Shown: in pieces, positions 1 through 64,000 of the stretch
How the letters are laid out: each line of letters begins with the position of its first letter
How positions within the stretch are numbered: position 1 is the first letter of the stretch
Source of the DNA: Rhizobium sp.
GTDB taxonomy: Bacteria > Pseudomonadota > Alphaproteobacteria > Rhizobiales > Rhizobiaceae
Length of the DNA: 64,000 nucleotides
NCBI GenBank assembly: GCA_028290545.1
Contig: JAQGJP010000020.1
Coordinates: forward strand, 45,351-109,350
Reading direction: 5' to 3'
Translations under genes and position numbers: made by a program
Notes under the pieces: generated by a model
Databases searched by the model: none
What the model was told of the DNA's origin: nothing
The model's input: only the letters and a program-made list of their open reading frames with translations

Positions 1-352
1 CTGTCGCCTGATCCACGACCCCCACAACTTCTCCACCGGCGGATTTCTTATGCAGGGCGATCATGGCGCCCCGACTGGTTTGCAGCGATCGGAATGCTTC
101 GCGGGAGGATCTTGCAAGAATAAGCAACTTGCGATGGATATCGGCTTTGGACGCCCCGTCTTGCAGGTTCTCGGCTATGCTCTTGAGCAATTCGAGATCG
201 AATACCCGACCCGAAATCAGCCTGTCCAAATTGTTGACGACGACCGCCGTCTCAACGATGACACTGGCCTCACCGGATCCGGTCCTGCGAAAAATATCTT
301 CAGCCGCTGAAGGAAGATCGACTTGCCGGTGCCGCGCTGTGGACTTTGCCAT
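1..352 (-). CDS. Hypothetical protein, partial (runs off the left edge of the window)
   Basis: Hand-translated minus strand from ATG at 352: MAKSTARHRQVDLPSAAEDIFRRTGSGEASVIVETAVVNNLDRLISGRVFDLELLKSIAENLQDGASKADIHRKLL..., open to the window edge; no family recognised. Confidence 0.5.
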   Translation of the reverse strand, partial: MAKSTARHRQVDLPSAAEDIFRRTGSGEASVIVETAVVVNNLDRLISGRVFDLELLKSIAENLQDGASKADIHRKLLILARSSREAFRSLQTSRGAMIALHKKSAGGEVVGVVDQAT

Positions 353-601
353 ACAGTGAAATTCCTTTATCCGGATGGCTTACCGCCAACTGCCTGAATC
401 CGCAGGCACTCCAGTCTGTAAAGAATAGCGTGCAGGCTTTAATATTACCTGAATCTTATTAACCCAGAGCAGATAGACCTCACCGCTTGCCCGGATATTC
501 CCAGCCAACTCAATCAGCGGGAAAGAATCCTCTTCAAATTTCGGCCGATATGGGATAGAGCCCGTGCCCGGAAGTGAAAGTCCATCCGAAAGGTATGATC
601 C

Positions 602-1207
602 ATGGATAAGTTCAATACGCTGACCGGCATAGCCGCACCGTACCCCGTCATCAATATCGACACGGATATGATCATTCCGAAGGATTACCTGAAGACAATC
701 AAGCGCACCGGTCTCGGTTCCGGTCTGTTCGCCGAGGCCCGTTATCTGGACGACGGTTCGGAAAATCCCGATTTCATGCTCAACAAGCCGGCCTACCGCC
801 ATTCGCAGATCCTGGTTGCGGGCGACAATTTCGGCTGCGGCTCGTCGCGCGAGCACGCGCCCTGGGCACTTCTCGACTTCGGCATCCGTTGCGTCATTTC
901 CACCAGCTTCGCCGATATTTTCTACAACAACTGTTTCAAGAACGGCATCCTGCCGATCGTCGTCAAGCCGGACGAACTCGAAAAACTGCTCGACGACGCC
1001 AGCCGCGGGTCGAACGCCACGCTGACCGTCGATCTCGAAACGCAGGAAATCAAGGGTCCCGACGGCGGCACAATCAAGTTCGAAATCGACGCGTTCAAGA
1101 AGCATTGCCTGCTGAACGGCCTCGACGACATCGGCCTGACGCTGGAAAAGGCATCGGCAATCGACGCCTTCGAGAAGAAGAACGCCACGACCCATCCCTG
1201 GGCTTGA
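602..1207 (+). CDS. leuD: 3-isopropylmalate dehydratase small subunit
   Basis: [31 protein letters not shown]...[13 protein letters not shown] motif typical of LeuD. Confidence 0.97.
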
Positions 1208-1233
1208 TCACGTTTCCTCAATTGCAAAAGCAG

Positions 1234-1258
1234 CGGCCCGGACTCCGGGCCGTTTGTT
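1234..1258 (+). terminator. Rho-independent terminator-like hairpin after leuD
   Basis: CGGCCCGG-ACT-CCGGGCCG followed by TTTGTT. Confidence 0.6.
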
Positions 1259-1265
1259 GGTGAAA

Positions 1266-1691
1266 TCAGGCCGTCGCCGTCGCTTCGATCGCCTCGATAT
1301 CGTCATCCGAGAGGCCGAAATGATGGCCGATCTCGTGAATCAGCACGTGGCTGATGATGTCGCCGAGCGTCTCTTCATTCTCCGACCAGTAGTCGAGAAT
1401 GGGCCGCCGGAAGAGCGAGATCCTGTTGGGGAATTCACCGGTTTCGACCGAAAACCGTTCGGTAACGCCGCGGCCTTCGAACAATCCAAGCAGATCAAAC
1501 GGGGTCTCCAGCGCCATGTCTTCGAAGACGTCATCGTCGGGGAAATCGGAAATCTCGATGATCAGGTCCTGGCAGAGCGCGCGAAAATCCTCCGGCAACT
1601 GGCCATAGGCCTCCCGTGCCAGTTGCTCTATTGCTTCCAGCGACGGGGAATAACTGTCGCGCCACTCATCTGTCCGGTCAATACTCGCCAT
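1266..1691 (-). CDS. Zincin-like metallopeptidase family protein
   Basis: MASIDRTDEWRDSYSPSLEAIEQLAREAYGQLPEDFRAL...HVLIHEIGHHFGLSDDDIEAIE; HEXXH motif. Start moved to ATG at 1691. Confidence 0.85.
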   Translation of the reverse strand: MASIDRTDEWRDSYSPSLEAIEQLAREAYGQLPEDFRALCQDLIIEISDFPDDDVFEDMALETPFDLLGLFEGRGVTERFSVETGEFPNRISLFRRPILDYWSENEETLGDIISHVLIHEIGHHFGLSDDDIEAIEATATA

Positions 1692-1768
1692 GATCTCTCC
1701 TGTCGGCCCTATATAGAGTCTCCGTTGATCTTTTGCGAGCGAGAAAAACACTGGTGTCAGCGCGTGTT

Positions 1769-2190
1769 TGAAACGATGTCGAAATCGAAGAGCTTACCGG
1801 CAACTGGTTCCCGCCACGCGCTGAAATGCCACCATTCGCGATGGTAATTGCGAAAGCCGCGACCATGCTGTCGACCAGCAGGATGCGGTTGGCTTTGGCG
1901 GGGGCGGAGACGTGGCGAGTGGCGAGTGGCGAGTGGCGAGTGGCGGCATGTGCGAGTGGATCGAAGAAATCAAACCCGATTCCCATCTGCACGGGTTGCT
2001 TCTCGCCGTGCCTGACGACAGTCAGGTCGATCGTGCCGCCCGCCTGGAAATCGGCCTGCACAAGGGCCAACGCCTTGGCGGCCTTACCGACGCATCTGCG
2101 GCGCGAAGCGCGGAATCGGCACATGGGAAAAATTGTCGGATCCCGCATAGCGCATCTCCCGCGCGATCGAAGATCCGAGGCCGATGCAAG
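1769..2190 (-). pseudogene. Decayed VanX-type D-alanyl-D-alanine dipeptidase (M15 family)
   Basis: Minus-strand fragments in different frames: MRYAGSDNFSHVPIPRFAPQMRR (N-term-like), ALALVQADFQA/GGTIDLTVV...MGIGFDFFDPLAH...SAPAKANRILLVDSMVAA (core), FRNYHREWWHFSAWREPVAGKLFDFDIV (C-term, HREWWHF); frame breaks between them. Confidence 0.75.
1912..1945. repeat. 7-bp tandem repeat (GTGGCGA) x ~4.9
   Basis: gtggcga gtggcga gtggcga gtggcga gtggcg read directly. Confidence 0.95.
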
Positions 2191-2254
2191 CGAGTAAAAT
2201 GTCAAACGAGTATACCGGCCACCAGAGCGGTGGCCGATCGCAGAATTACCGGCA

Positions 2255-2512
2255 TCAGACGCGGCGGACCAGCCTGACCAGGAGCAGCAGGATGACGGCG
2301 CCGATCGTCGCGGAAATGATCGGTCCGACCCATGCGCCGCCGCCGACGTTAAATCCGAGGCGCGGAAACAGGAAACCGGCAATGAATGCCCCGACGATGC
2401 CGACGACTATATTGCCGAGCAGGCCAAAACCATAGCCCTTGACAATCAGGCCCGCGAGCCAGCCGGCGATGGCGCCAATAACCAGGAAAATAAGAAGACT
2501 TTCGATGCCCAT
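2255..2512 (-). CDS. GlsB/YeaQ/YmgE family stress response membrane protein
   Basis: MGIESLLIFLVIGAIAGWLAGLIVKGYGFGLLGNIVVGIVGAFIAGFLFPRLG; Gly-rich transmembrane pattern of the family. Confidence 0.9.
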   Translation of the reverse strand: MGIESLLIFLVIGAIAGWLAGLIVKGYGFGLLGNIVVGIVGAFIAGFLFPRLGFNVGGGAWVGPIISATIGAVILLLLVRLVRRV

Positions 2513-2559
2513 ACTAGACCCCTTTAATGTCGCCGTCCGATGCAGACAACGCATGCATC

Positions 2560-2584
2560 AACGCCGCCGAAGGCTTGTTGTTCC
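2560..2584 (-). promoter_or_regulatory. EcfG-type (general stress response sigma) promoter
   Basis: Minus strand GGAAC-AACAAGCCTTCGGCGG(16)-CGTT, 48 nt upstream of the GlsB-family start. Confidence 0.7.
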
Positions 2585-2716
2585 CTCAGCGGCATCACAC
2601 CCTCCTTCCGGAGGCCTGTCAAACCGAATTCACCGAGAAATCGATGCAAATCCGGCAGATGATTGTAAGGCAGCGCATTCGCAGGCTATAAGCGATACAT
2701 CGATCGTGAGGTTTTT

Positions 2717-3556
2717 ATGAATACCATTCCGTCTGATGTGAAAACACTTTCCGTGAAGGGCCAGGATTTCGACTATCTGGATCTTGGCTCCGGCCGGCCG
2801 GTGATTTTCATGCACGGCGTGCTCGGCGATCTCAGGACCTTTACCCCACATGCCGAAATGCTGTCCGATCGCTACCGCACCATCACCTACACGCAGCGGT
2901 ATTTCGGAAATCGTGCCTGGCCCGAAGGCGGCCCGCCCTTCGGTATCGAAACCCATGCCGAGGATCTCGTCGGCTTCGTGGAGGCTCTGGGCATCGGTCC
3001 CGTGTTTCTCGTCGCCTGGTCCTATGCCGGACATGCGGGGTTGCGGGCCGCGCAGATCAGGCCGGATCTTTTCCGGGCGATGTTCGTCTATGAAACCGGC
3101 TTTCAGACTTTCCTGACGGACCCGGCCGAGATCGCCGCCTTCAAGGCCGATCTCGAATTGATGTTCGGCCCGGTATTTGCCGCCGTCAACGCAGGCGACA
3201 ATGAAAAGGCGGCGCGATTGCTCGTCAATGCATCGGCGCAGGATGAATATTATTTTGAAAGCCGAACCGAATTGCAGATGCAGGTCGAACTCGAAAACGC
3301 TGCCATGATGCCGAAATTGCTTGCGCAAACCCCGCCCCCGCGCATCACGACGGATGATCTGACGGCGCTCCAGGTGCCGATCAGCATTGCCTGCGGGGCA
3401 AAGTCACGCCCCTCCTACAAGCTCGTTTCGGAAGCCGCGATGCGGATCCTGCCCGGCCCGCACTATATGATCCCCGGAGTCAACCACTTCTGGCCGGACG
3501 CCGAGCCCAACGCATTCAGCGGTTTCGTCGGCGAATGGCTGGACGCACAGGCCTGA
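2717..3556 (+). CDS. Alpha/beta hydrolase
   Basis: VIFMHGVLGD oxyanion-type motif, VAWSYAGHAG nucleophile elbow, C-terminal GVNHFWP. Confidence 0.85.
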   Translation: MNTIPSDVKTLSVKGQDFDYLDLGSGRPVIFMHGVLGDLRTFTPHAEMLSDRYRTITYTQRYFGNRAWPEGGPPFGIETHAEDLVGFVEALGIGPVFLVAWSYAGHAGLRAAQIRPDLFRAMFVYETGFQTFLTDPAEIAAFKADLELMFGPVFAAVNAGDNEKAARLLVNASAQDEYYFESRTELQMQVELENAAMMPKLLAQTPPPRITTDDLTALQVPISIACGAKSRPSYKLVSEAAMRILPGPHYMIPGVNHFWPDAEPNAFSGFVGEWLDAQA

Positions 3557-3571
3557 TTCCAAGCACCACTA

Positions 3572-4861
3572 TCAAACGATGCCGCCGCCGAGACTGGTGA
3601 CTGCCGGCCGCTCGGCGGCAACCTTGGCGCGATAGCCGGCGGCGCGGTATGCGCCGAGCGGATTGATCGCACCGCCCGCCTCCAGCCGCGCCATGGCGAG
3701 GATCGGCTCGACATCGGTCCGGAAGGCGGTTTTCAGCGTTTCGGATGCCATCAGCGCATCGTTGCCCTCCTGATAGCCGGACAGTGCATCGCGATCGACG
3801 ATCAGCGCCGACGCATAGGCGCGGCAGACTTCCATCGCCGAATTCATCAGGCTTTCGATCGGATCGGTGACATTGTGGCTCTGGTCGAGCATGTGGGCGG
3901 GATCGAAGCCATCGGCCTCCGAAAGTTCGGCATCGGCGAGTTCGTTGAACACCAGGAACAGGCGATAGGGATCAATGGCGCCGGTATCGAGATCGTCGTC
4001 ACCATATTTCGAATCGTTAAAATGGAAGCCGCCGAGCTTCCTGAACTGGATGAGCCGAGCGACGATCATTTCAATATTGACGTTCGCCGCGTGATGTCCG
4101 AGATCGACGAGGCAATGGGCTTTCGGCCCGAGCTCCTGCGCGATCAGATAGTTCGTGCCCCAATCCTGCACCACCGTCGAATAGAAGGCCGGCTCGAACA
4201 TCTTGTGCTCGGAAAAGATCCGCCAGTCGTCCGGCAGCGATTTGTAGATCGTCTTCATCGCCTCGAGATAGCGCTCGAAACTGCGGGTGAAATGGCTCTG
4301 GCCGGGGAAATTCGAACCGTCGCCGATCCACACCGTCAGCGCTTTCGAGCCCAGCGCCTTGCCGATCTGGATACATTCGATGTTGTGTTCGATCGCCTGT
4401 TGCCGCGTCGCGGCATCGGCATGCGAAAGCGAGCCGAACTTGTAGGAAAGCTCCTGGCCGGCCTGGTCCTGGAAAGTGTTGGAATTCATCGCATCGAAGC
4501 CGAGGCCGAGCGCGTCGCCCTTCTGCTTCAGCTCCTTCAGATCCACAACCTTGTCCCAAGGGATATGCAGCGAGACGGTCGGCGTTGCCCGCGTCAATTG
4601 CTGGATGACGGCACAATCTTCGAGCTTGTCGAAGATGTTGCGCGGCTCGCCCTTGCCGGGAAAGCGAGCAAAACGCGTGCCGCCTGTGCCGACGCCCCAG
4701 GAGGGAACGGCGACCCCATAGGCGGAAACCTTGTCCTTGACCCAGCCGATGTCGATGCCCCGGCGTGAAAGCTGCTCGCCAAGATGATCGTAATCGGCTT
4801 CTAGCGCTGCATGGGCTTTTTCGTTCCCGGCATCGATCACGTCAGTGGAAATCATCGTCAT
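3572..4861 (-). CDS. rhaI: L-rhamnose catabolism isomerase
   Basis: 429 aa; IDIGWVKDKVSAYGVAVPSWGVGTGGTRFARFPGKGEPRNIFDKLEDCAVI; adjacent to rhaD. Confidence 0.92.
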   Translation of the reverse strand: MTMISTDVIDAGNEKAHAALEADYDHLGEQLSRRGIDIGWVKDKVSAYGVAVPSWGVGTGGTRFARFPGKGEPRNIFDKLEDCAVIQQLTRATPTVSLHIPWDKVVDLKELKQKGDALGLGFDAMNSNTFQDQAGQELSYKFGSLSHADAATRQQAIEHNIECIQIGKALGSKALTVWIGDGSNFPGQSHFTRSFERYLEAMKTIYKSLPDDWRIFSEHKMFEPAFYSTVVQDWGTNYLIAQELGPKAHCLVDLGHHAANVNIEMIVARLIQFRKLGGFHFNDSKYGDDDLDTGAIDPYRLFLVFNELADAELSEADGFDPAHMLDQSHNVTDPIESLMNSAMEVCRAYASALIVDRDALSGYQEGNDALMASETLKTAFRTDVEPILAMARLEAGGAINPLGAYRAAGYRAKVAAERPAVTSLGGGIV

Positions 4862-4881
4862 TTCGTCTCTCCCACAAAAGA

Positions 4882-6981
4882 TCAGCGCGTGAATGCCTGG
4901 GCATTGCCGGCATCGACATTCAGAATATTGCCGGTGGATTTGGCCGAAGCCGGCGAGGCGAAGAAGTAGATGCCTTCGGCGATATCCTCGGGAAAGACCG
5001 AAAGCTTCAGCATCGAGCGGGCGCGATAATGCGCTTCGAGATCATCTGTCGACATATTGTAGGCCGCCGCGCGCTGTTCCTTCCACTCACCGCTCCAGAT
5101 CTTCGATCCGCGCAGCACGGCGTCCGGATTGACGGTATTGACGCGGATGCCTTTTTCCGCGCCTTCCAGCGCCAGGCAGCGGGCAAGATGGATCTCGGCG
5201 GCCTTTGCCGTGCAATAGGCAGAGGCATTGACCGAAGCGGCGAGACCGTTCTTGGAGGCGACGAAGACGATGTTGCCGCCGATCTTCTGGGTTTCGAACA
5301 ACCGGAATGCTTCGCGCGATACCAGGAAATAGCCCTTGGCAAGGATGTCCATGTTCTTGTCCCAGAGCGCCAGCGTCGTCTCGCTGATGGGAGCGGCGGA
5401 AGCAAGCCCGGCATTCGACACCAGGATATCGAGGCCGCCGAATTCCGCCACCGCATCGGCAAATCCCATGATGACCGCGTCTTCGCTGGTGACATTGATC
5501 AGTGCCGAGCGGACCTGATCGGCGCCGAAGCGCTTGGAGAAATCCTCGCTGGCTGCTTCCAGTGCGCCAGCATCGATATCGGCGAGCACCACGCAGGCGC
5601 CCTCTTTCAGGAAGCGTTCAGCCGTCGCCCGGCCGATGCCGCCGGCGCCACCGGTGATCAAGGCGACCTTGCCGGCCAGCGACTTGGGCTTCGGCATGCG
5701 TTGCAGCTTGGCTTCCTCCAACAACCAGTATTCGATGTCGAAGGCTTCCTGTTCGGGCAGGCCCATATAGGTGGAGACCGAGGACGAGCCACGCATGACG
5801 TTGATGGCGTTGACGTAGAACTCACCAGAAATCCGCGCCGTCGCCTTGTCCTTGGCGAATGTGATCATGCCGACGCCGGGTATCAGATAGACGACCGCGT
5901 TGGGATCGCGGATGCCGGGCGAATTGTCATGCCTGCAGCGCTGATAATAGGCCTTGTAATCGTCGCGATAGACGGAAATTGCAGCGTCGAGACCGGCCAG
6001 CGTGCCGTCGATATCCGGGTTCGATGGATCGAAATCGACCACCAGCGGCCGGATCTTGGTGCGCAGGAAATGGTCCGGGCAGGATGTGCCGAGGGCGGCC
6101 AGCGGCGCCAGATTGTTGGACGAAACGAATTCCAGCACCGCCTTGCTGTCATCGAAATGGCCGATCTTCGGCTCAGACGCCGAGATCTTGCCGCGAATGA
6201 CCGGCATCAAGGCACCCGCGATCCTGCGGCGCTCTTCGGCATCGAGCGGACGGTATCTGTCGCCGCCGAACACCCGGCCCGAAATACTTTTCTCGAACCA
6301 GGCAATGGCGGTGTTGATGATCTCGATCGTGGTCAGATAGCTCTCTTCGGCCGTCTCGCCCCAGGTGAAAAGCCCATGGCTTTCGAGCACGACGCCGCGT
6401 GCCGTCGGGTTTTCCACGCAGAACTTTCCAAGCCAGAGGCCCAACTCGAACCCCGGCCGCTTCCATGACAGCCAGCCGATCTCTCCGCCGAATATCTGTT
6501 GCGTCAATTCCTTCGAATTCTTCGACGCGGCAATGGCGATGATCGCATCCGGATGCATGTGATCGACATGCGGCTTTGGAACATAGGCATGCAGCGGCGT
6601 GTCGATCGAGGCGGCGCGCGGGTTGAGGTTGAAGGTGCAATGCGTGAGGTAATCCACCATTTCGTCTTCATAGGCAACGCCGCGATAGATGCCCTTGAGC
6701 GCCCTGAGCTTGCCCATGTAGAGCGTCGCGAAACCATCGCGGTTCATCGAGCCGAGGTCACCGCCCGAACCCTTGACCCAGAGCACCTCCACCATCTGCC
6801 CCGTCAGCGGATCCTTTTCCATCACCTTGGCCGATGTATTGCCGCCGCCGTAATTGGTGATCCGCTTGTCGGACCCGAGAAGATTGGAACGATAGATCAG
6901 ACGCTCGGATTCGCTCATGCCATCGGCACGGGCTTTATCCCACAGGTTTGCAAGGCGTGCGCCCTTTTGCTCGTCAGCCAT
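4882..6981 (-). CDS. rhaD: Bifunctional rhamnulose-1-phosphate aldolase / short-chain dehydrogenase
   Basis: N-terminal class II aldolase region (HMHPDAIIAIAAS), C-terminal SDR (KVALITGGAGGIGRATAERF...YCTAKAAE). Start moved to MADEQKGARL at 6981. Confidence 0.93.
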   Translation of the reverse strand: MADEQKGARLANLWDKARADGMSESERLIYRSNLLGSDKRITNYGGGNTSAKVMEKDPLTGQMVEVLWVKGSGGDLGSMNRDGFATLYMGKLRALKGIYRGVAYEDEMVDYLTHCTFNLNPRAASIDTPLHAYVPKPHVDHMHPDAIIAIAASKNSKELTQQIFGGEIGWLSWKRPGFELGLWLGKFCVENPTARGVVLESHGLFTWGETAEESYLTTIEIINTAIAWFEKSISGRVFGGDRYRPLDAEERRRIAGALMPVIRGKISASEPKIGHFDDSKAVLEFVSSNNLAPLAALGTSCPDHFLRTKIRPLVVDFDPSNPDIDGTLAGLDAAISVYRDDYKAYYQRCRHDNSPGIRDPNAVVYLIPGVGMITFAKDKATARISGEFYVNAINVMRGSSSVSTYMGLPEQEAFDIEYWLLEEAKLQRMPKPKSLAGKVALITGGAGGIGRATAERFLKEGACVVLADIDAGALEAASEDFSKRFGADQVRSALINVTSEDAVIMGFADAVAEFGGLDILVSNAGLASAAPISETTLALWDKNMDILAKGYFLVSREAFRLFETQKIGGNIVFVASKNGLAASVNASAYCTAKAAEIHLARCLALEGAEKGIRVNTVNPDAVLRGSKIWSGEWKEQRAAAYNMSTDDLEAHYRARSMLKLSVFPEDIAEGIYFFASPASAKSTGNILNVDAGNAQAFTR

Positions 6982-7060
6982 GATGTCCTCCCGGCATTTC
7001 GTCCGCAGCGTGAGCGCGGTTAACTTGTTGGGTCGACAAATCACACGGATATACCGGCAT

Positions 7061-7133
7061 TGTCAATCACAAATGATCATTTTCAATCATATTGCGCTGC
7101 ACAATGAAATATTATGATCAGATGTGATTGACA
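7061..7133. promoter_or_regulatory. Candidate RhaR operator: 21-bp inverted repeat in the rhaD/rhaR divergent promoter region
   Basis: TGTCAATCACAAATGATCATT (7061-7081) and TATGATCAGATGTGATTGACA (7113-7133); 18/21 inverted match; each arm carries an outward-facing TTGACA. Confidence 0.65.
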
Positions 7134-7175
7134 CTGCGTGAAATTGATGGAACGATTAAGACAACGGGAGAGACA

Positions 7176-7985
7176 ATGCACGAGAAAGAACGCCATAGGA
7201 TCATTGTATCCGCGATTCAGGAAAAGCCGGTGGTGACCGTTCCCGAACTCGTGGAATTGACCGGCAGTTCGGAAGCGACGATCCGGCGCGATATCGCCGC
7301 CCTGCATGTCCAGAAGAAATTACGCCGGGTGCGCGGCGGCGCCGAAGCGCTGCATCCGCCGCAGTTCGTCGGCCTTGCCGGCCGTCCGTTTTCCGTCAAT
7401 GAAACGATCAACAGCCGCCAGAAGCAATCAATTGCCCGCGAAGCCGTGGCGCTTTGCGAGGATGGCGACGCGATCATCGTCAATGGCGGCACGACGACGT
7501 TCCAGATGGTGCATTTCCTGACCAATCGCCGCCTGCAGGTATTCACCAATTCGTTTCCGATCGCCGAGCACCTGCTCAAGCATTCCAAGAACACGGTGAT
7601 GCTGTCGGGCGGCGTGATCTATCGCGAGCAGAACATCATTCTCTCGCCATTCGAGAACGACGTGACGCGCAATTTCTTTGCGCAACGGATGTTCATGGGT
7701 GCGCAGGGGCTCGGTCCGCTCGGGCTGATGGAGGCCGATCCGCTGCTGATCCAGGCCGAACAAAAGCTCATCGACCAGGCCGACGACCTGATCGTGCTGG
7801 TCGATTCTTCGAAATTCAGCAAGCGCTCCAGCCTCATTCTCTGCGGGCTGAAGCGCATCGCCACCGTGATTACCGATTCCGGCATCGAGGACAGACACGC
7901 CGCGATGCTTGAAAATGCCGGGGTCAGGCTCATCGTTGCCGGACCACAGGACATGAAGACCGAGAAAATATCCGCATCATCCTAA
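7176..7985 (+). CDS. rhaR: DeoR/GlpR family transcriptional regulator of rhamnose genes
   Basis: MHEKERHRIIVSAIQEKPVVTVPELVELTGSSEATIRRDIAALHVQKKLRRVRGGAEA (DeoR HTH); heads the rha operon. Confidence 0.92.
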   Translation: MHEKERHRIIVSAIQEKPVVTVPELVELTGSSEATIRRDIAALHVQKKLRRVRGGAEALHPPQFVGLAGRPFSVNETINSRQKQSIAREAVALCEDGDAIIVNGGTTTFQMVHFLTNRRLQVFTNSFPIAEHLLKHSKNTVMLSGGVIYREQNIILSPFENDVTRNFFAQRMFMGAQGLGPLGLMEADPLLIQAEQKLIDQADDLIVLVDSSKFSKRSSLILCGLKRIATVITDSGIEDRHAAMLENAGVRLIVAGPQDMKTEKISASS

Positions 7986-8032
7986 GGAGGGGATGCTGCG
8001 GATCAGGATTCTGACACCCAAGGGAGGAACAC

Positions 8033-9025
8033 ATGGGTATTCTGAAGAAACTGCTCATCACTGCCGCGATTTCGACCGCGCTGATCGCCAATGTCGCATA
8101 TGCGGAAAACAAGAAGATCGCCATCGTCGTCAAGGCGCTCGGCATCGGCTTTTTCGACGCCGCCAACAAGGGCGCCCAGGAAGCGGCCAAGGAACTCGGC
8201 GACGTCGATATCATCTATACCGGCCCGACCGACACCACGGCCGAAGGCCAGATCGAAGTCATCAACTCGCTGATCGCCCAGAAGGTCGATGCGATCGCCA
8301 TTTCCGCCAACGACCGCGACGCGCTGGTACCGGCGCTGAAAAAGGCCATGGATCGCGGCATCACCGTGATTTCCTGGGATTCGGGCGTGGCGCCCGAAGG
8401 CAGGATGATGCATCTCAACCCTTCGTCCAACGCGCTGATCGGCAATATGTGCGTCAAGATGGCGGCCGACAACCTGCCTGAAGGCGGCGATGTCGCCATC
8501 CTGTCGGCCACTGCGACCGCCACGAACCAGAACACCTGGATCGAGGAAATGAAGAAGGTTCTGCCCAACTACAAGGGCATCAACATCGTCACCACAGTCT
8601 ATGGCGATGACAAGACCGACAAGTCCTATACGGAAACGCAAGGCCTGATCAAAGCCTATCCGAATCTCAAGGCGATCATCGCTCCGACCTCGGTCGGCGT
8701 CGTGGCAGCCGCGCAGGCTGTTGAAGATGCCGGCATGGTCGGCAAGATCAACGTCACAGGCCTCGGCCTTCCCTCGGAAATGGCGGGCCATGTGAAGGCC
8801 GGCTCTTCCAAGTCCTTCGCGATCTGGAACCCGATCGACCTCGGCTATTCCGCCACCATGATCGCCTATAACCTGATGACCGGCAAAGCCAAGGCCGGCC
8901 CCGGCGCGGAAATCCCGATGGGCCGCATGGGCAAGGTCAAGCTCGACGACAACAGCGAAGGCGCGATGGCCGATCCATTCGTCTACGACGCCAAGAATGT
9001 CGAGGAATTCGCCAAGATCTTCTGA
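8033..9025 (+). CDS. rhaS: Rhamnose ABC transporter substrate-binding protein
   Basis: Signal peptide, KKIAIVVKALGIGFFDAANKGAQEAAKELGDVDIIYTGPTDTTAEGQIEVINSLIAQKVDAIAISANDRDAL; gene order. Confidence 0.93.
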   Translation: MGILKKLLITAAISTALIANVAYAENKKIAIVVKALGIGFFDAANKGAQEAAKELGDVDIIYTGPTDTTAEGQIEVINSLIAQKVDAIAISANDRDALVPALKKAMDRGITVISWDSGVAPEGRMMHLNPSSNALIGNMCVKMAADNLPEGGDVAILSATATATNQNTWIEEMKKVLPNYKGINIVTTVYGDDKTDKSYTETQGLIKAYPNLKAIIAPTSVGVVAAAQAVEDAGMVGKINVTGLGLPSEMAGHVKAGSSKSFAIWNPIDLGYSATMIAYNLMTGKAKAGPGAEIPMGRMGKVKLDDNSEGAMADPFVYDAKNVEEFAKIF

Positions 9026-9040
9026 TTGTTGAACACCAAG

Positions 9041-9067
9041 GCCCGATCTCTTGTTGGGAGGTCGGGC
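9041..9067 (+). terminator. Intra-operon hairpin after rhaS (possible attenuator)
   Basis: GCCCGATCTC-TTGTTGG-GAGGTCGGGC; no strong T-tract. Confidence 0.4.
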
Positions 9068-9091
9068 ACTTCTGCGATTGGCGAGGAGGCT

Positions 9092-9107
9092 GCTGCAACG
9101 TTGCAGC
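9092..9107. promoter_or_regulatory. 16-bp perfect palindrome between rhaS and rhaT
   Basis: GCTGCAACGTTGCAGC read directly. Confidence 0.4.
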
Positions 9108-9163
9108 TCCAGCTACCGCCGGTATCATTCAACGCTCATTAGCGGAAGAAGCAAGACGACACC

Positions 9164-10677
<1,514 letters not shown>

Positions 10678-10681
<4 letters not shown>

Positions 10682-11658
10682 AGACATTGTTCAAACACCG
10701 CGAGATCCAGCTGCTGGCGGCAATCGTCGTGCTGACGCTGATGATCGCGGTTCGCTTTCCTGTGTTCATCGAGCCCTCGAGCCTCGGCAATGTCTATAGC
10801 GACACGTCGATCCTGATCATCCTCGCCCTCGGCCAGATGGCCGTGATCCTCACCCGCTGCGTCGATCTGTCGACCGCCGCCGTGCTGGCGCTCTGCGGCA
10901 TGATCGCCGCCATGCTCAACAATATGTATCCGGATATTCCGGTCCTGCTGCTGGTGCTGGTCGCGATCGTTTTTGGTGCGGTGCTCGGCGCGATCAACGG
11001 CCTGCTGGTCTGGAAGCTCGACATGCCACCGATCGTCGTCACGCTCGGCACAATGACCGTGTTTCGCGGCGTCATCTTCCTGCTGACCAATGGCAAATGG
11101 ATCAATGCGCATGAAATGAGCGACAGCTTCAAGGCGGTGCCCCGCGATTCGCTGGCGGGCATTCCGGTGCTCAGCTGGGCGTCGATCGTGGTGATCGTGA
11201 TCATGTTCGTCGTCATCGGACGCACGGCGCTCGGCCGCTCGTTCTTCGCGGTCGGCGGCAATGCCAATGCGGCCGTCTATGCCGGCATCGACCCTGGCCG
11301 GACGCGCTTCATCGCATTTACCATATCAGGCGCGCTGTCGGGACTTGCCGGCTATCTGTGGATCTCGCGCTATGCAGTCGCTTATGTCGACATCGCGCTT
11401 GGCTTCGAACTCGATGTGGTTGCCGCCTGCGTGATCGGCGGCGTGTCGATCGCCGGCGGTATCGGCTCGGTACCGGGCGCAGTGCTCGGCGCGTTGTTCC
11501 TCGGCATTATCAAGAATGCCCTGCCGGTCATCAATGTTTCGCCCTTCTGGCAGCTCGCGATATCAGGAACGGTGATTATCATCGCCGTCGCCTTCAATGC
11601 CCGCGCCGAGCGCAAGAAGGGTCGCATTATCCTGAAGAAAGCCGAGGTGACGGCATGA
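10678..11658 (+). CDS. rhaP: Rhamnose ABC transporter permease
   Basis: MKTLFKHREIQLLAAIVVLTLMIAVRFPVF...; ATGA overlap with rhaT; RbsC-type permease. Confidence 0.92.
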
Positions 11659-12656
11659 CAACGGCACAGGTCCGCAATGTTCCGGATCGCCTCAAGAGCC
11701 GGGGCGAGCGCGTCTTCAAGAGCTGGGAAAGCCTGCTGTTTGCGGTGATGGTGGCGATTTTCATCGTCAACTGCTTCGCCTCGCCCTATTTCCTCGATCC
11801 GTGGAACCTCTCAGACGCCACCTTCAATTTCACCGAAAAGGCGCTGGTGGCACTGGCCTTGGCACTGGTGATCATCTCGGGCGAGATCGATCTGTCTGTC
11901 GCCGCCATCATCGCGCTGTCATCGACGCTGATGGGCACCGCCTTGAAGATGGGGGCCGGACCAACCGAACTCGTGGCGATCGGGCTGATCACTGGGGCGC
12001 TCTGCGGCGCGGTTAACGGCTGGCTGGTCACCGGGCTCGGACTGCCGTCGATCGTCGTCACCATCGGCACGATGAGCCTGTTCCGCGGCCTGTCCTTCAT
12101 TATCCTGGGCGACAAGGCCTATACCGGCTACCCCGCCGAATTCTCCTGGTTCGGCCAGGGCTATGTCTGGTGGGTGTTATCGTTCGAACTCGTGCTGTTC
12201 GTGGTGATGGCGATCCTGTTCCACATCCTGTTGCATCGAACGAGCTTCGGCCGATTGGTTTTCGCCATCGGCAACAACCAGACCGCGGCGCTGTTTTCCG
12301 GCGTCAAGGTCGCGCGGGTGAAGTTCATCCTGTTCGTGCTGACGGGTCTGATGGCCGGCGTTGCCGCCGTCTGCCTGACTTCCCGGCTCGGCTCGACGCG
12401 CCCATCGATCGCCACTGGACTGGAACTGGAGGCCATCACCATGGTCGTGCTCGGCGGCATCAACATCAATGGCGGCTCGGGCAGCATCCTGGGCGTCGTG
12501 CTCGCCGCACTGATCATGGGTCTGGTGACCTTCGGCCTCGGCCTGCTCAATGTGCCCGGCATCGTCATGTCGATCTTTATCGGCCTGCTGCTGATACTGG
12601 TGATTGCAATCCCCGTCATTCTCGGGAAAATCGGCCGCAGAAGAAAAGCGGCCTGA
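11655..12656 (+). CDS. rhaQ: Rhamnose ABC transporter permease
   Basis: MTTAQVRNVPDRLKSRGERVFKSWESLLFAVMVAIFIVNCF...; ATGA overlap with rhaP. Confidence 0.92.
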   Translation: MTTAQVRNVPDRLKSRGERVFKSWESLLFAVMVAIFIVNCFASPYFLDPWNLSDATFNFTEKALVALALALVIISGEIDLSVAAIIALSSTLMGTALKMGAGPTELVAIGLITGALCGAVNGWLVTGLGLPSIVVTIGTMSLFRGLSFIILGDKAYTGYPAEFSWFGQGYVWWVLSFELVLFVVMAILFHILLHRTSFGRLVFAIGNNQTAALFSGVKVARVKFILFVLTGLMAGVAAVCLTSRLGSTRPSIATGLELEAITMVVLGGININGGSGSILGVVLAALIMGLVTFGLGLLNVPGIVMSIFIGLLLILVIAIPVILGKIGRRRKAA

Positions 12657-12668
12657 TCGTAAAGGCGG

Positions 12669-14066
12669 ATGACGGGAGTGAGCATGCGGGAATTCCGGAA
12701 TATTGCCGTGATCGATGTCGGCAAGACCAATGCCAAGGTCACGCGCTTCGATATGCGCAACGGACGCGAGTCCGACGTGTTCACCTGCCCGAACGATGTC
12801 ATCCGCACCGGCCTGTACCCGCACCACGACATCGAGCGCATGTGGGCGTTCATGCTGGAATCGCTCGGCAGAATCCAGGCGGCGACGCCGATCGACGCGA
12901 TCGCCATCACCGCGCATGGCGCGTCGATCACACTGGTCGATGCCGATGGCGAACTGGCAATGCCGATGCTCGATTATGAGCATGACGGGCCGGACAGCCT
13001 CGCCGTGGAATATGATGCGATCCGGCCGCCGTTCTCCGAGACCGGCACGCCCAGGCTGGTGGCCGGGCTGAATGTCGGCGCGCAGCTCTACTGGCAGATG
13101 AAGACCTTTCCGACCGAGTTTGCCCGCGTCGTCTCGATCGTCCCCTATCCGCAGTTCTGGTCGATGCGCCTGACCGGTGTGCGCGCCACCGAGATGACAT
13201 CGGTCGGCGCCCATACCGATCTCTGGAATCCCTGGAAACGCGATTTCTCGACGCTGACGGACAGGATGGGCTGGCGGAGACTGATGCCGCCGATGAGCAG
13301 CGCTTTTGATATCCTCGGCACGATCAAACCGGAGATCGCTGCCGCGACCGGCCTTTCGCCGGAAACGCCCGTCTTCAGCGGACTGCATGATTCCAACGCC
13401 TCGCTGCTCACGCATCTGAAATCGCGGCCTGCGCCGTTCTCGGTCGTTTCGACCGGCACCTGGGTCATCTGCTTTTCGGTCGGCGGCAAAAAGATAGCGC
13501 TGGACGAGGCGCGCGACACGCTGGTCAACGTCAATGCCTATGGCGAGCCCGTCCCCTCGTCGCGCTTCATGGGCGGCCGTGCGTTCTCGCTGCTGAAGGC
13601 CGATGGCAAGGCCGGGATCACTCAGGCCGACCGGGACCGGGTGTTGGGCGAGGGCATCATGCTGCTGCCGTCTATCCCCGAGGATTCCGGCCCCTTCACC
13701 CATCGCAAGGGCGGCTGGACCGGCAACGTCGATTCCCTGACGCCGGGCGGTTATCTGTTCGCCGTGTCGCTTTATCTTGGCATGATGAGCGCGACCTCGC
13801 TGGAACTGATCGGCGCCGATGGCCCGGTGATCGTCGAAGGACCGTTTGCACAGAACCGCACCTTTCTCGAGACTCTCCGGGTCATGACCGGCCGGGATAT
13901 CGTCACCGGCGGCGCTGGCCTGACCGGCACGAGTTCGGGCGCCGCTTGCGTGGCGCTCGGCCGCGACGCCACGATCGAAACCGGCGCGGACATCGTGGCC
14001 CTCGCTCCCGACCCGGGTCTCGGCGGCTACATCGCCAGATGGCGGCAGGCGATCGCTGCAACATAG
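12669..14066 (+). CDS. rhaK: FGGY-type carbohydrate kinase (rhamnose kinase)
   Basis: MREFRNIAVIDVGKTNAKVTRFDMRNGRE...; FGGY fold; last gene of the rha operon. Confidence 0.9.
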   Translation: MTGVSMREFRNIAVIDVGKTNAKVTRFDMRNGRESDVFTCPNDVIRTGLYPHHDIERMWAFMLESLGRIQAATPIDAIAITAHGASITLVDADGELAMPMLDYEHDGPDSLAVEYDAIRPPFSETGTPRLVAGLNVGAQLYWQMKTFPTEFARVVSIVPYPQFWSMRLTGVRATEMTSVGAHTDLWNPWKRDFSTLTDRMGWRRLMPPMSSAFDILGTIKPEIAAATGLSPETPVFSGLHDSNASLLTHLKSRPAPFSVVSTGTWVICFSVGGKKIALDEARDTLVNVNAYGEPVPSSRFMGGRAFSLLKADGKAGITQADRDRVLGEGIMLLPSIPEDSGPFTHRKGGWTGNVDSLTPGGYLFAVSLYLGMMSATSLELIGADGPVIVEGPFAQNRTFLETLRVMTGRDIVTGGAGLTGTSSGAACVALGRDATIETGADIVALAPDPGLGGYIARWRQAIAAT

Positions 14067-14090
14067 TTTATTTTGCTAAAACATCCTTGG

Positions 14091-14105
14091 TTAATGCTCA
14101 TTTAA
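14091..14105 (+). promoter_or_regulatory. CtrA-like binding box upstream of ftsK
   Basis: TTAA-TGCTCAT(7)-TTAA-C matches TTAA-N7-TTAAC. Confidence 0.55.
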
Positions 14106-14187
14106 CCCCTCGCCGATATTCTTGGATCAACCTGGCCGCTTTATCCTTTTCGCGGCCATGCATCCATTCGAGTGGCGGGCGAGATTT

Positions 14188-16938
14188 ATGGCGAGAAGCA
14201 TTCCGGCGGATTACGAGAGCCGAACCATACGCTTCACATTGACATCATTTCTGTGGCGGCAAGCCAAGGTCATGGCGGGCCTGGCGCTGCTTGGCACGCT
14301 GGCGCTGTCGATCGCGGCTCTTTCCACCTGGAACGTGCTGGATCCCAGCTATTCCAATGCCACCTCGCGTGCCCCCTCCAATATTCTGGGCACCGGCGGC
14401 GCCTATTTCGCCGATGTGATGATGCAATTCTTCGGCCTCGGCGCCGTGGTCGCACTGCTGCCGGTGTTCGCCTGGTCGCTGATGATGATCTTCAACGTAC
14501 CGGTCTATCGGCTGGTCAAGCGTGCCAGTGCCTGGTTCGGCGGCTCGGTGCTCGCCGCGGCGGCGCTTTCCTGCTTTCAGCCGCCGGCAACCTGGCCGAT
14601 TCCCAACGGCCTCGGTGGCGTGTTCGGCGATCTGATCCTCAAATTTCCGGCGCTGTTCATCGGTCATTATCCGCAAGGCGTCACGGCCATCATCATCGGC
14701 ACGATTTGCGCTGTGCCGGCGCTCGGCCTTCTGGCTTTCTCCGCGAACCTGATCGTCACAGCCGAACCGGAATTCATCGAGAAGCCGACCGAGGGGCCGG
14801 CCATGCCGATGCGCAAGGCCCGGCCGGAACCGGTTGAGACATTCGATGACGACGAACGCGAATCGCCCTTCGCCTATATCCAGGGCTATGCCGCGCATTA
14901 CTGGTATTCGGCCCAGGCACGCCTGCGCCGCCTGACCGGCCAGCCGGCAAGGAAACCCGCGCGCCGCGAGATCGAACAGCCCTACGACCTCAACGACGAG
15001 GAATTCGGCCTGATGCCGGCCTCCGCTGCTGACAGCCGCGGCAACGGCCGCGCCGAACCGTCGTTGTTTGCCGATGAGCCCCGGCAGCCGATGTCGGCGC
15101 TTCGCAGAATCATCTCCGCGCCGCACATGGACCCGGACATGGACGGTGCCGATGACGACGAGTCGCCGCTCGAACTCGACCGGCATCGCCCGTCCGGCAT
15201 CCTGCCGGATGAGAACGAGGACGACGATCTCGATGATTGGCAGGTGAAGCCGGAAGCGCGCGCGCCACAGCGCGTTGCCCCGCGCGCCGGAGCCCCGGTG
15301 CAAACGGCAGCGAAGCCGGTTCAGCAGCCTTCGATCGCTGCCGGGGTTGCCCGGCCGAGGATCGCGCAGGCCACCGAGCGCCTGGCCCCGGCATCTGTGC
15401 GGGATGGCTTCGACCTGCCGCCGCTGGGATTGCTCGCCGAGCCCAAGAACATCGTCAAGGATGCCAGCCTTTCCAACGATGCGCTGGAGCAGAATGCCCG
15501 TATCCTCGAAGGCGTGCTCGACGATTTCGGCGTCAAGGGCAATATCATCCATGTCCGCCCCGGCCCGGTCGTGACGCTTTACGAACTCGAACCCGCGCCC
15601 GGCATCAAGTCTTCGCGCGTGATCGGCCTTGCCGACGATATCGCCCGCTCCATGAGTGCGATCGCCGCCCGCGTCGCCGTGGTTCCGGGCCGCAATGCGA
15701 TCGGCATCGAACTGCCGAACAAGGTGCGTGAAATGGTGTTCCTGCGCGAAATGTTCGCGGCAAAGGATTTCGACACGTCCAAGGCAAAACTGGCCGTCGC
15801 GCTCGGCAAGACGATCGGCGGCGAACCGGTGATCGCCGACCTCGCCAAGATGCCGCATCTGCTCGTTGCCGGCACCACCGGCTCGGGTAAATCGGTGGCC
15901 ATCAACACGATGATCCTGTCGCTGCTCTACCGGTTGACGCCGGAACAGTGCCGGCTGATCATGATTGACCCGAAAATGCTCGAGCTCTCGGTCTATGACG
16001 GCATTCCGCACCTGCTGTCGCCCGTCGTCACCGACCCGAAAAAGGCGGTCGTGGCGCTCAAATGGACTGTCCGTGAGATGGAAGAGCGCTACAAGAAGAT
16101 GTCGAAGATCGGCGTCCGCAACATCGATGGCTTCAACGCCCGCGTTTCACAGGCGCTTGAAAAGGGCGAGGCGATTTCGCGGACCGTGCAGACCGGCTTC
16201 GACCGGCAGACGGGCGAGGCGATCTACGAGAGCGAGGAATTCGATCTCCAGCCGATTCCCTATATTGTCGTGATCATCGACGAAATGGCCGACCTGATGA
16301 TGGTGGCGGGCAAGGACATCGAAGGCGCCGTGCAGCGGTTGGCGCAGATGGCGCGTGCAGCCGGCATTCATGTGGTCATGGCGACCCAGCGCCCCTCCGT
16401 CGATGTCATCACCGGCACGATCAAGGCGAACTTCCCGACCCGTATCTCCTTCCAGGTGACGTCGAAGATCGACAGCCGCACGATCCTCGGCGAGCAGGGT
16501 GCCGAACAGCTGCTCGGCATGGGCGACATGCTCTACATGGCTGGCGGCGGGCGCATCCAGCGCGTCCACGGCCCGTTCGTCTCCGACCTCGAAGTCGAGG
16601 ATGTCGTGGCCTACCTCAAGACGCAGGGCTCGCCGCAATATCTCGATGCCATCACCGCCGATGACGAGGACGACGATGGCGACGGCGAGCGCGGCGGCGG
16701 TCCCGCCGGCACATCCAACCTCGCAGACTCCGAAGACCCTTACGACCAGGCGGTCGCCATCGTCCTGCGGGATGGCAAGGCGTCAACATCCTATATCCAG
16801 CGTCGCCTCGGTATCGGCTACAACCGTGCTGCCTCGATCATCGAGCGGATGGAGAAGGAAGGCATTGTCGGTGCGGCAAACCATGCCGGCAAACGCGAAA
16901 TTCTCGTGCCGACCGAAGAGGATATACTGGCCCGCTGA
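14188..16938 (+). CDS. ftsK: DNA translocase FtsK
   Basis: 4-TM N-terminus, [15 protein letters not shown] Walker A, C-terminal gamma domain [31 protein letters not shown]. Start may lie upstream (14122 or 14158). Confidence 0.96.
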
Positions 16939-17026
16939 CTTCCAGCGAACTATTACAAGCATCAACGGAACGCCTTGAAGGCGCCCTAGTTTCCGTGACT
17001 ATAAACCGACGGAAAAGGAGACCGGA

Positions 17027-17692
17027 ATGGATCGATTCGAGAGTGAAAACCAGAACGGCTTCGGCCTCACGCGCCGCAGCCTGGTCGGCGGCATGGGCGC
17101 CGCATTGCTGATGGCGATGCTACCGCTCGATTTCGCACAGTCAGCCGGCACCGACATCGCCCAAAAGATTGCCGATCATTTCTCATCGGTTAAGACCATG
17201 TCCGGCGAGTTTGTCCAGTTCGGCCCGCGCGGCGAGCAGACGGGCGGCAAGTTCTTTCTCGAACGCCCCGGCAAGATCCGCTTCAATTACGAGCAGCCCT
17301 CACCGATGCGGGTGATCTCCGACGGCAAATCCGTTGTCATCGGCAATCTCAAGCTCAAGACCTGGGATATCTACCCGCTCTCCAAGACGCCGCTTGCCCT
17401 GCTTCTGGGCAACAAGATCGACCTGAAGGGCAAGATGGTCCGCGACGTCAAGGAGGAAGCCGACCTGATAACGATCAAGCTCGGCGATCGTTCGATATTT
17501 GCCGATTCGACCATTACCATGATGTTCGACCCGAAAACCTTCGAGCTTCGCCAATGGACGATTACCGACAATCAGGGCAAGGATACGTCGGTGATGATCT
17601 TCAACGTCCAGACAGGCCTGACCTTCGACGAAAAGGTTTTCAAAGTGCCTTATGATGCCGTCCACGAGCAAAATTCCGGCAGGCGGCGCTGA
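17027..17692 (+). CDS. lolA: Outer membrane lipoprotein carrier protein LolA family
   Basis: IADHFSSVKTMSGEFVQFGPRGEQTGGKFFLERPGKIRFNYEQPSPMRVISDGKSV. Confidence 0.9.
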   Translation: MDRFESENQNGFGLTRRSLVGGMGAALLMAMLPLDFAQSAGTDIAQKIADHFSSVKTMSGEFVQFGPRGEQTGGKFFLERPGKIRFNYEQPSPMRVISDGKSVVIGNLKLKTWDIYPLSKTPLALLLGNKIDLKGKMVRDVKEEADLITIKLGDRSIFADSTITMMFDPKTFELRQWTITDNQGKDTSVMIFNVQTGLTFDEKVFKVPYDAVHEQNSGRRR

Positions 17693-17802
17693 TTCGTACT
17701 TGTGGAGAATTGCCACATCGTCCTGATGTCTTCCGGTTAGCCCTTTCTAAGCGCGCGGGATAATTGTTAGGGTCCGGCGCACATGAAGCGCCGGAGACTG
17801 CC

Positions 17803-18606
17803 ATGCAACTGACCCTCGCCACCTGGAATATCAACTCGGTGCGGCTCAGGATGCCGATTGTCGAAAAATTCCTCCTTGCCCATCAGCCGGATGTTCTCTG
17901 CCTGCAGGAAACCAAGTGCACCAATGACCAGTTTCCGGCCGAGCCGCTGAACGCGCTCGGCTATGTTCATCAGGCGATCAATGGCCAGAAGGGCTATCAC
18001 GGCGTGGCAATCGTCTCCAAGGTGCCGCTCGAAAGCATCGATCGTCGCGATCATGGCAATGTCGGCCATGCGCGTCATGTTTCCGCGACCTTCGTCGCCG
18101 GCGCCAAGACCATCCGCCTGCACAATTTTTATGTGCCGGCTGGAGGTGACGAACCCAATCGGGAAATCAATCCGAAATTCGCCCACAAGCTCGACTATGT
18201 CGAGGAGATGAAGAGCCTGCATTCCGGCGCCGAGCCGGGCATTTCCTCGATCCTGGTCGGGGACCTCAACATCGCCCCGCTTGAGCACGATGTCTGGTCC
18301 CACAAGCAGTTGCTCAAGATCGTCAGCCACACGCCGGTCGAGACGGATGGCCTGAAAGAGGTGATCGCGCGCGGCGACTGGCTCGACCTGATGCGCCAGC
18401 ATGCGCCGGAGCCCGAAAAGCTCTACACCTGGTGGAGCTATCGCGCCGCAGACTGGGCAGCCGCAGACAAGGGGCGCAGGCTCGACCATGTCTGGTCTTC
18501 GCCGGATCTCGGACCGCATTTGTCGTCGATCGAAATCCTGAAGGACGCGCGCGGCTGGGAAAAGCCTTCGGACCATGTGCCGGTCATTGCCCGGCTGCAG
18601 TTCTGA
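17803..18606 (+). CDS. xthA: Exodeoxyribonuclease III
   Basis: MQLTLATWNINSVRLRMPIVEKFLLAHQPDVLCLQETKC...RRLDHVWSSPDL...SDHVPVIARL. Confidence 0.95.
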   Translation: MQLTLATWNINSVRLRMPIVEKFLLAHQPDVLCLQETKCTNDQFPAEPLNALGYVHQAINGQKGYHGVAIVSKVPLESIDRRDHGNVGHARHVSATFVAGAKTIRLHNFYVPAGGDEPNREINPKFAHKLDYVEEMKSLHSGAEPGISSILVGDLNIAPLEHDVWSHKQLLKIVSHTPVETDGLKEVIARGDWLDLMRQHAPEPEKLYTWWSYRAADWAAADKGRRLDHVWSSPDLGPHLSSIEILKDARGWEKPSDHVPVIARLQF

Positions 18607-18617
18607 TCGCTGAAATG

Positions 18618-18643
18618 AGGAACCCGGCCTTCGCCGGGTTCCT
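18618..18643. terminator. Hairpin between convergent xthA and aldehyde dehydrogenase
   Basis: AGGAACCCGGC-CTTC-GCCGGGTTCCT, perfect 11-bp stem. Confidence 0.5.
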
Positions 18644-18648
18644 GTCGA

Positions 18649-20148
18649 TTAGCTGAAACGCTGCCATATCGTCTTGTAATCGCAATATTTGTCGATCGCG
18701 TGCACCGAGCGGTCGCGGCCGAAGCCGGACTGCTTGAAGCCGCCGAACGGCGTGGCGAAATTCGACAGGTCGTAGCAGTTGACCCAGACGGTCCCCGCAT
18801 GAATGTCTTCCGAGACCCGATGCGCCCGGTTCATGTCGGTCGTAAACACCGCGCCCGCGAGTCCGTAAGCGGTGTCATTGGCAATCCGGACGGCTTCTTC
18901 TTCGGTGTCGAACGGTACCACTGTCAGGATCGGCCCGAAGATTTCCTGCTGCGCCAGCGAGGAATTGTTGGACGGCGCGATGAAAACGCCCGGCGAGACA
19001 TAATAGCCGCCGGTCTCGCTCATCACCCGCTCGCCGCCGAAGGCCCGCTTGGCACCGCTGCGAACACCCGCTTCGATCATCCCGAGCACCTTGCCAAGAT
19101 GGGCATCCTCGATCAGCGCACCAATCTGGGCGCCGGGTTCGAACGGATGGGCAAGTGTGATTTCGCGATCGGTGACCTCCCTGATCTTCTCGACCAGAGC
19201 ATCGACCACGCTGCGCTCGGCAAGAAGCCGGGTCGAGGCATGGCAGGTCTCGCCGGAATTGTAGAAGCAACCCCAGGCAGCGGCTGACGCGGCCGCATCG
19301 AGATCGGCATCGGCAAACACCACGAGCGGCGACTTGCCGCCGAGTTCCAGCGCCACGCGCTTGAGATTGGTCGATGCGGCATAGCCCATGATCAGCTTGC
19401 CGACCTCGGTCGAGCCAGTGAACGCGATCATGTCGACATCCATATGGCAGGCGAGCGCCTTGCCGACTTCCTCGCCGTAACCGGTGACGACATTGAACAC
19501 GCCGTCCGGCAATCCCGCCTCACTGGCCAGTTCCGCCAGGCGGATCGCCGTCAGCGACGACTGCTCGGCAGGCTTCAGCACCACGGAATTGCCCGCGGCA
19601 AGCGCCGGGCCGAGCTTCCAGGTCTCGATGATCATCGGGTAGTTCCACGGCGTGATGGCGCCGATCACGCCGATCGGCACCTTGCGCACAAGCGCGCGGT
19701 CGTTCGGGCCGGTGGGTGCGATCTCGTCATAGAGCTTGTCGCACATTTCCGCGTAATACTGGATGCAATTGGCCGCCAGCGCCACATCGACATTCAGAGA
19801 CGCCATCACCGGCTTGCCGACATCGATCGTCTCGAGCAGAGCCAGTTCAGCACCGTTCTTGCGGATCAGATCCGCCCAGCGCAGCATGATCTTCTTCTTT
19901 TCCTGCGGATCCTTCTTGCGCCAGACGCCGGAGGCAAACGCCTTGCGGGCCGAGGCAACCGCCCGATCGATATCTTTGATGCCGCCACGGGCGATCTCGG
20001 CACCGGGCTTGCCATCCATCGGACGAATGCGGATGAAGGTCAATCCGGTGTCGGAACGGGTCAACTGTCCATCGATGAACATGCCGCCCCTGGGCGTGGT
20101 CTCCGCAAGTGCTTTTTCCCAATAGGCGCGGGTATAGTCGGTGGTCAT
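18649..20148 (-). CDS. Aldehyde dehydrogenase family protein (PuuC-like)
   Basis: 499 aa; ALELGGKSPLVVFADADLDAAA, FYNSGETCHASTRLL, PFGGFKQSGFGRD. Confidence 0.93.
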   Translation of the reverse strand: MTTDYTRAYWEKALAETTPRGGMFIDGQLTRSDTGLTFIRIRPMDGKPGAEIARGGIKDIDRAVASARKAFASGVWRKKDPQEKKKIMLRWADLIRKNGAELALLETIDVGKPVMASLNVDVALAANCIQYYAEMCDKLYDEIAPTGPNDRALVRKVPIGVIGAITPWNYPMIIETWKLGPALAAGNSVVLKPAEQSSLTAIRLAELASEAGLPDGVFNVVTGYGEEVGKALACHMDVDMIAFTGSTEVGKLIMGYAASTNLKRVALELGGKSPLVVFADADLDAAASAAAWGCFYNSGETCHASTRLLAERSVVDALVEKIREVTDREITLAHPFEPGAQIGALIEDAHLGKVLGMIEAGVRSGAKRAFGGERVMSETGGYYVSPGVFIAPSNNSSLAQQEIFGPILTVVPFDTEEEAVRIANDTAYGLAGAVFTTDMNRAHRVSEDIHAGTVWVNCYDLSNFATPFGGFKQSGFGRDRSVHAIDKYCDYKTIWQRFS

Positions 20149-20149
20149 C

Positions 20150-21295
20150 TCAGTTACCCTTGTTCATGTTCATGATCGCTGCGGCGAATGTGTCTATATC
20201 GGCATCGGTGACATCGCGGATCGTCGAGCGGCGCATCGGCTGGTTTTCGGTTGCACGCATCTCGTCGGCAAGATCGGCTGCGAAGAACGGCACGAAAGCT
20301 GCCGGCAACGACCTGGGTACGCCACACACGTCCATCAGTCTGGTCACGAAAGCGGGGAGTTCCGACGCATTCTTCAGACCCAGCGCCACAGCCGCCGCAT
20401 TGAGATCGTCAGTATCGGCCTCGACCAGCCAGGGCAGCGAAACCTCGAAACCGAGCGCGGTCGCCAGCCCGTGATGGATCGGCGCCAGGCCGGCCATGGC
20501 ATGCGAGATGTTGTGGGCGATCGCCGTGCCGCAATTGTCGATCGCCACGCCGCCGTAGCAGGAGCCGAGCAATACCTTGCCCCGCGCATCGAGATCGTCC
20601 GGCTGCTTGACTGCGCGTTCCAGATTGGCCGCGATCAGCCGCATGCCTTCGTGGCCGAACAGTTTGCCGGCCGCGTTCGCATTGCGGTTGGTGGAAGCTT
20701 CGAAAGCGTGGATGAAGGCATCCATGCCACACCAGGCGGTCATCGTGGCGGGCAGCGACACAGTCAGCGCCGGGTCGAGGATCACCAGATCGGCCTTGGT
20801 TTCGGCGCCCCAGATCCACAGCTTCTTGCCTTCAGCTCCAGCGAAGATATTGGTCGCAGACGTCTCTGAACCCGTTCCCGCCGTGGTCGGGATCATGATC
20901 TTCTTCAAGGCGTTCTTCGGCAGCGGATTGACGGCCAGGGCGTAATGCATCGGATCTTCACCCGAGGCCGCAGTGCAGGCGGCGATCTTGGCGATATCGA
21001 GCGCCGAACCGCCACCGATGCCGATCACCAGGCTCGCGCCTCTGGCTGCATTACCCGCCTTCTGGACATGGCTGAGTTTCGGCTCGCCTGCGAAGTCGGA
21101 AAAGATCTCGGCTGAAATACCTTCGGCTGCGAGCAGGTCGATAACCTTGTTGCCAAGACCGGAACCGGCGAGAAAGCCGTCCATCACGATCGCGGCTTTG
21201 CCATTGCCGCAAAGCACCTTGGCGTGGGCAGCAATATTGTCGATCTCATGCGCCCCGAACCTGATGTCGGGTATCGCAGACAGGGAAAAACTCAT
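20150..21295 (-). CDS. Iron-containing alcohol dehydrogenase
   Basis: GIGGGSALDIAK, PTTAGTGSETSA, CGMDAFIHAFEAST, GTAIAHNISHAMAG. Confidence 0.92.
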   Translation of the reverse strand: MSFSLSAIPDIRFGAHEIDNIAAHAKVLCGNGKAAIVMDGFLAGSGLGNKVIDLLAAEGISAEIFSDFAGEPKLSHVQKAGNAARGASLVIGIGGGSALDIAKIAACTAASGEDPMHYALAVNPLPKNALKKIMIPTTAGTGSETSATNIFAGAEGKKLWIWGAETKADLVILDPALTVSLPATMTAWCGMDAFIHAFEASTNRNANAAGKLFGHEGMRLIAANLERAVKQPDDLDARGKVLLGSCYGGVAIDNCGTAIAHNISHAMAGLAPIHHGLATALGFEVSLPWLVEADTDDLNAAAVALGLKNASELPAFVTRLMDVCGVPRSLPAAFVPFFAADLADEMRATENQPMRRSTIRDVTDADIDTFAAAIMNMNKGN

Positions 21296-21420
21296 GAAAA
21301 TCTCCAAAGGGAACGCGTCGGAACCGGGACGATCCGGCGACGCGAATTCTCGGAGAAGCTATCTCTTTCCGGGCGGCATTTCCCGCATCAAATGCGACAT
21401 GAAAGCCGGGATAAACGGGG

Positions 21421-21464
21421 CAAAAAACAAAGCCCCCGTCACGAGCGTCTCGTGCGGGGGCTTT
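21421..21464 (-). terminator. Terminator of the atp operon
   Basis: Minus strand AAAGCCCCCGCACGAGACGCTCGTGACGGGGGCTTTGTTTTTTG. Confidence 0.75.
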
Positions 21465-21489
21465 GCAGAAATCGAACCGGTATCGAAGA

Positions 21490-21891
21490 TCAGGCAGCCA
21501 GCGAAGAAAGGCTGTCCAGATCGGAAATCAGTTGCGCAATCCGGGTCTTTGCGTCGTCGCTCGTGGCGCTTGCAAGATCGGCCTTGGCCTGAGCGACGCG
21601 CGAGGTCAACGCATCCTTCTTGAAGTCGGCAACCGCAAGCGCGGATTCGGCGAGCACCGTGCAGCCGCTCGGCAGGATATCGGCAAAACCGCCGAACACC
21701 ACGAAACGCTGTGCCGCGCCGGACGTATCCTTGACGGTCAATATGCCGGGGCGGATCGTGGTCATCGTCGGGGCATGGTTGGCCATGACCGTCATCTCGC
21801 CTTCCGAACCCGGAAGTACGACCTCCGTGGCAGATGCCGACAACAGCAGCCGCTCCGGTGAGACAAGTTCAAAATTGAAGCTATCAGCCAT
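21490..21891 (-). CDS. atpC: ATP synthase epsilon subunit
   Basis: FNFELVSPERLLLSASATEVVLPGSEGEMTVMANHAPTMTTIRPG. Confidence 0.97.
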   Translation of the reverse strand: MADSFNFELVSPERLLLSASATEVVLPGSEGEMTVMANHAPTMTTIRPGILTVKDTSGAAQRFVVFGGFADILPSGCTVLAESALAVADFKKDALTSRVAQAKADLASATSDDAKTRIAQLISDLDSLSSLAA

Positions 21892-21951
21892 AGTCTGTCA
21901 CTCTTTCATGGGAAGAGGGAAAAGCGCCTCGCGGCGCTTTTCGGCCTGTCA

Positions 21952-23436
<1,485 letters not shown>

Positions 23437-23443
23437 CTAACCC

Positions 23444-24325
23444 TTAGAGCGCTTCCGCGCCCGAAATGATTTCAATCAGTTCCTTGGTGATCTGCGCCTG
23501 ACGCTGGCGGTTGTACGAAAGCGTCAATCTGTTGATCATATCACCGGCATTGCGTGTGGCGTTGTCCATGGCGCTCATCTTGGCGCCCATTTCACCGGCC
23601 ACGTTCTCGAGAAGCGCGCGGAAGATCTGCACCGAAATATTGCGCGGGATGAGTTCGCCGAGAATGGCGCCGGCATCCGGCTCGTAATCGTAGACCGCCG
23701 ATGCGCCGCTCTGCGCCACGACTTCGGTATCGACCTGCGCCGGGATCAGCTGGCGCGCGGTGGGAACCTGCGAAATGACCGACTTGAACTCGGAGTAGAA
23801 CAGCGTGCAGACGTCGAACTCGCCTTTTTCAAAAAGCGAGATCACCTTGCGGCCGATCGCATCGGCACTGTCGTAGCCTATGCGCTTGACTTCGCGGAGA
23901 TCGACGCGCTCGATGATCAGCGATGCGAATTCGCGGCGAAGGATATCATAGCCCTTCTTGCCGACGCAGATGATCTTGACCGTCTTGCCGTCGGCGATCA
24001 GTTTGCGCACGTGATCCCGCGCAAAGCGCGCGATCTGTGAATTGAACCCGCCGCACAGACCACGTTCGGCCGTGCAGACCACCAGAAGATGGGTCTGGTC
24101 GCGGCCGGTGCCGGTCATCAGGGTTGGCGCGTCGCTCTGTCCGCCAGTCGCCTGTGCGATATTGGCAAGCACCGCACCCATCCGCTGCGAAAACGGACGT
24201 GCGGCTTCGGCCGCTTCCTGGGCGCGCCGAAGCTTCGCCGCGGCGACCATTTTCATCGCCTTGGTGATCTTCTGCGTCGCCTTGACGGAGGCGATCCGGT
24301 TTTTCAGATCCTTGAGTGAAGGCAT
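23444..24325 (-). CDS. atpG: ATP synthase gamma subunit
   Basis: [36 protein letters not shown]. Confidence 0.99.
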
Positions 24326-24350
24326 CCGTTTTCCGTCCTAACTCTGCCTA

Positions 24351-26458
<2,108 letters not shown>

Positions 26459-26709
26459 TCCTATCAGACCCGTTCGCTGCGGCAAAACCGTAGCACTAAA
26501 AGCCTGAACTTGTTGCATTATTTGCGGACGTGCATGGGCTCGGACGCCCATATTCCCCCAAAACTCGAATGCCATCTAGCATAGCTCTCCCAGACTCGCA
26601 ACACAGGATATTACCGTTTGTTACGCTGGTTTCACGTTTCTTTACCAAAGTGCGCGGCTAAAGATTCCGTTTGCGGATTATTTTTCTACCAAGCGATCGG
26701 ATTCGCCGA

Positions 26710-27486
26710 TCACATCATGCCCATGACCGTGGAAATGACCAGCGCCGCGGCGGCGCCCTGAACAAGAAGCGCCAGGATCTGGTAAATGTAGTTGCCTCGA
26801 TTGAGGATGAGGGCGATCACCCGGCCGATCACGGCGATGGCCAATGCGGCGCCGAATCCGAGGTCCATCATCGGGTTGGCGGCCGCCATGCCGATCAGCG
26901 CGGCACCCAGGGTGAAGCCACCGGCCGACCGCATGGAGGTGGAGCCGGTGTCGGTGATGGCCTCCAGTCCGACGGTCATGCAGGCGATGCGCGGCGCAAA
27001 CATCATCAGCGCGCCGATCACGGCAAACGCCGCATAGGTATAGAATACCAGCGTGGCATTCATGTCCTGTGGCATCGTGAACTGCATTTCGGGCGTGAAC
27101 ACTTCGAAGAAATAATAGAGCGTTGCGCCCGCGAGTACGATCTGCACGGCCAACAGCAGGAAGTTCAGGAATGTCGCAGCACGATCCGACATCAGCGACA
27201 GAATTCGGCCGAACGCCGAAATGGCAAGGGCAGTACCAAGGGCGGTATAAAGCACCGGCTGGTCGAACATCAATGTCGCAAGCGCCAGTCCAGCAAGGAA
27301 ACCACCGGCAGCCCGGAGTTCGCCGATCGCTGCCGGCCGCGTCTCACCGCTCTGCAAACCGAGGAACCGGCCTGAAAAACCGGGAAAAACCAGCAGCACG
27401 AGCCCAAATACAAGTGCAATCGCGGCAGCGACAAACGCCGCCTGCGCGCCCGGCGCCGACGGAAACTCCGGTAGTGAAAATTCCAT
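26710..27486 (-). CDS. Hypothetical multi-TM membrane protein
   Basis: Start set at MEFSLPEFPSAPGAQAAF (27486); several hydrophobic helices; no family named with certainty. Confidence 0.7.
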   Translation of the reverse strand: MEFSLPEFPSAPGAQAAFVAAAIALVFGLVLLVFPGFSGRFLGLQSGETRPAAIGELRAAGGFLAGLALATLMFDQPVLYTALGTALAISAFGRILSLMSDRAATFLNFLLLAVQIVLAGATLYYFFEVFTPEMQFTMPQDMNATLVFYTYAAFAVIGALMMFAPRIACMTVGLEAITDTGSTSMRSAGGFTLGAALIGMAAANPMMDLGFGAALAIAVIGRVIALILNRGNYIYQILALLVQGAAAALVISTVMGMM

Positions 27487-27638
27487 GGGCGCCCTCATTC
27501 GCCAGTATCCGTGATTCTTATGGCATATGCAGAGGAACGAGGGAATGACGGACAAAAGCGGTCCGTCGATTCTCTTGTGAATTACAATCCAGACCCGGAG
27601 ATCCAGCACATCGAGTAATGATTTGAATATGCTTACAT

Positions 27639-27675
27639 TATCCCTTTTTTTGTGATATCTAGCTAAAAAGGGATA
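27639..27675. promoter_or_regulatory. Inverted repeat 1 upstream of nucleotidyltransferase
   Basis: TATCCCTTTTT (27639-27649) and AAAAAGGGATA (27665-27675); perfect 11-bp arms, 15-bp spacer. Confidence 0.7.
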
Positions 27676-27706
27676 GTAGATCTGATGTGGAGGGACCCTC
27701 ATCCCG

Positions 27707-27745
27707 TTATCCCTGCGGCTCGCTGTTTTCGTCAAATAGGGATAA
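27707..27745. promoter_or_regulatory. Inverted repeat 2 upstream of nucleotidyltransferase
   Basis: TTATCCCT (27707-27714) and AGGGATAA (27738-27745); perfect 8-bp arms sharing the half-site of repeat 1; right arm ends 1 nt before the ATG. Confidence 0.7.
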
Positions 27746-27746
27746 C

Positions 27747-28796
27747 ATGTATCATTTCCAGGAGTTGACCAGCGAGCAGATTCGGCAAACGATAGACACC
27801 GAACAGATTTTCACCGAGTGGATGCGCATTTCCAGGGAAATCGATCATCGATTCAGGGGTGCTATGGCCTGGAAATCCGTGTCAGGCAGGAAATATCTTT
27901 ATCGGAAAACCGGTGCGGCCTGGAAATCCCTCGGGCCGCAATCGGAAGACACCGAACGGACGCATCAACAATTCCACGATGGGCGGGATGCCGCTAAAGG
28001 CCGGCTGCGGGCGTTGACGGTTAGGCTTGACGATATGGCGGCGATCAATCGAGCGATGCGGATCGGGCGATTGCCTCTGTTGACTGCGCGTGTCGTCCGT
28101 GCTCTCGGTCGCTCCGGCCTCATTGGTACCGCGTTCGATATCGTTGGCACCAATGCGCTCTATCTTTATGAGCGGCTTTCGGGTGTCCGGATCGCGAGCC
28201 GCCTGCTGGCGACTGGCGATGTTGATCTGATGTTTGATGCCCGCACCAAACTGAAATTGATCGGCGGGAAAAACAAACCCGCCAACCTTATGGCGACGCT
28301 GAAGACCGTCGACAAGTCGTTTCAGCAAACCTCCAAGTTGAGCTTTCGCGCGGCAAACAGGGATGGTTTTCTCGTTGATGTCATCATGCCTGCGAACAGG
28401 GATCGGCTGAAAAACGTAGGAAGAACCGGAATCGGCGGATCGGGTGATGATTTGGTCGCCGTTGAAATCGAAGGGCTGGAGTGGCTGGTCAACAGCCCAA
28501 AGGTGGAAGCCACGATGATTGACGAACGGGGGTATCCGCTGATTTGCTCCTGCCCCGATCCTCGAAGCTTTGCGCTTCACAAGCTCTGGCTCTCGAAGCG
28601 TGAGGATCGCGATCCGCTCAAGCGTATACGCGACCGCCAGCAGGCCGAGCTTGTCAGCACGATGCTCCTCCACCGCCTTCCGCATTTGCGGTTCGACGAC
28701 CCTGCTCTTGGAGCAATCCCAAAAACGCTGCGGGATCAGGCTGAATACCTCAGGGATACATATACTGGCGATCAGCGTGACCAGCCGAACTGGTAG
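27747..28796 (+). CDS. GSU2403-family nucleotidyltransferase fold protein
   Basis: GRKYLYRKTGAAWKSLGPQSEDTE, GTNALYLYERLSGVRI, LLATGDVDLMFD (nucleotidyltransferase DxD), DPRSFALHKLWLSKREDRDPLKRIRDRQQAE. Confidence 0.8.
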   Translation: MYHFQELTSEQIRQTIDTEQIFTEWMRISREIDHRFRGAMAWKSVSGRKYLYRKTGAAWKSLGPQSEDTERTHQQFHDGRDAAKGRLRALTVRLDDMAAINRAMRIGRLPLLTARVVRALGRSGLIGTAFDIVGTNALYLYERLSGVRIASRLLATGDVDLMFDARTKLKLIGGKNKPANLMATLKTVDKSFQQTSKLSFRAANRDGFLVDVIMPANRDRLKNVGRTGIGGSGDDLVAVEIEGLEWLVNSPKVEATMIDERGYPLICSCPDPRSFALHKLWLSKREDRDPLKRIRDRQQAELVSTMLLHRLPHLRFDDPALGAIPKTLRDQAEYLRDTYTGDQRDQPNW

Positions 28797-31004
28797 CTAC
28801 AAAAAGCTTTGGGGGTCGATATCGAGCTGCACCTGTACTGAGCCGCGTTCCTTCGGGCCGTTTTCGACCATGGCGCGGACGAAGCCCTGCATGTCGGCGC
28901 CGCGCTTGCCATGCACCAGCAGCCGGAAGCGATGCCGGCCGCGCACCAGGGCGAGTGGCGCTTCGGCCGGTCCGAGCACGGATATGCCCGATACGGCGGG
29001 AGCTGCCTGCCGCAGTCCGCGCGCATGGCCCTCGGCATCGCTGCGCGAATCGGCTGACACGATGATCGAGGCGAGGCGGCCGAACGGCGGCATCAGCGCC
29101 CGTTCCCGTTCGGCGATCTCGCGTTCGTAGAACGCTTCCGGATCGCCCGAAACGATCGCCTGCATCACCGGATGCATCGGCTGGTAGGTCTGGATCAGCC
29201 CCCGGCTTTTCAGGCCCGAACGCCCGGCCCGGCCGGTCACCTGCGACAGAAGCTGGAAGGTTCGCTCGGCCGCGCGCGGATCGCCATTGGCGAGCCCCAA
29301 ATCGGCATCGACGATGCCCACCAGCGTCATGTTCGGAAAATTATGCCCCTTGGCGACCAGCTGCGTGCCGATGACGATATCGGCCTCGCCCTTGGCGATG
29401 GCCTCGAGTTCCAGCCGCAGGCGTTTGATCCCGCCCATCATGTCGGAGGAGAGCACGATGATCCGCTTGTCCGGAAAGACCTTTTCCACTTCCTCGGCAA
29501 TGCGTTCGACGCCAGGTCCACAGGATGCCAGATGGTCGAAAGTTCCGCATTCCGGGCAGGATTCGGGCGATCTCTCATTATGACCGCAATGATGGCACTG
29601 CAGGATGCCGCGAAAGCGGTGCTCGACCAGCCAGGCCGAACAATTCGGACATTGAAACCGATGACCGCAGACCCGGCAGAGCGTCAGCGGCGCATAGCCA
29701 CGCCGATTGAGAAACAGCAGCGCCTGTTCGCCGCGTTCCACTGTCTTGCCGATTTCCTTGATCAGCACCGGCGACAGGAAGCCGCCGCGCGCCGGCGGAA
29801 AGCGCCGCATGTCGATCAGATGCAGGTCAGGCAGCGCCGCGCCGCCGAAACGGCTGGCCAGATGCACCTTGGTATAACGGCCCTGATCGGCATTGACCCG
29901 ACTTTCGACCGAGGGCGTCGCCGAGACCAGCACCACTGGAAACGCGCCGATCCGGCCGCGCACCACGGCCATGTCGCGAGCGTTGTAGAACACCCGGTCC
30001 TCCTGCTTGTAGGCCGGGTCATGTTCCTCGTCGACGATGATCAGCCCGAGATTCTCGAACGGCAGGAACAATGCCGAGCGCGCGCCGGCCACCACATGCA
30101 CATGTCCTTCCGTGACCTGCCGCCACACCTTTTCACGCATGCGCGGCGCGAGATCGGAATGCCATTCGGCCGGCTTGGCGCCGAACCGGTTCTGAAAGCG
30201 TTCGAGGAAAGCCGGGGTTAGGGCGATTTCCGGCAGCAGGATCAGCACCTGCTTGCCCTGCCGCAGGGTCTCGGCGATCGCCTCGAAATACACCTCGGTC
30301 TTGCCCGAACCGGTGACGCCGTCGATCAGCGTGACGTTGAATTCCCTGGCACGTACGGAGGCGATCAACTGGTCGGCGGCGTCCTGCTGAATGTCTTCGA
30401 GCACGGGCTGGGCATAATCCGGATCGGGCGTCGCGGTAACCGGCGGCGGCGCAAGGAAGACCGGTTCGAACACGCCATGCGCGGTCAACCCGTCGATCAC
30501 GGATGCCGAGACGCCGGCTGCATGCGCAAGGCCGATGCGCGTCCAAGCCGGACCGTCCTCCGCGGTGGCGATCACGCGGGTCCGCGCTGGCGTCATCCGC
30601 TCGGGCCGGGCATCGGTCAGGCGCAGGCCCTCGACCATCGGTTCCGGCTCGAAGGCGGTGGGCGCGCGCAGCGCCATGCGGGCAACAAGTCCCGGCGGCG
30701 AAAGCGTATAGCTTGCGATCCAATCGAGGAACTGCTGCATGTCGCCTTTCAGCGGCGGACAATCAAAGACGATGGTGATCTGCTTGAGCTTGGCGGGATC
30801 GACCTTGTCGTCGGATGCATCGCTCCACACGACGCCGAACACCTGCCTGGGGCCCAGCGGCACCTGCACGATCGAGCCCTGCTCGACATGCACCCCTTCC
30901 GGCACCAGATAAGAGTAGGGTTTCGGTACCGGCAGTGGTACCATCACAGGCACTGCCCTCAGCGCTTTGGGCGCGCCAAACAAATCAAGCGAATCTTTTC
31001 CCAT
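28797..31004 (-). CDS. priA: Primosomal protein N' (replication restart helicase)
   Basis: [28 protein letters not shown], Zn-binding [21 protein letters not shown]...CHHCGH. Confidence 0.97.
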
Positions 31005-31084
31005 GCGCGCGACCTTGCACTTGCTTTTGGGCAAAGAAAACATCAAATACAGATAAAAGTTGGCCGCCTAGGGAGTGCACGGAC

Positions 31085-31738
31085 ATGAAATTTTTCGTCG
31101 ATACCGCTGACATCAAGGATATCAAGGAGCTCAACGACCTCGGGCTTCTCGATGGTGTCACCACCAATCCGTCGCTGATCCTGAAATCCGGCCGCAACAT
31201 CATCGAGGTCACCAAGGAAATCTGCTCGATCGTCGAAGGCCCGGTCTCGTCCGAAGTCACCGCGACCGAATACGAGCAGATCATGAAGGAAGCGGCGGTC
31301 ATCTCCAAGATCGCCGACAACATCTGCATCAAGCTGCCGCTGACGCTGGATGGCCTCAAGGCCTGCAAGGCGCTGACGTCGGAAGGCCACAAGACCAATG
31401 TGACGCTGTGCTTCTCGGCCAATCAGGCGCTGCTGGCCGCCAAGGCGGGCGCGACTTTCATTTCGCCTTTCGTCGGACGCCTCGATGACATCGCCTTCGA
31501 CGGCATGGACCTGATCCGCGAGATCCGCCAGATCTACGACAATTACGGCTTCGAGACCGAAATCCTGGCAGCGTCGATCCGCACCGTCAACCACGTCAAG
31601 GAAGCCGCCCTCATCGGTGCCGATGTCGTGACCGTGCCGCCGGCGACGCTGAAGGCGCTCGTCAAGCATCCGCTGACCGACAAGGGCCTCGAGCAGTTCC
31701 TCGCCGATTGGTCCAAGACCGGCCAGACGATCGCCTGA
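31085..31738 (+). CDS. Fructose-6-phosphate aldolase / transaldolase family
   Basis: [56 protein letters not shown]. Confidence 0.93.
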
Positions 31739-31762
31739 TCCAGTCTTCTCCTGATTAATGAA

Positions 31763-31794
31763 ACCCGGGCCGGATATTGTGCCCGGGTTTTTTT
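31763..31794 (+). terminator. Rho-independent terminator after transaldolase
   Basis: ACCCGGGCCGGATATTGTGCCCGGGTTTTTTT. Confidence 0.85.
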
Positions 31795-31930
31795 ATGCCT
31801 CTTATGCAGGAGTTCCCGGGGGAACAGCGGGCAATCGTGTTTGGTGCGAAAAAGGTCTCAACGAACAGCAGGAATGTTCGAACCGATTGAAGCCAAGCAG
31901 ACCGAAACCAACCAACCTCAGGAGACTATC

Positions 31931-32173
31931 ATGAAGAAGTTCGCAATCGCAGCCCTGGCAACCCTCGTCGCCACCGTTTCCCTCTCCACTGTCGCCGAAG
32001 CCGGCTGGCGCCGTCATCATGGCTGGAATGGCCATCACCACGGCCACTACAACCGCTTCATCTACCGCGCCCCGCGCGTCGTGGTCTACAACGACTATTG
32101 CTTCGTCAAGAAGGTCAAGCATTACGACGATTACGGCAACGTCTATGTCAAGCGCGTCCGCATCTGCGGCTGA
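31931..32173 (+). CDS. Small secreted His/Tyr-rich protein
   Basis: MKKFAIAALATLVATVSLSTVAEA signal peptide then GWRRHHGWNGHHHGHYNRFIYRAPRVVVYNDYCFVKKVKHYDDYGNVYVKRVRICG. Confidence 0.75.
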   Translation: MKKFAIAALATLVATVSLSTVAEAGWRRHHGWNGHHHGHYNRFIYRAPRVVVYNDYCFVKKVKHYDDYGNVYVKRVRICG

Positions 32174-32244
32174 TTGACTGCCCTTGAAATACTGATCGCC
32201 AAGGCGTTTCCCCTGCCGCCACAGCGATTGGACTTTCTCCTGAC

Positions 32245-32272
32245 AAGCCCGGTTCCTCCAGAGCCGGGTTTT
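32245..32272. terminator. Hairpin between convergent genes
   Basis: AAGCCCGG-TTCCTCCAGAG-CCGGGTTTT. Confidence 0.6.
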
Positions 32273-32278
32273 GTCGTT

Positions 32279-33109
32279 TCAGACCTGTGATTTCACAGGC
32301 GCCTGACGCATGCGCCTTTCGACTTGCCGAAGAACGAGCGACAGCCCGATCGTCAGCACCAGATAGATGTAGGCGACGATCGAATAGGTCTCGAAGAAGC
32401 GGAACGAGCCCGCGGCATAGATTTTCCCCATCTGGGTAATATCGGCGACGCCCAGCACGGAAACCAGCGACGAGTCCTTGACCATCGCCACGAAGTCGTT
32501 GGACAACGGCGGAAAAATCACCCGCAACGCCTGGGGAAAGACAACGAGGCGGAAACGCTGGAAACGCGACAGCCCCAGTGCCTTGGCGGCCTCGACCTGC
32601 CCCTTGTCGACGGATTGTATGCCGGCGCGAAAAATCTCGGCGATGAAGGCGGAATAGGCAATCGTCAGCGCGATGATTGCCCGCCACATCAGCGATACGT
32701 CGCGAACCAATAGCGGATCGATGATGCCCTGCTCGATCAGGGGGCTCGCAAGCACGTTCCAGGCATAGACGAAGCCCGGCGCGCCGACGAAGGCAATATA
32801 GAAAAGCAGCACCAGCACCGGTATGCCGCGGATAAGCTCGATATAGAAACGCGAGAACTGCCGCAGCGCCCTGTAATCGGAAAGGCCCAGGAGCGCGATG
32901 ACCAGGCCAAGCGCGGTCGCCAGCGTGAAACCGATCAGCGTGACCATGACAGTGATGCCAAGCCCGGTGACAACGGTCCGGAACACCTGGCTATAGAGGC
33001 CGCTGGCAAGAATGAGGGCGGCTATGGCCGCCCCGATAACGAAGAGAGCGACCAGCCAATAAGGAAAGTCGCCCTCGCCAGCCTGTTGTGATGGGTTTGG
33101 AGCCGCCAT
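32279..33109 (-). CDS. Amino acid ABC transporter permease (HisM-type)
   Basis: GLGITVMVTLIGFTLATALGLVIALLGLSDYRALRQFSRFYIELIRGIPVLVLLFYIAF; EAAKALGLSRFQRFRLVVFPQALR. Confidence 0.93.
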   Translation of the reverse strand: MAAPNPSQQAGEGDFPYWLVALFVIGAAIAALILASGLYSQVFRTVVTGLGITVMVTLIGFTLATALGLVIALLGLSDYRALRQFSRFYIELIRGIPVLVLLFYIAFVGAPGFVYAWNVLASPLIEQGIIDPLLVRDVSLMWRAIIALTIAYSAFIAEIFRAGIQSVDKGQVEAAKALGLSRFQRFRLVVFPQALRVIFPPLSNDFVAMVKDSSLVSVLGVADITQMGKIYAAGSFRFFETYSIVAYIYLVLTIGLSLVLRQVERRMRQAPVKSQV

Positions 33110-33117
33110 TTATGCGG

Positions 33118-33915
33118 CTACTGGCCCATTTTGTAATCCAGGAACCACTTCTTGTTGAGCGCATCGATCGTGCCGTCCGCCTTCAGCGAAGCAATCGCCG
33201 CATTCACGGGCGCAACAAGCTCGGAGCCCTTGGGAAATATGAAGCCGAAATCCTCGGTGCCCAGCGGACCGCCGACCAGCTTCAGCCCGCCATTGGACGA
33301 ATCCACATAGCCCTTGCCGGCGGTGCCATCGGTCAGCACAACATCGACATCGCCAGCTTTCAGAGCCTGAACCGTTGCACCGAAAGTCTCGAACAGCTTG
33401 ATTCGCGGGTTCTGCTCATTGCCGTCGAGAACGCTATACACCGCAGTATAGAATGGAGTCGTCCCGGCCTGCGCGCCGACCAGACCATCCTTGAAGGCAC
33501 CGAAGGTCTTGGCATCGGTGAAACGGCTCTCGTCGCCGCGCACCAGCATGAATTGCTCGGAGCGCATGTAGGGATCGGAGAAATCCACCTTCTCCTTGCG
33601 CTCGTCCTTGATGGTGATGCCGGTCATGCCGATATTGTACTGATTGTCGGAGACCGCCTGAATCATCGCATCCCAAGAGGTATTCTGGTATTCGACCTGG
33701 AAATTCAGCCGTTTGGCGATCTCGTTCATCGCATCATATTCCCAGCCGATCTGCTTGCCGGATTTCGGATCGACGAACTGCAACGGCGGATAGGCGTTTT
33801 CCGTGACCACGACCACTTTCTTGCCCCCGAGATCGGGGAGATCCGCGGCATGCGCGGCGAAGGGCGAGAGAACGATGGCGGCAAGGCCAAAAAGGAAGCT
33901 GCGGCGCAATGTCAT
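33118..33915 (-). CDS. Amino acid ABC transporter substrate-binding protein
   Basis: [72 protein letters not shown]; start set at 33915. Confidence 0.93.
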
Positions 33916-34001
33916 ATCAAATACTCCGGAAAATTTGTGGCGGTGAAAACTGTCATGAATGCACCCGGCTTGGCAAGCCGGGGAAAGCGAATCATCGAGA
34001 A

Positions 34002-35060
34002 CTACAGCCTGTGGCCTGTCAGGCGGGTAATATGGCCCATCTTTCGGCCGGGACGTGGTTGCGCCTTGCCGTAGAGATGGATCAGCACATCCTTCAGCCG
34101 CGCCCAGGCCTCGACTTCGTTGATAACGTCGCCGATCAGGTTCTGCATCACGCAGTCGCTGTGACGGAAGGGGTCGCCGAGCGGCAGATTGCCGACGGCG
34201 CGGATATGCTGTTCGAACTGCGAAATCGCACAGGCAGCTTCCGTCCAATGGCCGGAATTGTGTACGCGGGGTGCGATCTCGTTGGCGATCAGCCTTTCGT
34301 CATCGGTCACGAAGAATTCGATACCCAGGACACCGATATAATCGAGGGCGTTCAGAAGCCTGAGCGCCGCATCGCGCGCCTGTACGGCAACCGCCAAGCC
34401 GATATTTGCCGGCAGCGTCGATGTATGCAGAATGCCATTGCGATGGACATTCTCGGCTGGATCGTAACATTCGATATGACCATCCAGCCCGCGTGCGGCG
34501 ATGATCGAAATCTCCCGCGCGAACGGCACGAAACTCTCGAGGATCAGCGGCACGCCGCCGAGCCTGGCATAGACCCCGTCTGCCGCGTCACCGGCGCGAA
34601 ACACCATCTGACCCTTGCCATCGTAGCCGAGCCGACGGGTCTTCAGCACGCCCTTACCGCCGAATTCGGCCAGCGCCTTGTCGAGATCCTCCTGGGAATC
34701 GACTGCCCTGAATCCAGCCGTCGAAATGCCGCAGGAATTGAGATACTGTTTTTCGATCAGCCGGTCCTGCGCCACTTCCAGCGCCTGCGGCGGCGGATAG
34801 ACCGCCACCAGCTTTTCCAGATAGCGCGCCGCCTCAACCGGCACATTCTCGAATTCATACGTCACGACATCGCAGGCATCGGCCAACTGCGCCAAAGCGA
34901 TCCGGTCGTCATAGGCGGCGACGATCTGGCTGTTGGCCAGTTGCGCCGCCGGGCAATCGGGCTGCGGTTCAAGAATGATCGTCCGGAAATTCAGCCGGCT
35001 GGCTGCCATGGCCAGCATGCGGCCCAGCTGTCCGCCCCCGATGATACCGATGGTTTTCAT
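34002..35060 (-). CDS. purK: 5-(carboxyamino)imidazole ribonucleotide synthase
   Basis: [52 protein letters not shown]; start set at 35060. Confidence 0.96.
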
Positions 35061-35061
35061 G

Positions 35062-35556
35062 TCATTTGTCCACAGGATGTTCAGCGACGGAAGCGCTCTG
35101 CTCTTCGCGCCAGGTGTCGAGGCGTTCGGCCAGTTCATCGTCGCTGAGCGCCAGCACGGCGGCGGCAAGAAGCGCGGCATTGATTGCGCCAGCGCGGCCG
35201 ATCGCCAGCGTTCCGACCGGAATTCCGGCAGGCATCTGCACGATCGACAGCAGGCTATCCTGTCCCGACAACGCCTTGGATTGCACTGGCACGCCAAATA
35301 CCGGCAGAGGGGTCATCGAAGCAGCCATGCCTGGCAGGTGTGCCGCCCCGCCGGCTCCGGCGATGATCACCTTGAAACCTTCGTCACGGGCGGATTTGGC
35401 GAAATTCACCAGCCGGTCCGGGGTCCGGTGTGCGGAAATGATCCGCGCCTCATAAGCGATTTCGAGTGCGTCGAGCGTATCGGCAGCGTTTTTCATCGTC
35501 TCCCAGTCGGACTGGCTTCCCATGATGATCGCAACAGGTGGTTTGGAGATGTGCAT
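35062..35556 (-). CDS. purE: 5-(carboxyamino)imidazole ribonucleotide mutase
   Basis: [38 protein letters not shown]...[14 protein letters not shown]. Confidence 0.97.
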
Positions 35557-35570
35557 TGATTCGGCTTGTC

Positions 35571-35774
35571 TCAAGCAATAATGTCGGGGATGATCTGGTC
35601 TTCGACCTGGCTCAGTCTATCCTTGATCGCAAGCTTCTTTTTCTTCATCCGCTGTATGCGCAGCGCATCGCATCCGGTGGCGATCATGGCATTGATCGCC
35701 ACGTCGTAATCCTCGTGCTCCTGCCGCAGTCTTGCCGCATTCAACCTCAGTTCAGCCTGCTCCTGATCGGCCAT
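35571..35774 (-). CDS. YdcH family (DUF465) protein
   Basis: [67 protein letters not shown]. Confidence 0.85.
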
Positions 35775-35996
35775 CTAGTCTCTTTCCCGCTTTCTGGCAT
35801 TCCGGGCAATGACTGGCATTCCCGTGTCCCGCATCGATTTTGTCCCTATCACAAATCATTCGGTAACGGGAAGTTTTCCTTTATAAGAATTCACCTTCGA
35901 CAAATGCGAGATTACATGTCAGACTTATGACTGTTGCAGCCTGAAACATCCGGCGGATGGATGGCCGGATGTGGGCAACACGGGAAGGAACTGCCT

Positions 35997-36173
35997 ATGT
36001 CTATTGAGGCTCATATCGAGACGCTTGAAAAGAAACATGGCGTACTAGAAGAAGAACTCCACTCCGCAATGCTGCATCCCTCCACGGGCGACGTGATGAT
36101 CGCCGAACTAAAAAGACAGAAGCTCAGGATCAAGGACGAAATCGAGCGGTTGCGCACCAATACGCAACACTAG
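35997..36173 (+). CDS. YdcH family (DUF465) protein
   Basis: MSIEAHIETLEKKHGVLEEELHSAMLHPSTGDVMIAELKRQKLRIKDEIERLRTNTQH. Confidence 0.88.
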   Translation: MSIEAHIETLEKKHGVLEEELHSAMLHPSTGDVMIAELKRQKLRIKDEIERLRTNTQH

Positions 36174-36285
36174 TCTGGATTAGGCGATGGTCGCCGGATA
36201 GACGTTTCCTGAAGCTGAACGCGTAAAGATTTCGCCGGAAACCGACATTTGGTGGCCATTTCCCAGGGGATCAAACTGCTGACGC

Positions 36286-36540
36286 TTACGCCCAGAACTG
36301 ATCCAGCCAGAAGCCGATCTTCTGAAATCCCTGCGGATTGATCGCATACAGGCGCCGCGTCCCCTGCGTTTCGACCGTGACAAGATGACAGTCCAGCAGT
36401 GCTTTCAAATGCTGTGAAACGGCTGGCCGGCTGACCGGCAGCATCGAAGCCAGTTCATTGACGGTTCTTGGCGCCCGTCTCAGCTCTTCAAGCAGGAAGC
36501 GGCGGTTCGAATCCGAAATTGCTGTAAAGGGATCGCTCAT
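36286..36540 (-). CDS. ArsR family transcriptional regulator
   Basis: MSDPFTAISDSNRRFLLEELRRAPRTVNELASMLPVSRPAVSQHLKALLDCHLVTVETQGTRRLYAINPQG. Confidence 0.88.
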   Translation of the reverse strand: MSDPFTAISDSNRRFLLEELRRAPRTVNELASMLPVSRPAVSQHLKALLDCHLVTVETQGTRRLYAINPQGFQKIGFWLDQFWA

Positions 36541-36625
36541 AACCAAGAAGCTAAGCCAGAGCTTTTTCAAGAACAAGCGATATTGTGCGTCGCATTCAAA
36601 ATATTTCGCAGCGCATCACAAACCC

Positions 36626-37405
36626 CTAAGGTATGAACTTTGCAAGCGGCAAGAGCCCGTCGAAAGTCAGTTTCAGTCCCGCCAGCGCGCACATCCCGTA
36701 CATGAACGGATAGAAGAAATCCGGCTTCATCCGCCGCACCATGTAGGCGCCGCCGATCGTTGCCAGCGGCGCCAGCGGAAACAGCGTGGCCGACAGGTAG
36801 AGATTGTTGATATCGAGCTCTCCGAGCATGAAATAGGGAACGAGCTTGACGGCGTTGAGAATCGCGAAGAACCGCACCGCCGTCCCGGTATAATCCGCCG
36901 GCGACAGCTTCAGCGGCAGTGCATAGACCTGGAAGGGCGCACCGCCGGCATGTGCGACGAAGCTTCCATAGCCCGACAACGTGCCCCAGAAGCCGGCGCG
37001 CGGGACGCTATGCGGCCGCGCCGGATGCTGGGCATTGCCGGCGAAATACCTGTTGTAGAAGAACCGAGCCGTAAAGCTCAGCGCCACAAGGCCGATGATC
37101 AGCCTCATCACATAATTCGGCACGATAGCCGACGTTGCCCAGCCGATGGCGATGCCCAAGAGGGCGCCTGGCAGCATGATGTTCAACAGGCCCGAATTGC
37201 CGCTTTTCCGCCATGTCCAGAGTGCGGCGGCGTCCATGACCACGAGAATCGGCAGCAGGATCGCGGCCGCCTGCATCGGCGGCACGACGAAGGACAGGAT
37301 CGGCACGCCCAGCAGTCCCAGCGCATCGCCCATGCCTCCCTTGCTCAAACCGACGAGAATGACCGCCGGAATGGCGATGAAATAGAAGCTCGCGTCAATG
37401 GGCAT
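36626..37405 (-). CDS. Sulfite exporter TauE/SafE family protein
   Basis: VGLSKGGMGDALGLLGVPILSFVVPPMQAAAILLPILVVMDAAALW. Confidence 0.88.
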   Translation of the reverse strand: MPIDASFYFIAIPAVILVGLSKGGMGDALGLLGVPILSFVVPPMQAAAILLPILVVMDAAALWTWRKSGNSGLLNIMLPGALLGIAIGWATSAIVPNYVMRLIIGLVALSFTARFFYNRYFAGNAQHPARPHSVPRAGFWGTLSGYGSFVAHAGGAPFQVYALPLKLSPADYTGTAVRFFAILNAVKLVPYFMLGELDINNLYLSATLFPLAPLATIGGAYMVRRMKPDFFYPFMYGMCALAGLKLTFDGLLPLAKFIP

Positions 37406-37516
37406 GTTGATCGTTTTCTTTCGGCAGTTTAAGGCATAGCGGATGTGGCTGAGGGTAAGTTACGATCTACAGCCGAACGCCGCCTGTGCAAAGAAGAGAA
37501 TTGAGACGGAAAGCCC

Positions 37517-38170
37517 ATGTCAACAGTTGAAAATCGCTGCCGTCTGGTTCTGATCGCGCCGGAACTTGCCGATCCGCTCGAAGCGGGCCGTGTCATGGCC
37601 GGCGCGCTGAAGGGCGGCGACGTGGCCTCGGTGATTATCCCGCAATATGCGCTTAACGATACTGAATTCCAGAAGATCGCCGAAGCGCTGGTGCCGCTGA
37701 TCCAGGAAGCCGGCGCCGCCGCCTTGATTGCCGGCGACAGCCGCGTGGCTGGCCGTGCCAAGGCCGATGGTCTGCATATATCCGGCGGGCTTGAACCCCT
37801 CAGCGAGGCGATGGAGAAATTTTCGCCGAAGCTGATCGTCGGCGGCGGCAATGCGCAGGAGCGCCATCGGGCGCTCGAAATCGGCGAACTGCAGCCTGAC
37901 TATGTGTTTTTCGGCAAGATCGACGGCGATATCAAGCCGGAAGCGCATCCGAAGAACCTGGCGCTTGCCGAATGGTGGTCATCGATGATTTCGATTCCCT
38001 GCATCGTCATGGGTGGTACGAATCCGGACTCGGTGCTGGAAATTGCCGAGAACGGGGCGGAATTTGCCGCCCTTCGATTGGCCGTGTTTGCTGATCCATC
38101 GCGTGCCGCGTCGATCATTCAACAAACAAATGCACTTCTTGACGAAAAAGCGCCACGCTTTGGGGGTTAA
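37517..38170 (+). CDS. Thiamine phosphate synthase-like (ThiE/TenI fold) protein
   Basis: CRLVLIAPELADPLEAGRVMAGALKGGDVASVII...PDYVFFGKIDGD...PCIVMGG. Confidence 0.78.
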   Translation: MSTVENRCRLVLIAPELADPLEAGRVMAGALKGGDVASVIIPQYALNDTEFQKIAEALVPLIQEAGAAALIAGDSRVAGRAKADGLHISGGLEPLSEAMEKFSPKLIVGGGNAQERHRALEIGELQPDYVFFGKIDGDIKPEAHPKNLALAEWWSSMISIPCIVMGGTNPDSVLEIAENGAEFAALRLAVFADPSRAASIIQQTNALLDEKAPRFGG

Positions 38171-38179
38171 AAGCCAGGA

Positions 38180-39313
38180 ATGTCAGGGCAGCGGGTCGCG
38201 AAAAATCGAGTTCTTCAGGCGGTAACGGTCCTCGTTGCCGCGCTTCATCCACTTTGCGCTTTTGCCGCGGAGGATATCACCACGCGTCCGCTGGATGCAG
38301 GCGAGGAAAGCCGGACCTTGAGCAAGAACGATCGGCTTTTGCCGGTTGGGAATGACAAGTTGCTGCCGATCCTGACATCTCCCGAGGCCAGCAAGAAAGA
38401 CGACCAGCCCTCCGGTGGACTGAACGTGCTGGAGCGCATGGGCGCCGGCCTGCCGGACCTGCCGCCCGAAAAAGCCTATAGCGGCAAGCTCGATGACGCC
38501 TATGGCGCCTATCAGCGCGGCTTCTACCTCACGGCCATGAACCTGGCGCTGCCGAAAGCGCAGGTCGGCCAGGCCGCCGCACAGACACTGGTGGCCGAAC
38601 TGCTCAACAATGGCCTCGGCGTCAGGCGCAACCAGCAGGACGCCGCCTTCTGGTACGAACAGGCGGCAAAGGCGGGCGACGCCAATGCCCAGTTCAAATA
38701 CGCATTGATGCTGCTTGAAGGCAGGCTCGTCGCCAAGGACCGCAAGCTCGCCGATCAGATGATGCAGATGTCGGCGGATGGCGGCAATCGGGAGGCGCAG
38801 TTCAATATCGCCCAGATCAAGGTTGCCGCCGCTCCTGGCGAGAAAGGCCTGATGGACGCCCTGCCCTATTACGAGAAAGCCGCCGAGCAGGGTGTGCCGG
38901 ATGCGCAATATGCGCTCGCGCAACTTTACGTCAATCTGCCGGTTTCCAGGGAAAAGCAGGCGCAGGCGCGATTCTGGCTGCAGAAGGCCGCCAACGCCCG
39001 CTTCGATACCGCGCTTTATGACATGGGCGTATGGTACATCAACGGCATCGGCGGCGACAAGGACTACGAGCAGGGATTTGCGTGGCTGAAGCGAGCCGCC
39101 AATCGCGGCCATGTCGTTGCCCAGAACAAGCTTGCCTATCTCTATATCAACGCCATCGGCACCAGGCCCGACCCGATCGAAGCCGCCAAATGGTATGTGC
39201 TGTCACGCCGCGCCGGACTTGCCGATCTTGGCCTCGAGGACTTCTTCCTCGGGATTGAAGAGGCCAAGCAGAAAGAGGCGATCCATCGCGCCAACCTGTT
39301 CCGCGCCCGGTGA
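38180..39313 (+). CDS. SEL1-like (tetratricopeptide) repeat protein, exported
   Basis: Repeats such as AAFWYEQAAKAGDANAQFKYALMLLEG and ALPYYEKAAEQGVPDAQYALAQLYVN; N-terminal hydrophobic segment. Confidence 0.88.
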   Translation: MSGQRVAKNRVLQAVTVLVAALHPLCAFAAEDITTRPLDAGEESRTLSKNDRLLPVGNDKLLPILTSPEASKKDDQPSGGLNVLERMGAGLPDLPPEKAYSGKLDDAYGAYQRGFYLTAMNLALPKAQVGQAAAQTLVAELLNNGLGVRRNQQDAAFWYEQAAKAGDANAQFKYALMLLEGRLVAKDRKLADQMMQMSADGGNREAQFNIAQIKVAAAPGEKGLMDALPYYEKAAEQGVPDAQYALAQLYVNLPVSREKQAQARFWLQKAANARFDTALYDMGVWYINGIGGDKDYEQGFAWLKRAANRGHVVAQNKLAYLYINAIGTRPDPIEAAKWYVLSRRAGLADLGLEDFFLGIEEAKQKEAIHRANLFRAR

Positions 39314-39427
39314 ACAGCTGCATTGCGGTCGGGCATCCCGAAACCGCTTGAAAATCAGCCGTTTTTATGGTCTTGAAGCGCCGATCTCATCTGGCCGCAA
39401 AATGCTTGCAGGCCGAACTATCTATTT

Positions 39428-39457
39428 GACGGCCCCGTTTCCGGGGCCGCTTCGATT
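39428..39457 (+). terminator. Terminator-like hairpin between SEL1 gene and suhB
   Basis: CGGCCCCG-TTTC-CGGGGCCG then CTTCGATTTT. Confidence 0.5.
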
Positions 39458-39474
39458 TTGAAGGAATTTCATAA

Positions 39475-40275
39475 ATGGCCCGTTCAGCGCTGTTGAATGT
39501 CATGGTCCAGGCAGCATTGAAGGCCGGCAAGTCGCTTACCCGCGATTTCGGCGAAGTGCAGAACCTGCAGGTGTCGCTCAAGGGTCCCGGCGACTACGTC
39601 AGCCAGGCCGACCGTCGCTCGGAAAAGGTCGTCAGGGAAGAACTCCTCAAGGCCCGCCCGACCTATGGTTTCCTTGGCGAGGAAAGCGAGGAGATCAAGG
39701 GTACCGACGGCTCGCATCGCTGGATCGTCGATCCGCTCGATGGCACGACCAACTTCCTGCACGGCATTCCGGTGTTCGCAACCTCGATCGCGCTGGAGCG
39801 CAACGGCGAAATCGTCGCCGGCGTTATCTATAACCCCGCGAGCGACGAGCTTTTCACATCCGAAAAGGGTGGCGGCGCCTTCGTCAACGATCGCCGCCTG
39901 CGCGTTTCCGCCCGCAAGCATCTGTCGGACAGCGTCATCGGCTGTGGCGTGCCGCATCTCGGGCAGAGCATGCATGGCCGCTTTCTCGTGCAGCTCCGGC
40001 ATGTGATGGGCGAGGTCGCCGGCATGCGTAGCTTCGGCGCCGCCTCGCTCGATCTGGCCTATGTCGCGGCCGGGCGCCTGGACGGCTACTGGGAAGAGGG
40101 CCTGTCGCCCTGGGATATCGCGGCCGGCATCATCCTGATTCGCGAAGCCGGTGGCTTCATCAGCGACCTCACCGCCGGCACCGACATGTTCGGCAGCGGC
40201 ACGGTGGCCACAGGCAACGAACATATCCACAAAGCGCTACTGGACGTCGCCAACCGCCCGGTGCCGAAACAGTAA
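39475..40275 (+). CDS. suhB: Inositol monophosphatase family protein
   Basis: GEESEEIKGTDGSHRWIVDPLDGTTNFLHGIPVFATSIAL; WDIAAGIILIREAGG. Confidence 0.94.
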   Translation: MARSALLNVMVQAALKAGKSLTRDFGEVQNLQVSLKGPGDYVSQADRRSEKVVREELLKARPTYGFLGEESEEIKGTDGSHRWIVDPLDGTTNFLHGIPVFATSIALERNGEIVAGVIYNPASDELFTSEKGGGAFVNDRRLRVSARKHLSDSVIGCGVPHLGQSMHGRFLVQLRHVMGEVAGMRSFGAASLDLAYVAAGRLDGYWEEGLSPWDIAAGIILIREAGGFISDLTAGTDMFGSGTVATGNEHIHKALLDVANRPVPKQ

Positions 40276-40342
40276 ATACTGGATCGGCGGCAGTCCCGAA
40301 GCATTCGCCTGCGGAACTGCAACTCGATCTTCGTTCCTGGTA

Positions 40343-40567
40343 TTACATCATATTCAGGGCAGTGTTTTTTCGGTGCATGCAACCGCCGTCCATTCCGCTC
40401 TTCATCGCGGTTGGCGCCATGTCGGTCTGCTTGGCCGTCGAAGCTGTCGTCGTCTTGTCGACAGTGCTCATACTGGCTGAATCATCAGTCTTGATCATCG
40501 GGTCTTCGGCGAAGGCCGGCATGGCGAAAGCTGCAAGCAATGCTGCAGTGATCACTGTCCTTTTCAT
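40343..40567 (-). CDS. Small secreted Ser/Thr/Met-rich hypothetical protein
   Basis: MKRTVITAALLAAFAMPAFAEDPMIKTDDSASMSTVDKTTTASTAKQTDMAPTAMKSGMDGGCMHRKNTALNMM; SD-like AAGGAGA upstream. Confidence 0.65.
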   Translation of the reverse strand: MKRTVITAALLAAFAMPAFAEDPMIKTDDSASMSTVDKTTTASTAKQTDMAPTAMKSGMDGGCMHRKNTALNMM

Positions 40568-40610
40568 CGGGATTCTCCTTGCGATTTGATCCAGGGCACG
40601 CGCCCCAAGC

Positions 40611-40708
40611 CATTTTGCAGTGTATTGGCTGCAAAATGCCAGTCACCTTTGTGTGAGCAGGCATTGCCTCACATTGGTCTGCTCGTCCTTCAACGATTTC
40701 GAAATCGT
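40611..40708. repeat. Cluster of three inverted repeats between small secreted protein and ABC exporter
   Basis: CATTTTGCAG/CTGCAAAATG (40611-40638), TGTGAG/CTCACA (40652-40673), ACGATTTCGAAATCGT (40693-40708). Confidence 0.6.
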
Positions 40709-40735
40709 GAACGCAGTTCGCTGCTCTGCGTAATT

Positions 40736-42535
40736 CTACCGCACCACATGCAGAACATTGTGCCGATCGACGCCGAACTGCAGGCTGGCAAGGCGGGCAT
40801 AGATGCCGCCCTTGGCCACCAGGCTCTGATGCGTCCCTTCCTCGACAACGCGGCCCTGGTCCATGACCAGGATGCGGTCGGCCTTCAGCACGGTTGCCAG
40901 CCTGTGGGCGATAACGATCGTCGTGCGTCCGGCCATCAGCCCGTCGAGCGCGGTCTGCACCAGCGTCTCGCTTTCGGCATCCAGCGCGGACGTGGCCTCA
41001 TCCAGAAGAAGGATCGGCGCATTGCGGAGAATGGCGCGCGCAATGGCGATCCGCTGGCGCTGTCCGCCCGATAGCATGATGCCACGCTCGCCGACCTCGG
41101 TGTCATAGCCCTGATCGAGGCGCAGGATGAATTCCTCGGCGTGGGCGGCGCGTGCCGCGGCCTCGACATCGGCGCGTGAGCAACCCGGCGCGCCGAAGGC
41201 AATGTTCTCGTGGATCGAGGCGGCAAAGATCGTGGTATCCTGCGGCACGATGGCGATCCGGGCACGGACATCATCCGGATCGGCATCCTTGACATCGACG
41301 CCATCGACCAGAACCTGGCCGGAATCCGGATCGTAATAGCGCAGGATCAGCGAGAAGATCGTGCTCTTGCCCGCACCCGACTGGCCGACGATGGCCACGC
41401 GTTCGCCCGGATTGACCAGGAGATTAAGCCCAAGAAGGGCTGCATTCCCCGGCCGGGTCGGATAGGCAAACTTGACATCGGCAAATTCTACGCTGCCGAT
41501 CGGCGGCGCCGGCAGTTTCACCGGCCTGGCCGGCGCCTGGATCCCGGGCTTTTCGGCGAGCAATTCCATCAGTCGGGACGCTGCCCCCGAGGCCTGGCTG
41601 AGTTCGCTCCAGACTTCGGAGAGTGCGGCGAGCGCGCCCGCCGCCATGACCGAATAGAGCAGGAACTGGCCAAGCGTGCCGGCCGTCAGCGTGCCCGCGA
41701 GCACGCTCTGGGCGCCGAACCAGAGCACAGCGACGACGCTGCCGAACACCATGGTGATGGCAAAGCCGGTCAGGAACGCCCGCTGCCTTGTGGAGAGCCG
41801 GGCCGCTTCGAATGCATTCTCGGCCGCCTCGCCGAACCGGGCACTGGCGGTGCCGGCGCTGTTGAAGGCCTGCACCGTGCGGATCGCGCCGATGGCTTCG
41901 GACGCATAGGCGGACGCGCCGGCTAGCCGGTCCTGCGCCTCGCGCGAGCGCTTCCGGACCGAGCGGCCGAAGGCGACCAGCGGAAAGACGATCAGCGGGA
42001 TCGCCAGGATGACCAGGCTTGAAAGCTTGGGGCTGGTATAGACCATCATGCCCACGGCGCCGAGGCAGAGCAGCGTGTTGCGCAGCGCCAGCGACGCCGA
42101 GGCGCCGACCGCGGATTTGATCTGCACGGTATCGGCCGTCAGGCGCGAGACGATCTCACCAGTCTGGTTGGTGTCGAAGAAGGCGGGCGACAGGCTGGTG
42201 ATATGCGAGAACACGTCACGGCGGAGATCGGCGACGATCCGTTCGCCCAGCGTGATCACGAAGTAATAGCGGAGCGCCGAGGCCGCCGCGAGCACCACGG
42301 CCAGCACCATCAGCATCGAGAAATACTCGTTGATGAAATTGGAATCCGAATTGGAAAAGCCGTTGTCGATCATCCGCCGGACGGCTGTCGGCAGGATCAG
42401 CGTGGTGACCGCTGCCACGCACAGAAAAACAATGGCACCGCCGGCCAGCAGCTTGTAGCGCAGGATATAGGGAAAGAGCCTGCCGAGCGGTTGCAATGTA
42501 CTGCTGCTGTCTCGCGCTTTATCCTGTCGTGCCAC
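40736..42535 (-). CDS. ABC transporter, fused ATP-binding/permease (MsbA/LmrA type exporter)
   Basis: [65 protein letters not shown] start at 42535 proposed, upstream ATG possible. Confidence 0.9.
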
Positions 42536-42733
42536 GGGCTTTCGCCTCCAGTTTCGTGCATCGAACGCTGCAAATCCTGCAGCCGGGCACTTGTTATCTC
42601 GAAGAGCTTGATGTATAGGCCACGCCATCAAACGAAGCCGTCGTCCAACCGGACTGCGGCTTCATTTATTCGTTTGGCTCGCCTGCCGCAAGACAATGCG
42701 GCAAAAGACCACTGTGACGGCAGGATTTATGTC

Positions 42734-42955
42734 ATGAGAGAAAAGATTCATCCCGACTACCACAAGATCAAGGTGGTCATGACCGATGGCACCGAATACG
42801 AAACCTACTCGACCTGGGGTTCCGAAGGCCAGACCATGAACCTCGAAATCGACTCCAAGTCGCACCCCGCATGGACCGGCGGCAATCAGCAGCTGATGGA
42901 CCGCGGCGGCCGTGTTTCGAAGTTCAACAAGCGCTTCTCCGGCCTCGGCATCTGA
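42734..42955 (+). CDS. rpmE: 50S ribosomal protein L31
   Basis: [73 protein letters not shown]. Confidence 0.98.
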
Positions 42956-42983
42956 TTTCCAGATCGCAGTTCGGATTCCAATG

Positions 42984-43005
42984 AGCCCGGTTTTCCGGGC
43001 TTTTT
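42984..43005 (+). terminator. Rho-independent terminator after rpmE
   Basis: AGCCCGG-TTTT-CCGGGCTTTTT. Confidence 0.85.
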
Positions 43006-43025
43006 GTCGTTGTGTCGATCGTCGG

Positions 43026-43487
43026 TCAGTCCGAAGCCAGGCTTGCCTCGAGCTTGTTGAAACACTCGTTCCAGCCCTCGACATTGTCGTCCCGGCGCTC
43101 GACGCTTTCGAAGCCTTCCTGCAGGAACGCGATTTCGGTGTGGCTTGCCTTGTCGCTGAAGTCGACGGTGACGGTGGTGCGCGGGCCGATCTCGGCATTG
43201 TGCGCCTGGGTCAGGGTGAACACCAGCCTGTCAGGCCGTGAGATCTCGCGGTACTCGCCATATTCCAGATAGACCTCGCCGTCTTCGGAACGAAGCTCCA
43301 CCTGCCAGCTGCCGCCGACAGCGGCGGAGGTTTCGCAGAACGTCACCATGAAGCCATCCGGCGCGAACCACGCCCGCAGTCCATCGACGCTGGTCCACTG
43401 ATTGAAGACAGTCCCCACGGGGGCGCTGAAGGAGCGGCTGATGATCGCGTCAATATTGCTGCCGTCAGTGACATCGTCCATTCTCAT
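43026..43487 (-). CDS. SRPBCC (AHSA1-like) domain protein
   Basis: ISRSFSAPVGTVFNQWTSVDGLRAWFAPDGFMVTFCETSAAVGGSWQVELRSEDGEVYLEYGEYREISRPDRLVFT. Confidence 0.88.
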   Translation of the reverse strand: MRMDDVTDGSNIDAIISRSFSAPVGTVFNQWTSVDGLRAWFAPDGFMVTFCETSAAVGGSWQVELRSEDGEVYLEYGEYREISRPDRLVFTLTQAHNAEIGPRTTVTVDFSDKASHTEIAFLQEGFESVERRDDNVEGWNECFNKLEASLASD

Positions 43488-43626
43488 GGCTCTCACTCCT
43501 TCTGAATTGTCTTGAGAATAATCCATTCGGCGGAAGTTGGTTTCAACCATCGAAGCGCAATCGATCTTCAGTGCCGCCTGCCGCGACCGGCGCGCGTTCG
43601 TCACACGCATTACGCCCGGACGACGA

Positions 43627-44325
43627 TCATTGAACTTTCAATCCGAGCTCGGCAAGCAACTGGCCCGCCTGTGCGCGTGAAATGGTGGCGCCCTTGAAGA
43701 GTTTGGCATTCAGCAACCTGATGCCGCCGAGATCGGCACCCCGCAGGTCGGCGCCCTCGAAACGGCAATCGGCAAGGTTGGCGTCACGCAGGATGCAGTC
43801 CTGGAACACGGCCTCACGGAAATCGCAGCGCTCGAGATCGGCGAGTTCAAAATCCATCTGCCGGAGAACGGACTTCCGGAACGAAAATCCCGGCATCCGG
43901 GCGCTGCCCAGCCGGCATTCCTGGAAGCTTGCATTCAACGTCTTTGTTTCAGCCAGATTGGCACCCGTCAGCTTGCAGCCGGTGAAGGATGCGCCGGTCA
44001 GCGTCGCACCGCGATAATTGCTGTTGTTGAAATCGCTCGACTGGAATTTCGCCTCGCTCAGTTCGGCGCCGGTGAAATCCGCAAATGCTCCCCGGCAACC
44101 GGTCCAATGCGTCTCGGCCAACCTGGCGCCCACCAGCCTTGCCTGTTTGAAGATGCAGTTCTCGAACACCCAGCGGCGCAGTTCCAGTCCAGAGATATCC
44201 GCATCCTCCATCTCGCAGCGGCGAAGCAGGACGGCATCAGCTCCCGCCGTCAGTTTCACAAGTGCCGCGCGGTCGAGCGCCTTGTCCTCAATGACCGTGT
44301 GCGGCAACGCGTCGGGGTGGCTCAT
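43627..44325 (-). CDS. Pentapeptide repeat protein
   Basis: Repeated A(D/N)LxX-type units: LTGASFTGCKLTGANLAET, FELADLERCDFREAVFQDCILRDANLADCRFEGADLRGADLGG. Confidence 0.88.
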   Translation of the reverse strand: MSHPDALPHTVIEDKALDRAALVKLTAGADAVLLRRCEMEDADISGLELRRWVFENCIFKQARLVGARLAETHWTGCRGAFADFTGAELSEAKFQSSDFNNSNYRGATLTGASFTGCKLTGANLAETKTLNASFQECRLGSARMPGFSFRKSVLRQMDFELADLERCDFREAVFQDCILRDANLADCRFEGADLRGADLGGIRLLNAKLFKGATISRAQAGQLLAELGLKVQ

Positions 44326-44364
44326 GTCAGGCTCCGGCCAGCGTTCGATTGCGCGCGTTCAAGA

Positions 44365-44397
44365 AAGAAAAAAGGCGGCGCCCGGAGGTGCCGCCTT
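44365..44397 (-). terminator. Terminator after rplS
   Basis: Minus strand AAGGCGGCACCTCCGGGCGCCGCCTTTTTTC. Confidence 0.75.
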
Positions 44398-44422
44398 GAA
44401 TATCGAACCGATCGAAGAAAGC

Positions 44423-45004
44423 TTATTCTTCGGTCTTGGTCTCGGCAGCAGCAGCTTCAGCGGCGGCAGCTTCAGCAGCTGCCTTGTCAGCAGCAGCCTT
44501 TTCAGCGGCGGCTGCGGCTGCGGCGGCTTCGGCGGCGGCCTTTTCAGCGGCCAGAGCCTGGGCGGCGGCGATCTTCTCGGCTTCGACGCGGGCCTTCTCG
44601 GCCTGGGCTGCCTGACGCTCGGCATCGTTCAGCTTGCGCGCGCGCGTACCGGTGTTCTCGATGATACGGGCCTTTTTGCCGCGCAGGTCACGGAGGTAAT
44701 AGAGCTTGGCGCGACGGACCTTGCCACGGCGGACGATTTCGACGCCTTCGACCATCGGGGAATAGATCGGGAACACGCGTTCCACGCCTTCGCCATAGGA
44801 GATCTTGCGCACGGTGAAGTTCTCGGAAAGACCGGCGCCGGAACGGCCGATGCAGACGCCTTCATAGGCCTGCACGCGGGTGCGCGTACCTTCGACAACG
44901 CGGACGTTGACGCGGACGGTGTCACCTGGGGAGAAATCGGGAAGGGTGCGCTTGGCAGCAATCTTGGCAGCCTGCTCGGCTTCCAGCTGTTCAATGATAT
45001 TCAT
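44423..45004 (-). CDS. rplS: 50S ribosomal protein L19 with Ala-rich C-terminal extension
   Basis: [79 protein letters not shown]; tail [44 protein letters not shown]. Confidence 0.97.
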
Positions 45005-45300
45005 GTCTCAACCTCTTGTTGGTTCAACAGCCAGAGCGCTCTGAACAATCTACCTCTGGTCGAACCTCGGGTATTTGCCGGTGAGGGCAGGAGCGGATAC
45101 ATCTGTTATTCATTGCTGGTTGATGGGATATTGTTTCCCATTCCGGGCGTGCGCATAACCCATCGGCAGCGCTTTGTCACCCCCCGCCAGCAAATTTATC
45201 GGATTTGCGCCGCCAAAGCGGGACCATTCCCCGGCGGTCAACGCAATTTTGTCCAGACAAAGCCACGATCGCGATTGCCAAGCCTATTCGATGCTTTATG

Positions 45301-46080
45301 AACAGCGGACCATCGCCCAGCCGGAATCCCTTCATGACGTTTGCCACCATCGCCCTCATGTTTGTCGCCGGCTTCTTCTCCGGGGCGATCAATGCCATAG
45401 CCGGCGGCGGCACGTTCCTGACATTCGGCGTTCTGACGCTTGCCGGCCTGCCGGCGGTCACCGCCAACGCGACATCGTCGATCATCCAGTTTCCCGGCTA
45501 TATCACCTCGACACTCGCCTATTTCAAGGAGTTCGGTTCGCTCTGGAAAAGTGCTCTGACGCTGGGTCTGGTTTCGCTGGTCGGCGCACTGCTGGGCGCC
45601 CTGTTCCTGATGACGCTGTCCAATCCCGCTTTCCGGGTCATGGTGCCATGGCTGTTGCTGGCCGCGACGATCGTCTTTGCCGCCGGTCCGTGGCTGAAAC
45701 CGAAGACTACCGACGAGCGCCATGCCGCCACGCCGGTCGGCCTGATCGTCCAGGCTCTCACGTCTTTTTATGGCGGTTTTTTCGGCGCCGGCATGGGCAT
45801 CATGATGCTGGCGTCTCTTGGGCTGGCGACGGGTGGCGACTATCACCGGCTCAATGCGTTGAAGAATTTCCTGTCTATCATTATCGCCGCGGTGGCGATT
45901 ATCGTCTTTTCGACCGCCGGCGCGGTGTCATGGCTGCATGCGGCGATCATGATACCGGCGGTGGCGCTCGGCGGCTATGCCGGCGTCCATACCGCCAAGC
46001 GCGTCCCGCAGACGGTGCTTCGCTGGATCGTCGTCGCGGCCGGCCTGTCGCTGTCGATCTATTATTTCCTGACGGGCTGA
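45301..46080 (+). CDS. Sulfite exporter TauE/SafE family protein
   Basis: [64 protein letters not shown]; start placed at [12 protein letters not shown], may be a few codons downstream. Confidence 0.88.
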
Positions 46081-46751
46081 CCCAGCAGGTCGGGCCGCCG
46101 CTCGGCAGTCAGCTTGCGCGCCTGCTCAAGCCGCCACTTCTCTATTTTGGCATGGTTGCCCGAGGTCAGTATCTCGGGAATTTCCATGCCCTCGAATACC
46201 TGCGGCCGCGTGTAATGCGGATGTTCCAGCAGGCCGTTCTCGAAGCTTTCATGCGTGCCGGAGTCCGGATTGCCCATCACGCCCGGCAGGACACGGACGA
46301 TCGCATCGAGCAGGATCATCGCCGCCGGCTCGCCGCCCGACAATATATAGTCACCTATGGAAATTTCTTCCAGCTTCCGGGTATCGATCACGCGCTGATC
46401 GACGCCCTCGAACCGTCCGCAAATGATCACGGCTCCTTCGCCGGCTGCCAATTCCCTGACCCGTGACTGGCTAAGCGGCTGCCCACGCGGGCTCATCAGC
46501 AATCGCGGACGTCCATCGTCTGCTATTGAATCGATCGCGCGCGCCAGAACATCAGCCCTGAGCACCATGCCCGCGCCGCCGCCCGCCGGCGTGTCATCGA
46601 CGCTGCGATGCTTGTCTGTGGCGAAATCGCGGATCTGCACGGCGTCCAGCGACCAGTCGCCACGCGCCAGCGCCTTGCCGGACAGGGATTCGCCGAGAAA
46701 GCCGGGAAACATTTCCGGATAGAGCGTCAGGATCGAGGCTCTAAAAGCCAT
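46062..46751 (-). CDS. trmD: tRNA (guanine(37)-N1)-methyltransferase
   Basis: [62 protein letters not shown]. Confidence 0.97.
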
Positions 46752-47324
46752 TCAGCCGTCTTTCCCGTCCTGGTCGTCATCGCCTTCAGCGCTGACAAGG
46801 CCGGCGGCCACCGGATCGATCAGGATCGTACCGCCGTCGAAATCGATTTCCAGTACCGAGCTTTCGGTGAAAGGAATGAGCTGTGCACGCTTGCCGGCCT
46901 GGGTCAGTTCCAGGATATCGCCCGCGCCGAAATCGAAGATAGCCGAAATCACACCATAGGAATTGCCCTCGGCATCGCGCGCCTCCAGCCCTTCCAGATC
47001 GGCGTAGAAATATTCTTCCTCATCCAGCTCGTCGTCATCGAGGCTGTCGCGTTCGACAAACAATTCGGTGCCGTTCAGCGCCTCGGCCTCGTTGCGATCG
47101 TTGACGCCGCGAAAGCGGACGACCGCCATCTCCTTCGCCTGGCGGATATCGAGGATTTCGAATACGCGGCCATCGGCGCCGTAGAGCGTGCCATATTCGC
47201 CGATTTCGAGCGGCTCTTCGGTATAGGCCTTGACCCGCACCTCGCCGCGCAGGCCCTGGGCAGCACCGATCACCCCCATGATGACGGGGTTTTCGAGTTT
47301 GACGACGGTTTTCTTTCCACTCAT
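46752..47324 (-). CDS. rimM: Ribosome maturation factor RimM
   Basis: [44 protein letters not shown]; position upstream of trmD. Confidence 0.95.
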
Positions 47325-47382
47325 GCAGGCAATCCGGAAATGGTCATTCGGGGACGGGCGATCGCATTCTTATAGCAAAAAG

Positions 47383-47415
47383 AAAATCCTCCGCACCGGT
47401 GGCACGGAGGATTTT
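47383..47415 (-). terminator. Terminator-like hairpin between rpsP and rimM
   Basis: AAAATCCTCCG-CACCGGTGGCA-CGGAGGATTTTTTT; T-tract on both strands. Confidence 0.7.
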
Positions 47416-47437
47416 TTTATAGGGCCGAAACGCGGGC

Positions 47438-47791
47438 TTATTCGGCAGCAGCAGCTTCAGCCTTGGCGGCCTTTTCCTTGACGCGCTCCTCAGCCTTCTT
47501 GCCAGGCTTAGCCTTGTCAGGATTGTTGCGGGCTTCGCGCTTGGCGAGGCCGGCATCGTCGAGGAAGCGCAGGACGCGGTCTGTCGGCTGTGCGCCGTGC
47601 TCGAGCCAATGGGTGACGCGCTCGCCATTGATGACGATGCGGTTGGCATCGTCCTTGGCAAGCATCGGGTTCCAGGAGCCGAGCTTCTCGATGAAGCGGC
47701 CATCGCGCGGGCTGCGCGCATCGGCAACGACGACGGTATAGTACGGACGCTTCTTGGAGCCGCCACGGGCGAGACGAATTTTCAGGGACAT
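47438..47791 (-). CDS. rpsP: 30S ribosomal protein S16
   Basis: [44 protein letters not shown]. Confidence 0.98.
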
Positions 47792-47858
47792 GTTTTTCTC
47801 CTTGGGAACTGTATGTCTGGATTGTCTGATTGGTTACTTAATTCTGGGGCCGCATCGA

Positions 47859-48212
47859 TCAGGAAGCGGTATTCTCGGTGATACAGCCGATATCGGCGGT
47901 GTTTTCGTTTGCGCCGCCAATTCCGGCGGCAATGGCCTCATGATGCCGGATGACTTCCTTGATGATGAAGTTCAGGAATTTCTCGGCAAAATCAGGGTCC
48001 AGATCGGCGTCCTTGGCCAGTTGCCTGAGACGGTTGATCTGGTATTCCTCGCGCGCCGGATCGGCCGGCGGCAAATTGTAAGTGGCCTTCAGCACGCCGA
48101 CCGCCTTGGTGCAGCGGAAGCGCTCGGCCAGCATGTGAACCAGTGCCGCGTCGATATTGTCGATCGACTGGCGGTAGCTGGACAACTGGTTCTTGACATC
48201 CGGACTGGTCAT
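47859..48212 (-). CDS. Chorismate mutase
   Basis: MTSPDVKNQLSSYRQSIDNIDAALVHMLAERFRCTKAVGVLKATYNLPPADPAREEYQINRLRQLAKDADLDPDFAEKFLNFIIKEVIRHHE. Confidence 0.92.
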   Translation of the reverse strand: MTSPDVKNQLSSYRQSIDNIDAALVHMLAERFRCTKAVGVLKATYNLPPADPAREEYQINRLRQLAKDADLDPDFAEKFLNFIIKEVIRHHEAIAAGIGGANENTADIGCITENTAS

Positions 48213-48219
48213 CCGCTCC

Positions 48220-49779
48220 TCACTTCTTCTTCGGCAAGCCGGGAAAACCACCACCCAGGCCGGGCAATTTCGAACCGCCCAGACCCGGCATCCCGCCAAG
48301 GCCCGGCATGCCGCCGGGACGACCAAGGCCGGCAGCTTCCGCCTGCCTCTGCAAGGCTTCGAGCTGTTTCGGATCGAGCTTGGAGAGATCGGGCATGCCG
48401 CCCATACCGCCTCCAAGACCACCAAGACCCATCTTGTTGGCAAGGCCGCCCATCATCTGCTTCATCATGCCGCCGCCCTTGCCGCCGCCCATGGCCTTCA
48501 TCATATCGGCCATGCCGCGATGCATCTTGAGCAGCTTGTTGATTTCGGCGGCATCCGTGCCGGAACCGGCGGCGATGCGCTTCTTGCGGGAATGCTTGAG
48601 CATATCGGGATTGGTGCGCTCGGCCTTGGTCATCGAAGAGACGATTGCGATCTGGCGCTTGATCGCCTTGTCGTCGAAGCCGGCGCCTGCCAGCTTGTCC
48701 TTCATGCCGCCCATGCCGGGCATCATGCTCATGATGCCGCCCATGCCGCCCATCTTCTGCATCTGCCTGAGTTGTTCGGCGAGATCGTCCAGATCGAACT
48801 TGCCCTTGGCCATCTTGGCGGCCATGGCCGAGGCCTTGTCGGCGTCGATCGTCTCGGCGGCACGCTCGACGAGGCTGACGATATCGCCCATGCCGAGAAT
48901 GCGGTCGGCGATACGGCGGGGATGGAACTCCTCGAGTTCCGTCATCTTTTCGCCGGCGCCGATCAGCTTCACCGGCTTGCCGGTGACGGCGCGCATCGAA
49001 AGGGCGGCGCCACCGCGGCCATCGCCATCCATGCGGGTCAGCACCAGGCCGGTAATGCCGACGCGCTCATCGAAATTACGGGCGAGATTGACGGCGTCCT
49101 GACCGGTCAGCGCATCGGCAACCAGCAGGATTTCATGCGGATTGGATCTCCGCTTGATTTCCGCCATCTCCATCATCAGCGGTTCGTCGATATGCGTACG
49201 GCCGGCAGTGTCGAGAATGACGACGTCATGGCCACCGAGCTTGGCGGCCTGCACGGCGCGCGCGGCAATATCGACCGGCGATTGCCCGGCGATCACCGGC
49301 AGCGTGTCGACGCCGGTCTGCACACCGAGCTGCCGGAGCTGCTCCTGGGCTGCCGGACGGCGCGTGTCGAGCGAGGCCATCAGCACTTTCTTGCGCTCGC
49401 GGCTGGTCAGCCGAAGCGCAAGCTTGCCGGTGGTCGTGGTCTTGCCGGAACCCTGCAGGCCGACCATCATGATAACGACAGGTGCGGCCGCATGCAGGTC
49501 GACCGAAGAGCTTTCGGAGCCCAGCATCTCGATCAGTTCGTCATGGACGATCTTGACGACCATCTGGCCGGGCTTGATGGATTTCAGGACTTCGGCGCCG
49601 ACGGCCTTGGCACGAACGCGATCGGTGAAAGAACGGACGACTTCGAGCGCCACGTCGGCTTCCAGCAGCGCGCGGCGAACCTCGCGCAGGGCTGCGGAAA
49701 CATCGGCTTCCGACAGCGCCCCACGGCCCGTCAATCCGTTCAATATCGCGCCTAGGCGTTCCTGAAGGCTCTCAAACAT
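48220..49779 (-). CDS. ffh: Signal recognition particle protein Ffh
   Basis: MFESLQERLGAILNGLTGRGALSEADVSAALREVRRALLEADVALEV; GLQGSGKTTTTGKLA; Met/Gly-rich M domain. Confidence 0.98.
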   Translation of the reverse strand: MFESLQERLGAILNGLTGRGALSEADVSAALREVRRALLEADVALEVVRSFTDRVRAKAVGAEVLKSIKPGQMVVKIVHDELIEMLGSESSSVDLHAAAPVVIMMVGLQGSGKTTTTGKLALRLTSRERKKVLMASLDTRRPAAQEQLRQLGVQTGVDTLPVIAGQSPVDIAARAVQAAKLGGHDVVILDTAGRTHIDEPLMMEMAEIKRRSNPHEILLVADALTGQDAVNLARNFDERVGITGLVLTRMDGDGRGGAALSMRAVTGKPVKLIGAGEKMTELEEFHPRRIADRILGMGDIVSLVERAAETIDADKASAMAAKMAKGKFDLDDLAEQLRQMQKMGGMGGIMSMMPGMGGMKDKLAGAGFDDKAIKRQIAIVSSMTKAERTNPDMLKHSRKKRIAAGSGTDAAEINKLLKMHRGMADMMKAMGGGKGGGMMKQMMGGLANKMGLGGLGGGMGGMPDLSKLDPKQLEALQRQAEAAGLGRPGGMPGLGGMPGLGGSKLPGLGGGFPGLPKKK

Positions 49780-49852
49780 TCACTCAATCCTTTTGCCCGG
49801 AAGTCGTTTCCGGAACATCGGTATCGAGCCAATCCGAAACAAGAGACAAAAC

Positions 49853-49888
49853 CAAAAAGCACCCGAGGGCGCCACGCGCTGTCGGGTG
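49853..49888 (-). terminator. Terminator-like hairpin upstream of ffh
   Basis: Minus strand CACCCGA-N15-TCGGGTG-CTTTTTGG. Confidence 0.6.
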
Positions 49889-50011
49889 TTGACCTCCGGG
49901 ATCATTTTACTGGACGTCCCGGTCGGCTGCGGTCTGATGTCTCGGACGGGCAGATGGCGGGTGTAAAACAGCAAAAGGCCGGGAAAGTCAAGCCTTCGCA
50001 CGAAAATGCGC

Positions 50012-50785
50012 TCAGAATTGGTAATCGAACAGCTCGATCAGCAGCCGGTCTCGTTTGCCGACGAGATCGCGAAGTTCATCGGTGTAATATTCCCGATAGC
50101 TTTTCAGCGTGCGGGCGGAGGTGTTCTTCGGCGTCGGGGCGTTACGCTTCAGGATTCCTTTTGCATTCTCCTTGAAGCCGCAACGCGCCTGGTTTTCGAT
50201 CACGAATTCGGAAAAATCGTCGGTGAGGCTTTCGCTCTTGAACACCCGATCATAGATCGCCCAGCGCCTCTGATGCGCAATCGCCCTATCCATGTTCCAC
50301 ATATACCATGTGTGCAGGAAGAGTGCCGGATGCGGGGTCGTCACGCGAATGAACCGATAGGAATAAAAGCCGAGGAATTTATTGACCGACGAGCGCGAAT
50401 AGGGATGCTCGGTCATCACCCTCCTGAGAAACATCGGATCGTTGATCGATTTGAGCCAGAGTGCAAAAGATTCCTTGGGGTTGCCGGCATCGAAAAGCTT
50501 TCTGGCATCGTCCTCGCCCAGTGCCGCACGCACATCGCGGAAGAACAGCACATTCGGCTGCTCGATCGAATAGGCCCACATCGAGACATACCAGTCCCAC
50601 GGATTGCGGACGGTGGCGAAGGCAAATTTTCCCTGCTTCCAGAAGAAAGGCCGTCCCCTGGTCAGCGGTGCATGTCGAAAGGAACGGACCGGTTTATCGG
50701 CCATGAGCTTGTTGAGAAGCGAGACGACATAGGTGCTGCCGGTCTTGTACATATCCAGATAGATGAACTTCTCATACTCGATCAT
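50012..50785 (-). CDS. Sulfotransferase-like family protein (copy A)
   Basis: MIEYEKFIYLDMYKTGSTYVVSLLNKL (PAPS-loop-like KTGST), FATVRNPWDWYVSMW. Confidence 0.75.
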   Translation of the reverse strand: MIEYEKFIYLDMYKTGSTYVVSLLNKLMADKPVRSFRHAPLTRGRPFFWKQGKFAFATVRNPWDWYVSMWAYSIEQPNVLFFRDVRAALGEDDARKLFDAGNPKESFALWLKSINDPMFLRRVMTEHPYSRSSVNKFLGFYSYRFIRVTTPHPALFLHTWYMWNMDRAIAHQRRWAIYDRVFKSESLTDDFSEFVIENQARCGFKENAKGILKRNAPTPKNTSARTLKSYREYYTDELRDLVGKRDRLLIELFDYQF

Positions 50786-50851
50786 GGGCACCTCATGCGG
50801 CTCGGCTGGTCGGGCGTCCTTTATGCCGGAACACCGCCAAGGTCAATTTGG

Positions 50852-51619
50852 CTAAAACTTATAGCCGAAGAGTTCGATGAACAGGCGGTCCTTGTCGGCC
50901 ACGAGCTGCCGCGTCGCCTCCGTGTAATAGTCGCGATAACTCGGAAGGAGGCGGATGCTGGTATTGCGTGGCGTCTCCGCATACTTGTCGATCATCGCTT
51001 CCGCATCGGGCTTGAAATCGCAGCGTTCGCGATATTTGCCGACGAAGGCTTTCAGGTCCGAATTCAGCGATTCCATCCGCAGAACCTCCCGGTACATATG
51101 CGCCCAGCGCTGGTAGCGGATCGCCGCATCGATGCTCGGCACCATCCAGCTTTTCAGCAGAAACGTCGGGTAGGGCGTCGTCACCCGCATGAACCGGAAT
51201 GTATAAAGGCCGATAATGCCGGCCAGGCCCGATTCTGGCAGGTTGTTCTTGATGACCCGCAGCATGAAATCCTTGTCGTTGACGGCGTGCAGCCATTTTC
51301 CGAAGGAGACGACAGGATTGCCCGCATCATACATTTCCTGGACTTCCTCCGGAGGCAATGCTTCGGAAAAGAACCGCCACATCGCGCCGCCGCCTTCGCG
51401 GGCAAACGACCACAGGCTGACATACCAGTCCCAGGGGTTGCGGACGGTGGCAAAGACCAGCTTGCCGCCGGTCCAGCTATAGGGCCGGCCGGAGGTCAGC
51501 GGCCCATGGCGCTTCACACGGATCTGCTTGCCTTCGGTGATCGCCGGCAGAAGGTTCTTGATATGCGAACTGCCCGTCTTGTAGACGTCCAGATAGATGA
51601 ATTTCTCGTATTCGATCAC
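50852..51619 (-). CDS. Sulfotransferase-like family protein (copy B)
   Basis: GTG start at 51619: (V)IEYEKFIYLDVYKTGSSHIKNLLP, FATVRNPWDWYVSLW; collinear paralog of copy A. Confidence 0.75.
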   Translation of the reverse strand: MIEYEKFIYLDVYKTGSSHIKNLLPAITEGKQIRVKRHGPLTSGRPYSWTGGKLVFATVRNPWDWYVSLWSFAREGGGAMWRFFSEALPPEEVQEMYDAGNPVVSFGKWLHAVNDKDFMLRVIKNNLPESGLAGIIGLYTFRFMRVTTPYPTFLLKSWMVPSIDAAIRYQRWAHMYREVLRMESLNSDLKAFVGKYRERCDFKPDAEAMIDKYAETPRNTSIRLLPSYRDYYTEATRQLVADKDRLFIELFGYKF

Positions 51620-51745
51620 GCGTGCGTCTCCGGCAGGATATTCTGAACAGCGAACGAACAATCAGCTTTATTATGACCAAACCCCACCTTGCAATCGGAC
51701 GAGCGGCGCATATCTCACTTTTCATGCATCCGTGATGGAGCGAAA

Positions 51746-52759
51746 ATGCCGGACAAGCCGACAAAGCAACGTAACATCTACTATCAGGGGCCTGCGTCCG
51801 ACCATTTCAACGGCAGGCGTTTTTTCAATCCCGGGGGCATCCATCCGCTTGGCTTCGCAGCACTTCTCAAATGGCAGACCAGCGCGCGCGGACCGAAATG
51901 GCCGAAATCCATTCCCAGCCCGTTCGCGGGCAACAGGCCCGCTCAGCACGTAACCGGATCAGCACTGCGGATTACCATGATCGGTCATGCCAGCCTGTTG
52001 ATCCAGACGGCCGGGCTGAACATCCTCACCGATCCGGTCTGGTCGGAGCGCGTCAGCCCGCTTTCCTTCATCGGCCCGAAACGGCACAACCCGCCTGGCG
52101 TTGCCATGGACGACCTGCCGCCGATCGACCTGATCCTTGTTACCCACAATCACTATGACCATCTCGATCTCGCGACATTGAGGGCCCTGCATGCACGCCA
52201 CAAGCCGCGTATCGTCACACCGCTCGGCAATGACGTGATCATCCGCAAGGCCATGCCGGATGCAAGGATCACGGTGACGGACTGGCGCGACGCGACCCGG
52301 CTGGAAAATGACATCACCATTCACACTGAACCCTGCCATCACTGGTCGGCGCGTGGTTCGGGTGACCGCCGCATGGCGCTCTGGGCCGCCTTCGCGATCG
52401 AAACGCCGGGCGGCAAGATCTATCATGTCGGCGATACCGGCTTTCACGACGGCATCAACTACCGCGCCGCCGCCGAAAAGCACGGCGGCTTCCGGCTCGC
52501 CATCCTGCCGATCGGCGCCTATGAGCCGCAATGGTTCATGAAGCCGCAGCATCAGAACCCGGAAGAGGCCGTTGCCGGCATGCAGCTTGCAAAGGCTGCG
52601 CACGCGGTCGGCCACCACTGGGGCACGTTCAAGCTGACGGACGAACCGGTCGACGAACCTGTCAATGCACTCGCACGCGCCCTCGAAAAGGCTGGCATCG
52701 CACCCGATCGTTTCCACCCGCTCAGGCCCGGCGAGGCGATTGACGTGCCGGAGGTCTGA
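51746..52759 (+). CDS. MBL-fold metallohydrolase (NAPE-PLD-like)
   Basis: [81 protein letters not shown]. Confidence 0.92.
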
Positions 52760-52833
52760 TTCGTTTGAAGGGACTGGCAATTAAGCCGCTTTTATTCCAT
52801 ATAGAGGCCAATTCGACCAAGGCCTTGAAGACG

Positions 52834-53724
52834 ATGACGACCGACGCGCCCTTCGCAAAGATGAACGGACTGGGAAACAAGATCCTGGTCGTGGACATGC
52901 GTGGCCGCAACGACAAGGTGACGCCGGACGCCGCGATCGCGCTGGCCGCCAATCCGCAAACCTCTTTCGACCAGATCATGGCGATCTACGATCCGAAGGC
53001 TGAAGGCACCGACGCTTGGATCGACATTCTCAATTGCGATGGCAGTTTCGCACAGGCCTGCGGCAACGGCACCCGCTGCGTCGTCCAGGCGCTGGCGGCC
53101 GAAACCGGCCGCAAGACCTTCACCTTCCAGACCATCGCCGGCATCCTGAACGCCGAGGAACATGACAGCGGTCTGATTTCCGTCGATATGGGCAAGCCGG
53201 AATTCGCCTGGGACAGGATCCCGCTTGCCGAGGAATTTCACGACACCCGTCGGATCGAACTGCAGATCGGCCCGATCGACAATCCGGTGCTGCATTCGCC
53301 TTCTGTCGCCTCGATGGGCAATCCGCATGCGATCTTCTGGGTCGACAGGGATGTCTGGGATTACGAGCTCGACCGCTTCGGGCCGCTGCTCGAAAACCAT
53401 CCGATGTTTCCCGAGCGCGCCAATATTTCCATTGCCCGCGTTCGTTCGCGCGATGAACTCGATCTCCGCACCTGGGAACGTGGCGCAGGCCTGACGCTCG
53501 CCTGCGGTTCGGCAGCCTGTGCCGCCGGCGTCTCCGCCGCCCGGACCGGACGCACCGGCCGCGACGTCAGGATCACCATGCCCAGCGGCGGTGTGCTCCG
53601 GATCGTCTGGCGCGACGACGATCATGTCGTCATGACCGGTCCTGCCGAATGGGAATGGTCCGGAATGGTCGATGCCGCAAGTGGCGCCTATATCCGCGAC
53701 ATCCAAGAGGCGATCGCACTGTGA
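52834..53724 (+). CDS. dapF: Diaminopimelate epimerase
   Basis: [53 protein letters not shown]. Confidence 0.97.
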
Positions 53725-54992
53725 GCGGTGTCGACGTTGTCACTTTCGGCTGCCGCCTCAACACCTACGAATCCGAGATCATCAAGGCGGAAGCGGGTAG
53801 TGCCGGCCTCAACAACGCGTTGATCTTCAACACCTGTGCCGTCACAGGCGAGGCTGTCCGACAGGCACGACAGGCGATCCGCCGCGCCCGCCGCGAAAAC
53901 CCGGAAACACGCATTATCGTCACCGGCTGCGCCGCGCAAACGGAAGCTTCTGCCTTCGCGGACATGCCCGAGGTCGATGCGGTGCTCGGCAATGAGGAAA
54001 AGCTGAAGGCCGGGAATTATCGCGCGCTGCCGGATTTCGGCGTAGCCTCTTCCGAGAAGCTGCGCGTCAACGATATCATGAGCGTTCGCGCCACAGCGCC
54101 GCAGATGGTCAAACTGATCGACGGACATGTCAGGGCTTTCATTCAGGTCCAGAACGGCTGCGACCATCGCTGCACTTTCTGCATCATCCCCTATGGCCGC
54201 GGCAATTCCCGCTCGGTGCCGATGGGCGCCGTGGTCGAACAGGCGCGCATGCTGGCCGAAAACGGCTATCGCGAGATCGTCCTGACCGGCATCGACGCCA
54301 CGAGCTATGGTGCCGATCTGCCCGGCGCGCCGTCGCTCGGCCTGCTCGCCAAGGCCATTCTCAAGCATGTGCCGGAGATTAGCCGGCTAAGATTGTCATC
54401 CATCGACAGTGTCGAGGCCGATGAACACCTGTGGGACCTGATTGCCGACCAACCGCGTTTCATGCCGCACCTGCATCTTTCGCTTCAGCACGGCGACAAC
54501 ATGATCCTGAAACGGATGAAGCGTCGGCATTCCCGCGAGGACGCGATCGCGTTTGCCAGCCGCGCCCGCGCGCTACGGCCCCAAATGAACCTGAGCGCCG
54601 ATATCATCGCCGGTTTCCCCACCGAGACCGAGGACATGTTCGGAAACTCGGTGCGGCTGGCCGAGGAATGCGGCATCTCCCGCCTGCATGTGTTTCCGTT
54701 CTCGCCGCGTCAGGGCACACCCGCCGCCCGCATGCCGCAACTGGACCGCAGCCTGATCAAGGATCGCGCCGGCCGCCTGCGCGCCGAGGGCGAACGGCTC
54801 TATCAGGGCCATCTCGATGGAATGATCGGCCGGGTCGAGACTATGCTTGTCGAAAACACCGGCATGGCGCATACGGAGAACTTCACGCTCGTGGATGGAC
54901 TTGGGCTTCCGCCCCGGGCATTTGCCGAGGTTCGGATCACCGGCCACAATGGCAAGCATCTGATTGCTGAAGCGCTGCAAAAAGCAGCCTGA
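53721..54992 (+). CDS. mtaB: tRNA (N6-L-threonylcarbamoyladenosine(37)-C2)-methylthiotransferase MtaB
   Basis: GTG start overlapping dapF stop; [39 protein letters not shown] radical-SAM CxxxCxxC. Confidence 0.96.
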
Positions 54993-55004
54993 CGGGAAGA
55001 ATTC

Positions 55005-56321
55005 ATGGCGCTCGGTTTCATCAAGAAAATCTTCTCCTTCCGCAAGGACGAGCCGGCGGCGTCAGCCGCAGCGCCTGAGGCCGAGGACGATCTGCCCGAG
55101 GCGATCGAGACGCTGATCGTTCCGGATAAGCTCGATCACGAGGACGACGAGGATCCGCTTGCAGAACTTGCAGCGCAGGCCGAATCCGTCGCCGAATTCG
55201 AGCATACTATCGATGCGGAGCCCGCTGCAGAGCCCGAGGAAGCCGTTTCCCTTCTTGCTCCGGAAATTGAGCAGTACATCCAGCCAGTTGAGCCTGTTGA
55301 TCCCATCGCGCCGGTCGAACGCGTTCTGCCGGCCGGTTTCTCAAGCGCTGCCGATCGCACGCCCGAACCGCTGCCGATCGAGCCTGAAAAACGCCGTACC
55401 TGGATAGAGCGCCTGCGCCAGGGTCTTGCCCGCACCTCGGCGCAACTTTCCTCGCAAATCACATCGCTGTTCACCAAGCGCAAGCTGGATGAACAGACGC
55501 TGCAGGATCTCGAAGACCTGCTGATCCAGGCCGACCTCGGCGTCGAGACCGCGATGCGGATCGCCGACACGCTGTCGTCGGAGCGCTATGGCAAGGATGT
55601 CAGCGGCGAGGATGTGTCGCGCATCATGGTCGGTGAAATCACCAAGGTATTGACGCCGGTCGCCAAGCCGCTGGAACTCGATCTCGCCCATAAGCCGCAT
55701 GTGATCCTCGTCGTCGGCGTCAACGGCACCGGCAAGACCACGACGATCGGCAAACTGGCCGCCAAGCTCTCGCGCAGCGGTCTCAAGGTCATGCTCGCCG
55801 CCGGAGACACGTTCCGCGCTGCTGCGATCGAACAGCTGCATATCTGGGCGGAGCGCACCGGCGCCGACATCGTCTCGACCAAGCTGGGTGCCGATGCCGC
55901 CGGCCTTGCATACGAGGCTTATGAAAAGGCCCGCGCGTCCGGCCATGACGTGCTGATCATCGACACCGCCGGTCGCCTGCAGAACAAGACCGAACTGATG
56001 GCCGAACTCGAGAAGATCGTCCGCGTGCTTGGCAGGCTCGATCCCGATGCGCCGCATACCGTACTGCAGACGCTGGACGCGACCACCGGCCAGAATGCGC
56101 TCAACCAGGTGGAAATCTTCCGCAACATCGCCGGCGTCTCCGGCCTGATCATGACCAAGCTCGACGGCACCGCGCGCGGCGGCATTCTCGTGGCGATTTC
56201 CGCCAAGCACAAGCTGCCGGTCTATTTCATCGGCGTCGGCGAAGGCATCGATGATCTCGAACCCTTCAACGCCCAGGACTTCGCCGAAGCGATCGCCGGG
56301 CTGCAAAGCACGAACAAATAG
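55005..56321 (+). CDS. ftsY: Signal recognition particle receptor FtsY
   Basis: Acidic N-terminus; [53 protein letters not shown]. Confidence 0.98.
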
Positions 56322-56368
56322 CGCTTCCAACCCGTTAAGCATGTGATTATAGCGGACCGACTGGAATT

Positions 56369-57052
56369 ATGGAAAACGGAAAAATGGCGGAAGAAACCCA
56401 AACCAAGCTGCCGCAAGGTCATGCGAAGGAAAATGTCGGCCTGAAACTGGCGCTCGAGCTTGGGCCGCTGATGGTGTTTTTCTTCGGCAATCTCTACGGC
56501 GAAAGGCTTGGCAAGCTGTTTCCGGCACTGGCCACGCTTGGAGGACCGCTGTTCATTGCCACGGGCCTGTTCATGGCAGCGACGGTGATCTCGCTGCTGG
56601 TTTCCAAGCTCGTCGTCGGCAAGCTGCCGCTGATGCCACTGGTTTCCGGTGTCGTGGTGCTGGTTTTCGGCGGCCTGTCGATCTGGCTGCAGAACGAGCT
56701 TTTCATCAAGATGAAGCCGACGATCATCAACACGATGTTTGGCCTGATCCTGCTTGGCGGCCTGTTCTTCGGCCGCTCGCTACTCGGCTATGTCTTCAAT
56801 TCCGCCTTCCAGCTCGATGACGAAGGCTGGAACAAGCTGACGCTGCGCTGGGGCCTGTTTTTCCTGTTCCTCGCCGTTCTCAACGAAATCGTCTGGCGGG
56901 GGTCCAATTGGTACTATCTGCCCGATGTAAAAGCCGCCGATAATCTCTGGGTGAATTTCAAGGTCTGGGGCACGATGCCGATCACCTTCCTGTTCACGCT
57001 CAGCCAGTTGCCGCTGATCATGAAGCATTCGCTCGAAGGCAAGCAACAGTAA
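56369..57052 (+). CDS. Septation protein A family (YciB/IspZ)
   Basis: [69 protein letters not shown]. Confidence 0.93.
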
Positions 57053-57636
57053 TGCCTGAAATCCAGCCGGATATCCGGCGCCAAATCGGCATCGGCCTGC
57101 TGATTTTCCTCGCCATCCTGATCGTCCAGATTGTTGCCGAACGGCTGATGGGCCGCGTCTGGATCTGCACCTGCGGCGAAATCAAACTGTTTGAAAGCCT
57201 GGTCCATTCCCCCGGCAATTCCCAGCATCTGTCGGACTGGTATACGCCGAGCCACATCATCCATGGCTTCCTGTTCTATGGTCTCGGTTGGCTGCTATTC
57301 CGCAAGCGCTCGATCGGCCTGCGGCTGGGTTTCGCGACGCTGATCGAGGCGGCCTGGGAAATCCTCGAAAACAGCCCGATCATCATCGAACGCTATCGCG
57401 CCGCGACCATCGCCTTCGATTATGTCGGCGATTCGATCCTGAATTCCACCATGGACACCGTGTTCATGGCGCTCGGCTTCCTGGCGGCATGGCGACTGCC
57501 GATCTGGCTGACGATCGCGCTGGCGCTGATTGCCGAAATCGTCACCGGTATTCTGATCCGCGATAACCTGACACTGAACGTCATCATGCTCGTCTACCCG
57601 GTCGATGCGATCAAGGTCTGGCAGGGCGGGGTTTAG
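57052..57636 (+). CDS. DUF2585 family membrane protein
   Basis: [84 protein letters not shown]. Confidence 0.88.
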
Positions 57637-57920
57637 GCAGCTTCCAGTTCCGGAATCGCGTCGAGGTCGTCGTGCAGGGCTGCCTCGGCGATCTTGATGT
57701 CGTAACTGGTCTGCATGTTGAGCCAGAACTGCGGCGTCGTCCTGAAGAATTTCCCGAGCCGCAATGCGGTATCGGCACTGATGCCAATCTTTTCCGCCAC
57801 GATCCGCTCGATCCGGGTGCGCGGGACTCGGAGCTTTTTGGCGAGAGCATAAGGTGTCATTTCCAGGGGCGCCAGGTAGATCTCCCGTAGGATTTCGCCT
57901 GGATCGATTGGAGGCAGCAT
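57633..57920 (-). CDS. HigA family addiction-module antitoxin (XRE HTH), no partner toxin seen
   Basis: [79 protein letters not shown]. Confidence 0.88.
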
Positions 57921-57979
57921 GAATTTGATTGTTATCAAAAACCTCCTTTTGCAGGATTTTATAGACGACCCACTCTATC

Positions 57980-58388
57980 CTAGGAATATTGTTCGCGGTC
58001 CTGATCGAGAAAACCAAGAAATTCCTCTGAGGTCAACTGTACGTTTTTGCCAGACGGGTGAGAAAATACACCTATCAAAGTACCCTCTTCCATAAAGCTC
58101 TTGAGAAACGTACCAACAAATTCGTCAAGATCGATACGGCGAGGTTTAAAACCTGACCAGCTATCCATAGCACATGCATCTGCAAATTCCGGCGCTGGCA
58201 AAAATTGGAAAGATCGAAATTTCGTCGTCATCCAATGCGGCAGTTGCCCATCCGTCGGAATAGAGCCCCCATAATTCCTGCCAATCCGCTATTTGCCTGA
58301 TTGTGTATTCGGCACGTCCGGGATCTGACATCGCCATGACATTTTTGAGTTGCTTGGGATGAACTGGCTTGCGATCCGCGACCATCAT
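57980..58388 (-). pseudogene. DUF2750-like protein gene split by a single-base frameshift
   Basis: 5' frame: RAEYTIRQIADWQELWGLYSDGWATAALDDDEISIFPI; 3' frame: LPAPEFADACAMDSWSGFKPRRIDLDEFVGTFLKSFMEEGTLIGVFSHPSGKNVQLTSEEFLGFLDQD. Deleting one base in the A5 run at 58200-58204 joins them. Confidence 0.78.
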
Positions 58389-58984
58389 TCCTTTACCCCA
58401 CCCAACGCCTTCTCGATCGCCGGCAGCAATTCATTCTGCACCGAATTGTCGTCAAACGGGCCGACATGCTTGTAGAGAATCACACCGGCGGGGCTGACGA
58501 GGAAGGATTCGGGAATGCCGTAGACGCCCCAGTCGATCGCAGCCGCGCCCTTCGGATCGACGCCGATCGCCCTGAAGGGATTGCCGAGTTCGCCGAGGAA
58601 GGCGAGCGCCGCATCGTTGCGGTCCTTGTAGTTGATGCCGACGACATTCAGCCGGTCGTCCCGTGCCAGACCCAGAATGATCGGATGTTCCTGCCGGCAG
58701 GGAATGCACCAGGATGCCCAGACATTGACCAGCGTCAGCTTGCCCCTGACCGCATCCGTCGTCAGCGCCGGGACCGGCTTGCCGGACAGGATCGCCCCAT
58801 CAAGGGCGGCGAGCCTGAGTTCGGGCGCCGCTTTGCCGATCAGCGCCGAAGGCAGCACCGACGTATCCCGGCCGGACATCAGCTGCATCATGAAGACACC
58901 GGCGAGCCCGAGAAAGACGACCAGCGGTATCAGGGCAACAACGACGCGACGGCTTCTGGAACCTGTTTCCGGCACGCAATTCAC
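58385..58984 (-). CDS. ccmG: Thiol:disulfide interchange protein CcmG/DsbE
   Basis: LTLVNVWASWCIPCRQEHPIILGLA; YGIPESFLVSPAGVILYKHVGP. Confidence 0.94.
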   Translation of the reverse strand: MNCVPETGSRSRRVVVALIPLVVFLGLAGVFMMQLMSGRDTSVLPSALIGKAAPELRLAALDGAILSGKPVPALTTDAVRGKLTLVNVWASWCIPCRQEHPIILGLARDDRLNVVGINYKDRNDAALAFLGELGNPFRAIGVDPKGAAAIDWGVYGIPESFLVSPAGVILYKHVGPFDDNSVQNELLPAIEKALGGVKE

Positions 58985-59148
58985 GTGCTGTCCCCACTCG
59001 GCGCGGAACGCCGCCTTATGCCCTGCGCTTCAAGCCGCTTCAATTCCCGCCTTAGCCGAGCGCTCTCAAACCACGTAAAGCCGAGCAGGCCGGCGAGCAC
59101 GAAAGCCGAAATTCCCCAGGCGGAATAGATATAAAAAGCGTGGCTCAT
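58981..59148 (-). CDS. ccmD: Heme exporter protein CcmD
   Basis: MSHAFYIYSAWGISAFVLAGLLGFTWFESARLRRELKRLEAQGIRRRSAPSGDST; between ccmC and ccmG. Confidence 0.9.
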   Translation of the reverse strand: MSHAFYIYSAWGISAFVLAGLLGFTWFESARLRRELKRLEAQGIRRRSAPSGDST

Positions 59149-59915
59149 CGCGCTTCGCCCCCGGCTTGCGCGGCGCGCGCGGCATTGCGGCGCATCACGG
59201 CAATCCGCCGCCGCCAGATCTCGTTGCGCATTGCCATCAGATGCAGTGTGAAAAATAGCAAAGTGTAACCGATCGCCATGACCAGAAGCGGTCGCAGGAA
59301 CTCGGGATCGATGGTTGGTCCGCCAAGCCGCATGACGCTGGCGGGCTGGTGCAGAGTATTCCACCATTCGACCGAGAACTTGATGATCGGGATATTGACG
59401 AAGCCGACCAGAATCATGATCGCGCCGACGCGCGCGGCGCGGCCCGGATCGTCCATCGCCCGGTTGAAGGCGATCAGGCCCAGATACATCAGGAACAGGA
59501 TGAACACCGAGGTCAGCCGCGCATCCCAAACCCACCAGGTGCCCCACATCGGCTTGCCCCAGAGCGAACCGGTCACCAGCGCCAGAAAGGTGAATGCCGC
59601 GCCAAGAGGGGCCGCTGTCCTGGCCGCCACATCGGCCAGCGGGTGCCGCCAGACCAGCGTGCCCAAGGCCGCAATCGCCATGATCGTATAGCACATCATC
59701 GACAGCCAGGCCGCCGGCACGTGGATATACATGATCCGCACCGTGGCGCCCTGCTGGTAATCGCCCTCGGTCGTGAAACTGAGATAGACGCCAACGGCGA
59801 GACAGACCAAGGTCAGGCCCGCCAACCACGGCAGGATACGCCCGGCCAGCCCGATGAAGCGCGTCGGATTGGCGAGCGATGTCAATTTCGAAGGCGCTAC
59901 GGTGGTCTGTGTCAT
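59145..59915 (-). CDS. ccmC: Heme exporter protein CcmC
   Basis: QGATVRIMYIHVPAAWLSMMCYTIMAIAALG; LWGKPMWGTWWVWDARLTSVFILFLMYLG. Confidence 0.96.
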   Translation of the reverse strand: MTQTTVAPSKLTSLANPTRFIGLAGRILPWLAGLTLVCLAVGVYLSFTTEGDYQQGATVRIMYIHVPAAWLSMMCYTIMAIAALGTLVWRHPLADVAARTAAPLGAAFTFLALVTGSLWGKPMWGTWWVWDARLTSVFILFLMYLGLIAFNRAMDDPGRAARVGAIMILVGFVNIPIIKFSVEWWNTLHQPASVMRLGGPTIDPEFLRPLLVMAIGYTLLFFTLHLMAMRNEIWRRRIAVMRRNAARAAQAGGEAR

Positions 59916-59984
59916 GGCCGATCTCTTAGCGTTTTTGCCGGCATGCTGCAATTGATCCCGATCAAGCCGTCTTTCAAATTCGCG

Positions 59985-60644
59985 TCATTCCGACGATGCC
60001 CGCAAGGCGAATGCCGCGGCAAGCGGTCCGATGACTGCGAAGAACAGGCTGAGCGCCACCAGAGCCATGAACGGCGGCAGGAATGGTGCCGGATCCTCGA
60101 CTGCCGCATAGGTCGCCGACACGCCGAAAATCAGTACCGGAATTGTGAGCGGCAACACGAGGATCGAGACGATCAGCCCGCCGCGTGGCAGGGCAACGGC
60201 GACAGCGGCACCGGCGGCACCGATGAAGGTGATCGCCGGCGACCCAGCCAGCAGCGTCAGCACCAACGCGCCGATGGACACCTCGCTCATGTTCATGAGG
60301 AGGCTGAGCAGCGGCGAGGCGACGACCAGTGGCAGCACCGCAGCCACCCAATGTGCCAGGCATTTGACGAAAACGATCAGCGTCAGCGGCGTCTCCTGCA
60401 TCATCAGCAGATCCAGCGAGCCATCCTCGCGCTCGGCCTGGAACAACCGATCAAGGCCCAACAGCGAGGCAAGCAGCGCCCCGACCCACAGGATCGCCGG
60501 ACCAATTCGCGCCAGCAGATTGAGATCAGGGCCGACACCGAAGGGAATGACCGCGACGATGGTCATGAAGAACAGCACACCGGTCAGCACTCCGCCGCCG
60601 GCACGGAACCCGAGTTTCAGGTCGCGGACAAAGAGGGCGATCAT
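59985..60644 (-). CDS. ccmB: Heme exporter protein CcmB
   Basis: MIALFVRDLKLGFRAGGGVLTGVLFFMTIVAVIPFGVGPDLNLLARIGPAILWVGALLASLLGLDRLFQAEREDGSLDLL; start 60644 or 60653. Confidence 0.95.
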   Translation of the reverse strand: MIALFVRDLKLGFRAGGGVLTGVLFFMTIVAVIPFGVGPDLNLLARIGPAILWVGALLASLLGLDRLFQAEREDGSLDLLMMQETPLTLIVFVKCLAHWVAAVLPLVVASPLLSLLMNMSEVSIGALVLTLLAGSPAITFIGAAGAAVAVALPRGGLIVSILVLPLTIPVLIFGVSATYAAVEDPAPFLPPFMALVALSLFFAVIGPLAAAFALRASSE

Positions 60645-60673
60645 GACCGACACCATTTGCCGGGCGAGGAAGT

Positions 60674-60825
60674 CCCCTCCCCAACCCCTCCCCACAAGCG
60701 GGAGGGGCTAACGTGCGGCCCGCTCCAGTCCTTATTTCCGGGCTCAGACTTTGCTGAACTGTTGTCTTGGCACGATGGCGCGACGGGCAAGCCCCTCCCG
60801 CTTGTGGGAAGGGGTTGGGGAGGGG
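60674..60825. repeat. Long GC-rich inverted repeat in the ccmA-ccmB gap
   Basis: Arms 60674-60707 CCCCTCCCCAACCCCTCCCCACAAGCGGGAGGGG and 60792-60825 CCCCTCCCGCTTGTGGGAAGGGGTTGGGGAGGGG; 33/34 inverted match, 84-bp spacer. Confidence 0.9.
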
Positions 60826-60846
60826 TCTTTCTTGAACCAAGTTCAA

Positions 60847-61485
60847 TCACAACAACCCCTCCGCATACTCAAACCCCTTCATCACCAATCCCCGCACATT
60901 CTTCAGTCCCAGTTCTTGGTGCGTCGCAACGACGATGATCCCGCCCTTTGCCAGATGCGCCTGCATCAGCCCCGCAAAGACCTCCTCCGACTGCACATCC
61001 AACGCCGCCGTCGGTTCGTCCAGCAGCCAGATGGGACGCCAGACGGTAAGCAGCTTGGCCATTGCCATTCGCCGCTGCTGTCCGGCCGAGAGATAGCCGA
61101 ACGGCAGATGCAGGAGCGTTGGCAGACCCAGCGCACCAGCCGCCTCTTCCGGCGCGAGACCGTGCCCTCCCTCGAAATCACCCATGAAACTTTTCCAGAA
61201 GCCGAGATTCTCCTCGACCGTCAGTTCGCGCTTCATGGCGTTGCGGTGGCCGAGATAGTGGCAGGCCTCTGCCGCACGCGGAACAGCCCGCGCAGCAACG
61301 GTCACATTCACCTCGCCCTCGTCTTGCGGCAGCAGGCCGGCAATGGTGCGAATCAGCGTCGATTTTCCCGAGCCGTTGCGGCCGGTCACCAGCAACGCCT
61401 CGCCTGCCGCCAGCGAAAACGTGATGCCGGAGAATATCCGCTCTTCGCCCCTGATTGCCGCGAGATTGCGGACGTCCAACTGCAC
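60847..61485 (-). CDS. ccmA: Heme exporter ATP-binding protein CcmA
   Basis: LLVTGRNGSGKSTLIRTIAGLLPQDEGEV; LSAGQQRRMAMAKLLTVWRPIWLLDEPTAALD; GTG start at 61485 proposed. Confidence 0.93.
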   Translation of the reverse strand: MQLDVRNLAAIRGEERIFSGITFSLAAGEALLVTGRNGSGKSTLIRTIAGLLPQDEGEVNVTVAARAVPRAAEACHYLGHRNAMKRELTVEENLGFWKSFMGDFEGGHGLAPEEAAGALGLPTLLHLPFGYLSAGQQRRMAMAKLLTVWRPIWLLDEPTAALDVQSEEVFAGLMQAHLAKGGIIVVATHQELGLKNVRGLVMKGFEYAEGLL

Positions 61486-61756
61486 CAAACAAACCTCCGC
61501 ACGGCAAATTTCGCCGCAATGCAAAAAAATATTTCCTTAGACCTTGGTAAGTATGGAACCTTGTTTAGAAATTATCTATAAGTTCCGCAATCGCGCCAGC
61601 AGCCGGCGTGAATATCATCCTAGCGCCGAACTTGGAATTGCGGGCACGCAAGTCCGCGTGCGGACAGCGGAAATGGCTGCACCCGCATCCCAAAGGCGTG
61701 TCCAACGCCGGGCGTTCGCACGTCAGTTCAGACGATCAGACGAAACGGGTCAACCC

Positions 61757-64000
61757 ATGTCGCATTCACTCGATAGTTTCAATTGTCGTTCTACCCTCAC
61801 CGTGAACGGCAAGAACTATATCTACTACAGCCTTCCCAGGGCAGAGGCGAACGGCCTCGCCGGTATTTCAAAACTCCCCTACTCCATGAAAGTGTTGCTG
61901 GAAAACCTTCTCCGCAACGAAGATGACCGTTCCGTCACCAAGGAAGACATCCAGGCGATCGCCGACTGGCTGGTCAACAAGGGCCTCAGCGAATATGAGA
62001 TCGCCTACCGTCCGGCCCGCGTTCTGATGCAGGATTTCACCGGCGTTCCGGCCGTCGTCGACCTCGCCGCGATGCGCGACGCGATGGTCTCGCTGGGTGG
62101 CGATCCGGAAAAGATCAATCCGCTGGTGCCTGTCGATCTCGTCATCGACCATTCCGTCATCGTCGATGAATTCGGCACGCGCACCGCTCTCGCACGCAAT
62201 GTCGAACTCGAATACGAGCGCAACGGCGAGCGCTACCGCTTCCTGAAATGGGGCCAGCAGGCGTTCGAGAACTTCCGTGTCGTGCCCCCCGGCACCGGCA
62301 TCTGTCATCAGGTCAATCTCGAATATCTCGGCCAGACCGTCTGGACGCGGGACGAGGACGGCGAGACCACCGCCTATCCCGATACCTGCGTCGGCACCGA
62401 TTCGCACACGACGATGATCAACGGCCTCGGCGTGCTCGGCTGGGGCGTCGGCGGCATCGAGGCGGAAGCCGCCATGCTCGGCCAGCCGGTTTCCATGCTG
62501 CTGCCGGAAGTGATCGGCTTCAAGCTGACGGGTGCGGCCAAGGAAGGCGTGACCGCAACGGATGTGGTTCTCACCGTCGTGCAGATGCTGCGCAAGAAGG
62601 GCGTGGTCTCGAAATTCGTCGAATTCTTCGGCCCCGGCCTCGATTCCATGTCGCTCGCCGACCGTGCGACGATCGGCAATATGGGCCCGGAATATGGCGC
62701 GACCTGCGGCTTCTTCCCGGTCGACGGCGAGACGATCAACTACCTCACCATGTCCGGTCGCGAGACCGACCGCATCCAGCTCGTCGAGGAATATTCCAAG
62801 CTGCAGGGCATGTGGCGCGATTCGGAAGGCGCCGACATCGTCTTCACCGATACGCTCGAACTCGACCTTGGCAGCGTCGTGCCCTCGATGGCCGGCCCCA
62901 AGCGCCCCGAAGGCCGCATTCCGCTCGAAGGCATTGCCGATGGCTTCGAAGCCGCACTTGAAGGCGACTACAAGAAGCCCGGCCAGCTCAAGGTGCGCTA
63001 TCCCGTCGAAGGCACCGATTATGACCTTGGCCATGGCGATGTCGCGATTGCCGCCATCACGTCGTGCACCAATACATCCAACCCCTCGGTGCTGATCGCT
63101 GCCGGCCTGCTCGCCCGCAATGCCGTCGCCAAGGGCCTGAATTCCAAGCCCTGGGTCAAGACCTCGCTGGCACCGGGAAGCCAGGTGGTTGCCGAATATC
63201 TCAGCCGGTCGGGCCTGCAGGACGATCTCGACAAGCTCGGCTTCAACCTGGTCGGTTTCGGCTGTACGACCTGCATCGGCAATTCCGGACCACTACCGGC
63301 GCCGATTTCCAAGACGATCAACGACAAGGGCCTGATCGCCGCCGGCGTGCTCTCGGGCAACCGCAATTTCGAAGGTCGCGTCTCTCCAGATGTACAGGCG
63401 AACTACCTCGCCTCGCCGCCGCTGGTCGTCGCTTACGCTCTCGCCGGTTCGGTGCAGATAGACCTTACGGAGGAGCCGCTTGGCGAGGACCAGCAGGGCA
63501 ACCCTGTTTTCCTCAAGGATATCTGGCCTTCGTCGAAGGAGATCCAGGAATTCATCATGAAATATGTGACGCGCGAACTCTACGCGTCGAAATATGCGGA
63601 TGTGTTCAAGGGTGACAGCAACTGGCAGGACGTCAAGATTCCCGAGGGAAAGACCTATGCCTGGGACGACAATTCGACCTATGTGCAGAACCCGCCCTAT
63701 TTCGTCGGCATGAAGCAGGCGGCGATCGGCGTTACCGACATCAAGGGCGCGCGCGTGCTGGGTCTCTTCGGCGACAAGATCACCACCGACCACATCTCGC
63801 CCGCGGGCTCGATCAAGGCGGCATCGCCGGCCGGCAGCTACCTGATCAACCACGGCGTCTCGGTGGCGGATTTCAACCAGTACGGCACACGCCGCGGCAA
63901 TCATGAAGTGATGATGCGCGGTACATTCGCCAATATCCGCATCCGCAACCACATGCTCGGCCCGAACGGCAAGGAAGGCGGCTTCACGATCCACTATCCC
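61757..64000 (+). CDS. acnA: Aconitate hydratase AcnA, partial (runs off the right edge)
   Basis: Translated from ATG at 61757: [56 protein letters not shown]...[30 protein letters not shown]...[14 protein letters not shown]; absent from the ORF track because no stop lies in the window. Confidence 0.96.

What the first reader, a model, noticed from the sequence alone, without database searches (positions are those of the whole stretch)
27639..28796. Isolated GSU2403-type nucleotidyltransferase with two inverted repeats sharing the half-site TATCCCT
Seen: TATCCCTTTTT...AAAAAGGGATA (27639-27675, 11-bp perfect arms) and TTATCCCT...AGGGATAA (27707-27745, 8-bp perfect arms). The second repeat ends 1 nt before the ATG at 27747, so a protein bound there would block initiation. 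The gene sits alone between the atp operon side and priA, both core loci, which suggests an accessory insertion. Established: nucleotidyltransferase-fold proteins serve as toxins in AbiE and MNT/HEPN systems, and AbiEi-type antitoxins autoregulate through inverted repeats. Inference: a solo nucleotidyltransferase with built-in operator-like repeats could be a stand-alone or trans-controlled toxin/defence enzyme. No antitoxin or HTH gene is visible next to it.
Basis: partly seen in the sequence, partly recalled or inferred. Interest (0 to 1): 0.62.

Follow-up and report, generated by a model that had tools for sequence, protein, structure and literature searches.

The report
Nucleotidyltransferase gene with private, co-evolving operators
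A lone mobile enzyme gene carries two mirror-image DNA switches in front of it; its relatives keep the layout of the switch to the base but rewrite its letters in step with one small part of the protein, so the enzyme most likely switches off its own gene.

Summary
Two inverted repeats with the half-site TTATCCCT lie upstream of a PF12281 (NTP_transf_8) nucleotidyltransferase gene (27747-28796); the second touches its ATG. The arrangement is neither chance nor unique. Of 80 relatives (Pseudomonadota genomes and viral contigs), 82.5% have a perfect inverted repeat of the same span near the start codon, against 1-2% in controls. Aligned on the dyad, all share two 8-bp half-sites about 32 bp apart beginning with TT; the other six bases form 26 hand-named classes. 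Classes follow protein clades rather than host families, and where tested the palindrome is essentially confined to this gene. TTGA (-35-like) boxes cluster so that the repeat overlaps the promoter. Operator divergence tracks residues 43-66, a predicted three-stranded sheet in the unassigned N-terminal domain, better than any other part of the protein. No conserved partner gene was found. Best explanation: a single-gene, self-repressing nucleotidyltransferase module found on chromosomes, plasmids and phage-like contigs (antisense between tail genes). DNA operators are well supported; self-binding is likely; a toxin or defence role is untested.

The parts
27638..27676 (.). IR1, upstream operator candidate: half-sites TTATCCCT (27638-27645) and AGGGATA(G) (27669-27676), dyad at 27657
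   Evidence: same two-repeat layout in the TTATCCC-class relatives
27706..27746 (.). IR2, proximal operator candidate: GTTATCCCT (27706-27714) / AGGGATAAC (27738-27746), dyad at 27726, directly abutting the ATG
   Evidence: geometry conserved in most of 80 relatives; pattern private to this gene in the genome
27747..28796 (+). Nucleotidyltransferase gene, 349 aa, PF12281 NTP_transf_8
   Evidence: 185.4 bits against cut-off 26.3; only PF12281 gene in the genome
27747..28082 (+). N-terminal domain, residues 1-112, no family match; predicted helix / three strands / long helix; candidate DNA-binding domain
27873..27944 (+). Residues 43-66, most of the predicted three-stranded sheet; the stretch whose divergence best tracks operator divergence
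   Evidence: partial correlation 0.30; best window in 128 of 200 bootstraps
28083..28700 (+). Nucleotidyltransferase domain, residues 113-318, with GT134-135, D158/D160 and D211 of the usual catalytic motifs
   Evidence: G134, T135, D158, D160 invariant and D211 nearly invariant among 24 relatives; catalytic roles inferred from the fold

Best explanation
A single-gene, self-regulating mobile module. The protein is a nucleotidyltransferase-fold enzyme with an added N-terminal helix-sheet-helix domain. A dimer, or a pair of protomers, reads two 8-bp half-sites about 32 bp (three helical turns) apart, probably with the three-stranded sheet around residues 43-66. Binding to IR2, helped by IR1, covers the promoter and start of its own gene and represses it. 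Shown by computation: fixed-geometry DNA elements at the promoter/start, private to this gene, changing together with the gene. Inferred: that the enzyme itself binds them, that binding represses, and that the enzyme is costly enough to need tight self-control, perhaps as a toxin or phage-defence effector.
For: 82.5% of 80 relatives have a perfect arm of at least 8 bp at span 38-46 near the start, against 1.0% of shuffles and 2.1% of flanking windows. Dyad-anchored alignment: TT at positions 19 and 18 in 94-97%, symmetric six-base core that varies by clade, half-sites about 32 bp apart. -35-like TTGA clusters at fixed places relative to the repeat, 79 observed against 30.8 expected. The palindrome is found only at this gene in 8 of 10 TTATCCCT-class genomes (the other two have 7-bp arms) and once in each of 5 TTTGCCAA-class genomes, in none of 2 others. 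Site classes follow protein clades: 12 changes for 11 classes against at least 32 after shuffling; one class spans up to four host families and one host family holds many classes. Operator difference correlates with residues 43-66 beyond overall divergence. No conserved neighbour that could be the regulator.
Against: No binding or expression data. The N-terminal domain resembles no known DNA-binding fold with significance. The window's own promoter has no consensus match. A second region (238-265) also tracks the operator. A few relatives (L050, L053, L056, L065) lack a clear repeat. Relatives are not independent samples, classes were named by hand, and label permutation does not keep relatedness. 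In L019 and L023 a foreign-class operator lies beside the gene.
Confidence: 0.6

Rival explanations
1. The repeats are operators for a separate regulator, host-encoded or an unlinked antitoxin, and the nucleotidyltransferase is only its target.
For: AbiE-type NTase operons are repressed by a separate protein at promoter inverted repeats (PMC7319586). The N-terminal domain has no recognised DNA-binding fold.
Against: Sites follow the protein clade across host families and differ among genomes of one family. The palindrome has no other place in the genomes tested, whereas a host regulator would usually have other targets. No conserved neighbour. Co-variation with residues 43-66.
Confidence: 0.2
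2. The repeats act as RNA: a hairpin in the 5' leader that controls translation or an RNA antitoxin.
For: The right arm abuts the start codon, and arms up to 15-16 bp occur in some relatives.
Against: -35-like boxes put the transcription start downstream of the left arm in the two largest groups. Two repeats with the same half-site, a constant 24-nt gap and an invariant TT fit a DNA-binding protein better than a hairpin. No Rfam match near threshold.
Confidence: 0.08
3. The repeats are ends or recombination sites of a mobile element whose cargo or enzyme is this gene.
For: The gene is mobile and patchy. Some relatives have a repeat downstream too (L025-L027), and an orphan repeat remains in the HerA-side slot of L019.
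Against: Repeats are not dispersed, are tied to the promoter and start codon, and most genes including the window's have none downstream. NTase-fold enzymes are not known to recombine DNA (own knowledge).
Confidence: 0.06

Closest known systems
AbiE / MenAT type IV toxin-antitoxin systems (DUF1814 NTase toxin with AbiEi or Rv2827c)
   Same: NTase-fold enzyme; inverted repeats overlapping the promoter. The Rv2827c operon has two pairs of repeats within -1 to -131 of its start (PMC7319586), much like the four half-sites here.
   Different: One gene here, with no AbiEi-like partner; repeats of 8 bp instead of 23 bp; the enzyme belongs to PF12281, not DUF1814/PF08843; toxicity unknown.
PF12281 NTP_transf_8 (annotated as GSU2403 family nucleotidyltransferase fold protein)
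   Same: Member by sequence, well over the cut-off.
   Different: The Pfam model covers only residues 113-318; the N-terminal domain and the operators are not part of the family description. No functional paper was found.
Phage immunity repressors (CI-like), in the sense of immunity classes (own knowledge)
   Same: A self-repressing protein with private operators that diversify into classes; carried on mobile elements.
   Different: Here the candidate repressor carries an enzyme domain and appears to control only itself.

Membership tests
PF12281 NTP_transf_8 | Match over Pfam's gathering score | tested here: met
   185.4 bits against 26.3; all 24 relatives in A1 match
PF12281 NTP_transf_8 | Nucleotidyltransferase motif residues present | tested here: met
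   G134, T135, D158, D160 invariant, D211 nearly invariant in 24 relatives
AbiE type IV toxin-antitoxin | AbiEi-type antitoxin gene next to the toxin | tested here: not met
   No such gene beside it in the window; no conserved neighbour in relatives
AbiE type IV toxin-antitoxin | Toxin of DUF1814/AbiEii family | tested here: not met
   Only PF12281 matched; no PADLOC match for the window protein; one weak AbiEi match, E 0.011, in one of 24 relatives, not seen in ten scanned singly
AbiE type IV toxin-antitoxin | Inverted repeats at the promoter | tested here: met
AbiE type IV toxin-antitoxin | Growth inhibition by the NTase, relieved by a partner | not testable with these tools
   Needs expression experiments
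MNT/HEPN | Adjacent HEPN-domain gene | tested here: not met
   Flanking genes are a weakly DUF4345-like gene and priA
REP/RAYT or IS-type element | Repeats dispersed in the genome | tested here: not met
   Only the two copies at this gene; same in relatives
Type III TA (RNA antitoxin) | Transcribed RNA repeats upstream of the toxin | tested here: inconclusive
   Promoter placement argues against it; no Rfam match; no transcript data

The most novel reading that the evidence does not exclude
A toxin-like nucleotidyltransferase that is its own antidote at the level of transcription: one protein both acts and represses, with operator classes that behave like immunity types. An incoming element of the same class is silenced by the resident, while one of another class is expressed on entry. 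That would explain why the operator letters diversify while the geometry is frozen, why phage-like contigs carry the gene as cargo, and why different classes replace each other in the same chromosomal slot.
Probability: 0.25. Interest if true: 0.88.

Novelty: new variant of a known kind. Interest (0 to 1): 0.7.

Why it matters
If the enzyme represses itself, this is a one-gene alternative to two-gene autoregulated NTase modules such as AbiE and MenAT, with a DNA-reading domain that current libraries do not recognise. The 26 natural operator classes matched to protein sequences make the reading code testable by exchange experiments, and could serve as a small set of orthogonal repressors. It also gives a concrete lead on a Pfam family without known function that plasmids and phages carry.

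Tried and rejected
RNA hairpin or RNA antitoxin: rejected as the main reading on promoter placement and no Rfam match. Dispersed mobile-element repeats: rejected by genome-wide pattern searches. Hidden partner gene: all-against-all comparison of flanking ORFs (1.5 kb each side) found, as its most widely shared neighbour, only the HerA-like/transpeptidase slot of eight relatives in four classes, read as an insertion hotspot. Recognisable DNA-binding fold: my guess of an AP2 or integrase-arm fold was not supported; Foldseek of the domain gave prefoldin-like and SRP14-like matches without significance, and the whole protein gave weak NTase-fold matches such as ILF2/ILF3 and TUT7, E 0.09 and up. 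Defence databases: no PADLOC match for the window protein; one relative of 24 gave a weak AbiEi match, not seen in ten members scanned singly. INPHARED phages: no match. The second co-varying region (238-265) was not explained. Literature on PF12281, NTP_transf_8 and GSU2403: nothing functional found.

Full report
Observation. The two inverted repeats are present. IR1 has 11-bp perfect arms (27639-27649 / 27665-27675). IR2 has 9-bp perfect arms (27706-27714 / 27738-27746), one base longer than reported, and touches the ATG at 27747. In both, the 8-bp half-site TTATCCCT is separated from its partner by 23 nt, and the dyads are 69 bp apart. TTATCCCT is found nowhere else in the window, and the paired pattern nowhere else in the 4.7-Mb genome assembly, which is about 81% complete. 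The downstream gene encodes 349 residues: PF12281 covers 113-318, and residues 1-112 match no family. It is the only PF12281 gene in the assembly.

Accessory status. None of the eight congeners searched has a close ortholog; three hold only 27%-identical copies. At the priA end, six of them (L037-L039, L041-L043) show the same junction with the DUF4345-side gene but without this gene. In the family 27 of 398 genomes have a relative at E 1e-20 or better, in the order 24 of 398, in the class 8 of 385, and in the phylum 18 of 399, at the thresholds used; these counts include the window's genome. A relative from another genus (L013) sits at the same priA end. Relatives also occur in 236 plasmid records and ten IMG/VR contigs. 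In the two contigs examined (L089, L091) the gene lies antisense between a tail tape-measure gene and another phage gene, as a phage cargo gene ('moron') does.

The repeat is a family trait in geometry, not in letters. I oriented 80 relatives (including the window gene) and looked for inverted repeats from -85 to +10 of the start: 82.5% have a perfect arm of at least 8 bp at span 38-46, against 1.0% of local shuffles and 2.1% of flanking windows. Aligned on the dyad, two 8-bp half-sites occupy positions 12-19 on each side, about 32 bp centre to centre. Positions 19 and 18 are T in 94% and 97%; the remaining six vary among relatives but stay symmetric in 88-100%. Choosing the best repeat inflates the symmetry figures, but not the fixed TT or the constant distance of the half-site from the dyad. 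26 half-site classes were named by hand, for example TTATCCC, GTTACCCCA, TTTTCCAC, TTTCAGCA, TTTCAACA, GTTCCAACA, TTTTGCCAA and TTATCTATA. Relatives are not independent samples, and a few (L050, L053, L056, L065) have no clear repeat.

It is DNA and promoter-linked. Relative to the left arm, TTGA (-35-like) is enriched and clustered at -25/-24, -15/-14 and +13 (79 observed, 30.8 expected). With a usual spacing of about 17 nt, the -10 box then overlaps the left arm, the spacer, or the region just after the right arm, so in the first two groups the left arm would not be transcribed. The window's own promoter has no consensus match, so this step rests on relatives.

It is private to the gene. The TTATCCCT palindrome is found only at this gene in eight of ten genomes of that class; the other two have 7-bp arms and no match. 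The TTTGCCAA palindrome is found once in each of five carriers and not in two non-carriers. A shared host regulator would be expected to have other targets and to keep its site within a host lineage. Instead, on a tree of 73 proteins, eleven multi-member classes need twelve changes, against at least 32 after shuffling. One class spans four host families (TTTTGCCAA: f1, f41, f74, f126), while one host family (f1) holds at least seven of the multi-member classes. One genome (G646) carries two copies with different repeats (L060, L068), though the start codon of L068 is unclear. No neighbouring gene is conserved.

Which part of the protein reads it. For all pairs of 66 proteins I regressed operator difference, and the difference in each 24-residue window, on the divergence of the rest of the protein. 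Window 43-66 has the highest partial correlation (0.30), above the largest value of 200 label permutations (0.18), and is the best window in 128 of 200 bootstraps; 238-265 comes second. Label permutation does not keep relatedness, so this is suggestive, not proof. AlphaFold puts 40-64 in a three-stranded sheet between two long helices. No solved structure resembles the domain with significance.

Mechanism and limits. The simplest account is that the enzyme binds its own operators through the N-terminal domain and represses its own transcription. That binding occurs, that it represses, and what the nucleotidyltransferase modifies are not shown. By analogy with AbiE and MenAT, where promoter inverted repeats are bound by the antitoxin (PMC7319586) and MenT toxins modify tRNA (abstract of PMC11375011), a toxin or phage-defence effector is plausible, but PADLOC has no match for the window protein.

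Turnover at a slot. Between a HerA-like ATPase gene and a transpeptidase-like gene (my reading of the ORFs), at least eight relatives of four classes sit in the same intergenic slot in either orientation. In L019 a perfect TTTTCCAC-class operator, and in L023 a decayed one, remains just after the HerA-like stop without its gene, beside a TTTCAGCA-class gene in the opposite orientation. This looks like replacement of one class by another.

Verdict. The finding is more interesting than first stated because the operator keeps its shape while its letters change in step with the protein.

Noticed in passing
L019 (G163:C1:3924612-3924652) and L023, just after the HerA-like stop codon: A TTTTCCAC-class operator palindrome (12-bp arms in L019, decayed in L023) remains without its gene, beside a nucleotidyltransferase of another operator class in the opposite orientation: an apparent relic of class replacement.
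   Followed up: partly
L089 6001-7026, L091 5995-7035 (IMG/VR contigs): Relatives of the gene lie antisense between tail tape-measure and another phage gene, like a phage moron.
   Followed up: partly
L025, L026, L027, downstream of the stop codon: A second inverted repeat of the gene's own class also lies just after the gene; reason unknown.
   Followed up: no
window protein residues 238-265: Second stretch whose divergence tracks operator divergence; no explanation.
   Followed up: no
L005, L006, L007: Distant PF12281-like copies (27% identity) in congeners lack the start-codon repeat, so the trait seems confined to this subfamily.
   Followed up: partly
L099 (Cereibacter sphaeroides 2.4.1 plasmid pC, DQL45_RS21845): A laboratory strain carries a 39%-identical relative with a clear TTTGCCAACT operator 1 nt before its ATG; convenient for experiments.
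   Followed up: no
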